From the NCBI RefSeq assembly GCF_943373825.1, contig NZ_CALSBP010000002.1, positions 1,849,501 through 1,913,500 on the forward strand: 64,000 bases of DNA, read 5' to 3'. This stretch comes from Aquimarina spinulae. GTDB taxonomy: Bacteria; Bacteroidota; Bacteroidia; Flavobacteriales; Flavobacteriaceae. Within the stretch, counting starts at the first letter, position 1, and each line of letters begins with the position of its first letter. This document shows, piece after piece, positions 1-64,000 of the stretch. A program made the position numbers and the translations under genes. The notes beneath the pieces were generated by a model. It worked only from the letters and a program-made list of their open reading frames with translations, searched no databases and was not told the DNA's origin.

Positions 1-1
1 G

Positions 2-442
2 AATTCGTTAGATGAATTACTACGTCTATACAATAACGAAAGTATTCCTTATATTTCGGTTTCAACATTAAAAACTATTCAGGATACAGTATTAGTACTG
101 GATGCAAGAGAGAGAAAAGAATATCAGATCAGTCATTTAAAAGAGGCAATTCATGTTGGGTATAATAATTTCAAAATAGATTCTATTACAACACAACCGA
201 TTCCAAAAAACTCACATATAGTCGTCTATTGCAGTATTGGCATTCGATCAGAAGATATCTCAGAACAGCTTAAAAAAGCTGGATATACTAATGTTTATAA
301 TCTGTATGGAGGTATTTTTGAATGGAAAAATAGAGGCTTGCCTATTCTAAACGCTAAAGAAGAATTAACAAATGAAGTCCATACCTATTCTGAAGAATGG
401 AGTAAATGGCTATTTAAAGGAAAAAAAATCTATTCAAATTGA
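2..442 (+). CDS. Rhodanese-domain protein, C-terminal part (truncated by window edge)
   Basis: The gene is open from the first complete codon and ends at TGA 440-442; its start lies outside the window. The visible 146 residues contain a rhodanese fold ending in the active-site loop CSIGIRS (Cys about residue 77 of the visible part), followed by the typical YNLYGGIFEWKNRG tail. Rhodaneses carry a persulfide on this Cys and move sulfur or reduce oxyanions. The next gene starts inside its stop codon region, so the two are co-translated. Its neighbours (DUF2064 transferase, nucleoside phosphorylase, ArsM-like enzyme) place it in an arsenosugar-type operon, where rhodanese genes are commonly seen; its exact role there is inference. 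Confidence 0.85.
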   Translation, partial: NSLDELLRLYNNESIPYISVSTLKTIQDTVLVLDARERKEYQISHLKEAIHVGYNNFKIDSITTQPIPKNSHIVVYCSIGIRSEDISEQLKKAGYTNVYNLYGGIFEWKNRGLPILNAKEELTNEVHTYSEEWSKWLFKGKKIYSN

Positions 443-1044
443 AAGAAAAAAACCTACTTCTAATCTTTACCCGAAATCCAGAATTGGGTAAATGTAAGAC
501 CCGGCTGGCAGCGACTATTGGGGATCAGGCAGCTTTGGATATCTATAAATTTCTGCTACAACATACAGTTGATATTACTAAAAATCTAGACGTTCATAAA
601 GAAGTTCATTATTCTGTAAAAATAAGAGATAATGACTCTTGGAGTCCTAATATTTATACCAAAAAACAGCAGATTGGAGATGATTTGGGACAGCGAATGG
701 AGTATGCTTTTGAAGCAGGTTTTGCTAATGGATATCAAAATATTATCATTATCGGAAGTGATCTGTATGATGTAACCCAAAAAGATATTGAAAATGCATT
801 TCTGGCTTTGGCATCTCATGAGTATGTAATTGGCCCCGCAGAAGATGGAGGATACTATTTATTTGGAATGAAATCCTTAAATTCACAAGTTTTTAAAAAC
901 AAAACCTGGGGAACACAAACTGTTCTTAAGGATACATTAAAAAATATTCAAAACGAAAACCTAAAATTATTAGAAGAACGCAATGATATTGATTATTATG
1001 AAGATATTAAAGACATTGCCGTTTTTCAAAAATTTCTAAGCTAA
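439..1044 (+). CDS. DUF2064 / TIGR04282-type glycosyltransferase-like protein
   Basis: This 201-aa protein begins LLLIFTRNPELGKCKTRLA, the nucleotide-binding start of the DUF2064 (rSAM/selenodomain-associated transferase 1) family, and has the later family motifs IIIGSDLYDV and GPAEDGGYYLFGM. Members have a GT-A-like fold and are expected to transfer a nucleotide-activated group. The start is a TTG at 439-441, overlapping the TGA of the rhodanese gene; the next gene follows after 8 bases. Families TIGR04282 and TIGR04283 recur with ArsM and a radical-SAM enzyme in arsenosugar clusters, and a TIGR04283-like gene is present at 9601. The acceptor is unknown. Confidence 0.85.
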   Translation: MKEKNLLLIFTRNPELGKCKTRLAATIGDQAALDIYKFLLQHTVDITKNLDVHKEVHYSVKIRDNDSWSPNIYTKKQQIGDDLGQRMEYAFEAGFANGYQNIIIIGSDLYDVTQKDIENAFLALASHEYVIGPAEDGGYYLFGMKSLNSQVFKNKTWGTQTVLKDTLKNIQNENLKLLEERNDIDYYEDIKDIAVFQKFLS

Positions 1045-1052
1045 CAAACAAT

Positions 1053-1865
1053 ATGATCAAATACATCGAAGAAACCACAGAATTCCTTCAGAAAAAAGGC
1101 TTTGAAAATCCTGAAATAGGAATCATACTAGGAACAGGATTAGGACAATTAATTAATGAAATAGAGGTCATTAAAGAAGTAAGTTATAATCATATTCCTA
1201 ATTTCCCGACAGCTACTGTAGAATTTCATAAAGGAAAATTAATTTATGGAAAACTGGAAGGTAAAAATGTAATCGTTATGCAAGGGCGTTTTCATCTTTA
1301 TGAAGGATATTCGCTTCAGGATGTGACCTATCCGGTACGTATCATGCATAAACTGGGAATCAAAACCTTATTAGTTTCTAATGCTTCTGGAGCTGTTAAT
1401 CTCGATTTTAAAAAAGGAGAATTAATGCTTATCGATGATCATATTAACTTACAAGGAGGTTCGCCTTTGGCTTTTAAAGGTGTAGAACAATTAGGAAGTC
1501 GTTTTACAGATATGAGTGCTCCTTATAATGCAGATATAAATGCAAAACTCGAATCTATTGCCAGAGAAAATAACATCAATCTTCATAAAGGAGTATATGC
1601 CTCTGTAGTGGGACCTCAACTCGAGACTCGTGCAGAGTATCGTTATCTTAAAATCATCGGTGCAGATGCAGTAGGAATGAGTACGGTTCCCGAAGTGATT
1701 GTTGCTAATCATCTGGATCTGTCTGTAGCCGCTGTTTCTGTTCTTACCGACGAATGCGATCCCGATAATTTAAAACCGATAAATATCGATGAAATTATTG
1801 CAATGGCAGGAAAAGCAGAGCCAGAAATGATACTATTATTTAAAGAATTAATAAAGTCATTGTAA
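1053..1865 (+). CDS. Purine-nucleoside phosphorylase (PNP-I, trimeric type)
   Basis: A 270-aa protein of normal length for the trimeric PNP family. It shows the phosphate loop ILGTGLGQL, GRFHLYEGY, the segment VSNASGAVNLDFKKGELM, and the C-terminal base-binding segment MSTVPEVIVANHLDLSVAAVSVLTD. The enzyme splits purine nucleosides with phosphate to a free base and pentose-1-phosphate in the cytoplasm. It lies 8 bases after the DUF2064 gene and about 100 bases before the ArsM-like gene. In an arsenosugar pathway it could remove adenine from a deoxyadenosyl-arsenical and expose the sugar for glycosylation (inference). General purine salvage is the alternative. Confidence 0.93.
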   Translation: MIKYIEETTEFLQKKGFENPEIGIILGTGLGQLINEIEVIKEVSYNHIPNFPTATVEFHKGKLIYGKLEGKNVIVMQGRFHLYEGYSLQDVTYPVRIMHKLGIKTLLVSNASGAVNLDFKKGELMLIDDHINLQGGSPLAFKGVEQLGSRFTDMSAPYNADINAKLESIARENNINLHKGVYASVVGPQLETRAEYRYLKIIGADAVGMSTVPEVIVANHLDLSVAAVSVLTDECDPDNLKPINIDEIIAMAGKAEPEMILLFKELIKSL

Positions 1866-1963
1866 GTAGTAGTGAAAGTTTTTTTCTCACTTTCCGACAA
1901 AACTGATTATAACCCAAAATAACTTATATTTCCTTCTTAATAGGAAACGACAAAAATTAATAT

Positions 1964-2932
1964 ATGAGCTACTTAAATACCACTCACGATGTGTATAAAG
2001 AAGCAGCATTAACTCCAGATATAGGTTTATGCTGTACTACCAACCCTATCTGGGAACTACCTGGACTTAAGATTCCTAAAATTATGCAGGAAATGAATTA
2101 TGGCTGTGGTAGTACGGTAAATGCACGTGACTTAACTAATTCTCCCAAAGTCCTATATGTTGGCGTTGGGGGCGGAATGGAATTATTACAATTCTCATAT
2201 TTTTCTCGTCAGAAAAGTGGTGTTATAGGAATAGATGTTGTGAATGAAATGTTGGACGCTTCTCGTAAGAATTTTGAAGAAGCTGAAGCTCAAAATGACT
2301 GGTTTAAAAGTGAATTCGTTGATCTAAGGTATGGAGATGCTCTTAATCTTCCTGTAGAAGATAACAGTATTGATGTTGCTGCACAAAATTGTTTGTTTAA
2401 TATTTTTAAAGCCGATGATCTTCGAAAAGCAATCGAAGAAATGTATCGTGTATTAAAACCACATGGAAGATTGGTTATGAGTGATCCAACTTGTGAACAA
2501 CCAATGAATGATACACTACGTAACGACGAGCGATTAAGAGCTTTATGCTTAAGCGGAAGTTTACCTATTGCAGAATATGTAAAAGCACTAACCGATGTAG
2601 GTTTTGGTACTATCGAAATCAGAGCTCGTAAGCCTTACAGAATTTTGGATCCAAAACATTATGATACCGATGAATTGATCTACATTGAGTCTATAGAAGT
2701 AGCAGCAATCAAAGATCCAATGCCAAAAGATGGTCCTTGTGTATTTACAGGAAAAGCAGCTATATACTATGGAGACGAAGATTATTTTGATGATAAAAAA
2801 GGACACGTATTACTAAAAAATCAACCCATAGCAATATGTGATAAAACTGCTAGTGCCATAGCTGATTTAAACAGAGATGATATATTTATTAGCGAGTCTA
2901 CCTACCATTATGATGGAGGTGGGTGCTGTTAA
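1964..2932 (+). CDS. arsM: Arsenosugar-type arsenite S-adenosylmethionine methyltransferase (ArsM)
   Basis: A 322-aa SAM methyltransferase. The SAM-binding motif I is VLYVGVGGGMELLQ, followed by GVIGIDVV and a class I core ending YRVLKPHGRLVMSDPT. Cysteines suited to trivalent arsenic occur at the N terminus (LCCTT), in the middle (YGCGS, SDPTCEQ) and at the very end (GGGCC). This arrangement matches the arsenosugar-biosynthesis ArsM group found beside radical-SAM ArsS genes. It would methylate As(III), giving dimethylarsenic for later deoxyadenosylation. Upstream are PNP and the DUF2064 transferase. A strong terminator follows at 2961, which closes the transcript before the phosphate transporter. 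Confidence 0.85.
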   Translation: MSYLNTTHDVYKEAALTPDIGLCCTTNPIWELPGLKIPKIMQEMNYGCGSTVNARDLTNSPKVLYVGVGGGMELLQFSYFSRQKSGVIGIDVVNEMLDASRKNFEEAEAQNDWFKSEFVDLRYGDALNLPVEDNSIDVAAQNCLFNIFKADDLRKAIEEMYRVLKPHGRLVMSDPTCEQPMNDTLRNDERLRALCLSGSLPIAEYVKALTDVGFGTIEIRARKPYRILDPKHYDTDELIYIESIEVAAIKDPMPKDGPCVFTGKAAIYYGDEDYFDDKKGHVLLKNQPIAICDKTASAIADLNRDDIFISESTYHYDGGGCC

Positions 2933-2960
2933 AAGCGAGGGCTAATTAACTATAACCTGA

Positions 2961-2999
2961 GAAGTCGAAGACAAATATTTGTCTTCGGCTTCTTTTTTT
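2961..2999 (+). terminator. Rho-independent terminator after arsM
   Basis: A 16-base inverted repeat (GAAGTCGAAGACAAAT / ATTTGTCTTCGGCTTC) with one G-U pair is followed by seven T residues. It sits 28 bases after the arsM stop codon. Confidence 0.9.
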
Positions 3000-3081
3000 G
3001 TTTTCTTTTATGGAGACTGTAAGGTAACCCAAAACAATACGTCGGATTATGGACAATTAATTCTTAACTACATACATCCCG

Positions 3082-4200
3082 ATGATATTGATTCTTCTTT
3101 TTATTGCTGCTTGTTTTTTGGCGTATAGTAATGGTGCAAATGATAATTTTAAAGGCGTTGCTACACTCTTCGGAAGTGGAACTACGAATTACAAAAAAGC
3201 AATAAATTGGGCCACAATAACAACATTCTCAGGTTCTGTGGCTGCTATCTTTTTAGCAGAAGAATTGGTAAAAAACTTTTCTGGAAAAGGATTGGTACCT
3301 AATGAATTAATCCAGATGCCAATTTTTGCAATCTCTATTGCTCTTGGAGCTGCTTTTACCGTATTTATTGCTACAAAAATAGGAATGCCTATATCAACAA
3401 CTCATAGCCTTGTAGGTGCTCTTTTTGGCGCCGGAGTAATGGCCATTGGTACCGAGTTTAATTTTGCAAAACTCGGGAAAACGTTTTTAGTTCCTCTTAT
3501 AGTAAGTCCATTAATGGCAGCCGTATTAAGTTTATTATTGTATATCATTTTTAGACATGTCAGGAAAAAATTAAATATTACAAAAAACAGTGGTATCTAT
3601 ATTGATAAAAAACAAGAAGCAGAAGCGATACCAGTGTCTGCACATCATATGAACACAGTTGCTACAGAGACCAAGATCACAACTTCTATTCACCACACTA
3701 AAGTAGAGACCTATAATGGAAAACTATTAGGTATTAATTCACAGAAAATATTAGACAGTTTACATTACCTAAGTGCCGGGATTGTTAGTTTTGCACGAGG
3801 ACTTAACGATACTCCTAAAATTGTAGGCTTACTGTTAATCATTAATGCTTTGGATATTAAGTGGGGGATGATTGCTGTTGCTATAACAATGGCATTAGGA
3901 GGGCTCATAAATGCCAAAAAAGTTGGTGTCATTATGAGTAAAAAAATCACTCCTATGAATTCTGGCCAAGGGTTTACCGCTAACATGATCACTGGTCTAT
4001 TAGTAACCACAGCAAGTATTCATGGCTTACCCGTTTCTACAACACATGTATCTGTCGGTTCTATATTTGGAATTGGTACCGTAACCAAAAAAGCAAATCC
4101 TAAGATGATTTCTAAAATATTATTATCCTGGGTGCTCACACTTCCGATAGCGGCTATTGCTAGCGGATTATTATTTAAGTTACTTCAAAGTATACTATAG
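3082..4200 (+). CDS. PiT-family inorganic phosphate transporter
   Basis: A 372-aa membrane protein with the duplicated PiT signature: SNGANDNFKGVATLFGSG near the N terminus and SFARGLNDTPKIVGLL in the second half. Each half also has a PISTTH or PVSTTH motif (MPISTTHSLVGALFG and LPVSTTHVSVGSIFG). A hydrophilic central loop (about residues 170-215) separates the halves, as is usual. The family takes up metal-phosphate with protons or Na+ and lets arsenate through. Its place next to ArsM-pathway genes is suggestive of arsenate entry, but a separate terminator lies between, so it may simply be the housekeeping phosphate importer. Confidence 0.92.
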   Translation: MILILLFIAACFLAYSNGANDNFKGVATLFGSGTTNYKKAINWATITTFSGSVAAIFLAEELVKNFSGKGLVPNELIQMPIFAISIALGAAFTVFIATKIGMPISTTHSLVGALFGAGVMAIGTEFNFAKLGKTFLVPLIVSPLMAAVLSLLLYIIFRHVRKKLNITKNSGIYIDKKQEAEAIPVSAHHMNTVATETKITTSIHHTKVETYNGKLLGINSQKILDSLHYLSAGIVSFARGLNDTPKIVGLLLIINALDIKWGMIAVAITMALGGLINAKKVGVIMSKKITPMNSGQGFTANMITGLLVTTASIHGLPVSTTHVSVGSIFGIGTVTKKANPKMISKILLSWVLTLPIAAIASGLLFKLLQSIL

Positions 4201-4300
4201 TCAAATTTCAAAACTTACGAAGTTTAATTAAATCCATAAGAGCTTTAAAATCAATAAATTGTTATCTTTAGAAAGCAAATCATTTTAAAGATAAAACATC

Positions 4301-5419
4301 ATGGATAGAAGACAATGGTTAAAATCTACTTCGTTGGGAGGCAGTTTTGCATTATTTGGAGGTATCGGGATCACTAATGCATTAACATTAGACCAAATCA
4401 ATACATTCAATCCCAGATCACTATCAAAACATATACGATTAAGTTCTAATGAGAATCCTTATGGCCCTTCAGAAAAGGTAAGAAAAGCTATCATAGCTGC
4501 TTTTGATCATAGCTGTAGATATCCATATGCATATGCCGATGAATTAGCTGCAATTTTAGCTCAAAAAGAAGGAGTAACCAAAGATCATATTATCATCTGT
4601 GGTGGTTCTACAGAAGGTTTAAAAATCACGGGACTTACTTTTGCCGCAAATGGAGGAGAAATTATTGCGGGGAAGCCTACTTTTCTAGCGATGATGACGT
4701 ATGCTAAGCAATGGGGAGCAGCCGTAAACTGGGTACCGGTGGGTGATGATAAAGGGTACGATATGGCCGAGATCGAAAAACGAATTTCTTCAAAAACAAA
4801 ACTAGTTTTTCTCTGCAACCCCAACAATCCAACTTCTACTATTCTTCCTTCAAAAAAGCTAATAGATTTTTGTGATGCTATTAGTAATAAGACTATTTTA
4901 TTTAGTGATGAAGCTTATTATGACTATATCGAAGATCCTAATTATCCTTCGATGGTCGAACTCGTAAAACAAGAAAAAAATGTCATCGTATCCAGAACAT
5001 TTTCAAAAGTATATGGTATGGCAGGGCTTCGTATTGGTTATCTTATTGCAAAACCAGCTTTAGCAGAAAAACTTAGAAGAAATATGGTGGCTTATAGTAA
5101 TGTTCCTGCTATTGCCGCAGCTAAAGAAGCATTGAATGACAAGGAATTTTATAACTTTAGTCTACAAAAAACCCGGGAAGCAAAAGAAATGATTTATAAA
5201 ACTCTGGATACTTTTAGATTACCTTATGTAAAATCGCATACCAACTTCATCTTCTTTAAATCTGGAAAAGATATACGCACATTACATAAACAAATGTTAG
5301 AAAAAGGAGTCTTAATTGGTAGACCGTTTCCTCCTTTCTTTGATTGGTGTAGAATAAGTACAGGAACTATCGAAGAGGTTACTCTTTTCACCCAGGCGTT
5401 AGCCAGTCTTTATGAGTAA
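4301..5419 (+). CDS. PLP-dependent aminotransferase, HisC-like, with twin-Arg signal
   Basis: A fold-type I aminotransferase of 372 aa. The PLP-binding Lys is K236 in SRTFSKVYGMAGLRIGYL; NPNNPTS and SDEAYYDY are the other cofactor contacts, and the C-terminal RISTGT binds the substrate carboxylate or phosphate. The N terminus reads DRRQWLKSTSLGGSFALFGG, a Tat signal followed by a hydrophobic stretch, so the enzyme is probably exported folded to the periplasm, unusual for a HisC-like enzyme. It stands alone between a transporter and an unknown gene. The closest relatives are histidinol-phosphate aminotransferases, but export argues against a role in histidine synthesis. Confidence 0.85.
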   Translation: MDRRQWLKSTSLGGSFALFGGIGITNALTLDQINTFNPRSLSKHIRLSSNENPYGPSEKVRKAIIAAFDHSCRYPYAYADELAAILAQKEGVTKDHIIICGGSTEGLKITGLTFAANGGEIIAGKPTFLAMMTYAKQWGAAVNWVPVGDDKGYDMAEIEKRISSKTKLVFLCNPNNPTSTILPSKKLIDFCDAISNKTILFSDEAYYDYIEDPNYPSMVELVKQEKNVIVSRTFSKVYGMAGLRIGYLIAKPALAEKLRRNMVAYSNVPAIAAAKEALNDKEFYNFSLQKTREAKEMIYKTLDTFRLPYVKSHTNFIFFKSGKDIRTLHKQMLEKGVLIGRPFPPFFDWCRISTGTIEEVTLFTQALASLYE

Positions 5420-5600
5420 TTTATATAATATTATTATAGATTAGATGTTACATTTAAAGCCATCATTTTTTAAAGAAACAAATCACATAACACACTATAA
5501 ACAGTCTATTAACCCATTAAACATTAGTCTTTTACCCCTTGATCACTGTTTGTATAATACTTTATTTTAAGTTCGAATATTAACAACAAAAAAAACGAGT

Positions 5601-7106
5601 ATGAACTTAGGAGAAGTAAAAATTGCAGTTGGTATCAACGTAGATATTATTAAGGGAATTGTTACTCATTTATATGCTACAGAAGTTATTCCTTCATCAT
5701 TTGAATTTGGAGATATTCAAATTCAAATCAACGAACCAACAATAGAGGTTAGAGAGCCTGCCACTAACAATGCCAGGCTAGGTTTACATATTACCGGTGA
5801 GTTTAAGAATGGAGATTCTGATGCTTCTCCATTTGATATTTGGATGAAACTTAGACCTTTTGTAAGAAGTGTTTCTGGTTCATCTCCCGTTGCTGCATTA
5901 TCTGTTGAAGAGGTAGAAGAAGCTACCCCAGAAGATATCGGTGGACTTGTAGGTACATTTGCTACTGGTTTAATCGATGATATCTTACAAAATATGGATA
6001 TTCCCATTTATAATTCGCTAATCGGAGGAATAGAAGGGTCTGTTTTTGAAGAAGATGAAATTCCTAACCGATCCACCTGGAATACTGATTTCTATCTAGG
6101 AGCTATCTCACAAATAGAACATGTACAGGTTGGATTCCCACCGGGACAGCCACAAAATCCACACGTAAGCGATAGTACGATGTTGGACACTACTCCTGCA
6201 TTAATCGCCACATTAGCATTACCCGGGGAATCTGCTCAAATGCCTGAAAATCATTCTATAGTTCCAGAAAATACCGGAATTCAGATTGTTATATCCAGAG
6301 ATGCTATGGATACCGTATTGGCCAAAAAAGCAGAAGAAAAAGTAGGAGAAAGTATCGAAGGAGCCACCATAAATGCGATGCAAATGAGTATGCATGATTT
6401 AGGAATTGAGATAAGTGGTGAAGCCGAAAAATCGGGAGCAACCATAGAATGGGATGGTGTTTTACTTCTATTTTTTAGAAAATTTTACAATGTAAAAGGC
6501 TCTATTCGCTGGCATGATGGATTTGTAAATGTATTTACTAGTGGAATTGATGTTGATGTAGACATCCCTTGGTATATTAAACTGTTGAGAGCATTTTTAT
6601 TTGTTTTAGGGCCTATTGGCTGGATACTTGACGCCACTTTGATTGCTCCAAAAATAAGTGAAGCAGACGAAGCGCCAGATCTTGTACGAGGAGCTTTTAG
6701 AGAAGAGGTTGGCGAAGCACTTCGGGACATGATTGGTAATGTCGGAGGGCTTTCTGGAGAAGATGAAGTTCCCTTTATGGATTTTGGACAAGATTCCTGG
6801 GTTCTTAATGGGCATTACACACATAGTATTCTTGCTTTTTCAGGACTTAATCGCGATGAAATAGATAATGTAGAACACGATGTATTCGAAATAGAAGGAG
6901 CCCACGGTTCTTCGGTAGGAATGATTAACCTGGCTAGCGGATATCGACTTCATCCCGAAGAATTGGGTAGGTTATTAAAGAAAGGTATTATGGAGATCCC
7001 TAATGTACATGGCGTAGAGGCCGATTTTGGGTTCTATGTTAGAACAAATCCTAATGATGATACTTCAGATAACTTAGTCGATCCTTTAGAGATTCATACA
7101 GATTGA
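5601..7106 (+). CDS. Unknown 501-aa protein, possibly a two-module lipid-binding-like fold
   Basis: I do not recognise this gene. It has no signal peptide. Two regions (about residues 1-150 and 225-400) alternate amphipathic beta strands, such as FEFGDIQIQINEPTIEV and GLHITGEF, with a long helix pair. One hydrophobic stretch, PWYIKLLRAFLFVLGPIGWI (about 318-337), could sit in or on a membrane. The pattern is reminiscent of TULIP-type or P47-like lipid-binding proteins, but that is only a visual impression. The Gly-rich, acidic C terminus contains HGSSVGMINLASGYRLHPEELG. The ATG is preceded by an AT-rich leader. It is monocistronic, with a weak hairpin downstream. Confidence 0.8.
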   Translation: MNLGEVKIAVGINVDIIKGIVTHLYATEVIPSSFEFGDIQIQINEPTIEVREPATNNARLGLHITGEFKNGDSDASPFDIWMKLRPFVRSVSGSSPVAALSVEEVEEATPEDIGGLVGTFATGLIDDILQNMDIPIYNSLIGGIEGSVFEEDEIPNRSTWNTDFYLGAISQIEHVQVGFPPGQPQNPHVSDSTMLDTTPALIATLALPGESAQMPENHSIVPENTGIQIVISRDAMDTVLAKKAEEKVGESIEGATINAMQMSMHDLGIEISGEAEKSGATIEWDGVLLLFFRKFYNVKGSIRWHDGFVNVFTSGIDVDVDIPWYIKLLRAFLFVLGPIGWILDATLIAPKISEADEAPDLVRGAFREEVGEALRDMIGNVGGLSGEDEVPFMDFGQDSWVLNGHYTHSILAFSGLNRDEIDNVEHDVFEIEGAHGSSVGMINLASGYRLHPEELGRLLKKGIMEIPNVHGVEADFGFYVRTNPNDDTSDNLVDPLEIHTD

Positions 7107-7154
7107 TAATCTATAGTTCTATATTTCGTAGAGTTAAGGTAAAAAGTGTCGATT

Positions 7155-7188
7155 TGAGTGCTTCTTCTCCTAAAATCGAAGCACTTGA
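7155..7188 (+). terminator. Weak hairpin after the 501-aa gene
   Basis: GAGTGCTTC and GAAGCACTT can pair over about nine bases around a 12-base loop. There is no good T run, so termination is uncertain. Confidence 0.35.
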
Positions 7189-7317
7189 ATTGACGAATTT
7201 CAGAATTAAAAAACACCAAAAAGTACATCACGTTTAGTTTTTCAAAGAATCTTCATCGTACTCAGAGTTTTATCCGACAGGAAATGTATCTTAGTTAAAT
7301 TAAAAAGTGATTGTCGA

Positions 7318-8223
7318 ATGAAGAACCTATTTTTTATCGTACTAATTTGTGTATTTGTTGCCTGCGGCGGAAGTAAAAAAGCTATTCAGAATACTACTCC
7401 CGATGAGCATACTACAACTAAAAAAAAGGAAAATCCTCCTACAGTTACTGTTCCAGTAGAAGAAAAAGCACCAGATACAACGATTGAAAAAGTAGAACCC
7501 GAAGAAGAAGTTGAAGAAGTTTTACCGCAACAAAAAGAAACAATGACACCAAAAGAAGATCCAAAAACTGGTATCATTGAAGCATTTAATCATCAATCGT
7601 GGAATGATTTACTCCAGAAACATGTTTCTGCTACTGGCACTGTACGTTATATCGGTTTTAAACAAGATTACCTTGTATTAAAATCATATCTAGAAGCATT
7701 ACGTAAAAATATCCCAGCAGAAAACTGGAGCAAATCTGATGTCTTAGCATATTGGATAAATGTATATAATGCATTTACTGTAAAATTAATCCTAGACAAT
7801 TATCCTATAAAAAGCATCAAAGACATTAAGGAACCCTGGGATTTGCGTTTTTTTAAGCTAGGAAACAAATGGTATACTCTTAATGATGTAGAGCATAGAA
7901 TTTTACGAAAAATGGGAGATCCCAGAATTCATTTTGGTATCAATTGTGCCTCTATTTCTTGCCCTCCATTATTAAACAAAGCATTCACAGCTCAAAATGT
8001 GGATCATGAGTTAGAAAAATTAACTATTGACTTTATCAATGATACTAAACGAAATACAATAACTCCTAGCAGTGTTCAACTCTCTAAAATATTTACCTGG
8101 TTTGCAAAAGATTTTAAAACCGAGGGTTCTTTAATTCATTTTTTAAATAAATACTCTAGAATTACTATTAATTCTAATGCAAAAAAGAGCTTCAAAAAAT
8201 ACAATTGGAACTTAAATGAATAG
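7318..8223 (+). CDS. DUF547 lipoprotein
   Basis: A 301-aa protein with a lipoprotein signal (LICVFVACGG, acylated Cys at 16), then a low-complexity Pro/Glu/Lys/Thr linker to about residue 90, then a complete DUF547 domain. The family landmarks are WINVYNAFTVKLILDNYP, the IHFGINCASISCPPL cysteine segment, and a C-terminal KSFKKYNWNLNE. DUF547 has no established biochemical activity; the conserved CASxSCP segment suggests a thiol or catalytic site. It is the first of two adjacent paralogs in this stretch, with further copies at 16405 and a vestige at 9357. DUF547 genes recur in arsenosugar-type clusters (family association; function unknown). Confidence 0.9.
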   Translation: MKNLFFIVLICVFVACGGSKKAIQNTTPDEHTTTKKKENPPTVTVPVEEKAPDTTIEKVEPEEEVEEVLPQQKETMTPKEDPKTGIIEAFNHQSWNDLLQKHVSATGTVRYIGFKQDYLVLKSYLEALRKNIPAENWSKSDVLAYWINVYNAFTVKLILDNYPIKSIKDIKEPWDLRFFKLGNKWYTLNDVEHRILRKMGDPRIHFGINCASISCPPLLNKAFTAQNVDHELEKLTIDFINDTKRNTITPSSVQLSKIFTWFAKDFKTEGSLIHFLNKYSRITINSNAKKSFKKYNWNLNE

Positions 8224-8601
8224 TAAAAACACCACAATATTTTACTCATTTCTTGTCTGACTTTTATTCCAATCCAAAATTTCAGAGAAAATAAATAGTT
8301 GATTCTGGCTTTTTAAAAAGTTAAAGTTTACCTAAAAACCTTAATCTAATACTGGCAGAGTTACTCTAATTATTCAAAAAACCATTATCGCTATTAAATA
8401 CTGATAATCAAATACTTAAGACCTGCTATTTAATCACAAGCTACCTCTTCTCCTTATACGTTGCACTTCTAATCATTCACCCAAAAATCAGCTGAAACTA
8501 AATTTTAACTGTAAGTTCATTTCTTGATTCTCTACTAAAACCATAGATTTTAAAAGAAGAGTTACTAAAAATTAAATAATAACCATCTAAAACCTAAAAA
8601 A
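8224..8601. other. Gene-free gap between two DUF547 genes
   Basis: This 378-base AT-rich stretch contains no credible ORF, no clear terminator and no recognisable decayed gene in any frame I read. It may carry the promoter of the second DUF547 gene, but I see no clean TAnnTTTG box. Confidence 0.5.
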
Positions 8602-9351
8602 ATGAAAGCTCCCAAAATTATATTAGTGTTATTTGCCATATTATCTTTAAATCAGATTCAATCACAAAACAGTTTTGATCACATCCTTTGGGATCAAGCA
8701 TTACTCCTAAATGTATCTGATGACGGACTAGTGGATTATAATGGATTTATGAGAGATAGCTCTCAATTATACAGATATTTTAAACAACTTTCTGATAACC
8801 CGCCTCAAGAAAGTTGGACAAGAGAAGAGAAATTAGCGTATTGGATTAATGCTTACAATGCTTATACTATAAAACTTGTTATAGATAGCTACCCATTAAA
8901 AAGTATCAAAGACCTTGAAGATCCCTGGGGTAAAAAATTCTTCAAAATTGATGGAGTATGGTATAGTTTGGGTGAGTTAGAACACAAGATTTTAAGAAAA
9001 TTTGGGGATCCAAGAATTCACTTTGCTATTAATTGTGCATCGATTTCTTGCCCCGTGGTATGGAACAGAGCTTATACTGCAGACAACCTTAATACTGCTT
9101 TGGATAGCCAAACTGAAAAATTTATTAACGACCCTACCCGAAATACAATTACAAAAGACAAAGTCATAGTTTCGAAAATATTTAGCTGGTATAAAAGAGA
9201 TTTTAAAGTAAATGGTGGTGATGTTAAGGATTTTATTAACAGATACGCTGCGATAAAAATTGAAAAACAATCAAAAAAAGGGTATAAAGAATACAACTGG
9301 GGATTAAATGAACAGTCAAAAGATTATCCTTCGGCAGTTGTACTGGATTAG
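8602..9351 (+). CDS. Secreted DUF547 protein
   Basis: A 249-aa protein with a Sec signal peptide (MKAPKIILVLFAILSLNQIQS) and a DUF547 domain filling the rest. It has YWINAYNAYTIKLVIDSYPLKSIKD, IHFAINCASISCPVVW and the C-terminal KKGYKEYNWGLNE. It lacks the lipobox and long linker of its upstream paralog, so it is probably soluble in the periplasm. About 50 bases after its stop a second, very similar KKGNKEYGWSLN coding segment is found (9357-9392), which suggests a further paralog once followed. Confidence 0.9.
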   Translation: MKAPKIILVLFAILSLNQIQSQNSFDHILWDQALLLNVSDDGLVDYNGFMRDSSQLYRYFKQLSDNPPQESWTREEKLAYWINAYNAYTIKLVIDSYPLKSIKDLEDPWGKKFFKIDGVWYSLGELEHKILRKFGDPRIHFAINCASISCPVVWNRAYTADNLNTALDSQTEKFINDPTRNTITKDKVIVSKIFSWYKRDFKVNGGDVKDFINRYAAIKIEKQSKKGYKEYNWGLNEQSKDYPSAVVLD

Positions 9352-9356
9352 AAAAC

Positions 9357-9392
9357 AAAAAAGGGAATAAAGAATATGGTTGGAGTTTAAAT
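9357..9392 (+). pseudogene. Vestigial DUF547 C-terminal segment
   Basis: These 36 bases read KKGNKEYGWSLN and match the KKGYKEYNWGLN end of the preceding DUF547 gene at amino-acid and nucleotide level, offset by 83 bases. No upstream domain is left. It ends at the exact left boundary of the inverted-repeat element at 9393. Confidence 0.6.
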
Positions 9393-9559
9393 CCGCATTA
9401 TACATTAGAAAATCTATTACGTATTGAAACCACTTCAAAATATACCGTTGCACTACATTTTTCAATTTAACCGTAGCGATGCTATGCTAAAACTAAGAAA
9501 ATGTCATATTTTCTAGTAGTTTCAAGCCTCATAACGAAGTTCTAATGCATAATGCAGGT
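9393..9559. repeat. MITE-like long inverted repeat
   Basis: The ends are near-perfect inverted copies: CCGCATTATACATTAGAA at the left and TTCTAATGCATAATGCAGG at the right. Pairing continues inward through GAAACCACTT against AGTAGTTTC and ACATTTT against AAAATGT, so the 167-base element can fold as one long hairpin. It has no ORF. A similar end sequence (TTCTAATGCATAAAGCGGG) is found at 38398. Confidence 0.6.
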
Positions 9560-9600
9560 TAAATGAGTAAATTTACAGTATAATCGAATTCTTAGTAAAA

Positions 9601-10314
9601 TTGAAAATATCTATTATTATTCCCATTTTAAACGAGGCAAAAACAATTAATCGTTTGATTTCTCACTTAATTAGATCTTGTGATACTAAAGAAAATATAA
9701 AAGAAATTATTATTGTAGATGGTGGTAGTGTTGATGATTCTCGAGATATTGTGAATACCATAATAAAGAACGAATCAATTTTGATTAAGCTTCTTACATC
9801 AAAAAAAGGTCGTGCTAAACAATTAAATACGGGAGGTAATGCTGCAAAAGGTAATATTCTGTACTTTCTTCATGCAGATTCTTTTCCTCCGCAAGGTTTT
9901 GATACTGATATCATAGCAGAAGTTAAAAAAGGAAATAATGCAGGTTGTTTTAGGATGAAATTTGATTCTAATCATTGGTGGTTGCGTTTTCTTGGGTGGT
10001 TAACACAATTTAAAAGTAAGCGATGTCGAGGTGGTGATCAGAGTCAATTTATAACCTCAACTCTATTTCGGCAAATCGGCGGTTATGATGAATCTTTTAT
10101 CGTTTATGAAGATAATGACCTTGTCGACCGACTGTTTGCCATCAAACAGTTTGTAATCATCCCCAAATACGTGATTACTTCTGCCAGACGTTATGAAGAG
10201 ATTGGTGTCTGGCGTTTGCAATATCACTTTTTAAATATTCATATGCGAAGATGGATGGGAGCCTCATCAGAAGATCTATATCGTTACTATAAAGAAAAAG
10301 TTGTTAATCTATAA
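9601..10314 (+). CDS. TIGR04283-type arsenosugar-cluster glycosyltransferase (GT2)
   Basis: A 237-aa GT2 enzyme. It starts KISIIIPILNEAKTI, has the nucleotide-sugar binding IIVDGGSVDDS, the conserved GRAKQLNTGG, the metal-binding FLHADSFPP, and the family end GGYDESFIVYEDNDL with ITSARRYEEIGVWRLQYHFL. This set marks the TIGR04283 (rSAM/selenodomain-associated transferase 2) group, partner of the DUF2064 gene at 439. It should glycosylate the arsenosugar or a similar acceptor in the cytoplasm (inference). The start is TTG; no ATG fits. Its 3' end overlaps the convergent lipoprotein gene by 11 bases. Confidence 0.87.
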   Translation: MKISIIIPILNEAKTINRLISHLIRSCDTKENIKEIIIVDGGSVDDSRDIVNTIIKNESILIKLLTSKKGRAKQLNTGGNAAKGNILYFLHADSFPPQGFDTDIIAEVKKGNNAGCFRMKFDSNHWWLRFLGWLTQFKSKRCRGGDQSQFITSTLFRQIGGYDESFIVYEDNDLVDRLFAIKQFVIIPKYVITSARRYEEIGVWRLQYHFLNIHMRRWMGASSEDLYRYYKEKVVNL

Positions 10315-10792
10315 CTCTTAGTTCTTCAATAGTATTGGTAATCTTATTTTTAAATACTACTATTTCTGTACTTTGATCTTCTGTATTAGCTACATCGACG
10401 TTATATTTCTTTATTTTCCCATCAGACATTTGTAATATAAAACAAAACCCTCCCTGATCTGCACAATCCGGACACCCATACGTTTTGCCAGTACCATTTT
10501 TTAACTCATTAGGAATACTCGATAATAATGAATTGTATTTTTCAAATACTTCTTTTGAATACACAAATGAGCTTTTAAATGTAAAGTCATTGGAATAGTA
10601 CTTTACTGTAGTATCTTTTGTTATTTTTTCTGCATCTATCTTAAATACAGTAAAACAATCTTCAAGGCATTCTCCAGCATATTTACCAAAAACTAAGGAT
10701 TCAATAGTATTTTCTATGGTAGTATCATCATCGTTATTGCAGGACAAAAACAAAAAAGTAAAGGAAATTAAAATAAGGTAAAACGATTTCAT
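10304..10792 (-). CDS. Small lipoprotein of unknown function
   Basis: A 162-aa protein with a lipoprotein signal: MKSFYLILISFTFLFLSC, then NNDDDDT. The acidic run right after the acylated Cys is typical of Bacteroidota lipoprotein export signals for surface display. The mature part has a pair of cysteines (GECLEDC) and a second pair (YGCPDCADQGGFC), so disulfides or metal binding are possible. I recognise no family. It is convergent with, and overlaps, the glycosyltransferase gene at 9601. Confidence 0.75.
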   Translation of the reverse strand: MKSFYLILISFTFLFLSCNNDDDTTIENTIESLVFGKYAGECLEDCFTVFKIDAEKITKDTTVKYYSNDFTFKSSFVYSKEVFEKYNSLLSSIPNELKNGTGKTYGCPDCADQGGFCFILQMSDGKIKKYNVDVANTEDQSTEIVVFKNKITNTIEELRVID

Positions 10793-10891
10793 CTGTATAT
10801 ATTTTTATACTTAGTAGATAACAGATATAAAAAATGGTTGCGTATACCCAAATACCAAAACAACAATCGAACTGCACTACATACAACAAAA

Positions 10892-10929
10892 AAAACGACT
10901 TTTATATAGATTAATATAAAAGTCGTTTT
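10892..10929 (-). terminator. Terminator of the alpha/beta hydrolase gene
   Basis: Perfect 16-base arms (AAAACGACTTTTATAT / ATATAAAAGTCGTTTT) enclose a 6-base loop. Read on the minus strand, a long T run follows. It lies 25 bases after the stop of the hydrolase gene and may also work in the other direction. Confidence 0.9.
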
Positions 10930-10953
10930 GCGTCGTTTATTGATTTAAACACT

Positions 10954-11931
10954 CTATTTAATGTTATTTTTCTTTAAAAAATTAAGAATATAACCTGCTA
11001 TTTCATCTCCTTTTTCTTCTAGTGCAAAATGTCCTGTATCTAATAAATGAAATTCTATATTTTTTAAATCTCTTTTATAGGGATATGCACCTTCTGCCGG
11101 AAAAATATGATCATTTTTACCCCAAACAATTAATGTGGGTGGTTGGTAATCTCGTAAGTATTTTTGCCATTTGGGGTACAATGGAATATTGGTACGGTAA
11201 TCATAAAACATAGCTAGTTGAATCTCATTATTCTCTTTTCGTGTTAAATGCTGCAAATCAATTTCCCAATTGTCAGGACTAATCTTATTAATTTCCCGAA
11301 CACCATGAGTGTATTGCCATTTCAGCCCTTCTATCTTATGAAAACCTTCTAAAGCTTTACCATTTTTAATCGATGGGTCATTCCAGTATGTTTTAAGAGG
11401 ATCCCAAAACTCTCTTATACCTTCATTGTATGCATTACCGTTTTGGATAATTAATGACTCTATACGATTAGGATATTTAGAAGCAATTCTAAACCCTACA
11501 GGAGCTCCATAATCCATAAGGTATATACTAAACTTCTTTACTTCCTGTGTGGCCAAAAAGCTTTCAATAATGGTAGCCATATTATCAAAAGTATAGTCAA
11601 ATTCTGATAGTAATGGTTGTTCAGACCTTCCGTATCCTGGATAATCTGGTGCCAAAATATGATAATCATCTGCAAGATCTACAATTAGATTTCTAAACAT
11701 ATGGGATGATGTGGGATATCCATGCAACAATACAATGGTAGGTTTATTTTTTGATCCTGCTTCTCTGTAAAATATATCTACTCCATCTACTTCAACAGTT
11801 TTATATAGTGTTGATGTACGTATTGATTTTGTATCCGTATTTCCAGTTTCTAAGCTCTTAGTAAACGAATACATGGTTAACGTAATCATTGCAAGTACTG
11901 CAATTCCTAATGTGATTTTTATTATTCTCAT
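10954..11931 (-). CDS. Alpha/beta hydrolase, haloalkane dehalogenase-like, membrane-anchored or exported
   Basis: A 325-aa protein with an N-terminal hydrophobic segment (IIKITLGIAVLAMITLTMYSF). The hydrolase core has the oxyanion HG in LLHGYPTSSHMF, YPGYGRSEQP, a nucleophile elbow LMDYGAPVGF with Asp in place of Ser, the acid in VWGKNDHIFP and the His in TGHFALEE. An Asp nucleophile is the mark of dehalogenases and epoxide hydrolases, not esterases. A TetR-type palindrome lies 34 bases upstream of the start and recurs before the next gene upstream, so both are probably induced by one ligand-sensing repressor. The substrate is unknown. Confidence 0.87.
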   Translation of the reverse strand: MRIIKITLGIAVLAMITLTMYSFTKSLETGNTDTKSIRTSTLYKTVEVDGVDIFYREAGSKNKPTIVLLHGYPTSSHMFRNLIVDLADDYHILAPDYPGYGRSEQPLLSEFDYTFDNMATIIESFLATQEVKKFSIYLMDYGAPVGFRIASKYPNRIESLIIQNGNAYNEGIREFWDPLKTYWNDPSIKNGKALEGFHKIEGLKWQYTHGVREINKISPDNWEIDLQHLTRKENNEIQLAMFYDYRTNIPLYPKWQKYLRDYQPPTLIVWGKNDHIFPAEGAYPYKRDLKNIEFHLLDTGHFALEEKGDEIAGYILNFLKKNNIK

Positions 11932-11964
11932 GATTTCAAAAGTGTAATGTTAGTAATTTATTTT

Positions 11965-11986
11965 AATTACCGAACGTTCGGTAATT
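11965..11986. promoter_or_regulatory. TetR-type operator 1
   Basis: A perfect 22-base palindrome with core TTACCGAACGTTCGGTAA, 34 bases before the hydrolase start. The same core, one base changed, recurs at 12593-12610. Confidence 0.75.
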
Positions 11987-12099
11987 TTTCTATATAAAAA
12001 AATAGTAATCCTACTATATTTTTTTTCTGTTTTACCTTAACGAGTTTTACGTTATTGATAACCCACCGAGATCTATTTTGTTTCTTACCATGATAATTT

Positions 12100-12513
12100 C
12101 TAAATATACTTTCTCTCTCCTTCGGTTATGGCAATATCATTAATACTTGCATATCTTTTTTTCATTAAACCATTTGCATCAAACTCCCACATTTCATTTC
12201 CGTATGCTCTATACCAATCTCCCGTTTTATTCTCATACTCATATTCGAATCTTACCGCAATGCGATTATCTGCATGTGCCCAATACTCTTTCTTTAATGT
12301 ATAGGTAAGTTCTTTTTCCCATTTTTGAGAAAGAAACGTAACGATTTCATCTCTTCCTTTCAGAAATTGATCCCTGTTTCTCCACTCACTATCTATAGTA
12401 TAGGCCATGCTAACTTTTTCTGGGTCTTTTGTATTCCAGGCATCTTCTGCCATTTGTACTTTTTGTTTTGCCGTTTCTTCTGAAAACGGAGGTAACGGAA
12501 ATTTTTGTTCCAT
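12100..12513 (-). CDS. DUF1348 (NTF2-like / SnoaL-type) protein
   Basis: A 137-aa single-domain protein: [33 protein letters not shown], then [23 protein letters not shown], then [17 protein letters not shown] and [13 protein letters not shown]. This is the full-length DUF1348 family, small cytoplasmic cone-shaped folds of the nuclear transport factor 2 type; their activity is not settled. It has its own consensus promoter (12570-12600), whose -33 box lies within a TetR-type operator. It shares that operator with the dehalogenase-like gene downstream, suggesting a joint response, possibly to a reactive organic compound (inference). Confidence 0.87.
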
Positions 12514-12569
12514 AATAATTCGGGTTTTGGTGTTTGTATTGTTCTATGATTTAACTTCTAATACGAGTA

Positions 12570-12600
12570 CAAATATAAGGATACATAGTTTTTTACCAAA
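12570..12600 (-). promoter_or_regulatory. Bacteroidota promoter of the DUF1348 gene
   Basis: On the minus strand TTTG (12597-12600) and TATATTTG (12570-12577) are separated by exactly 19 bases, matching the Bacteroidota consensus. The TTTG box lies inside the TetR-type operator at 12593. Confidence 0.75.
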
Positions 12601-12610
12601 CGTTCGGTAA
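12593..12610. promoter_or_regulatory. TetR-type operator 2
   Basis: TTACCAAACGTTCGGTAA, an 18-base palindrome with one mismatch, repeats the operator at 11965. It covers the -33 box of the DUF1348 promoter, so a bound repressor would block polymerase. Confidence 0.75.
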
Positions 12611-12731
12611 TTAATTAACTTCTTTTTAACGAATAGGTGTGTATGGGTACAAAAAGGCGATTTTAAATCAAAAATTCACTTCTTTTAAACACTAATAAAC
12701 TAAAACTTCAGCCTATAAAAACATCAAAAAA

Positions 12732-12778
12732 ATTCTTGCAAGAATAGACATAAGCCTGAATGTCTTTAACTGTTCAGG
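12732..12778. promoter_or_regulatory. Palindrome and hairpin upstream of the GG-leader peptide
   Basis: A 14-base perfect palindrome ATTCTTGCAAGAAT (12732-12745) is followed by a small hairpin (CCTGAA / TTCAGG, 12755-12778), both within 75 bases of the peptide start. Function unknown; an operator is possible. Confidence 0.35.
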
Positions 12779-12804
12779 AAAATTATATTTTTAAAACCTT
12801 AATT

Positions 12805-12999
12805 ATGTTAAAAAACATTTTGAATTTAAGCGGTGCTCAAAGATTAAGCAAAGATGAGCAGCAATCTGTTCATGGAGGTCGAGCAGGAAATTGCCCAACA
12901 TACCCTCCTGAAATATGCACCTTTTGTGGTGGTGGTTCATTATTTAATGGTTGTTGTATGGGATCTCCATTAGTGCATCAATGCTTAAATGATTTTTAG
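12805..12999 (+). CDS. Double-glycine leader peptide (bacteriocin- or RiPP-like precursor)
   Basis: From the ATG at 12805 the gene gives 64 residues: a 25-residue leader LKNILNLSGAQRLSKDEQQSVHGG ending in the double glycine cut by peptidase-containing ABC transporters, then a 39-residue core with six cysteines (NC, IC, FC, GCC, QC). A longer reading from 12760 would add 15 residues, but homologous leaders begin at MLKN. The leader type is widespread in Bacteroidota ComC/bacteriocin-like peptides. There is no modifying enzyme, immunity gene or transporter nearby: the neighbours on both sides are unrelated and on the opposite strand. Whether the Cys residues form disulfides or thioethers is unknown. 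Confidence 0.75.
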   Translation: MLKNILNLSGAQRLSKDEQQSVHGGRAGNCPTYPPEICTFCGGGSLFNGCCMGSPLVHQCLNDF

Positions 13000-13026
13000 T
13001 AACTACTTATTATCCCACTAAGTAAT

Positions 13027-13058
13027 AGGGTTTGGTTTGCTTAAAGTCAAGCCCTTTT
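13027..13058 (+). terminator. Terminator after the GG-leader peptide
   Basis: AGGGTTTG pairs with CAAGCCCT (one G-U) around a 13-base loop, followed by a short T run, 27 bases after the stop codon. Confidence 0.55.
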
Positions 13059-13081
13059 CTATATTGGATAAAACCAGGTTA

Positions 13082-14341
13082 TTAAAAATATTGCCCTATC
13101 CCAAATACAAATCCTTTGGTAGCATCGTCTGTAACTCCATGCCCATAATCAATTCTAAAAATGGCATTAAAAATTCGTTTATGCATAAGACGTAAACCCA
13201 CACCAGGATATATTCTAAAATTTTGAGAATCTCCAAAATCTCCAAAATCTCCTCCGGGATTACGCCAACTTCCTCCATCTACAAAAACATTACTTTGCAA
13301 CACAAACCAATCTTTCTCATATAATGTGTGTCTATACTCGGTATTAAGGACAATCACTCCCGTTCCTCGATCAATAGTGTTACCAACTCCTCTAATATTA
13401 AGATTATTATCTACTGCAAACGGCGCAAATGGGGAATCATCATTGCTTGCTAATCCTAATCGTAATCTGGAAGACCAATTTCCTTTTTTACCTATTCTTT
13501 TATGGTATAAAAAATCATTCCACCCGATAAGAAAATCGGGTAAAACGTTTTCGGTACTCACTACGTATTGTGCATTTAATGTGCTTTTAAATCCCGATAC
13601 ATATTGGTAATCATAATCTAGGTTATCATATTCGTATATTAGTTTATATAATAGCTTATTAACATCAAAATCTTGTGGTATTCCTGCTTCAGTAGCACCG
13701 CGTTTGTACGTATAATCTTCATTAAAATAATTCACACCCAATTCAATACGATTCTGAAGATTAAACTGATATAACCCTAATACTTCATACGAGGTATTGT
13801 TATACTTATAATCTGCAGTACCATTTTCTAGAAACACGGGTTCTTCGGTAGTAAGATTACTATAATTAAAGGCGATCCCTAATTTCTTACTAAATAAAAA
13901 TGGGGCTCTTAGATTTGCTCCATAAGAGCTATAAATATCATTTTGATACAATCCTCCCAGAACTATATTTTGGCCAAATAAATTAAACTCATATAATCCT
14001 ACTCTAAAAGCGAACTCATCATTATTGGTTGTATAGAGATTGGCAGAAGGAATGATCGTAAAATTCTCTTCTATTCCGTAAACTACCTCATAGCCTTCTT
14101 CTTTTTCATACACCTCATAATAGGCATGTGCAATAGAAGGTAATCTTTTTAATCTTCTAATATCTGCCTCGATCTGTAAAGAATCTAGGGCTTTGCCTTG
14201 CTCAATATTGGTGAGTTTTGTGATAGCCGAAGTTTTGGTCTTTTTATTTCCTTGTATATGAATTTCGGAAACCACTCTATTTTGCCCAAAGGCAACACAA
14301 GTAGTAAAAAATATGAAAAAAGCTATTCGAGAAAAATTCAT
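13082..14341 (-). CDS. Omp85-type outer-membrane barrel with one POTRA domain
   Basis: A 419-aa protein with signal peptide MNFSRIAFFIFFTTCVAFG, one POTRA domain (about residues 22-95, VVSEIHIQGNKKTKTSAITKL) and a C-terminal barrel ending in Phe. The barrel carries the Omp85 lid-like VDNNLNIRGVGNTIDRGTGVIVLNTEYRH and FVDGG. With a single POTRA it is smaller than BamA or TamA. It overlaps the upstream hydrolase gene by four bases (ATGA), so both are translated together, suggesting secretion or placement of that lipoprotein or glycan enzyme. A 9-base tandem repeat lies within the coding region near 13224-13250 (GDFGDFGD). Confidence 0.88.
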   Translation of the reverse strand: MNFSRIAFFIFFTTCVAFGQNRVVSEIHIQGNKKTKTSAITKLTNIEQGKALDSLQIEADIRRLKRLPSIAHAYYEVYEKEEGYEVVYGIEENFTIIPSANLYTTNNDEFAFRVGLYEFNLFGQNIVLGGLYQNDIYSSYGANLRAPFLFSKKLGIAFNYSNLTTEEPVFLENGTADYKYNNTSYEVLGLYQFNLQNRIELGVNYFNEDYTYKRGATEAGIPQDFDVNKLLYKLIYEYDNLDYDYQYVSGFKSTLNAQYVVSTENVLPDFLIGWNDFLYHKRIGKKGNWSSRLRLGLASNDDSPFAPFAVDNNLNIRGVGNTIDRGTGVIVLNTEYRHTLYEKDWFVLQSNVFVDGGSWRNPGGDFGDFGDSQNFRIYPGVGLRLMHKRIFNAIFRIDYGHGVTDDATKGFVFGIGQYF

Positions 14342-15339
14342 TTTTTTGTTGAGTAAAACTCTTTTATTAGTTGTTCTGAAGGTTTATTTTGTATCGTAAA
14401 TCGATTATTACGTTCTCCTCCAACTTTACTGTGATTATGGTACCATTTCCAAAGAAATCCTCCTGCAAACCAAGGTTCGTTCCAGAATTCCTGATACAAA
14501 GCAGTCAATGCATTATTTTGCCCTTCGAGATCAACTTTACCATCAAAACGGCTAGAATCCCAGGGTTCTTTTCCTGTAAAATGAACACTTCGATAACCGT
14601 ATTCTGTAAATAAAACAGGTTTCTTCATTTTGGTTTGTATTGTGATAATATCATTTTTATGTTTTTGCCATCCCTTCTTAAGCTCTTCTACCGTTGGTGT
14701 TTTACTATGAGAAATCGGAAAATAGGCATCTACACCTATATAATCCAATTGATCCCAAAAGGGTGCTTTATCAAACTGATCCCAATTTTCTGCATAGGTT
14801 AATTCTCCTTTATAAACCGATCGTATTTTAGGGATCAATTGATTCCAAAACCCAGGTCTTTTCTGAACAAACGTATGCAACTCTGTACCAATACAAAGTA
14901 TAGGAACCTTCATTTCTTCTGCCAATACTGCGTAGAGTAGTATAAAATCTTCATATGATTTTTCGAGTGTTTTCCAGTCTTTTTCAGATTTCATACTAAT
15001 GTTACCAGTAAACTCTCCTCTCCACACCCAAATTTGAGGTTTTAGCATCACCTTAATTTCTCTATCTTGCAATAACTCAATCGTTTTTTTGGCTCCATCT
15101 CTTCGCTCTCCCCACCATTGCCTCTCGATATTAAAAACTACAGTGGGAGACTCTAAGTTTTTTATAAATCCAAAAGGCATAACTGCAGCCCAATTGGCAT
15201 TGACTTCTACAACAGGATCAACCTCTGCAGCAGTAATCTCCTCTGGGGAACCTACAAAACTAACTCCATTAATCTTAGGTCCTTGCCCAGAACACGTACA
15301 AAAAATAAAGGCTAACAACAGTAGAAAAATAGTTTTCAT
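14338..15339 (-). CDS. GH113-like glycoside hydrolase, exported
   Basis: A 333-aa TIM-barrel protein with an N-terminal signal (MKTIFLLLLAFIFCTCSG; possibly a lipoprotein, though the lipobox is poor). It follows the GH113-type pattern: MLKPQIWVWRGEFTGNI, the acid/base Glu E153 in CIGTELHTF, YIGVDAYFPIS, the nucleophile E246 in VLFTEYGYRS, and GGFLWKWY near the end. Characterised GH113 enzymes act on beta-mannan, but the specificity of this protein is not shown. Its TGA overlaps the start of the Omp85-type gene. The partner pairing suggests the two act at the outer membrane. Confidence 0.83.
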   Translation of the reverse strand: MKTIFLLLLAFIFCTCSGQGPKINGVSFVGSPEEITAAEVDPVVEVNANWAAVMPFGFIKNLESPTVVFNIERQWWGERRDGAKKTIELLQDREIKVMLKPQIWVWRGEFTGNISMKSEKDWKTLEKSYEDFILLYAVLAEEMKVPILCIGTELHTFVQKRPGFWNQLIPKIRSVYKGELTYAENWDQFDKAPFWDQLDYIGVDAYFPISHSKTPTVEELKKGWQKHKNDIITIQTKMKKPVLFTEYGYRSVHFTGKEPWDSSRFDGKVDLEGQNNALTALYQEFWNEPWFAGGFLWKWYHNHSKVGGERNNRFTIQNKPSEQLIKEFYSTKK

Positions 15340-15384
15340 GCTCTCTTTTTTTACTGCTGAAAATACAATTTTTATACTAGTATT

Positions 15385-16299
15385 CTAGAATAATGCTCTT
15401 AAACCTAAACTAAATGTTTGCCCTAATCCCTGAAAATTATTTCCTCTAACAATCTTACCGAAGGATGCTTCTAAGTTAAGAACTTCGGTAAGTTGATATT
15501 TACCCCCAAATCCTAACTGCGTATAATCCTGATCAAAATCATTTCCTAAATCAAACAAAAAAGCTTGTTGAGCATTTACAAAAATCGTAGATTTTGAACT
15601 TGGGAAATAGCTTAAAAAAGCACTTAATGGTACAAACAAACTATTATTTGCGAATCGCTCTGATACATTTTCGCTAGCTGGATCAGCATCTACTGACTTT
15701 TCTCCAAAATTATATCCGAAATCTGCTTCTGTAAAAATCTGCCATTTATTACCCCCAAAAGTTTTATCATAGAAAAACTTAGTCTCCCAGAAAAAACTTC
15801 TTTTATCTAAATAAGGTGCATTTGGAACATCTTCAAACACAGGGATAAAAAACGAACTGGTAAAAGAAAAATTGGCCACATTTTTAAAAGGTTGAATTCT
15901 TATTGATGGTGCAATTGTAGTAAGTCCGCTTCTGGCATCTGTAGTATTATCTTTAAAACTCAGTACTTCCAATGCTCCCGCTCCTCCATAAGTATTTGCT
16001 CTAACCTGAAAAATAAGTCCAACATTTACTCTCGAATTTTTACTAATTCCCGTAAATATTTCAGTAGTATTGGTAAAAAAAGTTTGCCTATCTATAGTTA
16101 CCGATTTAGATCCCGAGTCGGTTTGTTCTGTTTGTGTATATATGCTATTAAAAAACTTAATATCCCATTGTCCTTTCTTTAAAAGTTTTGAGGGTGTAAA
16201 TTCCTGGATATTTGATTTTCCTGAATCCTCGTCCTGCGCAAATCCTATAGCCAGAATAAAAAGACTTATTGTTGTTATTAGTATTCTTTTGGTTTTCAT
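15385..16299 (-). CDS. Predicted outer-membrane beta-barrel protein, unknown
   Basis: A 304-aa protein with a signal peptide (MKTKRILITTISLFILAIGFAQ) and alternating aromatic strands throughout, ending LGLRALF with a terminal Phe as outer-membrane barrels do. Repeated strand-turn segments (FFNSIYTQTEQ, RVNVGLIFQVRANTY, VANFSFTSSFFIPVF, WQIFTEADFGYNF) suggest ten or more strands. I do not recognise a family. It lies 45 bases upstream of the GH113-like gene on the same strand, so it probably heads the operon barrel / hydrolase / Omp85 barrel. Confidence 0.8.
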   Translation of the reverse strand: MKTKRILITTISLFILAIGFAQDEDSGKSNIQEFTPSKLLKKGQWDIKFFNSIYTQTEQTDSGSKSVTIDRQTFFTNTTEIFTGISKNSRVNVGLIFQVRANTYGGAGALEVLSFKDNTTDARSGLTTIAPSIRIQPFKNVANFSFTSSFFIPVFEDVPNAPYLDKRSFFWETKFFYDKTFGGNKWQIFTEADFGYNFGEKSVDADPASENVSERFANNSLFVPLSAFLSYFPSSKSTIFVNAQQAFLFDLGNDFDQDYTQLGFGGKYQLTEVLNLEASFGKIVRGNNFQGLGQTFSLGLRALF

Positions 16300-16404
16300 T
16301 ATTGCTTTTTTTTACATAAGTATCCTCTTTCAAAGTAGCTTTGATATAAAAACTTTGATGAAAATTCTTATTTATTGTTAAAGATTATGTTGAAATAATT
16401 GTGA

Positions 16405-17115
16405 TTATTTAATTTGATTTAAACTCCAATCATAGGAGTAATATGATACTTTGGCCTTTGCCGGAATTTTCTCTTTTCGGAATTTATTTACAAAATCTAC
16501 CTCTGATCCATTCTGAGTAAAATCTCCCTTATACCATTCAAAAATTTGTGATAACCGTACTTTATTACCCTTCACTTTAATAAAATTAGGGTTATTTAAA
16601 GCTTTTACCGTTTGGCGTTGTAATTGATCTTCTAATGTTGAAGGCTTATATGCCGAAGGTATAATCGGTGGACACCCGAGGCCTGCACATACTAACACAA
16701 AGTGAAATCGAGCTTCCTTAGGAAAATTTTTGCGAAGGATCTTATTTTCCAGATCATTAAGTGTTGTTTTTTTGCCTCCTAATGTATAGGTCGTTTTATC
16801 AAAAAAACCTTTGATGTCTAATGGTGATTTTATTGGGTATTTATCTACTATCCCTTTTATTACTGCTAAGTTATACGCATTAATATAAAAAGCCTGGTAG
16901 GTTTTTGGTTTGCCTGTAGTAACTTTTATGGTTGCAGCCATCTCTAATAATTCGTTTAATGAAGACGGATTCTTTTTAATACTTTTATAGTTAACTCTCC
17001 CATTAGATACATAGGTTTTAAAAAAGCTATCTGCTTTAGTAAAAAACGCTGTACTACTTTGTGAAAACCCAAATTGAATTGAGAGAAGAACTAATAGCAT
17101 TGTTATTTTTTTCAT
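16405..17115 (-). CDS. Secreted DUF547 protein
   Basis: A 236-aa protein with signal MKKITMLLVLLSIQFGFS and a DUF547 domain: FYINAYNLAVIKGIVDKYPIKSPLDIKGFF, LNDLENKILRK, RFHFVLVCAGLGCPPI and YYSYDWSLNQ. The family cysteine segment is CAGLGCPP here, against CASISCPP in the 7318 and 8602 proteins, so it belongs to a different branch. About 105 bases separate it from the barrel gene at 15385 on the same strand. Activity unknown. Confidence 0.88.
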   Translation of the reverse strand: MKKITMLLVLLSIQFGFSQSSTAFFTKADSFFKTYVSNGRVNYKSIKKNPSSLNELLEMAATIKVTTGKPKTYQAFYINAYNLAVIKGIVDKYPIKSPLDIKGFFDKTTYTLGGKKTTLNDLENKILRKNFPKEARFHFVLVCAGLGCPPIIPSAYKPSTLEDQLQRQTVKALNNPNFIKVKGNKVRLSQIFEWYKGDFTQNGSEVDFVNKFRKEKIPAKAKVSYYSYDWSLNQIK

Positions 17116-17278
17116 CCTTTACCTTTTTATCAGTTCAATCAAAAAACTGAATTCATCGTATTTTATATTGTTAAAATTTACCTTGGTAATGGGCATTCAG
17201 TCGAATGGTAAATCATCAACTTACAAACAATTTTAGATTTTATTTTTCTACACAGCTCTCAGATCATAGATCTCAATG

Positions 17279-17313
17279 TGTCCTGATTCTTTTATAATCA
17301 AGGAATCAGGACA
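17279..17313. promoter_or_regulatory. Hairpin in the leader of the first LRR gene
   Basis: A perfect 11-base inverted repeat TGTCCTGATTC / GAATCAGGACA with a 13-base loop lies about 50 bases upstream of the LRR start. There is no T run, so it is not a standard terminator. An RNA stability or control element is possible. Confidence 0.4.
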
Positions 17314-17365
17314 TACATCATCGCTCCCCTATTTAAATTCGCCGTTCAACAAAAAAACCAAAATC

Positions 17366-18883
17366 ATGATCGTATTAACACAAAAAAAATGGGTGTGTAG
17401 CTGTATTGCACTACTAATGCTTACCCTCTCATTACAAGCGCAGGAAGTTATTATTCCTGATGCCCGATTTAAACAAGCATTATTACGAAATCATAATATT
17501 GACACCAATAACAACGGCAAAATAGAAGTTAGCGAAGCCCAGGCATATACAGGCACTATAACTGTTTCTGGTGGTCCCATATCTAATCTTATTGGTATTG
17601 ATGCTTTTAAGAATATTACAGGTTTATCGATTAGCAAAACTAGTATCAGAGAACTCGATCTTAGCAAAAACACCAAATTAAAAACATTAGTATTCTATAA
17701 AAACTATAAAGTAACCGACTTAGATCTTAGCAAGAACACCAAATTAATAGATATAGATTGTAGCTATAATAAATTAGAATCACTAATGATACTTAGCCGT
17801 GATTTGATCACATTAAATTGTAATTATAATAGACTAAGCAGCTTGTTTCTGCCGAATAGCAGAAAATTACAGAGATTATATTGTAATAATAATAGGATAA
17901 CCGAACTAAAACTAAGCAGACAAAAAGAATTAAAATACCTGCTTTGCGGTAGCAATAAACTAAAGCAGTTGGATATAAGTAAGAATACTAAATTAGAGAA
18001 ATTTTATTGTCCTTTTAACAAACTAACAAGCCTAAATGCAGGTAAGAATACTAAGTTAAATTACCTGTCTTGTGGCAGCAATAGCCTAACAAGTCTAAAT
18101 GTAAGTAAGAATACTAAATTGAATAAATTACTTTGTTTTAACAATAAATTAAAGAATCTAGACGTGAGTAAAAATACTTCTTTGACGCTATTATCATGTA
18201 ATGATAATAATCTAACTAGTCTAAACGTGAGCAAAAACACCAAATTGGAGATTCTGGCATGTAGTCGTAACTCTATAAAAAGCCTGAACGTAAGCAAAAA
18301 CATCAAATTGGAGCAATTATTTTGCATGGAGAATAAATTAACAAGTCTAAATGTAAGTAAGAGTCCTAAATTGAAGAGTTTATATTGTTCTACTAATAAA
18401 TTAAAGAGCTTAGACGTAAGTAAAAATACTAAACTAGAGAAACTATATTGCCAAGTCAATAACCTAACCAGCCTAATAGCATCCAATAATAGTAAATTAG
18501 ACTATATGGATGCTCGACAAAATTCTATTGATTGTATCGTAGGACATCCAGCAAATGGAGCTACATGGTTAAAAGATCCTGAAACAGAATTTTGTCCAGA
18601 AAAATCCAGAACAGCAAAAAAAGAAGAGCTGCATCAAAAAGAGATCACAACTTATCCTAACCCGGTTCAAAATATACTGTATATACAAACTGGTCAGGTA
18701 GAAAAATCACCTGTAACCATAGCGTTAACAACATTAAAAAATGGGAGAAGTAGAGCTATAAAACGTATCCCAGATAACAAAGGCGTAGTCTCTATTGATA
18801 TGAGCGCCTACAAAACAGGATTGTATACTATAAAAATAATAACCAAGGATAGAGTGATCACTCGTAAAATAGTAAAGCAATAA
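17366..18883 (+). CDS. LRR protein with EF-hand-like loop and T9SS sorting domain (paralog 1)
   Basis: From the ATG at 17366 (chosen because all three paralogs share AAAATCATGAT and a signal peptide ending LTLSLQAQ) this is 505 aa. After the signal comes an EF-hand or dockerin-like loop DTNNNGKIEVSE, then about 14 repeats of 21 residues of the form LDVSKNTKLxxLxCxxNxL with one Cys per repeat, then a type IX secretion C-terminal domain (TYPNPVQNILYI ... LYTIKII..RKIVKQ). It is therefore secreted across the outer membrane. Binding or adhesion is likely; no enzyme domain is seen. A longer upstream reading (17276) is not supported. Confidence 0.9.
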   Translation: MIVLTQKKWVCSCIALLMLTLSLQAQEVIIPDARFKQALLRNHNIDTNNNGKIEVSEAQAYTGTITVSGGPISNLIGIDAFKNITGLSISKTSIRELDLSKNTKLKTLVFYKNYKVTDLDLSKNTKLIDIDCSYNKLESLMILSRDLITLNCNYNRLSSLFLPNSRKLQRLYCNNNRITELKLSRQKELKYLLCGSNKLKQLDISKNTKLEKFYCPFNKLTSLNAGKNTKLNYLSCGSNSLTSLNVSKNTKLNKLLCFNNKLKNLDVSKNTSLTLLSCNDNNLTSLNVSKNTKLEILACSRNSIKSLNVSKNIKLEQLFCMENKLTSLNVSKSPKLKSLYCSTNKLKSLDVSKNTKLEKLYCQVNNLTSLIASNNSKLDYMDARQNSIDCIVGHPANGATWLKDPETEFCPEKSRTAKKEELHQKEITTYPNPVQNILYIQTGQVEKSPVTIALTTLKNGRSRAIKRIPDNKGVVSIDMSAYKTGLYTIKIITKDRVITRKIVKQ

Positions 18884-18925
18884 TAATTTTTAGAGTTTCG
18901 AGACAAACAAGGTATTAAACCTAAG

Positions 18926-18966
18926 ATCCCTCTCGACGTCGAATTTGTTTCAGCATTGAGAGGGAT
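18926..18966. repeat. Duplicated intergenic hairpin (copy 1)
   Basis: ATCCCTCTC and GAGAGGGAT can pair around a 23-base loop, between LRR genes 1 and 2. The whole intergenic sequence recurs between genes 2 and 3, where one C in the left arm is T, keeping a G-U pair. Confidence 0.5.
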
Positions 18967-19069
18967 TAGTTTAACTATCTATTTTGAATGCATTGCTCTG
19001 CAGCTTTTCAAAACTGAGTTTCACTATTAAAAAACACTCAGAAGTATCTAAACATAAAAAACCAAAATC

Positions 19070-20272
19070 ATGATCATATTAACACAAAAAAAATGGATAT
19101 GCAGCTGTATTGCATTAGTAACCCTTACCCTCTCACTAAAAGCGCAGGAAGTTATTATTCCTGATACTAAATTTAAACAAGCATTATTACGAAATCACAA
19201 TATTGATACCAATAACAATGGCAAAATAGAAGTTAGCGAAGCTCAAGCGTATACCGGCACAATAACTGTCTCTGGCGGTCCAATATCTAATCTTATTGGT
19301 ATTGATGCTTTTAAAAATATTACGGGTTTATCGATTAGCAAAACCAGTATCAGAGAACTCGATCTTAGCAAAAACACCAAATTAAAAACATTAGCATTTA
19401 ATAGAAACTATAAAGTAACCGATTTAGATCTTAGCAAGAACACCAAATTAATAGATATACGATGTAACCAAAATAATCTAAAATCACTAACAATACTCAG
19501 CCGTGATTTGATCTTCTTAAATTGTAACTTTAATAAACTAAGTAGCTTGTTTCTGCCTAATAGCAGAAAATTACAGAAATTATATTGTAGAGATAATGAG
19601 ATAACCGAACTAAAACTAAGCAGACAAAAAGAATTAAAAGAATTTTCTTGTTCTAGGAATAAAATAACACAATTAGATATAAGTAACAGTACTAAATTAG
19701 AAGGACTATATTGTTATAACAATAAATTAAAAAGCTTAAACATAAGTAAGAATACCAAATTGGAGCAATTATATTGCTTTAACAATAAATTAAAAAGCTT
19801 AAACATAAGCAAGAATACCAAATTGAAGAAATTACTTTGTGATAACAATAAATTAACCAGCCTAATAGCATCCAATAATAGTAAATTAGACTATATGGAT
19901 GCTCGACAAAATTCTATTGATTGTATCGTAGGACATCCAGCAAATGGAGCTACATGGTTAAAAGATCCTGAAACAGAATTTTGTCCAGAAAAATCCAGAA
20001 CAGCAAAAAAAGAAGAGCTGCATCAAAAAGAGATCACAACTTATCCTAACCCGGTTCAAAATATACTGTATATACAAACTGGTCAGGTAGAAAAATCACC
20101 TGTAACCATAGCGTTAACAACATTAAAAAATGGGAGAAGTAGAGCTATAAAACGTATCCCAAATAACAAAGGCGTAGTTTCTATTAATATGAGTGCTTAC
20201 AAAACAGGATTGTATACTCTAAAAATAATAACCAAGGATCGAGTGATCACTCGTAAAATAGTAAAGCAATAA
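19070..20272 (+). CDS. LRR protein with EF-hand-like loop and T9SS sorting domain (paralog 2)
   Basis: A 400-aa sister of the 17366 gene. The first 130 residues and the last 130 (from NNSKLDYMDARQ onward) are nearly identical to paralog 1, while the repeat block is about 100 residues shorter. Two adjacent repeats (about 19721-19846) are near-exact 63-base copies giving LKSLNISKNTKLxxL twice, so repeat number changes by slippage or recombination. Identical ends with a variable centre suggest recent tandem duplication or gene conversion. Like paralog 1 it should be exported by Sec and T9SS. Confidence 0.9.
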   Translation: MIILTQKKWICSCIALVTLTLSLKAQEVIIPDTKFKQALLRNHNIDTNNNGKIEVSEAQAYTGTITVSGGPISNLIGIDAFKNITGLSISKTSIRELDLSKNTKLKTLAFNRNYKVTDLDLSKNTKLIDIRCNQNNLKSLTILSRDLIFLNCNFNKLSSLFLPNSRKLQKLYCRDNEITELKLSRQKELKEFSCSRNKITQLDISNSTKLEGLYCYNNKLKSLNISKNTKLEQLYCFNNKLKSLNISKNTKLKKLLCDNNKLTSLIASNNSKLDYMDARQNSIDCIVGHPANGATWLKDPETEFCPEKSRTAKKEELHQKEITTYPNPVQNILYIQTGQVEKSPVTIALTTLKNGRSRAIKRIPNNKGVVSINMSAYKTGLYTLKIITKDRVITRKIVKQ

Positions 20273-20305
20273 TAATTTTTTAGAATTTCGAAACAAACAA
20301 GGTAT

Positions 20306-20357
20306 TAAACCTAAGATCTCTCTCGATGTTGAACTTGTTTCAGCATTGAGAGGGATT
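20306..20357. repeat. Duplicated intergenic hairpin (copy 2)
   Basis: The stretch between LRR genes 2 and 3 repeats the one between genes 1 and 2 with few changes. It includes the same hairpin (ATCTCTCTC / GAGAGGGAT, with a G-U pair) and the segment TGCATTGCTCTGCAGCTTTT before the start codon. Confidence 0.5.
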
Positions 20358-20449
20358 AGTTCAACTATTTATTTTGAATGCATTGCTCTGCAGCTTTTCA
20401 AAACTGAGTTTCACTAATAAAAATACCCAGAAGTACTAAAACCAAAATC

Positions 20450-21850
20450 ATGATAGTACCAACACACAAAGAATGGATATGCTGTATTGCATTACTTATA
20501 CTTACCCTCTCGCTACAAGCCCAGGAAGTTATTATTCCTAATCCCCTTTTTAAAAAAGCATTACTAGAAGATCACAATATTGACACCAATAACAATGGTA
20601 AAATAGAAATTAGCGAAGCCGAGGCATATACAGATTTTATTTATATTAATAACAATTTAATATTCAATATTAATGGCATTAATGCTTTTAAAAATATTAC
20701 AAGTTTATCAATTAAAAATACCAGCATCAGAAGAATTGATCTTAGCAAAAACACTAAGTTAAAAACATTAGTATTCTATAAAAACTTCAACGTAACTACT
20801 TTAGATTTAAGTAAAAACACAAAATTAGATTACATAGATTGTTACAGAAATAACCTAAGATCTCTAACGGTACTCAGCCCCAACTTAAAGACACTACGCT
20901 GTGGTGGTAACAAGTTAACAAAGCTGAGCTTACCTAATAGCGGAAAATTAGAATATTTGACTTGTTATAATAACAGTATAACCGAACTAAAACTAAACAA
21001 TCTAAATAAATTAGAAGTATTGTATTGTTATAAAAACAAACTAAAGCACTTAGATTTAAGTAAAAATACCAAATTAAAAAGTTTACGTTGTGATGATAAC
21101 AAATTAGAAAATCTAAGTATAGATAAAAATATCAAATTAAAATCCTTAGGGTGTAGTGATAACAAATTAAAAAGCTTAAACGTAAGAAAGAACACTAAAC
21201 TGTGGCAACTATATGCTTCTACTAATAAATTAACAAGTCTTGACGTAAGTAAAAACACTTCTTTGGAGTATTTTATATGTGCTAATAATAAACTAACCCA
21301 CTTGAATACAGATAAGAATATCGAATTAAAACAGTTAGACTGTAATACCAATAACATAAAAAGTTTAAGCGTAAGAAAGAACACTAAACTAGAGAAACTA
21401 TATTGCCAAGACAATAACCTAACTGTCCTGATAGCATCCAATAATAGTAAATTAAACTATATGGATGCTCGACAAAATTCTATTGATTGTATCTTGGGCC
21501 ATCCAGCAAATGGAGCTACATGGAAAAAAGATCCTGAAACAGAATTTTGCCAAAAAAAGCCCATAGTTATTTCCAGAACAGCAAAAAAAGAAGAGCTGTA
21601 TCAAAAAGAGAGCATAACCTATCCTAATCCGGTTCAAAATATACTGTACATACAAACTGGTCAGGTAGAAAAATCACCTGCCACTATAACCTTAACAGCA
21701 TTAAACAACGGGAAAAGTAATACTAAAAAACGTATTCCAAATAGTAAAGGTGTAGTCTCTATTAATATGAGTGCCTACAAAACAGGATTGTATACTATAA
21801 AAATAATAACCAAGGATCGAGTGATCACTCGTAAAATAGCAAAGCAATAA
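20450..21850 (+). CDS. LRR protein with EF-hand-like loop and T9SS sorting domain (paralog 3)
   Basis: A 466-aa paralog, the most divergent of the three. The signal peptide, the DTNNNGKIEISEAE loop and the T9SS domain (TYPNPVQNILYI to RKIAKQ) are kept. The repeats include more varied units (LSIDKNIKLKSLGCSDNKL, LNVRKNTKLWQLYASTNKL). There is an insertion KPIVI before the linker SRTAKKEEL. It is the last gene of the array and is followed by a strong terminator at 21886, so the three may be read as one transcript. Confidence 0.9.
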   Translation: MIVPTHKEWICCIALLILTLSLQAQEVIIPNPLFKKALLEDHNIDTNNNGKIEISEAEAYTDFIYINNNLIFNINGINAFKNITSLSIKNTSIRRIDLSKNTKLKTLVFYKNFNVTTLDLSKNTKLDYIDCYRNNLRSLTVLSPNLKTLRCGGNKLTKLSLPNSGKLEYLTCYNNSITELKLNNLNKLEVLYCYKNKLKHLDLSKNTKLKSLRCDDNKLENLSIDKNIKLKSLGCSDNKLKSLNVRKNTKLWQLYASTNKLTSLDVSKNTSLEYFICANNKLTHLNTDKNIELKQLDCNTNNIKSLSVRKNTKLEKLYCQDNNLTVLIASNNSKLNYMDARQNSIDCILGHPANGATWKKDPETEFCQKKPIVISRTAKKEELYQKESITYPNPVQNILYIQTGQVEKSPATITLTALNNGKSNTKKRIPNSKGVVSINMSAYKTGLYTIKIITKDRVITRKIAKQ

Positions 21851-21885
21851 AAGAAGTATTAAAACCCAGGGTAAACAAAAAAAGT

Positions 21886-21922
21886 AAAACTGCCTGAGAA
21901 GCTTTTTCTCAGGCAGTTTTTT
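21886..21922 (+). terminator. Terminator after the LRR array
   Basis: AAAACTGCCTGAGAA pairs perfectly with TTCTCAGGCAGTTTT around a 5-base loop, followed by T residues; 36 bases after the stop of paralog 3. Confidence 0.92.
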
Positions 21923-22097
21923 GTGGTACCAAAAACACATCCCTCCTGTTCGATATAAAGTAGTAACCCTTACAAAGTCACCATTTTTTAGATTCATTCT
22001 AAATTAATCCAGCTACTTAAGTTCTTATATTTATATACGACTTACTGACCGAAGTGTTCACTTCTTAGTAAATATTGACAACCAACAATTATCTTTT

Positions 22098-23399
22098 ATG
22101 GAACACATTGCAATTATCGGAAATGGAATTTCAGGAGTTACTGCTGCCAGGCATATACGTAAAATGTCTGACAAAAGAATCACTATCATATCTGCCGAGA
22201 CCGAATATTTCTTTTCACGTACTGCTCTTATGTATATTTATATGGGACATATGAAATTCGAACATACTCAACCTTATGAAAACTGGTTTTGGGAGAAAAA
22301 CAGAATCGAACTTAAAAATGGTTTTGTTTCCGAAGTTAATCATCAGGCTAATGAACTTGTATTTGCGAGCGGAGAGGTCATGGCATATGATAAACTTATT
22401 ATTGCAGTAGGTTCTAAACCCAATAAATTTGGTTGGCCGGGTCAGGATCTTGATGGAGTCATGGGTATGTATCATAAACAAGACCTTGAAAATCTAGAAA
22501 AACACGCCCCCAATAATAAAGTATGTAACCGTGCTGTAATTGTTGGAGGAGGATTAATCGGTATAGAATTGGCAGAAATGCTTCATTCTCGTAATATTCC
22601 GGTTACATTTTTGGTACGCGAAAATAGTTTTTGGGATGCTGTCTTACCTGCTGGTGAAAGCGGAATGATTAATAGGCATATCCAAAATCATCATATAGAC
22701 CTTAGATTAGGTGTAAACTTAAAAGAAATAGTTGCAGATGATAACGGTAAAGTTAAAGCTGTAGTCGTACAAGAAACAGGAGAAGTCATTGATTGTAATG
22801 TCGTTGGATTAACACCGGGTGTATCTCCTAATGTAGATTTCTTAAAAGATTCTGGTATCGAATTAGGTCGAGGTGTAAAAGTGAATAGATTTCTCGAAAC
22901 CAATATCCCTAATATTTATGCTATTGGTGATTGTGCAGAACAACACGAACCCATAGGAAATCGCCGTCCTATTGAAGCCGTGTGGTATACCGGTCGTATG
23001 ATGGGAGAAACACTAGCACAGACTATCTGCGGAAACAAAACCGAATACAAACCAGGACATTGGTTTAATAGTGCAAAATTTCTTGATATCGAATATCAAA
23101 CTTATGGTTGGGTATTTGGTAGACCCAAAGAATACGAACAGCAGTTTCATTGGATACACGAGGATGATACCAAATGCATTACAGTATCCTATCATAAAGA
23201 AACCGCAGAGTTTTTAGGAATCAATACATTCGGAATCAGAATGCGACACGAAGTTTTTGATCGTTGGCTTACAGAAAAAAGAGATGTGAATTATGTGATG
23301 CAACATCTTGCAGAAGCCAATTTTGATCCAGAATTCTATTCGGTCTATGAGTCTGATATTCTTTCGGCTTATAAAAAATCACAGCTTCAAACCGCTTAA
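22098..23399 (+). CDS. FAD/NAD(P)-dependent oxidoreductase (nitrite/rubredoxin reductase-like fold)
   Basis: A 433-aa pyridine nucleotide-disulfide-type reductase. FAD binding is at HIAIIGNGISGVTAARHI, NAD(P) binding at RAVIVGGGLIGIELAEML, and the second FAD motif at NIYAIGDCAEQ. A C-terminal extension (WVFGRPKEYEQQFHWIHEDDTKCITVSY) replaces a dimer domain. There is no redox-active CxxC, so it is of the ferredoxin/rubredoxin reductase class. The next gene, 80 bases on, is a membrane Fe-S protein of NapH type, so the pair probably moves electrons from NAD(P)H to a membrane or periplasmic acceptor (inference). Confidence 0.87.
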   Translation: MEHIAIIGNGISGVTAARHIRKMSDKRITIISAETEYFFSRTALMYIYMGHMKFEHTQPYENWFWEKNRIELKNGFVSEVNHQANELVFASGEVMAYDKLIIAVGSKPNKFGWPGQDLDGVMGMYHKQDLENLEKHAPNNKVCNRAVIVGGGLIGIELAEMLHSRNIPVTFLVRENSFWDAVLPAGESGMINRHIQNHHIDLRLGVNLKEIVADDNGKVKAVVVQETGEVIDCNVVGLTPGVSPNVDFLKDSGIELGRGVKVNRFLETNIPNIYAIGDCAEQHEPIGNRRPIEAVWYTGRMMGETLAQTICGNKTEYKPGHWFNSAKFLDIEYQTYGWVFGRPKEYEQQFHWIHEDDTKCITVSYHKETAEFLGINTFGIRMRHEVFDRWLTEKRDVNYVMQHLAEANFDPEFYSVYESDILSAYKKSQLQTA

Positions 23400-23479
23400 A
23401 AAATAAATTATAGATTTCATAGACTTACTGAACCAACCTTTTTCAATATTTCTTGTGAAGTCCAACTAAAAAATATACG

Positions 23480-25081
23480 ATGAGTAACAAATTAGATCAT
23501 AGCATGTCTCTTGCAACTCCCAATGTCAAAGGGGTTTCAATACAGCAAAAAATAGCGTTGGCCATAGGTTTGGTTGGACTCTTCATTCTGACTCTTGCCA
23601 TTTTTAATACTAATTTCCCAAATCAAGGAGTATTTTTAACCCTTTCTCTGGTGTTAATTACAGCAGGTACCCTATTATTTGCAAACGATTTATATTTAAA
23701 AAAATTAGAAGGAATCAAAAATGATGGAGTCTGGTTTAAGTCTATCTCATCTCGAGGTATTTTGGGATGGCTCACAGGTGTAGGACTAACCGCTTTTTAT
23801 ATTGTATTATATTTTTATGCAGAATTGCTGGGATTAGGCACTAATGGTGAAGCCAATACTGGATTAGTAGCTTTATTCGATCCTCTAAGTAGAATTTTAA
23901 GTGGCAACCCTGCAAGCCAATGGTTTGTATACGGAACATTGTATACTATTGCCATCATTGCTTTTGGATATAAATTCATTCTAAAATACAGACATAATCG
24001 CTATCAACAGATACGAACTGTTTCGGTAATGTTTTTTCAACTTGGATTCGCATTCCTGATTCCAGAGTTTATGGCAAGATTAAACACTAGTCCAGACTAC
24101 AATCTTCCTTATTACGATTTAAAAAGTATGTGGCCTCTTAATTATTATCTATTTGATGGATGGTCTCTTGATGGCCTTTTATCATCACAAAACCTTGGTC
24201 TGGGAATGTTGATTTTTGGGGTGGTCACTATATTTGTAATCAGCCCTATTTTAACCTACAAATTTGGAAAAAGATGGTACTGTTCCTGGGTTTGTGGTTG
24301 TGGTGGATTAGCAGAGACTGCAGGAGACTCTTTTAGACAATTATCAAGTAAAAAAATGAGTGCCTGGAAACTAGAACGTTGGTTAATCCATACCGTTTTA
24401 GTCTTTTCTGTAGTGATGACTATGGCCATGATATATACATATCTGGGTAGTGATCCAAATAAATACTGGTTAACCCGAGGTACTTTCCTCGTAGGGGCGG
24501 CCACTATTCTGACTCTTGTTTTTGCGGTAGTAATGGTTTTTAAAAGAAAAGAGTTAGGTAAAGATGCCAGATACGGTGCAATTGGATACTTTGTAATTAT
24601 AATTTCATTTCTGGTAATGCATTATACCGGTACTACAAACGAAGTATTTTTTATCAAATCCGGGAGTCTTAGATCGGCATATGGCTTATACATTGGTTCT
24701 ATATTTTCTGGTGTTATCGGTACTGGTTTCTATCCTATTTTGGGTAACCGTGCCTGGTGTAGATTTGGTTGTCCTATGGCGGCAATCCTTGGGTTTCAAC
24801 AACGTTTATTTTCTAGATTTAGAATTACTACCAATGGTGGGCAATGTATATCCTGTGGCAATTGCTCTACCTATTGCGAAATGGGAATCGATGTACGTTC
24901 CTATGCTCAAAAAGGTGAAAACATAGTACGATCCAGCTGTGTAGGTTGCGGAGTTTGTTCTGCAGTTTGCCCACGAGGGGTACTAAAACTTGAGAATGAT
25001 ACATTAGACGGCCGTATCAATTCTAATGAGATTTTGTTAGGTAATGATGTAGACTTAATGGATTTTGTAAATAAAAAATAA
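23480..25081 (+). CDS. Membrane 4Fe-4S protein, NapH/RdxA-like
   Basis: A 533-aa protein with about ten hydrophobic segments. Two short Cys motifs lie in cytoplasmic loops (WYCSWVCGCGG and WCRFGCPMAA), as in NapH and NosR. Near the C terminus two full 4Fe-4S sites read CISCGNCSTYCEMGID and CVGCGVCSAVCPRG. Such proteins pass electrons through the inner membrane. The gene follows the FAD oxidoreductase and ends at a hairpin at 25127. It is longer at the N terminus than typical NapH (an additional set of four helices). Confidence 0.85.
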   Translation: MSNKLDHSMSLATPNVKGVSIQQKIALAIGLVGLFILTLAIFNTNFPNQGVFLTLSLVLITAGTLLFANDLYLKKLEGIKNDGVWFKSISSRGILGWLTGVGLTAFYIVLYFYAELLGLGTNGEANTGLVALFDPLSRILSGNPASQWFVYGTLYTIAIIAFGYKFILKYRHNRYQQIRTVSVMFFQLGFAFLIPEFMARLNTSPDYNLPYYDLKSMWPLNYYLFDGWSLDGLLSSQNLGLGMLIFGVVTIFVISPILTYKFGKRWYCSWVCGCGGLAETAGDSFRQLSSKKMSAWKLERWLIHTVLVFSVVMTMAMIYTYLGSDPNKYWLTRGTFLVGAATILTLVFAVVMVFKRKELGKDARYGAIGYFVIIISFLVMHYTGTTNEVFFIKSGSLRSAYGLYIGSIFSGVIGTGFYPILGNRAWCRFGCPMAAILGFQQRLFSRFRITTNGGQCISCGNCSTYCEMGIDVRSYAQKGENIVRSSCVGCGVCSAVCPRGVLKLENDTLDGRINSNEILLGNDVDLMDFVNKK

Positions 25082-25126
25082 TATCACATACATTACTTAC
25101 GTATGGTAAATAATAGAGCATCAAAA

Positions 25127-25160
25127 TATATAAACCTCGCTATATAACGAGGTTTATATA
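25127..25160 (+). terminator. Hairpin after the NapH-like gene
   Basis: A perfect 13-base stem TATATAAACCTCG / CGAGGTTTATATA with an 8-base loop. The T run is weak. Confidence 0.65.
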
Positions 25161-25243
25161 TTATAGAACAATCGACTTCTATAATGTGTATTGGTATAAT
25201 TATTGAGGATTCCTCTCACTAATTTAAATATGTATTATACCCT

Positions 25244-26701
25244 ATGAAAAATTCTCTGTTCTTACTTCTTTTTTTATGTTTTATTCCTTGCGTTTCGCAA
25301 ACCTTAAAAATAGACGAATTAACATCAGATGATTACCTCTCTGATTTGTCTTTATTAAATCAACTTATAAAAAAACAACATCCAAATCCTTATAAAATAA
25401 TCTCTGAAAAAGAGCAGTTAAAGGAAAAAAAACAGGCTATAGCTCTATTAAAAAAAACGCCTTCATATCCTAATTTCCTAAAATGTATCAATAGAATTGG
25501 TGATGGGCATTTGGCATACGGTCCCCCTGATGAGTTTACCTACGACATGATCGAAAATTCATCTTTTTTCCCTTTCCCTGTATTTGTCAAAGGCCATAGA
25601 ATATTTACCAATATAAAGAGCAAAATACTTCCTTATGGTACAGAAATAACCAGGATTCAAAATATTGCTACACAAGAATTAGTAGACAGAATGAATAAAC
25701 ATATTCATGGAGATAATTATAATGTGACCAAAACGGCGTCAGAACTCACTTCTTCGTTCCCTTTGTACTTCTCTAATCTTATTGAGAGAAACCCAAAAAC
25801 ATTTAAAATCGAATATTTAGATATAAAGACCAAAGATGTAAAAACGATAACCTTATCCTCTATCGATTATTACGAACTATACAGAATAGACAAGCTATCT
25901 ATTTTACCTATTAATAAATTAGAAAAGGAGAGTACCATACACCCTCATTATTATAAAGAGAAAAAATTTGGTGTACTCACCGTAAATACTTTCGATCTTA
26001 CAGAAACTTATGCGTATGATGAGTTTAGCAAGTTTTTTAAGCGAGTTAATAAAGAAAAGTACAATAACGTTGCTATTGATCTAAGAAATAACGAAGGAGG
26101 TAATCCAAATATAGCTGCTTTGTTATTTTCATTTATTACAGATTCTAGTTTTAAAAATATATTTAATTATAGAGCTTCTAGTATTAAAATTGAAAAAGAA
26201 AACTTGCTTAACGATTACGGTAATCCAGTCGGAGAAGATGAAATACGAGGTTTTGAAAACTTCTTATATCAAAGGTTTAACGAAACAAAAGACAGCCTCT
26301 ATATTGGTAATGATAGACTAAAGGAAGGAGTATTAGAAAATTTCCCTGCAGATAAAGATAATTTTAAAGGTAATGTATATCTAATTGTAGGAGGGCAAAC
26401 TTTTTCTGCTGCTGTTTATTTTGCTAAACTATTTAAAGATCACAATAGAGGAAAAATTATTGGAGAAGAAACCGGAGGTAATGAAAATTCAACCTTTGCA
26501 GGGTATTTTTTAACTTATAAACTCCCAAAAACAAAGTTACAGGTAAGAATTCCAATAACAGAGTTATTTTTTGACAAGAACACAACATCAAAACATGGAA
26601 TTATACCAGACAATAAAATTCCTATGCAAAAATATTTAGAGTACTCTCATTTGGAAAAAGATCCCGAAATACAATTTTTATTTGATACGTATTTACATTA
26701 A
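25244..26701 (+). CDS. S41-family peptidase (tail-specific protease type), secreted
   Basis: A 485-aa protein with a signal peptide (MKNSLFLLLFLCFIPCVS). The S41 core is at the C-terminal half: NVAIDLRNNEGGNPNIAALL, then the catalytic Ser in GGQTFSAAVYFAKLF, and RGKIIGEETGGNENSTFAGY after it. The N-terminal half has no clear PDZ domain; it contains a helical bundle (LSLLNQLIKKQHPNPYKI) and INRIGDGHLAYG, as in Bacteroidota peptidases of this family. It stands alone with its own terminator at 26718. Its substrate is unknown. Confidence 0.85.
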   Translation: MKNSLFLLLFLCFIPCVSQTLKIDELTSDDYLSDLSLLNQLIKKQHPNPYKIISEKEQLKEKKQAIALLKKTPSYPNFLKCINRIGDGHLAYGPPDEFTYDMIENSSFFPFPVFVKGHRIFTNIKSKILPYGTEITRIQNIATQELVDRMNKHIHGDNYNVTKTASELTSSFPLYFSNLIERNPKTFKIEYLDIKTKDVKTITLSSIDYYELYRIDKLSILPINKLEKESTIHPHYYKEKKFGVLTVNTFDLTETYAYDEFSKFFKRVNKEKYNNVAIDLRNNEGGNPNIAALLFSFITDSSFKNIFNYRASSIKIEKENLLNDYGNPVGEDEIRGFENFLYQRFNETKDSLYIGNDRLKEGVLENFPADKDNFKGNVYLIVGGQTFSAAVYFAKLFKDHNRGKIIGEETGGNENSTFAGYFLTYKLPKTKLQVRIPITELFFDKNTTSKHGIIPDNKIPMQKYLEYSHLEKDPEIQFLFDTYLH

Positions 26702-27004
26702 AACAAGTAGTATTTGTCACATCATAGAGTTAGAATAAAAGTCTGATTCTATGGTGTGATCCCAAAAAAATCTCTCGAAATCATCAGTTCATATATAGAT
26801 TCACCGTTATACAAAGTCAAAATAACAACTAATATGTATAGTTTTTTATAATTGTAAATCTATGAAACCATAACAAAGCATTTCAAATATTAAATGATTA
26901 TATTCAGAGTTCAAACTCTGATGTAGTTTTTTTATCAAATAATTTTAAAAAAATGTTAGTATGGGTATTTACTTTCGTCTAAGAGTCCATATAAAACTGT
27001 TACC
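26702..27004. other. Intergenic region with two hairpins and a possible promoter
   Basis: This 303-base gap holds the terminator at 26718, a second hairpin (TCAGAGT / ACTCTGA, 26904-26921, followed by a T run), and TACTTTCG at 26970-26977, a near-consensus -7 box before the MORN-like gene. No ORF is seen. Confidence 0.55.
26718..26759 (+). terminator. Terminator after the S41 peptidase gene
   Basis: A 17-base stem (CACATCATAGAGTTAGA / TCTGATTCTATGGTGTG, three G-U pairs) with an 8-base loop. No strong T run. Confidence 0.6.
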
Positions 27005-27484
27005 ATGATTCAGAATCTTTGTATCCTTTTATTTATGTTTTCCTTTACCGGAAATCAGGTTACTACAAAAGAATACCATTATGAATACTATCCCAATGGT
27101 ATACTTAAAGCTGAAGGGTGGAAATTAGGAGAGTACAAAGTAGATTTTTGGCATTTTTATCATCCTAACGGAAAAGTATCAAAAGAAGGACATTTCAGAA
27201 ATAATAAAAAAAACGGATACTGGTATTTTTATTCAGAAAACAGTAAATTATTGAAAGAAGGGCATTTTGTAAACGATAAAGCTGAGAAATGGTGGATTAT
27301 TTACGATATTGCAGCCGAAATAACTCGAAAATATCAATATAAAAATAATAAAAGAGAAGGATACTGTCTATTGTATAAAAACAACAAACTTTTTAAAGCC
27401 GAACGATATATCAATGATAAGAAGACCGGTGAATGGACTGATATTTTTAGTTTTAAAAGAGACAATCCTAACGCTTCCTTATAA
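27005..27484 (+). CDS. MORN-like / YwqK-type repeat protein, exported
   Basis: A 159-aa protein with a signal-like N terminus (MIQNLCILLFMFSFTG) and about six tandem YYPNGKxxxEGxFxNxKKxGxW units (YHPNGKVSKEGHF, NGYWYFYSE, LLKEGHFVNDK). This is the YwqK/MORN-variant fold, which in characterised members acts as an antitoxin-like partner, but most are of unknown role. No toxin gene is beside it. Its stop codon touches the start of the glycosyltransferase at 27485 with no gap, so it belongs to that operon. Confidence 0.8.
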   Translation: MIQNLCILLFMFSFTGNQVTTKEYHYEYYPNGILKAEGWKLGEYKVDFWHFYHPNGKVSKEGHFRNNKKNGYWYFYSENSKLLKEGHFVNDKAEKWWIIYDIAAEITRKYQYKNNKREGYCLLYKNNKLFKAERYINDKKTGEWTDIFSFKRDNPNASL

Positions 27485-28177
27485 ATGCCTCCCATTATAA
27501 ACGTAATCATACCTGCTTTTAACGAAGAAGATTCCATAGCACATGTAATCAAAGAAATACCAGATATCGTTTCTGAAGTTATTGTGGTAAGTAATAGCTC
27601 TACAGATCAAACCGAAAATGTTGCAAAAAAAGCAGGAGCAACAGTGCTGCAAGAAAAGCAAAAAGGATATGGTTATGCATGTCTGAAAGGAATGGAATAT
27701 ATAGCATCAAAAGATATTAAACCAGATATCATCGTATTTTTAGATGGTGATTATAGTGACTATCCTGCAGAGCTTACTCAAATAGTTGCACCTATTATAG
27801 AGCAAAATATGGATTTAGTTATAGGATCTAGAGTCAAACATCTACGAGAAGCTGGTTCTATGACATCTCCTCAAATTTTCGGAAATTGGTTGGCTACAGG
27901 ATTAATGAAACTTTTTTTTGGTGCAAAATTTACAGATCTCGGACCTTTTAGAGCCATTAAGTATGATAAACTATTAGCCCTTGAGATGGTTGATAAAACC
28001 TATGGTTGGACAGTAGAAATGCAATTAAAAGTGTTAAAGAAACGTTATAATTATACCGAAGTCCCAGTGCATTACAAAAAGAGAATTGGCGTCTCAAAAG
28101 TTTCAGGAACCATAAAAGGTGCTATATTTGCAGGCGTTAAGATTTTAAGTTGGATTTTTAAATATAGCTTTACGTAA
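27485..28177 (+). CDS. GT2 glycosyltransferase, dolichyl-phosphate/undecaprenyl-phosphate type
   Basis: A 230-aa GT-A enzyme: IINVIIPAFNEEDSIAHVI, VIVVSNSSTDQT, IIVFLDGDYSDYP (DxD metal site) and GPFRAIKYDKL with YGWTVEMQLK. Family members move a hexose from a nucleotide sugar onto a polyprenyl phosphate or a glycan at the cytoplasmic membrane face. There are no transmembrane helices. It starts immediately after the MORN-like gene and overlaps the next gene by one base (TAATG). With the GT-C protein at 29649 this suggests a polyprenyl-phosphate sugar donor used across the membrane (inference). Confidence 0.88.
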   Translation: MPPIINVIIPAFNEEDSIAHVIKEIPDIVSEVIVVSNSSTDQTENVAKKAGATVLQEKQKGYGYACLKGMEYIASKDIKPDIIVFLDGDYSDYPAELTQIVAPIIEQNMDLVIGSRVKHLREAGSMTSPQIFGNWLATGLMKLFFGAKFTDLGPFRAIKYDKLLALEMVDKTYGWTVEMQLKVLKKRYNYTEVPVHYKKRIGVSKVSGTIKGAIFAGVKILSWIFKYSFT

Positions 28178-29649
28178 TGGATATTGCTATCATCATAACC
28201 TACACACTAGCCTTACTAATCATATTTATGTATAGTTTGGCACAGCTCAATCTGCTTTTCAACTATCTAAAGTCTCGAAAACAAGCTGATATTTCTCCAA
28301 CTTTTGATTTTTCTAAAAAAGAAGAAATTCCGCATATTACTGTTCAGCTACCAGTATTTAACGAGTTATATGTAATGGATCGTTTATTGGATAACATTGC
28401 CGAACTTGATTATCCTAAAGATAAATTAGAGATCCAGGTTCTGGACGATTCTACAGATGAGTCTGTTATTACTACTGCAAAACATATAGAAAAGTTACAA
28501 CAAACAGGCTTAGATATAAAACACATTTGTCGTGAAGATCGAACCGGATTTAAGGCCGGAGCCCTAAAAGAAGGACTTAAGATTGCCAAAGGTGAATTTA
28601 TAGCTATTTTTGATGCAGATTTTTTACCTGGTAAGAATTGGTTACTGCAAACTATCCCATATTTTAAAGATCAAAATATAGGTGTGGTACAAACCCGATG
28701 GGGGCATATTAATAGAGATTACTCGATGCTTACCAAAATTCAGGCATTTGCTTTGGATTTTCATTTTACTATGGAGCAGGTAGGTCGTAATTATAAAGAT
28801 CACTTCATTAATTTTAATGGTACAGCTGGTGTTTGGAGAAAAACCTGTATCGAAGATGCCGGAAACTGGCAGGGAGATACGTTAACCGAAGATCTCGACC
28901 TAAGTTATAGGGCGCAATTAAAAAAATGGAAGTTTAAATACCTCGAAGAAGTAGAGACTCCTGCAGAATTACCCGTGGTTATTAGTGCAGCCAGGTCACA
29001 ACAATTTAGATGGAATAAAGGTGCCGCAGAGAACTTCCAGAAGTTATATTGGAAAATGCTTAGGGATAAAACCGTTCCTTTTAAAACTAAATTTCATAGC
29101 TTTTTTCACTTATTAAACAGTAGCATGTTCTTATTAGTGTTATTGGTTGCCGTATTAAGCGTTCCGGTAATGTATATTAAGAATAGTAATCCATTATTTA
29201 GCTGGTATTTTAATGTTATTGCATTTTTTGCCTTAAGTACAGTCATATTTTTCTTTTGCTATTGGTTTACTTTTAAAAAGATTCATGGTAAAGGGTTCTG
29301 GAATTTTATGGAATACATAAAAATGTTCTTCACCTTTTTCTCTATCGCAATGGGCTTCTCTGTTCATAATTCTATGGCAGTTCTCGAAGGCCATTTTGGA
29401 AAAAAGAGCGAATTTATACGTACTCCAAAATTTAATATCAATACGCTAAAAGATTCCTGGAAAGGAAATAAGTATGTAAGCAAGAACATCTCTGGAAACA
29501 CCATTATAGAAGCATTACTCATGGGATATTTTGGTTTTGCTTTATACAGTGCTTTTAAGCTTCAGGATTTTGGGTTATTCTTGTTTCACATTATGTTATT
29601 TCTTGGATTTGGATTTGTATTCTTTAAATCTGTAACATCTAAATTTTAA
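28177..29649 (+). CDS. GT2 processive glycosyltransferase, cellulose-synthase-like
   Basis: A 490-aa protein with an N-terminal membrane helix, a GT2 domain and four or five C-terminal helices. The processive-synthase residues are all present: LDDSTD, FDADF, the TEDLDLSYR acid and QQFRW. Such enzymes make beta-glucan, beta-mannan or related chains while extruding them; substrate not predictable. The start overlaps the upstream stop by one base, and its stop overlaps the next start by one base, so translation is coupled along the operon. Confidence 0.9.
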   Translation: MDIAIIITYTLALLIIFMYSLAQLNLLFNYLKSRKQADISPTFDFSKKEEIPHITVQLPVFNELYVMDRLLDNIAELDYPKDKLEIQVLDDSTDESVITTAKHIEKLQQTGLDIKHICREDRTGFKAGALKEGLKIAKGEFIAIFDADFLPGKNWLLQTIPYFKDQNIGVVQTRWGHINRDYSMLTKIQAFALDFHFTMEQVGRNYKDHFINFNGTAGVWRKTCIEDAGNWQGDTLTEDLDLSYRAQLKKWKFKYLEEVETPAELPVVISAARSQQFRWNKGAAENFQKLYWKMLRDKTVPFKTKFHSFFHLLNSSMFLLVLLVAVLSVPVMYIKNSNPLFSWYFNVIAFFALSTVIFFFCYWFTFKKIHGKGFWNFMEYIKMFFTFFSIAMGFSVHNSMAVLEGHFGKKSEFIRTPKFNINTLKDSWKGNKYVSKNISGNTIIEALLMGYFGFALYSAFKLQDFGLFLFHIMLFLGFGFVFFKSVTSKF

Positions 29650-31046
29650 TGTTTCAGCAATGGAAATATAACCGATTTTCCATTCTCCTTATTGTAGCTG
29701 GTTTACTTTTTTACTGGAGTTTTTCTTATCAGTTAGAACGAACAGATTTTATTAAAATGATCAGTCTTTGGGCTGCCTTATTTTTTGTTTCTTATAAAAT
29801 TATTCAACTCAATCCTGGTAATTGGAAACTACTGGCCATTACAGCATTATTGTTTCGGATAGTTTTTTTGTTTGCTATACCTAATTTATCGCAGGATTTT
29901 TATCGATTTATATGGGATGGACGTATGCTTCTCGAAGGCTTTAATCCTTACTTATCCCTTCCCGAGGTATGGATAGCTCAAGGAGATGCCCCAATTGCGC
30001 AAGCACAAGAGTTGTATACTGGTATGGGCACACTTAACGGAAGTCATTATACCAATTATCCTCCCGTAAGTCAGTTTTGTTATTTTATTGCAGCTTTATT
30101 TGCCAGTAAAAGTATTTTGGGATCTGCAATGGTATTTAGGATACTTATCATCTTAGCAGATATCGGTACATTTTTCTTCGGAAGAAAATTATTACAATCA
30201 TTTAATCTTCCCGAAAAAAGAATCTTCTGGTATATTCTTAATCCTTTTATCATTATAGAGCTTACAGGCAACCTTCACTTTGAAGCTGTGATGGTATTTT
30301 TTATCATATGGTCATTATACCTTTTACATAAAGGCTATTGGTACTGGGCTGCTGTTGTTCTGGCACTTTCTGTTTCAGTTAAACTAGTTCCTCTATTATT
30401 TTTACCTCTATTTTTTCAGAAATTTATTCTTAATAAACATAAGAGTTTCAATACATCCAGTTTTACTATAGGATTACCAAAACTACTTGGTTTTTATAGT
30501 ATAGTTATTGGTACATGTCTTTTAATTTTTGCTCCTTTCTTATCAGGAGAATTCTTAGCCAATTTTAGTAAAACAATCACCCTTTGGTTTCAGACTTTCG
30601 AATTTAATGCCAGTATTTATTTTATTATTCGCTGGATTGGATTTCAGGTTGTAGGATGGAATATTATTGAAACTACCGGTAAAATTTTACCTCTGGTAGT
30701 CATAGTGATTCTTTTAGGGCTAACCTTCTTTAAAAACAACCGAAGCACTCCACAACTAATTACAGGCATGCTTTTAGGTATTTGCATCTACTATTTCTTA
30801 TCAACTACAGTACATCCCTGGTATATTGCTGTACCATTATCTCTTTGTGTATTTACAAATTACAAATTTCCTATCGTTTGGTCTTTTGTGGTTATTTTCA
30901 GTTATACCGCGTATCTTCATCCTGATTTCAAAGAAAACCTATGGATGGTAGGGCTAGAGTATCTTTTTGTTTTCACTATCTTTAGTAAAGAGATTATAAA
31001 GGCCTATCAAAACAGAATCCATAATACATTAGAAAACAACTTATAA
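29649..31046 (+). CDS. GT-C integral-membrane glycosyltransferase (mannosyltransferase-like)
   Basis: A 465-aa protein with about twelve hydrophobic segments. The first large periplasmic loop carries DFYRFIWDGRMLLEGFNPYL, the acidic motif typical of GT-C enzymes using a polyprenyl-phosphate sugar. YTNYPPVSQ and WYILNPFIIIELTGNLHFEAVMV are further family segments. The partner GT2 at 27485 could supply the lipid-linked sugar. The next gene follows after 13 bases. The final glycan and its carrier are unknown. Confidence 0.85.
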   Translation: MFQQWKYNRFSILLIVAGLLFYWSFSYQLERTDFIKMISLWAALFFVSYKIIQLNPGNWKLLAITALLFRIVFLFAIPNLSQDFYRFIWDGRMLLEGFNPYLSLPEVWIAQGDAPIAQAQELYTGMGTLNGSHYTNYPPVSQFCYFIAALFASKSILGSAMVFRILIILADIGTFFFGRKLLQSFNLPEKRIFWYILNPFIIIELTGNLHFEAVMVFFIIWSLYLLHKGYWYWAAVVLALSVSVKLVPLLFLPLFFQKFILNKHKSFNTSSFTIGLPKLLGFYSIVIGTCLLIFAPFLSGEFLANFSKTITLWFQTFEFNASIYFIIRWIGFQVVGWNIIETTGKILPLVVIVILLGLTFFKNNRSTPQLITGMLLGICIYYFLSTTVHPWYIAVPLSLCVFTNYKFPIVWSFVVIFSYTAYLHPDFKENLWMVGLEYLFVFTIFSKEIIKAYQNRIHNTLENNL

Positions 31047-31059
31047 AAGCATATCAATT

Positions 31060-31887
31060 TTGAAAATTAATTTCAGGAAAATAGGTCGTAGATTCGCAAG
31101 ATTTATAGTATTTATTGTTATTCTTATTCTTTCTGGATACTTGTTTTTATATCTAAGGCAGGAACGTTTTTTCTTTAACCCAAAAATTTTGGAGAAAGAC
31201 TACGTTTTTTCTTTTGATCAACCTTTTGAAGAGATCAATATCGATGTAGAAAAGGATGTTGCTCTTAACGCATTGCTTTTTAAAACAAATACGACCAGTA
31301 AAGGTCTTATTCTATATTTTCATGGTAATGCCGGGGCAATTCATGAATGGGGAACACGTGCTTCTTTATATACCGAAAACAAGTTTGACATTCTATTTGT
31401 TGATTACAGAGGCTACGGAAAAAGTGATAGTTTTTACGAAGAAGAATCAGAACTATATAACGATGCGCAAAAAGTCTATGATTATGCAAAGACACGATAT
31501 GACGAAAAAAACATTATTGTTTTAGGCTTTTCTCTGGGAACAGGGTTTGCTGCTTATACTGCAGCAAAAAACAACCCAAAACTTCTTATACTGGAAGCCC
31601 CGTACTATGCCTGGAATGATTTTATAGCAAGTATTGCTCCCGTACCAAAAATGCTTATCAATTATGAGATTCCTTCGTATAAATTCTTAAAAGAAGTAAC
31701 CTGTCCTATTCGAATTTTTCATGGCACTCATGATTTTCTAATTAAACCAGAAGAAAATTCTAAACGATTAGAAGCGTTATATCCAGATAAAATTAAACAT
31801 ACAATGATCAAGGGTGCTGGTCATAATGGTATCTATATCACAAAACAATACTATGATGAGCTCAAAAATCTGTTAGAGCGGTATTAA
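31060..31887 (+). CDS. Membrane-anchored alpha/beta hydrolase (BEM46/ABHD17-like)
   Basis: A 275-aa serine hydrolase with an N-terminal helix (FARFIVFIVILILSGYLFLYL). The core has LILYFHGNAGAIHEWG (oxyanion), DYRGYGKSD, the nucleophile elbow LGFSLGTGFAA, the acid in FHGTHDFLIKPE and the His in KGAGHNGIY. The start is TTG at 31060; no ATG is near, and TTG starts recur in this genome. It is the last gene of the glycosyltransferase operon. It could deacylate a glycan or lipid; this is inference. Confidence 0.87.
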   Translation: MKINFRKIGRRFARFIVFIVILILSGYLFLYLRQERFFFNPKILEKDYVFSFDQPFEEINIDVEKDVALNALLFKTNTTSKGLILYFHGNAGAIHEWGTRASLYTENKFDILFVDYRGYGKSDSFYEEESELYNDAQKVYDYAKTRYDEKNIIVLGFSLGTGFAAYTAAKNNPKLLILEAPYYAWNDFIASIAPVPKMLINYEIPSYKFLKEVTCPIRIFHGTHDFLIKPEENSKRLEALYPDKIKHTMIKGAGHNGIYITKQYYDELKNLLERY

Positions 31888-31927
31888 ATAAATTATATTT
31901 TATACTTTTAAGACGATCCCCTAACAA

Positions 31928-32362
31928 ATGAAGATGATTAACTTTAGTAAAAACTTACTCCTTCTTGCTCTTCTCATAATAAATTATAATGTGTTCTCTC
32001 AGAACACACAAATTGTTCTAAATTCTTTACAAGGAAAATGGTTAATGTGTAAAAGAGTCCAACCTAGAGCTTATTGTGGTCCTAACCTTAACAAAGAAAA
32101 ATGTGATTATCAAATCGAAATCAAAGAAGATGGATTTATTTTATATCAAAACAATAAAGAGGTCGATTATGGCGAATTTGAACTAGAACACCATTATGAT
32201 CACGTCTATATTGTCTATTTTTATTCCTTCTTAAGTGATGAAATTTTTGAACTATTAGATGATGACGTAACTTTACATTTCAAAGAAAACAACAAAGAAC
32301 ACTTTTTCGTTATGCCACATAAACATGATTATCAAAGAATGTGTTCATTAAAAAAGATATAA
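31928..32362 (+). CDS. Small secreted lipocalin-like protein
   Basis: A 144-aa protein with a signal peptide (LLLLALLIINYNVFSQ) and a small beta-barrel-like body starting LQGKWLMCKR, as in lipocalin-like proteins of Bacteroidota (usually LxGxW). Two cysteines occur near each other (AYCGPNLNKEKCDY) and one near the end. Function unknown. It is convergent with the pseudouridine synthase gene, with only eight bases between. Confidence 0.65.
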   Translation: MKMINFSKNLLLLALLIINYNVFSQNTQIVLNSLQGKWLMCKRVQPRAYCGPNLNKEKCDYQIEIKEDGFILYQNNKEVDYGEFELEHHYDHVYIVYFYSFLSDEIFELLDDDVTLHFKENNKEHFFVMPHKHDYQRMCSLKKI

Positions 32363-32370
32363 ACTACGCC

Positions 32371-33255
32371 TTACATCATCCTAAGATTAATTACTTCTTG
32401 TTCTGTAAGTATTCTCCAATGACCACGAGGTAAATCTTTTTTGGTTAATCCTGCAAAGATTACTCTATCTAATTTAACTACACTATAATTAAGGTGTTCA
32501 AAAAGCTTATGAATAATTCCATTTTTAGCAGATTGTAACTGAATCCCTATTTCGTTTTTAGAAGCACCTTCTATATAAGAGATTTCATCTACATTTATAA
32601 AACCTTCTTCCAATTTGATTCCATTCTCTATTCTCTGAAGATCTTCAAATTTTAGGTTACGTTCTAATTCTACATGAAATATCTTACGAATTCCACTTTT
32701 ATGATGTGTTAATTTCTTTTCTAAATCTACATCATTGGTAAAGAGTAATAATCCGGTTGTATTTCTTTCTAGTCTACCTACCGGTTTTAGTACAGATTTA
32801 GATGCATTTGCTACTAGATCCATTACCGTTTTAGTTTTCTCAGGACTAGTGCTCGTTACAAAACCTTTAGGTTTATTAAGGAGTACATACTCTTTTTTAT
32901 GAGGGGTAATGAGTCGTCCATCAAACTTAACCTCATCGGTAAGTTTTACTTTATATCCCATTTCGGTAATGGGCTTACCATTTACCCATACACTTCCTGT
33001 TTTAATATATAAATCGGCATCTCTTCTAGAGCAAACACCAGAATTAGCTACATATTTATTAAGTCTTATCTCATCAGAATCGGTGAGTTTTTTTGGTGCT
33101 GCATTACTAGCTTTTTTTGCTAATGCTTTACCTCTTACATAAGGTTTATTTCCATAATTAGATTTACCTTTATCATGTGCATTCGATTTACTCTTTCCTT
33201 TTCCTTCCTGTTTTCTGCTAGTTTTCCCTTTACCAGAATTATCTCCACGATTCAT
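32371..33255 (-). CDS. RsuA/RluB-family pseudouridine synthase, divergent at the active site
   Basis: A 294-aa protein: a basic Lys/Gly/Ser-rich N-terminal extension (about 1-60), an S4 RNA-binding domain (IRLNKYVANSGVCSRRDADLYI, about 64-110), then the catalytic domain. Three changes from the family stand out: GRLERNTTGLLLFTND has Glu where the family has the catalytic Asp (GRLD), the Gly after ND is missing, and KNGIIHKLFEH replaces the usual KNRIVRRIFEH. The end KLDRVIFAGLTKKDLPRGHWR is normal. It may be slow, altered or inactive; it could still bind rRNA through S4. Its promoter is at 33271. Confidence 0.88.
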   Translation of the reverse strand: MNRGDNSGKGKTSRKQEGKGKSKSNAHDKGKSNYGNKPYVRGKALAKKASNAAPKKLTDSDEIRLNKYVANSGVCSRRDADLYIKTGSVWVNGKPITEMGYKVKLTDEVKFDGRLITPHKKEYVLLNKPKGFVTSTSPEKTKTVMDLVANASKSVLKPVGRLERNTTGLLLFTNDVDLEKKLTHHKSGIRKIFHVELERNLKFEDLQRIENGIKLEEGFINVDEISYIEGASKNEIGIQLQSAKNGIIHKLFEHLNYSVVKLDRVIFAGLTKKDLPRGHWRILTEQEVINLRMM

Positions 33256-33270
33256 ATCTTAAATTTTGTG

Positions 33271-33300
33271 CAAAGATAATTGTTTAAAGCATAGGTACAA
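33271..33300 (-). promoter_or_regulatory. Promoter of the pseudouridine synthase-like gene
   Basis: On the minus strand, TTG and TATCTTTG (33271-33278) are 19 bases apart, a good Bacteroidota promoter, just 16 bases upstream of the start codon. Confidence 0.65.
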
Positions 33301-33306
33301 CAACTA

Positions 33307-34260
33307 TTATTCATCAAACCGAACTGTACTTTGGCGCTTTCTATTTATATGTAATTGGGTCACATCTGGTCTCGAATAGTGCCCAACAGGGTCAAAATTC
33401 TGGCGCTCTTGTAATACCCTGTTAAAATCTAAGGTTTCGATTAAGAGTCCTTCTTGATTTACTACAGGCTCTATTACCCATTCTCCATCGGGACCTGCAA
33501 TACATGAGCCTCCATTACCTAAAACATCAGGGGCTTTCTTTAAAATCTCATCCAAATACGGCGTAGTTTTAGGAAAATCTTCTGTTCGCATCAAACTAGA
33601 AACCGAAATCACATACGAGCGAGATTCTCTGGCAATAAAACGAGTAATATCTTTGGTGTTATAATCACTACCTGGCCATACCGCTATGTGCAAGTTTTCT
33701 CCTTGCCCATATAATGCTGCTCTGGGTAGGGGCATCCAATTTTCCCAACAGTTTAATCCTCCAACGGTAAATGCCTTTAATGGGTGTACCAGCAATCCAT
33801 TACCATCTCCCGGTGCCCAGGTTAGTCGTTCTTCGTATGTAGGTTGTAATTTACGGTGTACAGATCTAATCTCTCCCTTTTGATCAATATATACTAATGA
33901 TGCATATAAACTATGTCCTCCCCGATCCATCGGTCGTTCAATGATTCCTAAATATATTGCAATATTGTATTCGGCAGCAAGTTCACATATGGTATCTAAA
34001 TCTCCATTTTCGATAACAATCGAATTCTGAGCATAATGTGCATGAATCTCTTTTTGAATCTTACTGTCGAATTTTGCACCGTCTGTTAATGACACCCAAA
34101 ACGGATATCCTGGTAACAGCGACTCTCCAAAAACGATAAGCTCTGCTTTCTTAGAAGCTGCCTCAGTAATAGAATTTTCAATTTTTTTAATTGTAGCTGT
34201 TTTATCTAACCAAACCGGAGAGATTTGAGCCAATGCAACTGTTAGTAATTGATCTTTCAT
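33307..34260 (-). CDS. Nitrilase-family carbon-nitrogen hydrolase
   Basis: A 317-aa enzyme with the full nitrilase triad: E46 in VFGESLLPGYPFW, K137 in HRKLQPTYEERLTW and C171 in GGLNCWENWMP. NCWENWMP and LQPTYEERL are typical of true nitrilases (branch 1) more than amidases, so nitrile hydrolysis to acid and ammonia is the best guess. Members form spiral cytoplasmic oligomers. It stands alone, 52 bases upstream of the pseudouridine synthase on the same strand. Confidence 0.9.
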   Translation of the reverse strand: MKDQLLTVALAQISPVWLDKTATIKKIENSITEAASKKAELIVFGESLLPGYPFWVSLTDGAKFDSKIQKEIHAHYAQNSIVIENGDLDTICELAAEYNIAIYLGIIERPMDRGGHSLYASLVYIDQKGEIRSVHRKLQPTYEERLTWAPGDGNGLLVHPLKAFTVGGLNCWENWMPLPRAALYGQGENLHIAVWPGSDYNTKDITRFIARESRSYVISVSSLMRTEDFPKTTPYLDEILKKAPDVLGNGGSCIAGPDGEWVIEPVVNQEGLLIETLDFNRVLQERQNFDPVGHYSRPDVTQLHINRKRQSTVRFDE

Positions 34261-34710
34261 GAAAATGTATTAATAGTATATATTTATTCCTAATGATCAC
34301 TTGTTTTTAAGAGATTTTCAAAATATGATTAACAAATAGTTAACATATAAAAAATTGATTTGCAACACATTAAACATCATAAAAGTGATATGGTAAAACC
34401 TTAACTTAACCTTATGGTAACATTAAAATTCTATTAAAAACCTATAAATCGGCATTATTATGATACAAATATTAAGGATTTACTATTCTATAACCAATTT
34501 TATATCCATTCTTAAAAAGTAAACATATAAAAAGTATTTATTCTGCAAAGTTTAATTTACGTTAAAACATATGCCTTTTAACATAATCGTAATCATTGTA
34601 ATACATTCTAATAAAATAAAAAACAAAAATAATGGAGTATTCGACTCTACATTTGTCCTGTACAATTAAAACAAATAATAGTTCAAGCTCAAATCTTAAA
34701 ACACAAAAAA
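34261..34710. other. Gene-free 450-base gap
   Basis: Divergent start region between the nitrilase and a small secreted protein. It is very AT-rich. I see no ORF that is conserved, no long inverted repeat and no clean TAnnTTTG box. Confidence 0.5.
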
Positions 34711-35055
34711 ATGAAAAAGTTAACAATTTTATTCGCAGTATTCGTATTAGGGTCAACGCAAATTTTTGCTTCAAATAACCCTGCTAATTCAGAACAACAA
34801 TTAAGAAACCAAATAGCAACTCTTCTAGAAAACCCAGGGTTTAAAGTAGACAAACAACAACTTAAGGCTAATATCGAATTTACTTTAAATGGTGAAGGAG
34901 AGATCGTAGTTTTAACCGTAGATTCGGAAGATCTAAATGTAAAAAGTTTTGTAAAATCAAGATTGAACTACAAAAAAGTAGATTCAAAAATATCAAACAT
35001 AGGAAACAAAGTATTTAAGATTTCTTTAAAAATCTTAAAGTCAGAAAGAGTATAA
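34711..35055 (+). CDS. Small secreted protein of unknown function
   Basis: A 114-aa protein with signal peptide MKKLTILFAVFVLGSTQIFA and a mature part of about 95 residues: a helix-rich start (SEQQLRNQIATLLENPGF) then IEFTLNGEGEIVVLTVDSEDLNVKSFVKSRLNYKKV, suggesting a small alpha/beta domain. The pattern of a strand, then a long helix, then VFKISLKIL resembles TonB C-terminal-like domains common in Flavobacteriaceae, but I cannot confirm this. It ends at a good terminator, 24 bases on. Confidence 0.75.
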   Translation: MKKLTILFAVFVLGSTQIFASNNPANSEQQLRNQIATLLENPGFKVDKQQLKANIEFTLNGEGEIVVLTVDSEDLNVKSFVKSRLNYKKVDSKISNIGNKVFKISLKILKSERV

Positions 35056-35079
35056 ACTTTCTGTCTATACATGATTAAG

Positions 35080-35114
35080 AAAGCAGTTGTATGTATTTAC
35101 AGCTGCTTTTTTTT
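35080..35114 (+). terminator. Terminator after the small secreted protein gene
   Basis: AAAGCAGTTGTA pairs with TACAGCTGCTTT (one G-U) and is followed by eight T residues. It overlaps the 3' end of the convergent UbiA gene by two bases. Confidence 0.88.
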
Positions 35115-36021
35115 ACCAAAGAATTCTATCCAAGATCATATGCACATCAATTAGAATAATACTAAATGTTCCTGCAACAATAATAAGTTTTAAAATATTG
35201 TGTAGCCAAACATAGTGTGTTCTTCCCTTTGATCTCCATAAGCCAAGTAAAAATGCAAAAAGGAGTATAATACATGCATAAAAATACAGGTACATAAATC
35301 CTATCTCATATCGAGTGAGCAGTAAATAAATAGGAACGCAAGAAGCCAAAACCAAAACACTTACTATTCTTTTTGAGACTAATTCACCATACACAATAGG
35401 TATCGTTTTATAGTTCTGAGCAAGGTCTCCTCTTAAATTTCCTAAATCTTTAATCATTTCTCTCATGATCAACATCAAAAACAAAAACGTTGCATGAACA
35501 AAAATAACTTCGTCAAAGTTTTTATAATAAATGAATACAGCAAAAAATGGAGTTATTGCCAATAGAGAAGCGATAATATTTCCAATAACAGGAAATTTCT
35601 TTAGTTTATGAGAATAGAACCATATCCCGAAAATATATAAAGAGAAAAAAATAACTGCTCTAAAAGAAACATAACTGGCACATACCACAGAGAGAAAATT
35701 AAGGACAAAATATCCCGTGAGTTTTGTACGTTGACTCACTAATCGATCCAGCATGGTCTTTTGCGGCCTATTGATTAAATCTTTTTCTTTATCATAAAAA
35801 TTATTAATGATATACCCTCCTGCAATCACACCGGCAGAAGCCAATACAATAACAAATAGATTTGGATCCAGAATAACATGTCGTAATCTAATCTGAGGTG
35901 CTAAAATAAATATTGAGGTAAGATATTGCGCAAATACAATAATCAAGATATTATACCCTCTAACTACAGAAAATAAACTCAATAACTTGAGAAAAATGAG
36001 TTTATTTTTTCTGGTAAGCAT
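35113..36021 (-). CDS. UbiA-family prenyltransferase
   Basis: A 302-aa membrane protein with about nine helices. The first Asp-rich motif is NNFYDKEKDLINRPQKT and the second is DLGNLRGDLAQNYKTIPIVYG, the prenyl-diphosphate sites of UbiA enzymes. It resembles geranylgeranylglycerol-phosphate or menaquinone-type transferases; the acceptor cannot be read from sequence. It lies 11 bases after the mevalonate-kinase-like gene on the same strand, so isoprenoid synthesis and use are linked. Confidence 0.88.
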   Translation of the reverse strand: MLTRKNKLIFLKLLSLFSVVRGYNILIIVFAQYLTSIFILAPQIRLRHVILDPNLFVIVLASAGVIAGGYIINNFYDKEKDLINRPQKTMLDRLVSQRTKLTGYFVLNFLSVVCASYVSFRAVIFFSLYIFGIWFYSHKLKKFPVIGNIIASLLAITPFFAVFIYYKNFDEVIFVHATFLFLMLIMREMIKDLGNLRGDLAQNYKTIPIVYGELVSKRIVSVLVLASCVPIYLLLTRYEIGFMYLYFYACIILLFAFLLGLWRSKGRTHYVWLHNILKLIIVAGTFSIILIDVHMILDRILW

Positions 36022-36032
36022 AACAATGCTTA

Positions 36033-36968
36033 TTAAAAATTGTAGACTACCTCTAACTTATAATCCTTAAGTGAAGCCTGTGCTTTATCAAAATCCTGCG
36101 TAAATCCTAAAATATAACCGCCGCCTCCAGAGCCACATAACTTAAGATAATAATCATTGGTTTCTATACCATGTTTCCATAAGGTGTGAAATTGCTTTGG
36201 TATCATTGGCTTAAAATTATCCAAAACCACGTGAGAAAGCTCTTTTATATTAAAGAATAGAGATTTAACATCTCCTTTTAAGAAATCATCTACACAAGCG
36301 TCTGTATATTTTACAAACTGGTTTTTGAGCATACTACGAAAGCCTTCTTGCTTCATGTTTTCCATAAAAATACTAACCATCGGGGCAGTCTCTCCAACTA
36401 TACCGCTATCTAATAAGAAAACGGCGCCTTTTTTATTCTCTACACTTTGTGAAGGAATTCCTGCAGGTTCGATATTATCTTTAGAATGAATAAGAATAGG
36501 TAGGCTAAGATAACTATTTAAAGGATCCAGTCCAGAACTCTTTCCGTGAAAGAAAGATTCCATAAGTCCAAAAATCTCTTTCAGTTTTAATAATTTATCT
36601 CGAGTAAGGTTTTCTAATACAGTAATTTTATTAGCTGCATATTTATCATAAATCGCCGCTACTAATGCACCACTACTTCCTACTCCATATCCCTGAGGAA
36701 TACTACTATCAAAATACATCCCAGAATTGATATCTAAATGAAGTTTTTCAAAATCAAATTTCACAATTCCTTTATCTTGAATCTCTTCGAGATAGGTTGC
36801 AAAATTTTTAAGATTTTCATTGGATTGTATAGCCTCTTGATCAGGTGTTTCTGATACTTTTAATGCACCTTTAAAAAAATTATAAGGTATAGAAAGACCT
36901 TTAGAATCTTTAATAATACCATATTCTCCAAACAGAAGTATTTTAGAATAAAATAACGGTCCTTTCAT
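36033..36968 (-). CDS. Mevalonate kinase (GHMP family)
   Basis: A 311-aa GHMP kinase. It has KILLFGEYGIIKDSKGLSIPY at the N terminus (substrate site), the phosphate loop IPQGYGVGSSGALVAAIY, and the C-terminal GSGGGGYILGF motif; HGKSSGLDPLNSYLS provides the conserved Asp. With mvaD next door it should phosphorylate mevalonate at C5. A 148-base gap, without clear signals, separates it from mvaD. Bacteroidota MVKs of this divergent type are usually annotated as GYDIA-family GHMP kinases. Confidence 0.83.
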   Translation of the reverse strand: MKGPLFYSKILLFGEYGIIKDSKGLSIPYNFFKGALKVSETPDQEAIQSNENLKNFATYLEEIQDKGIVKFDFEKLHLDINSGMYFDSSIPQGYGVGSSGALVAAIYDKYAANKITVLENLTRDKLLKLKEIFGLMESFFHGKSSGLDPLNSYLSLPILIHSKDNIEPAGIPSQSVENKKGAVFLLDSGIVGETAPMVSIFMENMKQEGFRSMLKNQFVKYTDACVDDFLKGDVKSLFFNIKELSHVVLDNFKPMIPKQFHTLWKHGIETNDYYLKLCGSGGGGYILGFTQDFDKAQASLKDYKLEVVYNF

Positions 36969-37116
36969 CTATTTATTTATATTGTTTTAGAGGTTAGATA
37001 AAATCTTTGACGATTACAATAATCATAACTTCGTATGATTAAAGATTTTTTAATCGAGTTCATTTTATCATCTCTATAAATAGTTATATCTAATTTGTCG
37101 CCTTACCAGGATAAAG

Positions 37117-38202
37117 TTACACTATTTTTGCACCTAATCCTATTTTGTCACAAATATACTGTCCATTCTGACAATACGCAACTAACTCGTTGGTAATGAA
37201 ATCTAAAACTTGATTTTTTTCGGTATTTGGGTACAACACATGAACATTTGCTCCGGCATCTAGTGTAAAACAAACTTTTGATCCTGTTGTTGTGCGATAT
37301 TCCCAAATTTTATGAATAACAGATAACGTATTAGGTTTCATTAATATAAAATAAGGTAAAGAAGTCATCATCATTGCATGTAGTGTCAACGCTTCACTTT
37401 CTACTATCTTGATAAAGGCGTCTAAATCCCCCGAAATTAATATCTCTTTTAATTTAGTAACATTGCCAGTTGCTTGCTCAAATCGTTTTTCTGCAAAAGG
37501 ATGACCGTACATTAGATTATGACCTACACTACTACTTACTTGTTTTTCTCCTTTATCAATTAATAAGATTGTATCCTGATAAGCATCAAAATTTTGATGA
37601 ACTGGAAACGGAAACGGTATTGCATATGCATCACTACTCTGGTTTATATCTGAATGTTTTCCCCAAACGGTAACTGGTCCTTCTATACTTCGGCATGCAC
37701 TCCCCGAGCCCAAACGAGCCAAAAAAGAAGATTTTTGAAGACATTCTGAATCTGAAATATCCGGGTTTATCTTTTTTTCTAACTGCATTAAGCAATATGC
37801 CAGTGCACTCATCCCACTAGCTGATGATGCAATCCCACTACTATGCGGAAATGTATTACTGGTTTCTATTCTGAACGTATATTGCTTTAGGAAAGGAAGA
37901 TATTCTTGAATCCTTTCAAAAAAACTTTGAATCTTAGGTTTAAAATCTGGTTTAGGTTTTCCTTCAAAAAAGAGTTCAAAATCAAAATCCTCTCCTGCAT
38001 CATCTCGTCTTTTATATGCTAAACTTGTTGTTGTTTTACAATTATCCAACGTAAAGCTAATCGATGCATTCTCAGGTAATTGCACAGGTCTTTTACCCCA
38101 ATATTTAACTAGAGCAATATTACTGGGTGAGGTACAAGTTACTACACCTTCTTCGGGTAATTTTGAAACTATAGGTAAGGTAAATTCTGGATAATCCGAC
38201 AT
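37117..38202 (-). CDS. mvaD: Diphosphomevalonate decarboxylase
   Basis: From the ATG at 38202 (the longer reading starts at a TTG nine bases upstream) this is 361 aa. Family residues: SPSNIALVKYWGKRP, ENASISFTLD, the phosphate loop PHSSGIASSASGMSALAYCL, SACRSIEGP and the late CFTLDAGANVHVLYP. It decarboxylates mevalonate-diphosphate to isopentenyl diphosphate with ATP. A TATCTTTG box lies upstream at 38222-38229. The set mvaD, mevalonate kinase and UbiA on one strand shows that this organism uses the mevalonate route. Confidence 0.92.
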   Translation of the reverse strand: MSDYPEFTLPIVSKLPEEGVVTCTSPSNIALVKYWGKRPVQLPENASISFTLDNCKTTTSLAYKRRDDAGEDFDFELFFEGKPKPDFKPKIQSFFERIQEYLPFLKQYTFRIETSNTFPHSSGIASSASGMSALAYCLMQLEKKINPDISDSECLQKSSFLARLGSGSACRSIEGPVTVWGKHSDINQSSDAYAIPFPFPVHQNFDAYQDTILLIDKGEKQVSSSVGHNLMYGHPFAEKRFEQATGNVTKLKEILISGDLDAFIKIVESEALTLHAMMMTSLPYFILMKPNTLSVIHKIWEYRTTTGSKVCFTLDAGANVHVLYPNTEKNQVLDFITNELVAYCQNGQYICDKIGLGAKIV

Positions 38203-38397
38203 AGTATACAATGATTTTAAGCAAAGATAAGTGTATCCTATATTTTAATCTGTTTTATGTATTAGAAAATCTGTTATAGACCGAAATTATTTGAAACATT
38301 ATTGCTTTATTTTATTTTTTAATTTAATTCAGGTATTATCGATAATCGTGCAATACTAAAATTAATAAAACACGAGTATGTGTTGTACTTTTAAAAT

Positions 38398-38416
38398 TCT
38401 AATGCATAAAGCGGGT
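38398..38416. repeat. Possible end of the same family as the 9393 inverted-repeat element
   Basis: TTCTAATGCATAAAGCGGG matches the right end of the 9393-9559 element at 17 of 19 bases. No convincing partner arm is found upstream, so it may be a solo end. Confidence 0.4.
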
Positions 38417-38474
38417 TTAAGCGCATTGGTAGTAAAAATAAATTGCTATTTTAGTACTGCGCTAACTTGTTTCA

Positions 38475-38948
38475 ATGAAAAAAAAGTTATTTCGTATTGG
38501 TATTGCGGTATTGGTATGTGGTTTGATCGGATTTTTGAGTAGTATTGCTACCCAAACTTCTGTTAACACGTGGTATGCTGCTTTAAATAAACCTTCTTTT
38601 ACTCCACCAAATTGGATCTTTGGACCAATGTGGGTTCTGCTGTATATTATGATGGGAATTGCGGCCGGAATTGTTTGGAGCAAAGGCTTTTATCATAAAT
38701 GGGTAAAAACTGCGTTATATCACTTTGGATTTCAATTGTTACTCAATGCAGCGTGGTCTATTTTTTTCTTTGGACTACAAAATCCATTGATTGCATTATT
38801 GGATATAATTGCCCTATTTATCCTATTACTGTTTACCATTAAATGGTTTACCGTAGTAAATTCTACCGCTGCCTACCTACTTATCCCTTATGTTGTTTGG
38901 GTTGCTTTTGCGACTGCTTTAAATTTTGGCATATGGCAACTAAATTAA
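38475..38948 (+). CDS. tspO: TspO/MBR family protein
   Basis: A 157-aa, five-helix membrane protein. It has WYAALNKPSFTPPNWIFGPMW, YIMMGIAAGIVW, LLNAAWSIFFFGLQNP and VWVAFATALNFGIWQLN, the complete TspO signature. TspO proteins bind porphyrins and take part in stress or light responses; they are often called tryptophan-rich sensory proteins. A TetR gene follows 26 bases later in the same direction and may control it. A possible promoter (TTG 38426, TATTTTAG 38447) lies upstream. Confidence 0.93.
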   Translation: MKKKLFRIGIAVLVCGLIGFLSSIATQTSVNTWYAALNKPSFTPPNWIFGPMWVLLYIMMGIAAGIVWSKGFYHKWVKTALYHFGFQLLLNAAWSIFFFGLQNPLIALLDIIALFILLLFTIKWFTVVNSTAAYLLIPYVVWVAFATALNFGIWQLN

Positions 38949-38974
38949 ACCAGGAATAAGGAATATGATTTTTT

Positions 38975-39544
38975 ATGAGTAAAAAAGCAATAGTCTTACA
39001 GACTACTCTAGAATTAATAACTAAACAAGGTATCCATGCCACTTCTCTTTCTCAAATTATTAAAGAATCAGGCGTAGCAAACGGAACTGTATATCATCAT
39101 TTTAAAAACAAAGAAGAGATCATTACAGAACTCTACTTAATGCTTACCCAGGATTTTGGCACTGTTGTTATGCGTAATACCCCAGAAGACGACATAAAGA
39201 AACAATTTACCGTAATGTGGCTTAATCTGTTCTATTATTTTGTCAATAATCCTCTTGCTTTTATATTTTCTGAACAGATTGCACGTTCTCCAGAAATTCC
39301 TCAATCTTTAAAAGATAAAGCAAGGCAATATTATGGAGAAATCGAAAGCTATTTCAAAAAAGGAGTAAAACAAAAGGTTTTTAAATCTTATAACACTCTA
39401 ATCATGGAAGAACTCTTCTTTGGCAATGTGGTATCACTGGTAAAGATTCATGAGAATGAACAAGTAAAACTACAGGAAAAACATATCAATCAAGCTATTG
39501 AGATTTCCTGGAGAGGTTTTCTAAAGGATCAAACAATTATTTAG
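38975..39544 (+). CDS. TetR/AcrR family transcriptional regulator
   Basis: A 189-aa repressor. The N-terminal HTH reads TLELITKQGIHATSLSQIIKESGVANGTVYHHFKNKEEIITELY, a textbook TetR DNA-binding domain; the ligand domain follows with TetR_C-type helices. It sits behind tspO in one transcript. I do not see the TTACCGAACGTTCGGTAA box of 11965/12593 upstream of this gene, so there is no direct evidence that it controls those genes. Confidence 0.92.
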   Translation: MSKKAIVLQTTLELITKQGIHATSLSQIIKESGVANGTVYHHFKNKEEIITELYLMLTQDFGTVVMRNTPEDDIKKQFTVMWLNLFYYFVNNPLAFIFSEQIARSPEIPQSLKDKARQYYGEIESYFKKGVKQKVFKSYNTLIMEELFFGNVVSLVKIHENEQVKLQEKHINQAIEISWRGFLKDQTII

Positions 39545-39579
39545 GGCAAATTAATTCGATAGAAATTATTACAAAAAAA

Positions 39580-39609
39580 AACACATCCTACTGAAAAGCA
39601 GGATGTGTT
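39580..39609 (-). terminator. Terminator of the 262-aa secreted protein gene
   Basis: AACACATCCT and AGGATGTGTT form a 10-base stem with a 10-base loop; on the minus strand nine T residues follow. It may serve both convergent genes. Confidence 0.82.
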
Positions 39610-39638
39610 CAACTTAGTATTGAACTCGTTTCATGCAT

Positions 39639-40427
39639 TTAATTAAATACAATATTTACACAAGATTCTTTATATAGGTTTTTAAGCGCAAACTCTACCG
39701 CTTTTCGAGAATTACTCGTTTGCCCAATTAACCCTCCTTTATAGGTAAGTTTTCCTGTATTTTCATTCCAATAATACTCTTTACTATCAGATTTAATAAT
39801 ACGTTTTTTGTCTTTGATCATTACTTGAAAAGCATTGAGTTCCTGGCTATATTCGAGGCCAGATGGGAAATATACTTCGGCAATAAACTTAGTAGTGCCT
39901 TTCTCATAAAAATAGCAAACACATTCTCCTATATCTTTTGCTTCAGAGACCCGAATCATATTATTTTGCACGATCTTCCATCCGCCATTAATACGTATAG
40001 CAACCACATCCATTAACATAGTTCCCTTTTCGGCTAGTCTTTTATCGACAAATGATTCAAAACTGATAACTGCAGAAATAGTTCCTGCTCTTTCTTTTTG
40101 ACTTTGAAAAACGATTTTATCTATGGTTAATCTAAATTGATAATTATTATCATTAACAATATCACTTAATTGAGAAGAAACATCTTTTTTGGTGTAGTTT
40201 TTTCTCACTAGAGTTCCAGATAGATTAACATAGACAGTATTTCCTCTATATTTTTCGTCAAACAAATTCAGTACATCTTCTTTTTGGGTTCCCTGGGTTA
40301 ATGCATTCATTTTATCGATATAATCTACCAATAACTTTTTTATAGGGTCATTCTCATTAAATGCTTTAACTGGGTGAACACTACTAAATAAAAATATAAG
40401 GATAAGAATAAAAGTAATTTTTTTCAT
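39639..40427 (-). CDS. Secreted protein of unknown function, possibly NTF2-like
   Basis: A 262-aa protein with signal peptide MKKITFILILIFLFSSVHPVKAF. Residues 30-160 (IKKLLVDYIDKMNALTQGTQKEDVLNLFDEKYRGNTV ... MDVVAIRINGGWKIVQNNMIRV) have the helix-then-sheet order of SnoaL/NTF2-like domains. The C-terminal part (IGECVCYFYEKGTTKFIAEVYFPSGLEY) is a separate sheet with a CVC pair. I recognise no family. It is monocistronic with its own terminator. Confidence 0.75.
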   Translation of the reverse strand: MKKITFILILIFLFSSVHPVKAFNENDPIKKLLVDYIDKMNALTQGTQKEDVLNLFDEKYRGNTVYVNLSGTLVRKNYTKKDVSSQLSDIVNDNNYQFRLTIDKIVFQSQKERAGTISAVISFESFVDKRLAEKGTMLMDVVAIRINGGWKIVQNNMIRVSEAKDIGECVCYFYEKGTTKFIAEVYFPSGLEYSQELNAFQVMIKDKKRIIKSDSKEYYWNENTGKLTYKGGLIGQTSNSRKAVEFALKNLYKESCVNIVFN

Positions 40428-40586
40428 AGTGATGGGGTATTAGTTAAACCTTATTAAGGTACGAAAAATTACTCAGAATCGCTAATTTTAACGCACTATT
40501 CCTTATCTCAAATTACTTAATTCCAATAACTTAATTACTGTTTTTAAAGTTTTCGACTATGGTATTATATTTCATTTTTTCAAAAA

Positions 40587-41801
40587 CTATCCAGATGTGA
40601 TTGCTTTTGCTGCAATAAAAGCTCCGGTCCATGCATTCTGAAAATTAAACCCTCCTGTAATTGCATCTATGTTTAACACTTCTCCTGCAAAATATAAATT
40701 ATGACATTTCTTGCTTTCAAAAGTTTTAAAATTAACTTCTTTAAGATCGATTCCACCTGCAGTTACAAATTCTTCTTTAAATGTACTTTTCCCTTTTATC
40801 ATAAAAACTCCTTGTGTAAGCTGTTCTGATAATGTTTTAAGCTGAATTTTACTCACATCGGCCCAGCGTGTATCATTTCTTATTTCCGAAGCCAAAATTA
40901 AACTCTGCCAAAGTCTTTTTGGTAATTCAAATTGAGTGTATTTACTTATCTGTTGTTTCGGATATTGATTTTTTAACGTTTTAAGTTCCTCAAAAGCCTC
41001 CTGCTGTGAATAGTTCTGAAGCCAATTCACTATAATTTCAAAATTATACTGGCATGCATTTAGCTCTATAGCCCCCCAGGCCGAAAGTTTTAGAATTGCT
41101 GGTCCACTCATCCCCCAATGCGTAATTAACAATGGCCCCTCACTCGATAGTTTTGAATGTTTGACCTGTACTGACGCATTTGTTACCACACCTGGTAGAT
41201 TTGCAATTCTTGGATCTTTACTATTAAAAGTAAATAACGAAGGAACTGCATCAACGGTCTGATGTCCTAAACCCTGAACTATTTTCCAGATTTTAGGGTT
41301 ACTCCCTGTGGCAATCATTAACATGGTAGTCCTAAAATCTCCCTGACTGGTTTCTAAGAGCCATTGTTCATCTTCTTGATAGAAATTTTTAACGGCATGG
41401 TTTTTTAAAACTTCAACCCCATATCGTTTTGCTTCCGACAGAAAACAATCGATAATCGTTTCTGAAGAGTTTGAAACTGGAAATATCCTACCATCATCCT
41501 CTATCTTAAGTGCTACTCCACGACGATCAAACCATTCCATCGTATCACCTGTCATAAATGTATGAAAAGGTCCTTTGAGTTCTTTTTCTCCCCTTGGGTA
41601 ATTTTTACTTAATTCGTTAGGGATAAATTCTGCATGAGTTACATTGCATCGCCCACCGCCAGATACCCGAACTTTGGACAACACTTCTTTTCCTCGTTCC
41701 AGAATAGCTATTTTTAGTTTTGGGTCATTTTCTGCCACATTAATAGCTGTAAAAAAACCAGCTGCACCGCCACCAACAATTATTAAATCATAGTTCATCA
41801 T
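40587..41801 (-). CDS. HI0933-type (YhiN family) FAD-dependent oxidoreductase
   Basis: A 404-aa flavoprotein. N-terminal FAD site YDLIIVGGGAAGFFTAINVAE, RVSGGGRCNVTHAE, the family's LLITHWGMSGPAILKLS and the end NLYFAGEVLNIDAITGGFNFQNAWTGAFIAA are all present. Its reaction is unresolved. The ATG pair at 41801 and 41798 overlaps the stop of a decayed glycerophosphodiesterase gene upstream, a sign that the two once formed a coupled operon. Confidence 0.9.
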   Translation of the reverse strand: MMNYDLIIVGGGAAGFFTAINVAENDPKLKIAILERGKEVLSKVRVSGGGRCNVTHAEFIPNELSKNYPRGEKELKGPFHTFMTGDTMEWFDRRGVALKIEDDGRIFPVSNSSETIIDCFLSEAKRYGVEVLKNHAVKNFYQEDEQWLLETSQGDFRTTMLMIATGSNPKIWKIVQGLGHQTVDAVPSLFTFNSKDPRIANLPGVVTNASVQVKHSKLSSEGPLLITHWGMSGPAILKLSAWGAIELNACQYNFEIIVNWLQNYSQQEAFEELKTLKNQYPKQQISKYTQFELPKRLWQSLILASEIRNDTRWADVSKIQLKTLSEQLTQGVFMIKGKSTFKEEFVTAGGIDLKEVNFKTFESKKCHNLYFAGEVLNIDAITGGFNFQNAWTGAFIAAKAITSG

Positions 41802-42150
41802 GCAAAATTCGGAAAATCTGTGATGATACCCTCAACTTTCCATGATTTTGATTGCTCAATTCTATATTAAGTTCGCATTACCTATCGATCATATTCAGCA
41901 CTTCGCTCAATGTAGGTATCATAAATCTCTCTTTTGTTCAAACTGTCGCAACTCCTGTAAAGTATATTATAATACATTTCCTTTACCATTGATAGTTCTA
42001 TCCAGAATTTCATCATGAGTAACTACCAATTCTTTACTTTTACAACAATGCATCAATCTCGACACCATCTACTTTATAACACAAGGTTTCGGTGATCCAT
42101 TCTAATGTATTTTCGGTGACTAAAAACCTGCTCCACTATGATGCCCTAAT
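41798..42150 (-). pseudogene. Decayed glycerophosphodiester phosphodiesterase gene
   Basis: Read on the minus strand, pieces of a GDPD appear in order but in changing frames: LGHHSGAG, then TENTLEWITETLCYKVDGVEIDA (42117-42049), then KSKELVVTHDE with ILDRTINGKG, then YTLQELRQFEQ, then IPTLSEVLNMIDR-stop-CELNIELS, then WKVEGIITDFPNFA and TGA (41800-41798). These are the HRG, ENT, EID, THD, IPTL, NIELK and GIITDFP landmarks. Several in-frame stops, frameshifts and the loss of the middle third show that it is dead. It lies where the operon would carry an intact gene ahead of the flavoprotein. Confidence 0.85.
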
Positions 42151-42311
42151 ATTTTCACTTATGTCCCTTTGAGCTTGTCGAAGAGCATATTTATTATTTT
42201 ACATTTTAATTATATGTTATTATATTGATATCAAAGAAACTAAAATTCTTACTTTTACAACAATTTAACATCACCCAAAGGTAACAATCTGTTATTATAG
42301 TACATGAACCT

Positions 42312-42896
42312 ATGAATACTACCGAGGATCACAAAATTTTGGAAGGTATCGTCACCGGAAATGAGGTTGTTATTACTACATTTTATAGAAAAAACCTACC
42401 TTATATAAGGCAATACATCCTACAAAATTCTGGTAATGAAGAGGATGCCGAAGATGTATTTCAGGATGCGTTGATTTTGATATATCAGAAATTAAAAACA
42501 GATTCTCTGGAGTTACATTCTTCATTACGAACCTATTTTTATGGGGTTTGTAAAAATATGTGGAGAAACAGATTACGAAAAAACAAAAAAATGATCATCA
42601 CAGAAAAATTACCTGAAGATGCAGAAATAATTACCCCTACAGTGATCCAAGATATAGAATATAAAGAACGAGAGCATGTGTATCGCAGACACTTCTTAAA
42701 GCTAAGTGATACATGTCGTGAAGTATTGAGCTTACTTTTTCAAGGAAATAGCATGAAAGATATTGCACATATCACCGGATATTCTGAAGGATATACCCGA
42801 AAGAAAAAATTTGAATGTAAACGATATCTAATAGAAATGATCGAAAAGGATCACGCCTATCAAGAATTACAACTAAACCCTGAAAAAGAATTATAG
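42312..42896 (+). CDS. ECF-type sigma-70 factor
   Basis: A 194-aa sigma factor. Region 2 is NSGNEEDAEDVFQDALILIYQKLKTD and RTYFYGVCKNMWRNRLRKNKK; region 4 is LSDTCREVLSLLFQGNSMKDIAHITGYSEGYTRKKKFECKRYL, an HTH for the -35 element. There is no region 1 or 3. The next gene starts one base after its stop and has the form of a membrane-tethered anti-sigma factor, so the pair should respond to a cell-envelope signal. No promoter with a clear autoregulated motif is evident. Confidence 0.9.
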   Translation: MNTTEDHKILEGIVTGNEVVITTFYRKNLPYIRQYILQNSGNEEDAEDVFQDALILIYQKLKTDSLELHSSLRTYFYGVCKNMWRNRLRKNKKMIITEKLPEDAEIITPTVIQDIEYKEREHVYRRHFLKLSDTCREVLSLLFQGNSMKDIAHITGYSEGYTRKKKFECKRYLIEMIEKDHAYQELQLNPEKEL

Positions 42897-42897
42897 T

Positions 42898-43644
42898 ATG
42901 GAAAGAACTCCAGAAATATTCGATAAAATAGAAGGGTATCTTTCACATACGTTACCTGAAGAAGAAATAATTGCTTTTGAAAAGGAATTAGCTACTAATC
43001 CAGAACTGCAAGAAGAAGTTGAAAAGCACAGGGTTCTCCATAAAACCTTAAGTGATCAAGATACTTTAGGTTTTAAAGAAAAATTAATGCAGATTAGCGC
43101 TACTATCAAAGAGGAACAATACAGTCCTTCTGCCAAGACATCTGCTCCTTATTGGAAAATTGCAGCATCTATTACTATACTACTGGGTGTAGGAATGCTA
43201 TTATGGTACACCTATATCAATCAGCATAATAATACTCAAGATTTATATGGCGCCTATTATGAGCCTTTTCCTGTAGAAGACGCAATGAGAGGTAATGCCA
43301 ATAATGAAGAAATGCAGAGTATTGTAAAAAACTATGCTAACGGTGCTTATGACTCTGTCGCTGTTGTGTTAGAAAAACACCCAAATTTAGACAACCAACT
43401 ACAACTATACCTGGGCAATAGTTACTTAAATATTGATCAGGAAGAAAAAGCTGTTTCTTTATTTAAAGACATTAAAAGTAGCGGTAAGTATTATGAAGTT
43501 GCGAAATGGTATTTATCCCTCACCTATTTAAAATTAAATACTCCTAAAAAAAGTATTCCACTTCTTAAAGAAATCATTACTTACAATGGAGCATATAAAG
43601 ATAAAGCTACAAGGCTACTTAATGTCTTAGAAAAAAACAGATAA
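42898..43644 (+). CDS. Membrane-bound anti-sigma-like protein with TPR domain
   Basis: A 248-aa protein. Its N terminus (EIFDKIEGYLSHTLPEEEIIAFEKELATNPELQEEVEKHRVL) is the helical sigma-binding form seen in Bacteroidota anti-sigma factors; one transmembrane helix follows (YWKIAASITILLGVGMLLWYTYI, about 82-104). The outside part has two or three TPR-like helical hairpins (LQLYLGNSYLNIDQEEKAVSLFKDI, YLSLTYLKLNTPKKSIPLLKEI). It lacks zinc-finger residues. It should hold the sigma factor at the membrane until a signal is received. Confidence 0.82.
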   Translation: MERTPEIFDKIEGYLSHTLPEEEIIAFEKELATNPELQEEVEKHRVLHKTLSDQDTLGFKEKLMQISATIKEEQYSPSAKTSAPYWKIAASITILLGVGMLLWYTYINQHNNTQDLYGAYYEPFPVEDAMRGNANNEEMQSIVKNYANGAYDSVAVVLEKHPNLDNQLQLYLGNSYLNIDQEEKAVSLFKDIKSSGKYYEVAKWYLSLTYLKLNTPKKSIPLLKEIITYNGAYKDKATRLLNVLEKNR

Positions 43645-43963
43645 TATTTTTCTCCATAACAACCTATATTGAACTGTATAGATAAGAAAGGATTCTGAAA
43701 CAAAATCAACACAATTCTATAAAACACTTATCTCTTTTCTCTCTCACTATATACTATAGTTAAAACATTTGTTTTTCGGCACATCGTATTCATAACTATA
43801 GTACTCAGAACAAAACATTTATAACTAATCAAGCTAAAAAAATATTACCCGTTAAAAAAATAGAATATACGAGGTAACAAAATTTTATGTCATGACATAA
43901 ATATATGAACCCCATATATATTGATTAATCTAATAATTCAATCTTCACTCTAAAGAAATAATT
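43645..43963. other. Intergenic region with an 18-base palindrome
   Basis: This 319-base gap has no ORF or terminator-like hairpin. Its one striking feature is the perfect palindrome TTTATGTCATGACATAAA at 43884-43901, listed separately. Confidence 0.5.
43884..43901. promoter_or_regulatory. Palindromic operator candidate
   Basis: TTTATGTCATGACATAAA is a perfect 18-base palindrome, 62 bases upstream of the small HTH gene at 43964. It could be a dimeric regulator site, perhaps for that HTH protein itself (inference). Confidence 0.45.
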
Positions 43964-44236
43964 ATGAATGTTATCATCAAACACGTTGAGCTTATGAATC
44001 GAATCGACCAACTAATTCGTTTAAAAGCTACAGGGAACCCTGTAGAACTAGCAGAGCGATTGGGAATTTCAAAAACAAAGCTCTATCGCATCATCAACAT
44101 TATGAAGGAACTAAATGCTCCTTTAGAATATGATATCGATCTACAAAGTTATGTTTATGTAAAATCTGTAGGTTTTAAATTTGGATTCTTTATAAAAGAA
44201 AGAAGTACAAAGGAATTACACTCTTCTGTTGGATAA
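43964..44236 (+). CDS. Small HTH protein
   Basis: A 90-aa protein with one winged-HTH-like domain of the HTH_11 type: MNRIDQLIRLKATGNPVELAERLGISKTKLYRIINIMKELNAPLEYDIDLQSYVYVKSVGFKFGF. The latter half (YDIDLQSYVY) forms the wing. There is no sensor domain. It may bind the palindrome just upstream. Homologs in Flavobacteriaceae are common as short single-domain regulators. No partner gene is beside it. Confidence 0.8.
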   Translation: MNVIIKHVELMNRIDQLIRLKATGNPVELAERLGISKTKLYRIINIMKELNAPLEYDIDLQSYVYVKSVGFKFGFFIKERSTKELHSSVG

Positions 44237-44306
44237 TAAGATTATGATCTATTAAATCAGGTCATTCTTTACAAAAAAACTGAATACAGTATAAGTTTAT
44301 GTATCA

Positions 44307-44363
44307 CTGAACCGGTCCAAGCCATTTGAAAGTGGGTAGCCAAATGGTCCTTGACTGGTTCAG
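44307..44363. terminator. Long hairpin between convergent genes
   Basis: CTGAACCGGTCCAAGCCATTTG and CAAATGGTCCTTGACTGGTTCAG pair with few mismatches, 57 bases in all. It lies between the HTH gene and the acyl-CoA dehydrogenase gene. It has no T run, so its role as a terminator is only likely. Confidence 0.6.
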
Positions 44364-44422
44364 ATTAATAAGTTATAGCTATTTATTTTCAGACAACTTC
44401 GATATAAGAATTTCAGTGTTTC

Positions 44423-45601
44423 TTATTTAAAAGCAGGCATTCCGGTAATATCCATTCCTGTAATTAGTAAATGTATATCGTGTGTTCCTTCATAGGTAAT
44501 CACACTTTCGAGGTTCATCATATGACGCATGATACTATACTCACCAGTGATTCCCATTCCACCAAGAATTTGCCTGGCTTCTCTTGCGATATTAATCGCC
44601 ATTTCTACATTATTACGTTTTGCCATAGAGATTTGTGCACTAGTAGCTTTACCCTCATTACGCAACACTCCTAATCGCCATGCTAATAATTGTGCTTTGG
44701 TGATTTCTGTAATCATTTCTGCCAGTTTCTTTTGTTGTAATTGGGTTGCTCCAATAGGTTTATCAAACTGAACGCGTTCTTTTGCATATCTTAAAGCAGT
44801 ATCATAGCAATCCATAGCCGCACCAATTGCACCCCAGGCAATACCATATCGTGCAGAATCCAAACATCCCAGTGGTGCACCAAGACCACTTTTACCCGGT
44901 AATATATTTTCTTTTGGCACTTTTACATTATCAAAGATTAACTCTCCTGTTGCAGATGCACGAAGCGACCATTTATTATGTGTCTCTGGAGTTGTAAATC
45001 CTTCCATACCACGTTCTACTACAAGGCCATGGATTCTTCCTTCTTCATTTTTTGCCCAAACCACTGCAATATCAGCAAAAGGTGCATTAGAAATCCAAAG
45101 TTTAGCACCATTAAGCAAGTAATGATCTCCATTATCTTTAAAATTAGTAGTCATCCCACTAGGGTTTGATCCATGATCTGGTTCTGTAAGACCAAAACAT
45201 CCAATAAATTCTCCAGATGCCAGCTTAGGTAAATACTTTTTTCGTTGTTCTTCAGAGCCGTATTTCCAAATTGGATACATCACCAATGAAGATTGTACAG
45301 AAGATGTAGATCGTACTCCAGAATCTCCTCGCTCTATCTCCTGCATAATCAAACCATAGCTAATCTGATCTAATCCAGCACCACCATACTCTTCGGGTAT
45401 ATAAGGCCCAAATGCTCCTATCTCTGCAAGTCCTTTAATAATCTGTGTAGGGAATTCTGCTCGCTGTGCAAAATCTTCTATAATAGGAGATACTTCGCGT
45501 TTTACCCAACTACGAGCAGCATCACGAACCATTTTATGTTCATCACTTAATAATTCGTCAATTTGGTAATAATCTGGTGCCTGGAATAAATCTGGTTTCA
45601 T
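44423..45601 (-). CDS. Glutaryl-CoA dehydrogenase-like acyl-CoA dehydrogenase
   Basis: A 392-aa acyl-CoA dehydrogenase. FAD/substrate segments: CFGLTEPDHGSNPSGM, LNGAKLWISNAPFADI, VQFDKPIGATQLQQKKLAEM; the catalytic base is E371 in VITYEGTHDIHLLITG. The EGTHDIH form together with RSTSSVQSSLVMYPI (the Arg that binds the distal carboxylate) marks the glutaryl-CoA group, which oxidises and decarboxylates glutaryl-CoA to crotonyl-CoA in lysine and tryptophan breakdown. It has a good promoter at 45643. Confidence 0.9.
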   Translation of the reverse strand: MKPDLFQAPDYYQIDELLSDEHKMVRDAARSWVKREVSPIIEDFAQRAEFPTQIIKGLAEIGAFGPYIPEEYGGAGLDQISYGLIMQEIERGDSGVRSTSSVQSSLVMYPIWKYGSEEQRKKYLPKLASGEFIGCFGLTEPDHGSNPSGMTTNFKDNGDHYLLNGAKLWISNAPFADIAVVWAKNEEGRIHGLVVERGMEGFTTPETHNKWSLRASATGELIFDNVKVPKENILPGKSGLGAPLGCLDSARYGIAWGAIGAAMDCYDTALRYAKERVQFDKPIGATQLQQKKLAEMITEITKAQLLAWRLGVLRNEGKATSAQISMAKRNNVEMAINIAREARQILGGMGITGEYSIMRHMMNLESVITYEGTHDIHLLITGMDITGMPAFK

Positions 45602-46042
45602 TTTTTAAAATATTTTCTAAATTACTGCATATAAGTGCAAAACAAATGTAGGTAATGCTAAAAAAGCAAGCAATTTTTTTGACATTTTTAAAGAGATTGA
45701 TCATTCTCTTATTACATTTAATATTTTTTGACCAAAAAGACATCCAAATACGTTACTTTATTGTATTCATTTCAATAACAAAAGTCAATTTAGTTTTTAC
45801 AGAGGTTAAAATTAATCGTATCTGTCTACCAAAAAATTTGTGTATAATTTCCGCAGTTCACCTCTTTTTTCTACACAAACAAGACCACTTAAAAGAGAAA
45901 ATATCTACTCAATAAACACATAAACAATTGTTTATCAGTTACCTACACTTAAAACAATCTCTCTTGTTTCTTCTGGCATAATTATTCTATATATAAATAC
46001 ATAATAGCATTAAAATTTATTAAAACTAAAATTATAATAACA
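45602..46042. other. Gene-free gap with divergent promoters
   Basis: This 441-base gap holds the promoter of the acyl-CoA dehydrogenase gene near its left end and presumably that of the small secreted protein at its right. An 86-codon reading frame (45655-45915) lacks protein-like composition and was not accepted. Confidence 0.5.
45643..45673 (-). promoter_or_regulatory. Promoter of the glutaryl-CoA dehydrogenase-like gene
   Basis: On the minus strand TTG (45671-45673) and TACATTTG (45643-45650) are 20 bases apart, 41 bases upstream of the start codon. Confidence 0.6.
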
Positions 46043-46360
46043 ATGAAAAATTTATTTGTATTACCGGTATTAGCTTTTGGACTATTAGTAGGAACTCAAA
46101 ACATGAATGCTCAGGAAGTAGCTTCTAATGATGATACAGAAGTAATTACTCCTGTTCAGGAAAAATATATAGATCTAGCTGTAGAAAACTTACCTCAACC
46201 TGTTCTTGATGCAGTTGCAAAAGATTATGCTGGTGCGACTATCAAAAGTGCTGGAGCTAAAGAAGATGCTTCAGAATTTAGATTAATATTGAAACAAGGT
46301 GATAAGGAAATGGAAGTTTTCTGTGATGCTGATGGAAAATGGATCTCTAAAAAGGGATAA
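46043..46360 (+). CDS. Small secreted PepSY-like protein
   Basis: A 105-aa protein with signal peptide MKNLFVLPVLAFGLLVGTQNMNAQ. The mature part, about 80 residues, has the shape of the Bacteroidota PepSY-like (DUF2874) domain: LPQPVLDAVAKDYAGATIKSAGAKEDASEFRLILKQGDKEMEVFCDADGKWISKKG, with the usual start (LPxxVxxxxxxxYxGxxI) and end (FDxDGKWI). Such proteins are periplasmic and of unknown function; some resemble beta-lactamase-inhibitor folds. It stands alone with a terminator at 46434. Confidence 0.8.
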   Translation: MKNLFVLPVLAFGLLVGTQNMNAQEVASNDDTEVITPVQEKYIDLAVENLPQPVLDAVAKDYAGATIKSAGAKEDASEFRLILKQGDKEMEVFCDADGKWISKKG

Positions 46361-46433
46361 ACCTTTAATGGTATATAAGAAAAGGTTTAATTTATTGGTG
46401 ATATAAATTAAACTGTAGAGTGATTGAATTTAG

Positions 46434-46463
46434 AAAAAGGAAGATGTAAGTCTTCCTTTTTTT
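46434..46463 (+). terminator. Terminator after the PepSY-like gene
   Basis: AAAAAGGAAGA / TCTTCCTTTTT, perfect 11-base arms with a 6-base loop and a T run; it may also serve the convergent methyltransferase gene. Confidence 0.88.
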
Positions 46464-46468
46464 ATGAA

Positions 46469-47182
46469 TTACATTTTTAGATAAAATGCCTTAGTAAGGT
46501 TTATATATGCATCTGTATAGTGATGTCGTTTCGTTTCTATGACCAATTCATTAGCTTCAAAATTCATTTGATCCCGACCAAATAACAACAAGCTTCTTTT
46601 TATTTCTGAAGCTGGTGTTCCTTTTACTCTTGTGATTTTTTGCGGAAACAAATTTACCTGTGCAGCTATATCAATAGCACGTATTTCTTCTTTATATGGG
46701 ATAATCATTGCAAATTTCCCTTTATGCGATAACAGTTTTGATGCTCCGATTAAAAGATGTTCAAAAGGAAGAGCATCTTCGAATCTAGCCATATCTCGTT
46801 TGATATCCGACGTTTTATAGTCCTCTGCATAAAATGGGGGATTACTGATTAGCAAGTCGTATTGATCGTCAATTTCTGATACAAACTCCTGAAAAGAGGC
46901 ATGATAACAAAACAATCTGTCTCCCCAGGGCGATGCCTCAAAATTTTCGACAGCTTGCTCATAAGCATCTACATCAATTTCTATAGCGTCGATCACTTCT
47001 GCCTGAGAACGTTGTGCTGTCATTAAAGCTATGATTCCTGTTCCTGCTCCTATATCAAGAATTGAGGTTACAGTATCATTAATAGGAACCCAGGCTCCAA
47101 GCAGGACTCCATCTGTACCTATTTTCATGGCACATCGATCTTGATGAACCGTAAAGTCTTTAAATACAAAAGGCTTAGTCAT
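46469..47182 (-). CDS. trmN6: tRNA1(Val) (adenine(37)-N6)-methyltransferase
   Basis: A 237-aa N6-adenine methyltransferase: VFKDFTVHQDRCAMKIGTDGVLLGAW at the N terminus, SAM motif ILDIGAGTGIIALMTAQRS, and the catalytic NPPF in LLISNPPFYAEDYKTSD. This combination is that of YfiC/TrmN6, which methylates A37 of tRNA-Val. It is the third gene after rpsP and rimM (32 bases after rimM), so it should be expressed with translation genes. Confidence 0.92.
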   Translation of the reverse strand: MTKPFVFKDFTVHQDRCAMKIGTDGVLLGAWVPINDTVTSILDIGAGTGIIALMTAQRSQAEVIDAIEIDVDAYEQAVENFEASPWGDRLFCYHASFQEFVSEIDDQYDLLISNPPFYAEDYKTSDIKRDMARFEDALPFEHLLIGASKLLSHKGKFAMIIPYKEEIRAIDIAAQVNLFPQKITRVKGTPASEIKRSLLLFGRDQMNFEANELVIETKRHHYTDAYINLTKAFYLKM

Positions 47183-47214
47183 ACTATTAATATCTATCGG
47201 GATGTAAAATAAGA

Positions 47215-47739
47215 TTAAAGGTACAAATCAATGAGTCCTTCGGGAGTACGAACTGTAATCGTTTTCGACTCTCTATCAATTTTATCAATAAATTCATCAT
47301 TCATAGGAATAAGAATCTCGACACCATTACGATCAACCTCGAATAAAGCCTGAGCGGTTGTATCATTAATAGCTTTAATGACTCCTACTTCTCCAAAAAC
47401 AGTATCAATAATAGTAAAACCAATTATTTCGTGATAATAAAACTGAGTTCCTTCAAGTTTTGGTAATAATGTAAGTGGTAAGTACAGTTCTGCTTTCATG
47501 AGATCGTCTGCATCTTCTTCAGCATCTATATCCTCAAATTTTATACGTAGTAAATCACTTTTATGGAGTGAACATTTTTCAATAAAAAATGGAACCAGAT
47601 TATTGTTATAGTTAACAAATACTGATTCCATTTTCGTATAACTTTCGGGCTCATCGGTATCTAATTTAACCAATACCTCACCCCTAAAGCTAAATTTACT
47701 TACGATTTTACCTAGATAGAAGCATTCTTCTTTCTTCAT
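47215..47739 (-). CDS. rimM: Ribosome maturation factor RimM
   Basis: From the ATG at 47739 (a TTG lies two codons upstream) this is 174 aa, the usual RimM length. The N-terminal RimM domain (ECFYLGKIVSKFSFRGEVLVKL) and the C-terminal PRC barrel (YYHEIIGFTIID..GEVGVIKAIND..ALFEV..EILIPM) are both complete. RimM helps assemble the 30S head around S19 and 16S rRNA. It lies 14 bases after rpsP, its usual neighbour. Confidence 0.94.
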   Translation of the reverse strand: MKKEECFYLGKIVSKFSFRGEVLVKLDTDEPESYTKMESVFVNYNNNLVPFFIEKCSLHKSDLLRIKFEDIDAEEDADDLMKAELYLPLTLLPKLEGTQFYYHEIIGFTIIDTVFGEVGVIKAINDTTAQALFEVDRNGVEILIPMNDEFIDKIDRESKTITVRTPEGLIDLYL

Positions 47740-47753
47740 CGTCAATAATGCAA

Positions 47754-48299
47754 CTATTCTTCTTCGTTGCTAGCTTTTTCTGTTACCTCTGCTTCAGCAA
47801 CTTCTTCAGTAGCAGCTTCTTCCGCTTCAGCAGCAGTTTCTTCAACTTCTTCAGCTTTTGCTGCAGCTTCACGTTTAGCATTTACTTCTTTCTCTGCTTC
47901 CAAAGCTTTAGCTTTTGCCGCCGCTTCAGCCTTTGCTAATACATCTTTCTTTGCATCAACAGATCCTTCTTTTTCAGATACCCAAGCTTGGTATTTTTCT
48001 TCAGCTTGTTCTTCTGTTAAAGCACCTTTTCTTACTCCACCAGCAAGGTGATTTTTTAATAATGCTCCTTTATAAGATAAGATAGCTTTTGCAGTATCAG
48101 TTGGTTGCGCACCATTCTGCAACCACTTTACAGCTCCATCAATATCTAAGTCAATACTTGCAGGATTTACATTAGGATTATAAGTTCCTAATTTTTCAAG
48201 AAATCTACCATCTCTTTTTGATCTAGCATCTGCTGCTACGATCCAGTAAAAAGGCTTCCCTTTTTTACCATGTCTCTGTAATCTAATTTTAACAGGCAT
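47754..48299 (-). CDS. rpsP: 30S ribosomal protein S16 with acidic C-terminal extension
   Basis: The first 80 or so residues are a standard S16 ([43 protein letters not shown]). The protein goes on to 181 residues, about twice the usual size, with a tail of Ala, Glu and Lys ([40 protein letters not shown]...), expected to be a long helix. Such tails are normal for S16 in Bacteroidota; their function is not known. It heads the operon rpsP-rimM-trmN6 and has a promoter at 48345. Confidence 0.96.
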
Positions 48300-48344
48300 A
48301 TAAATTAATTTTTGGGTACTCGACCCTGTTCATAATTAAGGGCG

Positions 48345-48352
48345 CAAAGGTA
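48345..48352 (-). promoter_or_regulatory. -7 box of the rpsP operon
   Basis: TACCTTTG on the minus strand fits TAnnTTTG, 46 bases upstream of the rpsP start. The -33 box (TTG, 22-base spacer) is weak. Confidence 0.5.
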
Positions 48353-48551
48353 ACTATTTTTAATCAATTCGAATCAACAAATAAAAGTTTATTCTCTGTA
48401 AAATAATCATTTATAGAAATAATATACAAAAAAGCAGGTTTACAAACTCTGTTTTTATGATAAAAAACACTTCTTAATCCCGTATTTTATTAGGACAAAA
48501 TGATATTTTGTGTATTTCATCGATAAAATATGCTTTTTTTCGATGAAAAAA

Positions 48552-48582
48552 TTGTTTTCTTAATATTTTCATCTTATGTTTG
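48552..48582 (+). promoter_or_regulatory. Promoter of the 279-aa lipoprotein gene
   Basis: TTG (48552-48554) and TATGTTTG (48575-48582) are 20 bases apart, 60 bases upstream of the start codon. Confidence 0.6.
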
Positions 48583-48642
48583 TAGGTGTAAACATGTTTT
48601 TACGGTTTTTCCGTAAGAAAATCATACTAAAGCCCCAAGCCT

Positions 48643-49482
48643 ATGATTAAAAAAATTACCCCTCTATTGGCAGTAATCTGCCTTTTTTTAACTTCATGCT
48701 CTACAGATATCGAAATAAACACACCTGCTTTACAAGCAAAAATTGATGGTGAGTTATTTAGATCATCTATTAAAAAAGCTGTTATTTATGAAGATGGTAC
48801 ATTAGTAATATCAGGAAGCTCGGGAGACAAATCGATAAGCTTTACGACTACATCTACTAATATCGGAACGTATAAGACAGCTCTTCAAACTATAAGCAAG
48901 GTTAGTTTTCAAAAAAATCAAACAAAATTCATTTCTAAAGACGGAGAAACCGAAGGCGAAGTGTCGATAACAGAAATATATAACAATGAAATTTCTGGTA
49001 ATTTTCATTTTAAAGACCTTAAAGATGACAATGGTAATCCAGTAGATTTTAATAATGGATGGTTTTATAGATTACCATTAGAAAATGGTACAATTGAAGA
49101 AGAGGTAACTCAAGAAATTAACCCTTGTTTGCTTAATGCATCTTTAACTGCCTTGGTGAATAATACAGAAATGATTACTGATAATCATACTGCCAAATTA
49201 TTTGGTGTAGATGATGCTTCTATTCTCATTACTGCTACCAATGAAACCGAAGAAGTAAATATTGTGTTTATGGCTAATGTAGCACCAGGCACATACCCAT
49301 TAACCGGATCTGGAAATTATAGTGCTTCTTACGAAGTAAATAATGATAAGTCCTCTGCATTGTCAGGAACTCTTATTATTACGAGTCACGATATCGAAAC
49401 CAAATGTATTAGTGGAAGTTTTGAATTTGAAACCAGAAGTGGTTCTCAAATATCACAAGGTTCCTTTGATTTTGGTTATTAA
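48643..49482 (+). CDS. Lipoprotein of unknown function with two related modules
   Basis: A 279-aa protein with lipobox CLFLTSCST (Cys at about 19). Two halves look alike: residues 28-150 (LQAKIDGELFRSS...LVISGSSGDKSISFTTTSTNIGTYKT...SKDGETEGEVSITEIYNNEISGNFHFKDL) and 160-279 (LNASLTALVNNTEMI...ILITATNETEEVNIVFMANVAPGTYPL...SGTLIITSHDIETKCISGSFEFET). Both end with a strand pair (EISGNFHF / CISGSFEF). This is the form of the DUF6252-type lipoproteins of Flavobacteria. Function unknown. Confidence 0.8.
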   Translation: MIKKITPLLAVICLFLTSCSTDIEINTPALQAKIDGELFRSSIKKAVIYEDGTLVISGSSGDKSISFTTTSTNIGTYKTALQTISKVSFQKNQTKFISKDGETEGEVSITEIYNNEISGNFHFKDLKDDNGNPVDFNNGWFYRLPLENGTIEEEVTQEINPCLLNASLTALVNNTEMITDNHTAKLFGVDDASILITATNETEEVNIVFMANVAPGTYPLTGSGNYSASYEVNNDKSSALSGTLIITSHDIETKCISGSFEFETRSGSQISQGSFDFGY

Positions 49483-49525
49483 TATTTATTACCCCTAAAT
49501 AATTACCCTACTCGACTTTGCTCAT

Positions 49526-49559
49526 AAAAAGCGATCATTTATGAAATGATCGCTTTTTT
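49526..49559 (+). terminator. Terminator after the 279-aa lipoprotein gene
   Basis: AAAAAGCGATCATTT pairs with AAATGATCGCTTTTT around a 3-base loop; T run on the right. Confidence 0.92.
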
Positions 49560-49698
49560 CATACACCTACCTTCTTGTATCGATAACACATAAAACTATA
49601 GTTAATAATTCTGAATAACTTTTCGAAAATCGAAGTGTCATTTTGGTTATTTTTGAAAGTCCTTTGTAAGGGATAATTTTCTTGAAACACTTCTTTTT

Positions 49699-52600
49699 AT
49701 GTACTTAGTCTTTGATACTGAAACCACAGGTTTACCCAAACGATGGGATGCCCCTATTAGCGATACCGATAACTGGCCAAGATGTATACAAATCGCATGG
49801 CAGTTACACGACGCTATGGGAAACTGTATCGAACATCAAGATTACCTGGTACAACCTGATGGGTTTAATATCCCATATGATGCAGAAAAAATTCATGGTA
49901 TTTCGACTGAGTTAGCAACACAAGACGGGATTACACTACAAGAAGTATTAGATAAATTTAATATCGCCCTATCCAAAACCAAATTTGTTGTCGGACAAAA
50001 TGTTGGATTTGATGTTAATATTATGGGCGCAGAATTCTACCGCCTTGGCCTAGAAAATAATTTACAGGAGCTTCCTGTTTTGGATACTTGTACCGAAGTC
50101 ACGGCAGAATTATGCCAAATCCCAGGAGGTCGTGGAGGAAAATTTAAACTCCCTACACTTACAGAACTTCATCAGCACCTATTTGGTACCGCTTTTGGCG
50201 AAGCACATAACGCTACTGCCGATGTAGAAGCTACTACCCGATGTTTTCTTGAATTGATTCGTAAACAAATTTTTACCATTGAAGAACTTGATGTAGCACC
50301 AGATTATTTTCAAAATTTCGTAGAGGCTAATCCTCAAACGATTCAGCTAATAGGTTTAAAACACATAAATCTCAAAAAGGCTTCTCAAAAAATCCAGGAA
50401 GCTCTTACAAAAAAAGGAGATTCTGACTTATCTCAACAAGAGATCGATGATAATATTGCTGTTCTGGATAAAGTTGACTTTGCCCATCTGCATAATCATA
50501 CTCAGTTCTCGGTATTACAATCAACAACCAGTATCCCTGATTTAATAAAAGTGGCTGCACAACATAAGATGAATGCTGTCGCCATGACAGACCATGCCAA
50601 TATGATGGGAGCTTTTCATTTTGTTCAGGGGGTCTCTAATCACAATAAAGCTGTAAAAGCAGCTAATGCTGAAGCAATAGAAAATGAACAAGAACCCGAA
50701 GGGATAGAAATGAAGCCTATCGTAGGCTGTGAATTCTTTGTTTGCGAAAATCACACAGATAAATCCAGAAAAGATAACGGATATCAAATAGTACTGTTAG
50801 CCAAAAACAAAAACGGGTATCACAATCTGGCCAAAATGTCTTCTACCGCTTTTGTTAATGGATTTTATTATGTTCCCAGGATTGACAAAGAAGTCATTAA
50901 ACAATACAAAGAAGATATTATTGTTCTTACCGGAAACTTGTATGGTGAAGTTCCTAGTAAAGTGCTCAATATTGGAGAAAAACAAGCTGAAGAAGCATTA
51001 CTATGGTGGCATCAGGAATTCGGAGATGATCTCTATATCGAGATTATGCGGCATAACCAAGAAGATGAAAATAGAGTAAACCAGGTATTGGTTCAATTTG
51101 CAAAAAAACACAACATTAAACTCGTTGCCTCTAACAACACATATTACTGCGAAAAAGAAGATGCTAATGCCCATGATATTCTTTTATGTGTAAAAGACGG
51201 AGAAAAACAAGCCACCCCTATTGGTCGTGGCAGGGGGTATCGATACGGGTTACCCAATCAAGAATACTATTTTAAGCCTCAGGAAGAGATGAAAAGTCTT
51301 TTTAAAGACTTACCTGAAGCCATCATAAACATTCAGGAAGTTGTAGATAAAATAGAACCTTTTGAGCTTGCCAGAGATGTATTGTTACCAGCTTTTGATA
51401 TCCCAGAAGAGTTTCAATCTGAAGAAGATTTAATCGATGGCGGCAAACGAGGGGAAAATGCATATCTACGACATATCACCTATGAGGGTGCGAAGATTCG
51501 TTACAATGAAATTACCCCTGAAATAGATGAACGTCTGGATTTTGAATTAAAAGTAATCGAAAAAACCGGATATCCGGGATATTTCCTGATTGTAGAAGAC
51601 TTTATTCGTGCCGCCCGGGATATGGGAGTCTCTGTAGGGCCTGGTCGTGGATCGGCAGCAGGGTCGGCAGTAGCTTATTGTCTGTGGATCACTAATCTCG
51701 ACCCTATTAAATACGACTTACTTTTTGAGCGTTTCTTAAATCCAGATCGTGTAAGTATGCCCGATATTGATATTGATTTTGATGATGAAGGTCGAGGTCG
51801 TGTTATGGATTATGTAATCGAAAAATACGGCGCAAATCAGGTAGCACAGATCATTACTTATGGTACAATGGCAGCAAAATCCTCTATACGAGATACTGCA
51901 CGAGTACTAGACCTTCCTCTTGGTGATGCAGATCGCATTGCAAAGCTTATTCCTAACATGTCGAAACTCGGAAAGATTTTTGGTGTGGACGAGGCTATAT
52001 TAAAGAAAAAATTTAGAAGTGATGAGTTAGAAAAAGTTAACGAACTCCTTAATATTGCCGAAGGTAGTGACCTTGAAGCAGAAACACTTAACCAGGCCAG
52101 AGTATTAGAAGGCTCTGTTAGAAACACGGGAATTCATGCCTGCGGTGTTATTATCACACCAGACGACATTACCAAATTTGTCCCTGTAGCATTAGCTAAG
52201 GATTCTGATATGTACTGCACACAGTTTGATAACTCTGTGGTAGAAAACGCAGGGTTACTAAAAATGGATTTCCTGGGGTTAAAAACACTAACCCTGATTA
52301 AGGACACCGTTAAGATTGTAAAAGCAAAGCATGGAGTAGAATTAGATCCCGAAAATTTCCCTCTTGACGACGAAGAAACCTATGCTCTTTTCCAAAGAGG
52401 AGAAACTGTTGGGGTGTTCCAATATGAATCTCCCGGGATGCAAAAATACATGAAGGAACTTAAGCCTACTGTTTTTGCCGATCTTATTGCAATGAATGCC
52501 TTGTATCGCCCTGGACCATTAGAATATATACCTAGTTTTATCAATAGAAAACACGGTACAGAAGAAATCATTTATGACCTCGAAGCTTGCGAAGAGTACT

Positions 52601-54084
52601 TAAAAGAAACTTACGGAATTACAGTATATCAAGAGCAGGTGATGTTGCTTTCGCAAAAGCTGGCAAATTTCACCAAAGGTGAAGCCGATGTACTTCGTAA
52701 AGCAATGGGTAAAAAACAAAAAGCCGTACTTGATAAGATGAAGCCTAAGTTTATAAAACAAGCTTCAGAAAAAGGCCATGCAGAAGACAAACTAGAAAAA
52801 ATATGGAAAGACTGGGAAGCTTTTGCTGCTTACGCATTTAATAAATCTCACTCTACCTGCTATGCCTGGATTGCATACCAGACAGCATATCTTAAAGCAC
52901 ATTATCCTGCAGAATATATGGCTGCCGTACTGTCTAATAACATGAACGATATCAAACAGGTTACTTTCTTTATGGAAGAATGTAAACGCATGAAGCTAGA
53001 TGTTCTTGGACCCGATGTAAATGAATCCTACCGTAAATTTTCGGTAAACAAAGATGGGGCCGTTCGTTTTGGAATGGGAGCCATTAAAGGAGTAGGAACT
53101 GGCGCTGTAGCCACCATAGTAGAAAGCCGAAAAGAAGATGGACCATACAGATCAATCTTTGACCTAGCTAAACGTATCGATCTTAGAGCAGCTAACAAAA
53201 AAGCATTTGAAAGCTTAGCTTTGGCAGGAGGTTTTGATTCCTTTTCTGAAACCCATAGAGGACAATATTTTCATGAAGAAGGAGATGGCGTCACTTTCTT
53301 AGAAAAAGCAGTACGATATGGATCCAAATTTCAGGAAAGTGAAAATTCTTCGCAAGTTAGTTTATTTGGAGAATCGAGCGATGTACAAATCCCAGAACCC
53401 ATTGTACCGCCCTGTGAAGAATGGGGAACAATGGAAAAACTAGCCCGTGAAAAAGAAGTAGTAGGAATATATCTCTCTGGTCATCCGCTAGATGATTTTA
53501 AATATGAAATGAAATATTTCTGTAATGGTACCTTGCTTAATTTTGCAGATCTCGAAAGCAACATTAATCGTGAAATTTCTTTTGGAGGAGTGATTTCTAA
53601 CGTAGAACATCGCACATCTAAAAACGGTAAAGGCTGGGCTACATTTGTGATAGAAGATTATAATACAGCCCATGAATTCAGAATTTTTGGTGAAGAGTAT
53701 TTAAAACACCGTCCTTTCCTGGTCAAAAGTACATTTGTATACGCCAAAGCTTTTATTAAAGAAGGTTGGGTAAATCGTGATACAGGTAAAAAAGGGGATC
53801 CCAGGATACAGTTTAATAGTTTCCAACTACTACACGATGTGATGGAAACCTACGCAAGAAAGCTTACAATTCAAATGGATATTAATGAACTTTCTGATTC
53901 TAGAATAGACAACCTAAAAGAATTACTAACAGAGCATTCTGGAAATCACACACTTAATTTTGTAATCTACGAAATGGCCGAGCAATTAAAACTGCACATG
54001 CCTAGTCGAAAACAAAAAGTAAACATTTCTCAAGAATTACTCGTAGCTCTTGAAGATGAATCTATCTATTATAAGTTAAATTAA
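49699..54084 (+). CDS. dnaE: DNA polymerase III alpha subunit with fused N-terminal 3'-5' exonuclease
   Basis: A 1461-aa polymerase. Residues 1-195 are a DEDDh exonuclease (FDTETTG with D6 and E8, VGQNVGFDVNIMG, AHNATADVE). The PHP domain begins FAHLHNHTQFSVLQ (about 255). The palm has PDIDIDFDDEGRGRV, with catalytic Asp at 689 and 691. QVSLF at 1219 fits a sliding-clamp binding site. An OB domain follows (EISFGGVISNVEHRTSKNGKGWATFVIED). The exonuclease fused to DnaE is the Bacteroidota form, replacing a separate DnaQ. A possible -7 box (TATTTTTG) is at 49648. Confidence 0.97.
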   Translation: MYLVFDTETTGLPKRWDAPISDTDNWPRCIQIAWQLHDAMGNCIEHQDYLVQPDGFNIPYDAEKIHGISTELATQDGITLQEVLDKFNIALSKTKFVVGQNVGFDVNIMGAEFYRLGLENNLQELPVLDTCTEVTAELCQIPGGRGGKFKLPTLTELHQHLFGTAFGEAHNATADVEATTRCFLELIRKQIFTIEELDVAPDYFQNFVEANPQTIQLIGLKHINLKKASQKIQEALTKKGDSDLSQQEIDDNIAVLDKVDFAHLHNHTQFSVLQSTTSIPDLIKVAAQHKMNAVAMTDHANMMGAFHFVQGVSNHNKAVKAANAEAIENEQEPEGIEMKPIVGCEFFVCENHTDKSRKDNGYQIVLLAKNKNGYHNLAKMSSTAFVNGFYYVPRIDKEVIKQYKEDIIVLTGNLYGEVPSKVLNIGEKQAEEALLWWHQEFGDDLYIEIMRHNQEDENRVNQVLVQFAKKHNIKLVASNNTYYCEKEDANAHDILLCVKDGEKQATPIGRGRGYRYGLPNQEYYFKPQEEMKSLFKDLPEAIINIQEVVDKIEPFELARDVLLPAFDIPEEFQSEEDLIDGGKRGENAYLRHITYEGAKIRYNEITPEIDERLDFELKVIEKTGYPGYFLIVEDFIRAARDMGVSVGPGRGSAAGSAVAYCLWITNLDPIKYDLLFERFLNPDRVSMPDIDIDFDDEGRGRVMDYVIEKYGANQVAQIITYGTMAAKSSIRDTARVLDLPLGDADRIAKLIPNMSKLGKIFGVDEAILKKKFRSDELEKVNELLNIAEGSDLEAETLNQARVLEGSVRNTGIHACGVIITPDDITKFVPVALAKDSDMYCTQFDNSVVENAGLLKMDFLGLKTLTLIKDTVKIVKAKHGVELDPENFPLDDEETYALFQRGETVGVFQYESPGMQKYMKELKPTVFADLIAMNALYRPGPLEYIPSFINRKHGTEEIIYDLEACEEYLKETYGITVYQEQVMLLSQKLANFTKGEADVLRKAMGKKQKAVLDKMKPKFIKQASEKGHAEDKLEKIWKDWEAFAAYAFNKSHSTCYAWIAYQTAYLKAHYPAEYMAAVLSNNMNDIKQVTFFMEECKRMKLDVLGPDVNESYRKFSVNKDGAVRFGMGAIKGVGTGAVATIVESRKEDGPYRSIFDLAKRIDLRAANKKAFESLALAGGFDSFSETHRGQYFHEEGDGVTFLEKAVRYGSKFQESENSSQVSLFGESSDVQIPEPIVPPCEEWGTMEKLAREKEVVGIYLSGHPLDDFKYEMKYFCNGTLLNFADLESNINREISFGGVISNVEHRTSKNGKGWATFVIEDYNTAHEFRIFGEEYLKHRPFLVKSTFVYAKAFIKEGWVNRDTGKKGDPRIQFNSFQLLHDVMETYARKLTIQMDINELSDSRIDNLKELLTEHSGNHTLNFVIYEMAEQLKLHMPSRKQKVNISQELLVALEDESIYYKLN

Positions 54085-54360
54085 ACTATATATACGTATA
54101 AGTAGCTTGTGATCTATGAAAAAAACTGATAATGAAAAACCGTTAAGTCGAACATAATTTTCCTATATCTACAAAATTATCAGAAACTTCTTGCTTATTA
54201 CTTTTCTTGTCATAAGTCAAGAATTTTGATTTGAGAACCTATTACATTTGTTGTGAGTATACAACATTACAATAAAGAACATGTACTCAAATAACACCAA
54301 GTACAATTGCTTATAACACTATATAATACACAGCAATTTTGTTAGGTATAAAACTCTGTT

Positions 54361-55047
54361 ATGTTAGAAAATTTAGCTCCTTATATTTCAATTATTTTTA
54401 TTATCACTACATGTATTACTATTTTTTTATTTTATAAAGCATCACATAGTTCAAAAACGGCTTTGTCTCTTATTATAATATGGGCAAGTATACAGGCGAT
54501 ATTAGGATATTCATCTTTTTATTTAGACACTTCACTACCCCCTCGCTTTGGCTTAGCTATTATTCTTCCAGTGTTATTTATCATTCTCTTGTTTTTTATA
54601 CAAAAAGGAAAGACATTCATTAGTAAGCTTGATATCAAAATACTCACATTACTCCATATTATAAGAATACCAGTAGAGTTCGTATTATACTGGTTATTTT
54701 TACACCAATCTATACCAGAGCTCATGACTTTTTCGGGTAGAAATTTTGATATTCTTGCAGGAATAACAGCTCCATTTGTATACTATTTTGGATATATACA
54801 TAAAATCGCATCTCCTAAATTTCTATTAGGATGGAATTTGGTGTGCTTATTCTTATTATTATTTATAGTGGTAAATGCTATACTCTCCTTTCCTTTCCCG
54901 TTTCAGCAGTTTGGTTTTGATCAGCCTAATGTTGCTTTGTTGTATTTTCCATTCGTTTGGTTAGCATCAGTAGTAGTTCCTATTGTATTATTTTCTCATC
55001 TGGTTTCAATACAATATCTATCCAAACAACTTAAAATTCTAAAATAA
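54361..55047 (+). CDS. Membrane protein of unknown function
   Basis: A 228-aa protein with about seven hydrophobic segments (ISIIFIITTCITIFLFY, LIIIWASIQAILGYSS, FGLAIILPVLFIILLFF, LTLLHIIRIPVEFVLYWLFL, and three more). LHIIRIPVEFVLYWLF and PFVYYFGYIHKIASPKFLLGWNLVCL are distinctive; no charged catalytic motif is seen. I do not recognise the family. It has a leader of about 270 bases and stands alone between dnaE and trxA. Confidence 0.78.
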   Translation: MLENLAPYISIIFIITTCITIFLFYKASHSSKTALSLIIIWASIQAILGYSSFYLDTSLPPRFGLAIILPVLFIILLFFIQKGKTFISKLDIKILTLLHIIRIPVEFVLYWLFLHQSIPELMTFSGRNFDILAGITAPFVYYFGYIHKIASPKFLLGWNLVCLFLLLFIVVNAILSFPFPFQQFGFDQPNVALLYFPFVWLASVVVPIVLFSHLVSIQYLSKQLKILK

Positions 55048-55233
55048 TTAAGCTTATATCACTCATTTTTGAGATGTAATTTGCTATAAAGTAATACTTT
55101 CATATTATATTTGGTATCAGAAAACCAAATAACCCTATAGTCAAAACAAATATTACTGATGTAAGCTTTGGCAGAATTATTGACTAATTTTGTGAATATT
55201 AAAATAATAAGAATTTTTAAACAATAAATAACT

Positions 55234-55551
55234 ATGGCACTAGAAATAACAGATGCTACTTTTGACGAGGTAGTACTTAAAAGTGACAAACCTGTATTGG
55301 TTGATTTTTGGGCAGCTTGGTGTGGTCCATGTAGAATGGTAGGCCCTATCATCGAACAAATTAGTGAAGAATATAATGGAAAAGCCGTTGTTGGTAAAGT
55401 GGATGTTGATGCGAATCAAGAATTTGCTGCAAAATACGGTGTAAGAAATATTCCTACAGTATTGGTTTTTCAAAACGGAGAAGTAGTAGGACGTCAGGTA
55501 GGAGTTTCTCCTAAGAATGTATATGCAGAAGCATTAGACTCTCTTTTGTAG
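55234..55551 (+). CDS. trxA: Thioredoxin
   Basis: A 105-aa, full-length thioredoxin with the active site WCGPC (C30 and C33), the conserved FWAAWCGPC context, the cis-Pro in NIPTVLVF and the late Gly-Arg (GEVVGRQVG). It reduces protein disulfides in the cytoplasm using thioredoxin reductase. A possible -7 box TAATTTTG is at 55185. A strong terminator follows at 55572. Confidence 0.97.
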   Translation: MALEITDATFDEVVLKSDKPVLVDFWAAWCGPCRMVGPIIEQISEEYNGKAVVGKVDVDANQEFAAKYGVRNIPTVLVFQNGEVVGRQVGVSPKNVYAEALDSLL

Positions 55552-55571
55552 AAGAATAGTATTAAAAAATT

Positions 55572-55606
55572 AAAAAGGTTTGACATATGGTCAAACCTTT
55601 TTTTAT
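55572..55606 (+). terminator. Terminator after trxA
   Basis: AAAAAGGTTTGAC / GTCAAACCTTTTT, perfect 13-base arms with a 5-base loop and a T run. Confidence 0.92.
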
Positions 55607-55690
55607 GAATACTAATTTTGTAATACGTATATTGTTATCATTAACATATTAAGGATATAGATCTTCGCTTTTTATAAAAGAACATTACTT

Positions 55691-56620
55691 ATGGACATTC
55701 AAAAAGAGATTAATAAAACTGGAGGGTTTACTAACCTGGAGCTACTTGCCAAACAAGTCGTAGAAGGTTTTATCTCTGGTATGCATAAGAGTCCTTTTCA
55801 TGGTTTTTCTGCAGAGTTTGCAGAACATAAAGTGTATAATAACGGAGAAAGCACTAAACACATAGACTGGAAACTTTTTGCCAAAACAGATAAACTATTT
55901 ACCAAACGGTACGAAGAAGAAACAAATCTAAGATGTCATATTATTATCGACAATTCTTCTTCTATGCATTATCCTTATGTAAAGGAGCATCACTTGGGCT
56001 CATTAAACAAAATTAGTTTTTCGATATTAGCAACGGCCTGTTTGATGAATATTCTTAAAAAACAACGTGATGCTATTGGATTAAGCATTTATAGTGATGA
56101 ATATGATTATTATGCTCCAGAAAAAGGTAGTGAGAGACATCATCAAATGCTACTTAACCAATTAAATCATACTATAGCGAGTACATCCAAAAGTAAAAAT
56201 ACAGATACGTTTAAGTTTCTACACCTGATTGCCGAAAAAATACATCGTCGATCATTGATTTTTTTGTTCACAGATATGCTACAGGCTACCTCTAATCCCG
56301 AAAAATTATTTGAAGCCCTTAGACATCTTAAATACAACAAACATGAGGTTATTCTTTTTCATACATTTGATAGCGAGAAAGAATTAAATTTTGATTTTAG
56401 CAACCGACCTACTCGATATGTAGATGTAGAAACAGGTGATCATATTAACCTATATGCAGATAATATAAAAGACAATTATCAAAAAGCAGTATCTTCTTAT
56501 TTTTATGATCTAAAAATGAAATGTGCACAATATGGTATAAAATATGTTGAGGCTGATACCACCAAAGATTTCGATAAAATATTAACCACTTATTTTGTTG
56601 AAAGACAGAAATTTACATAA
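55691..56620 (+). CDS. DUF58 protein (vWA-like)
   Basis: A 309-aa protein. KSPFHGFSAEFAEHKVYNNGESTKHIDWKLFAKTDKLFTKRYEEETNLRCHIIIDNSSSM is the DUF58 signature; DNSSSM is a MIDAS-like metal site at the start of a von Willebrand A-like fold, and FLFTDML continues it. In most Bacteroidota the gene is beside a MoxR ATPase and Bat proteins, and acts in a chaperone-like complex. Here no moxR or bat gene is next to it: upstream is trxA and downstream a tRNA gene. It might be the start of a dispersed copy. Confidence 0.9.
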   Translation: MDIQKEINKTGGFTNLELLAKQVVEGFISGMHKSPFHGFSAEFAEHKVYNNGESTKHIDWKLFAKTDKLFTKRYEEETNLRCHIIIDNSSSMHYPYVKEHHLGSLNKISFSILATACLMNILKKQRDAIGLSIYSDEYDYYAPEKGSERHHQMLLNQLNHTIASTSKSKNTDTFKFLHLIAEKIHRRSLIFLFTDMLQATSNPEKLFEALRHLKYNKHEVILFHTFDSEKELNFDFSNRPTRYVDVETGDHINLYADNIKDNYQKAVSSYFYDLKMKCAQYGIKYVEADTTKDFDKILTTYFVERQKFT

Positions 56621-56657
56621 GCTAAATATTATAAAGGCAAAAAAAACAAAAAAAACA

Positions 56658-56688
56658 TTTGCGGGTAATAAAATGAGGTGTATATTTG
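56658..56688 (+). promoter_or_regulatory. Promoter of the tRNA-Asp gene
   Basis: TTTG (56658-56661), 19 bases, TATATTTG (56681-56688): a perfect Bacteroidota consensus, 18 bases before the tRNA 5' end. Confidence 0.85.
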
Positions 56689-56706
56689 CATCCGCAATAA
56701 GGCCTT

Positions 56707-56780
56707 GGTCTGGTAGTTCAGTTGGTTAGAATACCTGCCTGTCACGCAGGGGGTCGCGGGTTCGAGTCCCGTCCAGACCG
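56707..56780 (+). tRNA. tRNA-Asp (GTC)
   Basis: A complete 74-base cloverleaf. Acceptor GGTCTGG / CCAGACC with discriminator G; D arm TAGTTCAGTTGGTTAGA; anticodon stem CCTGC / GCAGG with loop CTGTCAC (anticodon GTC); T arm GCGGGTTCGAGTCCCGT. CCA is not encoded. Its 3' end is the left edge of a direct repeat that recurs at 57220. Confidence 0.97.
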
Positions 56781-56790
56781 CAAAATTGCA

Positions 56791-56823
56791 AAAAAGCCTC
56801 AATCTTTGTTGAGGCTTTTTTTA
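56791..56823 (+). terminator. Terminator of tRNA-Asp
   Basis: AAAAAGCCTCAA / TTGAGGCTTTTT with loop TCTTTG, followed by further T residues; 10 bases after the tRNA. Confidence 0.9.
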
Positions 56824-56886
56824 GCAAGAAAATGTTGTGTTGTCTCACACTTAATGTGAGAATGGTTTAGTAGTAAACCGATGAGA

Positions 56887-56918
56887 AGCTTTTCCATAAA
56901 TTTGGAGAGGCTTTTTTT
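56887..56918 (+). terminator. Second terminator hairpin within the repeat
   Basis: AGCTTTTCC / GGAGAGGCT (two G-U pairs), then seven T residues. The same hairpin is in copy 2 at 57334-57365. Confidence 0.7.
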
Positions 56919-56933
56919 AATTCAATATAAAAA

Positions 56934-57191
56934 ATGAATCCAATATACACAGTCTACATAATTCAGAGTTTGAAAGATGATTCTTTTTATATTGGGTACT
57001 CTGCAAATATTGAGGAAAGAATGAACAAACACAATAGTGGAAACAGCAGATATACTTCCAAAAAAATTCCATGGAAATTAGTCTACACCGAAGAATTTTC
57101 TTCAAAAAGCGATGCAATCAAAAGAGAACGTTTTCTCAAAAAACAAAAAAATAGAAATTTCTACCTCAAATTAATTCAAAATAGAAATTGA
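56934..57191 (+). CDS. Small GIY-YIG endonuclease
   Basis: An 85-aa single-domain GIY-YIG nuclease: YTVYIIQSLKDDSFYIGYSANIEERMNKHNSG (the VYI...YIG strands, catalytic Arg in EERM), YTSKKIPWKLVYTEEF (Glu), then AIKRERFLKKQKNRNFYLKLI. This UPF0213-like form is common in Bacteroidota. It starts 9 bases after repeat copy 1 and ends before copy 2, so it is the only gene in a 447-base unit bounded by the repeats. The two terminators before it mean that it is not read from the tRNA promoter unless there is read-through. It could be the mobility gene of the unit (inference). Confidence 0.9.
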   Translation: MNPIYTVYIIQSLKDDSFYIGYSANIEERMNKHNSGNSRYTSKKIPWKLVYTEEFSSKSDAIKRERFLKKQKNRNFYLKLIQNRN

Positions 57192-57202
57192 GATCGTGGG
57201 TT

Positions 57203-57218
57203 TCCCGAGTACTCGGGA
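57203..57218. promoter_or_regulatory. 16-base palindrome at the right junction
   Basis: TCCCGAGTACTCGGGA, a perfect palindrome between the GIY-YIG stop and repeat copy 2, at the place where the T arm of the tRNA would stand. It may be a remade T arm or a nuclease target. Confidence 0.5.
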
Positions 57219-57219
57219 T

Positions 57220-57371
57220 CCAGACCGCAAAATTGCAAAAAAGCCTCAACAAAGATTGAGGCTTTTTTTAGCAAGAAAATGTTGTGTTGTCTCACGCTTA
57301 ATGTGAGAATGGTTTAGTAGTAAACCGATGAGAAGCTTTTCCATAAATTTGGAGAGGCTTTTTTTAATTCA
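57220..57371 (+). repeat. 152-base direct repeat, copy 2
   Basis: CCAGACCG through TTTAATTCA, the same as 56773-56924 but for one base and the inverted terminator loop. It contains two hairpins (57238-57270 and 57334-57365). The tRNA body is not repeated. Confidence 0.93.
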
Positions 57372-57706
57372 GAGAGTTTTTCTTCACCAAAATTACGCGC
57401 CAAAATCAATTTTAAAAATAGAAATACCACTGAATTCAGGGAAACATAACGCATTCATTATCTATATCTTTGTCTGGTAAAATTAAAAAAATGAAACTGA
57501 GACATTAGAATATTATGTTACATAAAGTAAATGAAGCTATAAAAGGGTTTGTTATGTTAAACTCAAACTATAAATAATAGTAGTTAGGACAGTTATTTCT
57601 ATTGAACATCATGCTACACTTACACTGTTTTCTCATACTATGTTCCGAGCCGTTTTTTTGTCTAATTATAATTTAATTAAGGAGTAAATTTAGCACATCA
57701 TAAAAA
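57372..57706. other. Intergenic region with a promoter-like segment and a cut-off start
   Basis: At 57423-57495 a segment (CTGAATTCAGGGA, TATATCTTTG, then AAAAAAATGAAA) resembles the region before the SIMPL gene at 59700-59780. Its ATG is followed by only four codons and TAG, so no product is made. TATCTTTG fits the -7 consensus. Nothing else is seen before the gene at 57707. Confidence 0.45.
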
Positions 57707-58591
57707 ATGAAAAAATATTTATTTGTAACGCTTATAGTATGTGGTTTCTATTCTAATGCTCAAGAAATAAATCCACAAATGGATTCATTTCTAAAGAAAA
57801 TGGAAGGTAATACATTAGAAGAGATAAAAATATCTATTAATGAAGTCATAGAAGAAATTAAAACGTTCTCTATTTTTTTTAATGTACCAGACGAGGAATC
57901 AAAAAATATCCCTAAGATAAAAGAAAAATATGGAACTCCTTTTAAAACAGATACATCAATAGTGAAAAAAGCAATAAAACAATTCTCTAATATGGAATTC
58001 TCTCAGGTTTTTAAGGATTTCACTACACAACTTAAGTTTACTATTAAGAAAGAAAAATTTTGGAGTAAAATTAACTTACCCGAAGGAATTGAAGAGGAAT
58101 TAGAGCCCGTATGTATATATTATAATGACGGTAAAGTAAAAACAGATAAGGTCACTTCGTATGTGATTCGTGCCATTTGGGAAGAAGACTGGGGAGAAGC
58201 CAAACCTATAGATAGTATCGCAGTAGCATACCATATTAATTATGCAAAAAAATATGACTCATTAACTTTAACCTCAAAAACAAAAAAGATCAAATATAAG
58301 GATGGTATTATAAAAGTAAAAGCATTAAAGGACAACTACATCTATTTTACAGTAAGTGATGCTTTTACTGATAAAATATATGTGCGCGCTTTAAATGAGG
58401 AAGGTAAAATATTGGATTTCAGAAGTAGTTCTTCTAGTAATACTCTCCCAAAAAAAACAAATATTGGTATGGTAGAGATACTTAATATTTTAGAGGACGC
58501 GAAGGATAAATTATATAAAGATAAGTTTGCCACTGTCCCAGATTTTCGAAAGTATTTATTCGAATCCGTAAAAAAAAACCAAAACGTTTAA
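57707..58591 (+). CDS. Secreted protein, N-terminal part of a frameshifted WG-repeat gene
   Basis: This 294-aa reading has a signal peptide (MKKYLFVTLIVCGFYSNAQ) and a helix-rich start, then beta-rich sequence (IKYKDGIIKVKALKDNYIYFTVSDAF). It ends soon after a run of nine A residues (58570-58578). In the +1 frame the protein sense continues smoothly: FESVKK, then KTFKDTDGVYHYTYFFEG and the WG-repeat part to 59519. Removing one A joins both into one protein of about 603 aa. It is a frameshift mutation, a sequencing error or a site of slippage. No domain family is recognised in the N-terminal part. Confidence 0.8.
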   Translation: MKKYLFVTLIVCGFYSNAQEINPQMDSFLKKMEGNTLEEIKISINEVIEEIKTFSIFFNVPDEESKNIPKIKEKYGTPFKTDTSIVKKAIKQFSNMEFSQVFKDFTTQLKFTIKKEKFWSKINLPEGIEEELEPVCIYYNDGKVKTDKVTSYVIRAIWEEDWGEAKPIDSIAVAYHINYAKKYDSLTLTSKTKKIKYKDGIIKVKALKDNYIYFTVSDAFTDKIYVRALNEEGKILDFRSSSSSNTLPKKTNIGMVEILNILEDAKDKLYKDKFATVPDFRKYLFESVKKNQNV

Positions 58592-59519
58592 AGATACTGA
58601 TGGTGTTTATCATTATACTTATTTTTTTGAAGGTAATATTTCTAGTCTTAAATTATATATTGGTACTGATTTTGTGTCTCAAACCATTCTATTTTCTATT
58701 ACCAAAGAGTCTGAGCTCCCAGCTATTATTCATATGCCCACTCCCACTGAAAACATCTTTTTCGACCATAATATGAAAGAGCTTTTTCGATTAGATGCTA
58801 TTCCTATTACTAGTTTAGGTGCTCGTTTTTATCAAAAAGATAAAACATTTTATCATTTAAACTTATCAAAAAAAAAACTAGATAGCCTTTCGGCCTTTAA
58901 TATATTTGAGGCTAAAAATGGTATAGGTTTTATACAACAAGATAGCGATACACCTTATGTAATGGTGAATGCTGAAAATGAACAACTGTCGGATCTATTT
59001 TTCACCAATATATATGCCCTTGATAATACGTATGTACATGCTCAAGGGGTAAATAAAATGAATTATATTATTGATACTATTGGAAATGTAAAAACCTTAC
59101 CAAACATTGAAGAAGTTATAATATTGTCTGAAGGGAGACTACTTTCTGTATCAAAGGATAATCGGATGGGGTTTTTGGATACTTCTGGCAAGACGATAAT
59201 CCCTTTTGATTATAAAAAAGCGAAAGCTTTTTCTGAGGGTCTGGCTGTGGTTCAAAATCAGGAAGGATTCTATGGGTATATTGACAAAAAAGGAACAATA
59301 CAACTTCCTTTTAAGTATCAAAGTGCAGATTCTTTTCAAAATGGTATTGCCATAATTCGATTTGATCATAAATTCCATCTTATTGATAAAAAAGGTAACA
59401 TATTGGCAACATCAAATAGTGGAGGGTATAATACTAATGGATCAGGAGTTAAAAAAACATATCTATTTGGAAAGAAAAAATATGACGCTTATGGAAAATT
59501 AATAACTAAAGATGATTAG
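58572..59519 (+). CDS. WG-repeat protein, C-terminal part of the frameshifted gene
   Basis: The reading frame is open from the A9 run at 58572 with no plausible start codon except a GTG at 58674 that lacks a leader. It encodes KTFKDTDGVYHYTYFFEG, then a series of WG (KWG) beta-propeller-like repeats: RMGFLDTSGKTIIPFDYKKAKAFSEGLAVVQNQEGFYGYIDKKGTIQLPFKYQSADSFQNGIAII. It therefore is the second half of the 57707 gene. WG repeats are typical of extracellular or periplasmic proteins in Bacteroidota; function unknown. Confidence 0.8.
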   Translation, partial: KKTKTFKDTDGVYHYTYFFEGNISSLKLYIGTDFVSQTILFSITKESELPAIIHMPTPTENIFFDHNMKELFRLDAIPITSLGARFYQKDKTFYHLNLSKKKLDSLSAFNIFEAKNGIGFIQQDSDTPYVMVNAENEQLSDLFFTNIYALDNTYVHAQGVNKMNYIIDTIGNVKTLPNIEEVIILSEGRLLSVSKDNRMGFLDTSGKTIIPFDYKKAKAFSEGLAVVQNQEGFYGYIDKKGTIQLPFKYQSADSFQNGIAIIRFDHKFHLIDKKGNILATSNSGGYNTNGSGVKKTYLFGKKKYDAYGKLITKDD

Positions 59520-59773
59520 TTAAATTTCTAATGGAAATATAGAAATTAAGATCTAACGAGTTCTTTTTAACACAACACTATAGGTCTAATGAATGATATT
59601 ATTTTTATTAATGTATGAAATAAGAATTCTAATTTTAGTGATTTTTTTTAGTGAATCAAGTCCAAAAATTGTGTTCATATAAATGTATTAAAAACACGAA
59701 TATCTCCCTGAATTCAAGGGATTAAAGCAGCCATTTTATCCATATCTTAGTGCCTATATAAAATTTCAAAAAA

Positions 59774-60505
59774 ATGAAAACCAATATTAGTTCTGTTTTA
59801 TTTTCGTTAGCCATAGTTATTTCCTCTATAGTTTTAGGAAATGCGTATATGAATCGCAATAAACCCGAGAGAACAATTGCAGTAACAGGCCATGGTACCA
59901 CCAACTTCACTTCGGATCTTATCGTTTGGGAGGGAGAATTCATCAAAACAAATACCAACTTGCAACAAGCGTACAATGACCTAAAAGAAGATAAAAAAAC
60001 GGTTACCGATTATTTAAATGCTAATGGTATCGATATAAAAACTGTAGTTTTTGATGCTGTGACAACCCATCGTATTACAAAACCTAATTACTCTAGTACA
60101 GGTAATTATCTTGGTGAAAGCTTTTCAGGATATCAACTATCACAAACCATAAAAATAAACTCTAGTGAAATCGAAAAGGTTGAAAAAATATCTAGAGAGA
60201 TCACAATATTATTAAACAAAGGAGTTCAGTTTTCTTCAAAAAAACCACGATATTACTATACAAAACTGGCAGAGTTAAAAATCGAAATGATTTCTAAAGC
60301 AACCGAAAACGCACAACTAAGAGCAGAAAAAATAGCTAAGAATTCTGGTTCAACACTTGGAGAACTAACTCTTGCCAAAATGGGTATTTTTCAAATAACT
60401 GGTAAATACTCTGGAGAAGATCATTCCTGGGGTGGGGCACTAAACACTTCTTCTAGAGAAAAGACAGCTTCTATTACCACAAAACTCATCTACACACTAA
60501 AATGA
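59774..60505 (+). CDS. SIMPL-domain (DUF541) protein
   Basis: A 243-aa protein with an N-terminal membrane helix or signal (VLFSLAIVISSIVLGNAY) and a SIMPL domain: RTIAVTGHGTTNFTSDLIVWEGEF, KTVTDYLNANGI, QLSQTIKINSSEIEKVEKISREI, then the helix KIEMISKATENAQLRAEKIAKNSGSTLGELTLAKMGIFQIT. SIMPL proteins are periplasmic and linked to oxidative or envelope stress. It stands alone, with a promoter-like region at 59700 that resembles 57423-57495. Confidence 0.88.
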   Translation: MKTNISSVLFSLAIVISSIVLGNAYMNRNKPERTIAVTGHGTTNFTSDLIVWEGEFIKTNTNLQQAYNDLKEDKKTVTDYLNANGIDIKTVVFDAVTTHRITKPNYSSTGNYLGESFSGYQLSQTIKINSSEIEKVEKISREITILLNKGVQFSSKKPRYYYTKLAELKIEMISKATENAQLRAEKIAKNSGSTLGELTLAKMGIFQITGKYSGEDHSWGGALNTSSREKTASITTKLIYTLK

Positions 60506-60837
60506 TTTTTTGTAGTTATATTGATATAAGAAAGTAAGAAATTAATCTGCATATTCTTACAGAAAAACAAATCCAGATGCTCTGAATTGACATTATTCTT
60601 GCAAAACATGTTAAAATATCAGGGATTTAACACCATTTCTTTTTAACAAACTATCGAAAACCGTTTTCTCTTCATTTTCTATCAAAAATTCATAATCATC
60701 TAATTATAAGAACATTAAGATGTCTCAATATTTTACATAAGCCGTCTTAACCATAGTTTAGGACAGGTGTTTGTTGATACAAGGCTTCGTTTAGGATACT
60801 TTCGTCTGCTTAATATACAAACACAAAATCAACAATT
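60506..60837. other. Leader region of the M4 protease gene
   Basis: This 332-base gap has a likely promoter close to its right end: TTG (60774) and TACTTTCG (60797-60804) with a 20-base spacer. The SIMPL gene ends at the left. No other feature is evident. Confidence 0.5.
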
Positions 60838-63705
60838 ATGAAAAAAAGATTAAACATCTTAATTGCATTTGCAATGATGCTTATGCTTTCTTCTTATGGA
60901 CAGGAGAAGTATAACATTGTTCAAAAAGGGGGCAACGGAATGGCTCCAAGAGCGATCGATTTTGATGCTGCTCAAAACGGAGCAAAAAAATCATCATTCT
61001 CATCCCCAGAGAATTTTATGTCAGAGCACTTTGACAAAGTACCCGGACAAGGAGTTATTATTTCTGAAATTGTAAAAGACGAATTAGGTTTCACACATTA
61101 CCGTTTACAACAATCTATCAATGGGATTCCTGTAGAGAGTTCTATGTACCTAATCCATGTTAAAAACGGGCAGGTAACTTCTGCCAACGGAGAATGGTTT
61201 ACAGCAACACCAGCTAAATCTTTTGCAAAAAGCAGTACGTTATCTTCTGCTCAGGCATTACAAAAAGCAAAAGATGTAATCAAAGCAAAGCAATATGTTT
61301 GGGAAGCTAGAGCTCCCAGAGCTAATAACAAAACTTTCAGAGGAGAGGAAGTAGGTGGCGAAGGCGAATTAGTATACATCACTAAAAACAATGCAATGAA
61401 TGCCAACGCATTGAGATTAGCTTACAAATTCGATATGTATTCTATAGAGCCTTTTGGACGTAAAGAAGTTTTTGTAGATGCTTCAAATGGTGAAATTCTT
61501 TTTATTGAAGAAAAGATACACCATGTAGATGGTACTACAGATACAGGATACTATGGTCCTCAAAACATAACGGTTACACAAAATGGAGGTCGATATGAAA
61601 TGAGACAATCTGGTGACAGAAAGCTTGCTTTGTATGATATGCAAGGAGCACAACTACAAGTTAATGCTACTCAGACAGCAATAATTGAACCTACAAACAC
61701 TCGTTCTATCTATTCTAGCCAAACTAAAGATTTTAAAATTGGCGGAGAACAAAACCACAGAACTGCAGCATACTGGGGAGCAGAGAAAACCTGGGATATG
61801 TTTAAAAACGAATTTAACCGCTCTAGCTATGACAATAGAGGAAGTAATATTAACATATATGTAAATGGAGCAGGTCGATATGGTGATGATAATGCTTTTT
61901 GGTCTGGTACCTGGATGTATTTTGGAAATACCAAACAACTTCAAGGTACACCAGTAACTCCATTAGATGTAGTGGGTCATGAAATGGCACACGGGGTTAC
62001 TCAAGAAACAGGTAAAATGGTATACCAAGGGGAATCTGGAGCACTTAATGAATCTTATAGTGATATGTTTGGATCTTTGGTAGAGTATTACACATTTAAT
62101 AAAGTAGTAGATGCTAAGGTTTGGAAACTAGCAGATAAGCATCCAGATCAAAGACTTAAAAGAGATCTTTCTAACCCTAAATTGCATAACCAACCTGATA
62201 CGTACAGAGGTACTAAATGGGTATCAACTGCGCAAGGTTCTGCAGATAATGGAGGTGTGCATACTAATAGTGGTGTAATGAACCATTGGTTCTATATTGT
62301 ATCTCAAGGAGCCAAAGGATCTAATGATAGCGGAACAGCTTATGACGTAGAAGGTATTGGTATCGAAAAAGCAGGGAAAATTGCTTATCGCTCTCTAACA
62401 AATTACCTAACAAGAAGCTCAAAATATGCTGATGCCAGAAATGCAGTAATTAATGCCGCTAAAGATTTACACGGGGCTAACTCTTGTGAAGTAAAAGTCG
62501 TAACTAACGCTATGAATGCTGTAGGTGTTGGTGCTAAGTTTACTGGTAATGCTAACTGTGATGGTGGCGGTGGTGACTGTTCTGCTGTAAGTGGAATAGC
62601 CGCATCTAATATTACTAAAAACGGTGCTACAATTAACTGGAATGCAGTTACAGGTATCTCTACATACACTTTTGAGTACAAAAAAGCTGCAGATGCATCG
62701 TATATTGCATCCTCTGTAACCGGTACCAGCAAAACATTAGATGGGTTAACAGTGGATACTGCATACGAAGTACGTTTAAAATATGCTTGCACCAATGGTG
62801 AAACTGCACCATACTCAACCGTAGTGAAATTTACTACTGCTGCAGATGGTGGTGGAGGTGACTGCAACGCCGTTACAGGTGTGAATTCATCTAATATAAC
62901 TATTAACTCTGCAACTGTAAGCTGGACAAGTATAAGTGGAGTATCAAACTATACTTTTGAGTATAAAAAAGCTGCAGATGCTTCGTATACAGCTTCTACA
63001 GTTTCTGGCGCTACTACTAACCTAACAGGTCTAGCAGCAAATACCAAATATGAAGCAAGAGTAAAATACACCTGTTCTACAGATGGTGGTACAGATCCTT
63101 GTGCTGGTGTACCAGCATATCAAGCAGGAAACCCATATAAAGTTGGTGATAAGGTTACGTACCAGGGGTATTTATTTGAGTTTACTAACACAGGTTGGCA
63201 ACAACGTGGTCAATGTGGAACAACTGGTGGTAATCAGGTAGATGCTCCTTATTCTGCTGTGATAAGCTTTACCACCCTAGAAGACACCAATGGTAATAAC
63301 TGCGATAACATCCCAGAGTATCAACCAGGAAATACGTATCCTGTTGGGTCTAAAGTAAAATACTTTGGTACCATATATGAATTAACTGCTACAGGTTGGG
63401 TAGTTATTGGTTCTTGTGACGCTACTTTTTTTGCCTCAGCATTCGGAAACGACCTAAACAAAACTACTGGATTTAATGTGTACCCAAACCCTGCATCGAA
63501 AGATCTTAATATATCTTTCAAATCTTTAGATAATGTATCTTCTCAAATCAGAATTGTTAATATACTAGGAAAAGTAGTATACAACAAAGAAGTAAAATCA
63601 ACTTTAGGGAACAACACCATAAAGGTTGATGTATCTAGATTAAACTCTGGAATTTACTTTGTAAAGAGAGGAAATCAAGATGTAAAGAAAGTAATTATTA
63701 AATAG
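60838..63705 (+). CDS. Secreted M4 (thermolysin-like) metalloprotease with FN3, carbohydrate-binding and T9SS domains
   Basis: A 955-aa exoprotease. Signal MKKRLNILIAFAMMLMLSSYG; propeptide (FTP and PepSY-like, about 45-230); catalytic M4 domain with zinc site HEMAH (381-385) and Glu 405 in GALNESYSDMFG, and the proton-donor His in GGVHTNSGVMNHW. Then two FN3-type modules (about 580-665 and 674 on), two CBM5/12-like segments (AYQAGNPYKVGDKVTYQGYLFEF about 755; EYQPGNTYPVGSKVKYFGTIYEL about 823) and a T9SS domain from about 878 (FNVYPNPASKDLNISF). The first CBM-like segment appears to sit within a loop of the second FN3. It should digest extracellular protein, perhaps bound to chitin-like polymers. 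Confidence 0.95.
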   Translation: MKKRLNILIAFAMMLMLSSYGQEKYNIVQKGGNGMAPRAIDFDAAQNGAKKSSFSSPENFMSEHFDKVPGQGVIISEIVKDELGFTHYRLQQSINGIPVESSMYLIHVKNGQVTSANGEWFTATPAKSFAKSSTLSSAQALQKAKDVIKAKQYVWEARAPRANNKTFRGEEVGGEGELVYITKNNAMNANALRLAYKFDMYSIEPFGRKEVFVDASNGEILFIEEKIHHVDGTTDTGYYGPQNITVTQNGGRYEMRQSGDRKLALYDMQGAQLQVNATQTAIIEPTNTRSIYSSQTKDFKIGGEQNHRTAAYWGAEKTWDMFKNEFNRSSYDNRGSNINIYVNGAGRYGDDNAFWSGTWMYFGNTKQLQGTPVTPLDVVGHEMAHGVTQETGKMVYQGESGALNESYSDMFGSLVEYYTFNKVVDAKVWKLADKHPDQRLKRDLSNPKLHNQPDTYRGTKWVSTAQGSADNGGVHTNSGVMNHWFYIVSQGAKGSNDSGTAYDVEGIGIEKAGKIAYRSLTNYLTRSSKYADARNAVINAAKDLHGANSCEVKVVTNAMNAVGVGAKFTGNANCDGGGGDCSAVSGIAASNITKNGATINWNAVTGISTYTFEYKKAADASYIASSVTGTSKTLDGLTVDTAYEVRLKYACTNGETAPYSTVVKFTTAADGGGGDCNAVTGVNSSNITINSATVSWTSISGVSNYTFEYKKAADASYTASTVSGATTNLTGLAANTKYEARVKYTCSTDGGTDPCAGVPAYQAGNPYKVGDKVTYQGYLFEFTNTGWQQRGQCGTTGGNQVDAPYSAVISFTTLEDTNGNNCDNIPEYQPGNTYPVGSKVKYFGTIYELTATGWVVIGSCDATFFASAFGNDLNKTTGFNVYPNPASKDLNISFKSLDNVSSQIRIVNILGKVVYNKEVKSTLGNNTIKVDVSRLNSGIYFVKRGNQDVKKVIIK

Positions 63706-63771
63706 TAAGTTATTTGTGTAGTTATGAATATCAGCTAACTCTTCTAACTCAACTTAGATTTTAGCAGAAAG

Positions 63772-63799
63772 AATCGCCTGGAAATATTTCCAGGCGATT
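63772..63799 (+). terminator. Terminator after the M4 protease gene
   Basis: A 28-base perfect palindrome AATCGCCTGGAAAT / ATTTCCAGGCGATT, followed by a T-rich stretch. It may serve the convergent AraC-type gene too. Confidence 0.85.
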
Positions 63800-63914
63800 T
63801 AATTTTAATTTCTTAGTTAATCAAGATGACATTCAAGCCTTAAGTAAGATCATCAAAAACATAAATACTATATATCTATCATTGAATAAACCCATAGGTC
63901 AATTCTCTTCAAAA

Positions 63915-64000
63915 TTAGACAACATCAGAATTTAGACTCTCAAAATAATCTGTTGGAGAAATACCCACAATATCTTTAAAATTTTTATAAAAAGAAGCTC
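63915..64000 (-). CDS. AraC-family regulator, C-terminal end (truncated by window edge)
   Basis: Only the last 28 codons are inside the window, ending at TAA (63917-63915 on the minus strand). They read ASFYKNFKDIVGISPTDYFE, the end of the second HTH of an AraC-type DNA-binding domain (usual form SxFYKxFKxxxGxSPxxY). The rest, including any sensor domain, lies beyond 64000. It is convergent with the M4 protease gene. No function can be assigned from this tail. Confidence 0.8.
   Translation of the reverse strand, partial: ASFYKNFKDIVGISPTDYFESLNSDVV

Follow-up and report, generated by a model that had tools for sequence, protein, structure and literature searches.

The window analysed here, a 64,000-nucleotide stretch of the Aquimarina spinulae genome, contains an intact tRNA-Asp gene that is followed by a very small nuclease gene and then by a broken second copy of the tRNA 3' part. 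The features of the locus are as follows.

56681..56688, + strand: TATATTTG, a TAnnTTTG-like -7 box of the tRNA-Asp promoter (from sequence)
56707..56781, + strand: tRNA-Asp(gtc), intact, the host gene of the element (ARAGORN; Rfam tRNA, 69.6 bits)
56772..56924, + strand: repeat copy 1, comprising tRNA positions 66-75, a terminator hairpin, a conserved structured stretch, and a second terminator
56934..57191, + strand: 85-amino-acid single-domain GIY-YIG nuclease of the Slx1/UPF0213 type (ORF, Pfam, and structure comparison)
57192..57202, + strand: GATCGTGGGTT, a remnant of tRNA-Asp positions 48-56 and the 5' edge of the broken tRNA copy
57203..57218, no strand assigned: perfect 16-nt palindrome TCCCGAGTACTCGGGA, in place of tRNA-Asp positions 57-65
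57219..57371, + strand: repeat copy 2, comprising the tRNA 3' end (57219-57228) and the downstream stretch

The promoter box was assigned by applying the TAnnTTTG consensus, which we take to hold here, to TATATTTG 5' of the tRNA gene. The two repeat copies (56772-56924 and 57219-57371) are 153 nt long and 95% identical, with starts 447 nt apart, and identity of this extent over such a length excludes chance. An earlier note on this DNA had described the repeat; its spacing and its start within tRNA-Asp are real, but the copies are not identical. The note was right that the copies enclose an 85-codon GIY-YIG gene without an integrase. The only other ORF of at least 60 amino acids between them is a 66-codon, TTG-start ORF on the opposite strand, overlapping the nuclease gene. 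It was also right that an altered T-arm stretch and a 16-base palindrome precede copy 2. These are GATCGTGGGTT, which differs from tRNA-Asp positions 48-56 by one change, and then TCCCGAGTACTCGGGA, which as an exact 16-mer occurs once in this genome. Copy 2 begins at tRNA position 66.

The stretch downstream of tRNA-Asp that forms most of the repeat is conserved at 26 of 29 Aquimarina tRNA-Asp sites. Its hairpins (56831-56918 and 57278-57365) vary in sequence but mostly stay paired, and its appearance is that of a double terminator or of a structured RNA not yet described. The middle hairpin has become TCCCGA-type in genomes G017, G024, and G058. In the window, the loop of the first terminator hairpin (56790-56821 and 57237-57268) is exactly inverted between the two copies. 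When positions 56500-57700 were searched against Rfam, the tRNA alone reached its gathering score; BTnc231 scored 32.6 bits, far under its cut-off of 80.4, and was rejected. No intron family was among the 16 matches to this region with E up to 1, which argues against a group I intron RNA around the nuclease gene.

Occupied and empty sites in Aquimarina

We looked for orthologues of the tRNA-Asp site in 58 genomes of the genus through the neighboring gene, presumably of the DUF58 type. There were matches in 54, and the best 30 loci were taken. The tRNA is present in 29 of these 30, the contig of the remaining one ending early. A profile scan found the nuclease at 5 of the 30 sites (G018, G064, G017, G024, and G000, the genome of the window). 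The other 24 of the 29 sites are empty, with the tRNA and the downstream stretch each present once. Empty sites with a single repeat copy, which the earlier note had suggested looking for, are therefore present in close relatives. One of them is G035, in which the neighboring protein is 98% identical. The sequence 3' of its single stretch closely resembles that 3' of the shortened copy 2 in G017, so that occupied and empty sites can be aligned.

The tRNA-Met site was matched in 40 of the 58 genomes. In the best 30 loci, 21 sites are clearly empty and 7 have the nuclease by profile; the G050 locus ends within the start of the nuclease gene. In G062 (locus L300), a remnant of a nuclease gene start follows the tRNA-Met terminator, apparently what is left of a decayed unit.

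In the intact tRNA we saw no difference between the two classes of site. Across the 29 tRNA-Asp sites there are two variants, and both occur at occupied and at empty sites. The T loop of tRNA-Met is odd, which raised the possibility of a recoded target; this was rejected because the loop is the same in all 30 loci, occupied or empty. Since the intact tRNA is unaltered at occupied sites, a nuclease that cut the tRNA gene would cut its own host gene too.

Repeat copies in other Aquimarina genomes

Five further Aquimarina records (G064, G018, G017, G024, and L008) have repeat copies flanking an open nuclease gene, and each carries its own sequence variants. Copy 2 is shortened in G017, and the nuclease gene is truncated in G033 (L010). 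The possibility that the repeats occur only here, or that they are a local assembly artefact, was ruled out: further assemblies of the genus show the arrangement with sequence variants of their own, and relatives without the gene have a single copy.

In four of the five genomes with two full copies (G024, G064, G018, and L008), each copy is nearest to its partner in the same genome. This suggests, from sequence relationships, ongoing exchange between the two copies in these four. This does not hold for the window, whose copies differ from each other at 7 aligned positions and are nearer to those of G018 and G064. Because same-genome copies are nearest to each other in four of the five, any signal of donor and recipient is hidden. 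In copy 2 of L008, a second hairpin (GGTTTAGTAGTAAACC) has also been exchanged for TCCCGAGTACTCGGGA. The palindrome seems able to copy into another hairpin.

A family of loci across Bacteroidota

To look beyond the genus, we used a profile built from 14 tRNA-linked proteins, and the rates that follow describe that subfamily, not small GIY-YIG genes in general. At E ≤ 1e-15 it had matches in 131 of the 296 Bacteroidota genomes that were sampled; in a sample of 199 genomes from the family, 76 were matched. We examined 178 loci, including that of the window: 59 were returned by searches, and 119 were hand-picked among the matches listed, mostly one per array. L243 was dropped from the set. A tRNA gene lies within 400 bp of the outermost nuclease genes at 151 of the 178, which is not an unbiased rate, as the loci were drawn among the matches listed for a profile of tRNA-linked members. 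All 151 linked tRNAs are on the strand of the nuclease gene and none is on the opposite strand. They lie upstream of it at 96 loci, downstream at 51, and inside an array at 4, and they span 24 anticodon classes in many families. The arrangement is found at many tRNA genes and in many families. In a search of the genus with the window protein, a tRNA gene lay within 1.4 kb at 19 of 20 fetched loci with E < 1e-10 but at none of 14 weaker ones, a split that was chosen after the fact.

Tandem arrays of at least two nuclease genes in a row are present at 55 of the 178 loci. (Fifty-nine loci had at least two nuclease matches, but those in L141, L146, L187, and L268 are separated by under 250 bases and were taken as fragments of a single gene.) In several arrays, among them those of G359, G291, and G118, the spacing is constant, at about 315 to 381 bp. 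L009 and L017 have two intact tRNA-Asp genes in tandem ahead of the nuclease gene.

The GIY-YIG nuclease

The window protein matches the Pfam GIY-YIG family (PF01541) with an E value of 6.3e-19. The only other match at E ≤ 0.001 is a weaker one to T5orf172 on the same residues, so the protein has a single domain. The Pfam scan of this protein revealed no NUMODs or C-terminal DNA-binding modules, and no Y1 (HUH) transposase, since it gave GIY-YIG-type families only. The closest solved structures are the UPF0213 proteins 1zg2 (E = 3.3e-14) and 1ywl (4.5e-12), followed by SLX1 (7.8e-8) and I-TevI (4.8e-3). We take the Tyr, Tyr, Arg, His, and Glu of the family to be its catalytic residues. They are kept in most of the 151 proteins (Y8 in 144, Y19 in 149, R29 in 148, H33 in 149, and E65 in 145), and the exceptions are mostly gaps. 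Asn is found at position 73 in 8 of the 151, including the window protein. In the literature, His, Tyr, Glu, and Asn are given as catalytic residues (PMC10287932), the Slx1 group lacks the C-terminal Asn, and orthodox GIY-YIG homing endonucleases are defined by C-terminal DNA-binding modules (NUMODs) (PMC1564403).

Among six Aquimarina genes, dN/dS was 0.016-0.082 in 14 of 15 pairs (one was not computable), values that indicate strong purifying selection on the nuclease gene. We also built a FastTree phylogeny of the 151 proteins; because they are short, only the overall contrast between isotype and family was used. On the tree the tRNA isotype changes 38 times, where shuffling gives on average 108 changes (minimum, 100); the host family changes 51 times, where shuffling gives on average 84 (minimum, 76). 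It tracks tRNA identity more closely than host family. The tRNA-Asp-linked members alone come from 16 genera in 8 families.

Broken tRNA pieces and hairpins

A second piece of the linked tRNA, at least 13 nt long and on the same strand, was found within 250 bp at 137 of the 151 loci, compared with 6 of 151 in a reverse-strand control. The other 14 have no second piece of 13 nt. We then tested the broken ends for hairpins at the 136 loci with an exact tRNA piece of at least 12 nt, with terminators excluded. A perfect palindromic hairpin is at the broken end at 106 of these, against 112 of 2,720 random draws, and 30 lack one. The broken piece is typically separated from the intact tRNA by the nuclease gene. 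At many loci the hairpin replaces the anticodon arm or the T arm, and at others the tRNA sequence passes into it within the D loop, after position 22. The stems go with the tRNA class: at loci with a hairpin, TCCCGA is used in 14 of 16 Asp and 9 of 12 Gly(gcc) loci, TCCGCC in 6 of 7 Met loci, and CCTGCC in 6 of 8 Arg(tcg) loci. The arrangement exists in mirror forms, with either an intact tRNA, the nuclease gene, and a broken 3' piece or a broken 5' piece, the nuclease gene, and an intact tRNA.

GC-rich hairpins, with terminators counted, are about 20-fold enriched around the nuclease genes (6.32 per kb within 100 bp versus 0.29-0.30 beyond 700 bp). At 15 loci of the genus picked for lacking a tRNA, the corresponding densities, again with terminators counted, are 2.33 versus 0.11-0.34 per kb. 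Since these 15 were chosen on that basis, their lack of a tRNA counts for nothing as evidence, and the split by E value is used for that comparison. We also considered the palindrome as a member of a host repeat family: its exact 16-mer is unique, but in 25 genomes the pattern TCCCGA-N3-12-TCGGGA occurs 0 to 73 times per genome and a reversed-pattern control 0 to 4 times. Hairpins of this kind are also found in genomes without a nuclease match at E ≤ 1e-15, such as G168 and G219. The genome of the window also encodes a GIY-YIG paralog that is not at a tRNA (L003, G000:C2:1280599-1281191), with the palindrome TCCCGAATTTTCCTCGGGA on both sides.

Loci without a nearby tRNA

There is no tRNA within 400 bp at 27 of the 178 loci, nine of which are at contig ends; the nearest tRNA is at 401 bp in L160 and at 640 bp in L229. 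Sixteen of the 27 were inspected by reading and 20 were run through Rfam. At some, a tRNA fragment with a hairpin at its break is present, and others involve different genes. In L222, L180, and L181, the nuclease gene is at the 5' end of the RNase P RNA, between the arms of an inverted repeat (24 bp in L222 and 19 bp in L180 and L181), and judged by eye the insertion would be inside the P3 loop. In L278 and L280, the nuclease gene interrupts the beginning of a gene with a TGGAGF motif that resembles a dehydratase gene and that, from its motifs, we take to encode a nucleotide-sugar dehydratase. This gene then follows with a new, second start, possibly as a rescue copy of what was interrupted. 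In L206 and L267, short inverted repeats flank the nuclease gene within one gene, presumably, from its motifs, for a four-helix-bundle protein; no rescue was seen there by eye. One scan for viral carriers gave only two weak matches, on large contigs (L285 and L284). The distant GIY-YIG relative on the large viral contig L285 is about 2 kb from six tRNA genes, and L284 has none.

Discussion

The earlier note had proposed a minimal mobile unit. The GIY-YIG gene and the tRNA-derived repeats do form a unit, but its mobility is putative. We consider it somewhat more probable than not (roughly 0.58) that this stretch belongs to a large family of tiny, selfish elements that are driven by recombination and live on tRNA genes. 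The unit would consist of one Slx1-type GIY-YIG gene and a piece of the host tRNA in which one arm has been swapped for a short palindromic hairpin. It would enter by homologous recombination between this piece and a chromosomal tRNA gene. The donor may be a circle carrying the hairpin-marked tRNA piece and the nuclease gene, which would undergo one single crossover with the tRNA gene. A crossover in the 3' part of the tRNA would produce the form in the window (intact tRNA, nuclease, broken tRNA), and one in the 5' part would produce the mirror form. One working tRNA would always be left, so that the insertion would be tolerated. Arrays might then arise by repeated integration or by unequal crossing over.

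The nuclease probably initiates this exchange with a DNA break, although this step is less certain. Its most likely target would be the hairpin in its extruded, cruciform state; failing that, the break might fall in a tRNA gene that lacks the unit. Of the two, cleavage of the cruciform agrees better with the unchanged state of the intact tRNA. Branched DNA is a substrate of Slx1-type enzymes. Cruciform cleavage is also on record for ANKLE1, which is likewise a GIY-YIG enzyme (PMC10287932).

The main rival to entry by recombination is homing into empty tRNA genes, as by SegB. A free-standing homing endonuclease would cut unit-free tRNA genes at a fixed arm, and repair would copy the unit from a unit-bearing chromosome; the hairpin would merely destroy the cut site in the broken copy. 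Nuclease clades that track tRNA identity across host families are in keeping with homing, as are the recurrent break positions (for example, after tRNA position 22, or with pieces starting at 45-46 and 57-60). There is also a precedent in SegB, the GIY-YIG enzyme encoded beside a tRNA gene of phage T6, which cuts that locus (PMC13096335). However, the intact tRNA at occupied sites is unaltered and would be cut as well, and the 85-amino-acid protein, with its GIY-YIG-type Pfam matches only, has no separate DNA-binding domain. Furthermore, protection would need just a deletion, yet 106 of 136 broken ends have a perfect palindrome. We regard homing as unlikely, while giving it more weight than the two accounts that follow.

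A function for the host is improbable. The broken tRNA would then be a regulatory or decoy RNA, and the nuclease would act on tRNA or transcripts in a toxin-antitoxin or antiphage system. Purifying selection on the nuclease would be expected, and the shared direction of nuclease and tRNA genes at 151 of 151 linked loci makes a common transcript possible. But within the genus the unit is patchy, being present at 5 of 29 Asp sites; half of the tRNA is missing from most broken copies; and the tRNA piece can come either before or after the nuclease gene. Pairing in RNA would also allow G-U, whereas we counted 983 Watson-Crick and 70 G-U pairs (terminators were included, and the finder prefers Watson-Crick pairs). 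Least probable of all, and very doubtful, is an ordinary tandem duplication of the tRNA region, with an unrelated nuclease gene inserted and the immobile product fixed by drift. The earlier note had offered duplication followed by insertion as its alternative. It describes the product in the window, which taken alone is compatible with it, and the two intact tandem tRNA-Asp genes of L009 and L017 also fit. It leaves unexplained why 106 loci should have arrived at this product with the same sort of hairpin. The same-strand, hairpin-bearing arrangement at 24 anticodon classes in many families, a nuclease tree that follows the tRNA, and the strong purifying selection that the nuclease appears to be under all speak against it.

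If these are indeed selfish, recombination-driven elements, tRNA genes throughout the phylum carry very small parasites that evade selection by leaving the tRNA whole. They would provide a role for minimal Slx1-type nucleases, one source of the short palindromes in these genomes, and an example from nature, open to testing, of a selfish nuclease that carries its own rescue. A broader reading, which we offer tentatively and think somewhat less probable than not, is that they represent a natural "home-and-rescue" class in which a single-domain Slx1-like nuclease and a hairpin enter essential genes and restore the interrupted part, with the hairpin serving as nuclease substrate and junction mark. 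Most of the genes entered would be tRNAs, but they would also include RNase P RNA, with the unit beside or within it, and a nucleotide-sugar dehydratase gene, at its start. The element is apparently undescribed, as we found no account of it in the open-licence full-text literature.

Comparison with known systems

Integrative elements at tRNA 3' ends produce direct repeats that start in the 3' part of the tRNA, and the intact tRNA is kept. The window is similar in both respects. However, its unit is about 450 bp long and has no integrase, at one of its junctions a hairpin has taken the place of a tRNA arm, and the family includes a mirror form with the broken tRNA upstream. The likeness to integrase attachment sites seen in the earlier note is not borne out as stated: the repeat runs well past the tRNA, a hairpin usually replaces an arm at one junction, and the mirror form exists. 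In REP/RAYT systems, a Y1 transposase gene is near short palindromes. The likeness is a small nuclease-type gene near short palindromes that are also found elsewhere in the genome, but here GIY-YIG replaces the Y1 transposase and the palindrome lies within a tRNA fragment. Synthetic home-and-rescue gene drives use a selfish nuclease that restores the function it interrupts. In contrast to these, the present element is natural and the tRNA is not recoded.

Prokaryotic Slx1-like/UPF0213 proteins (PMC1564403; PDB 1zg2 and 1ywl) have the same minimal single domain and catalytic residues and mostly no C-terminal Asn, and the available portion of PMC1564403 does not describe a tRNA-linked element form. 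The closest parallel to the window element is SegB of the T-even phages (PMC13096335). Its GIY-YIG gene also adjoins tRNA genes, of many isotypes. SegB is required for a unit of tRNA and nuclease gene (718 bp in T6) to be amplified in tandem, by way of microhomology that the 5' end of the tRNA shares with the 3' end of the nuclease gene. The window nuclease is an 85-amino-acid protein known here from its sequence alone. SegB belongs to a phage, its amplified unit includes the tRNA gene (tRNA-Tyr), and a broken, hairpin-marked tRNA copy is not mentioned in the accessible part of PMC13096335.
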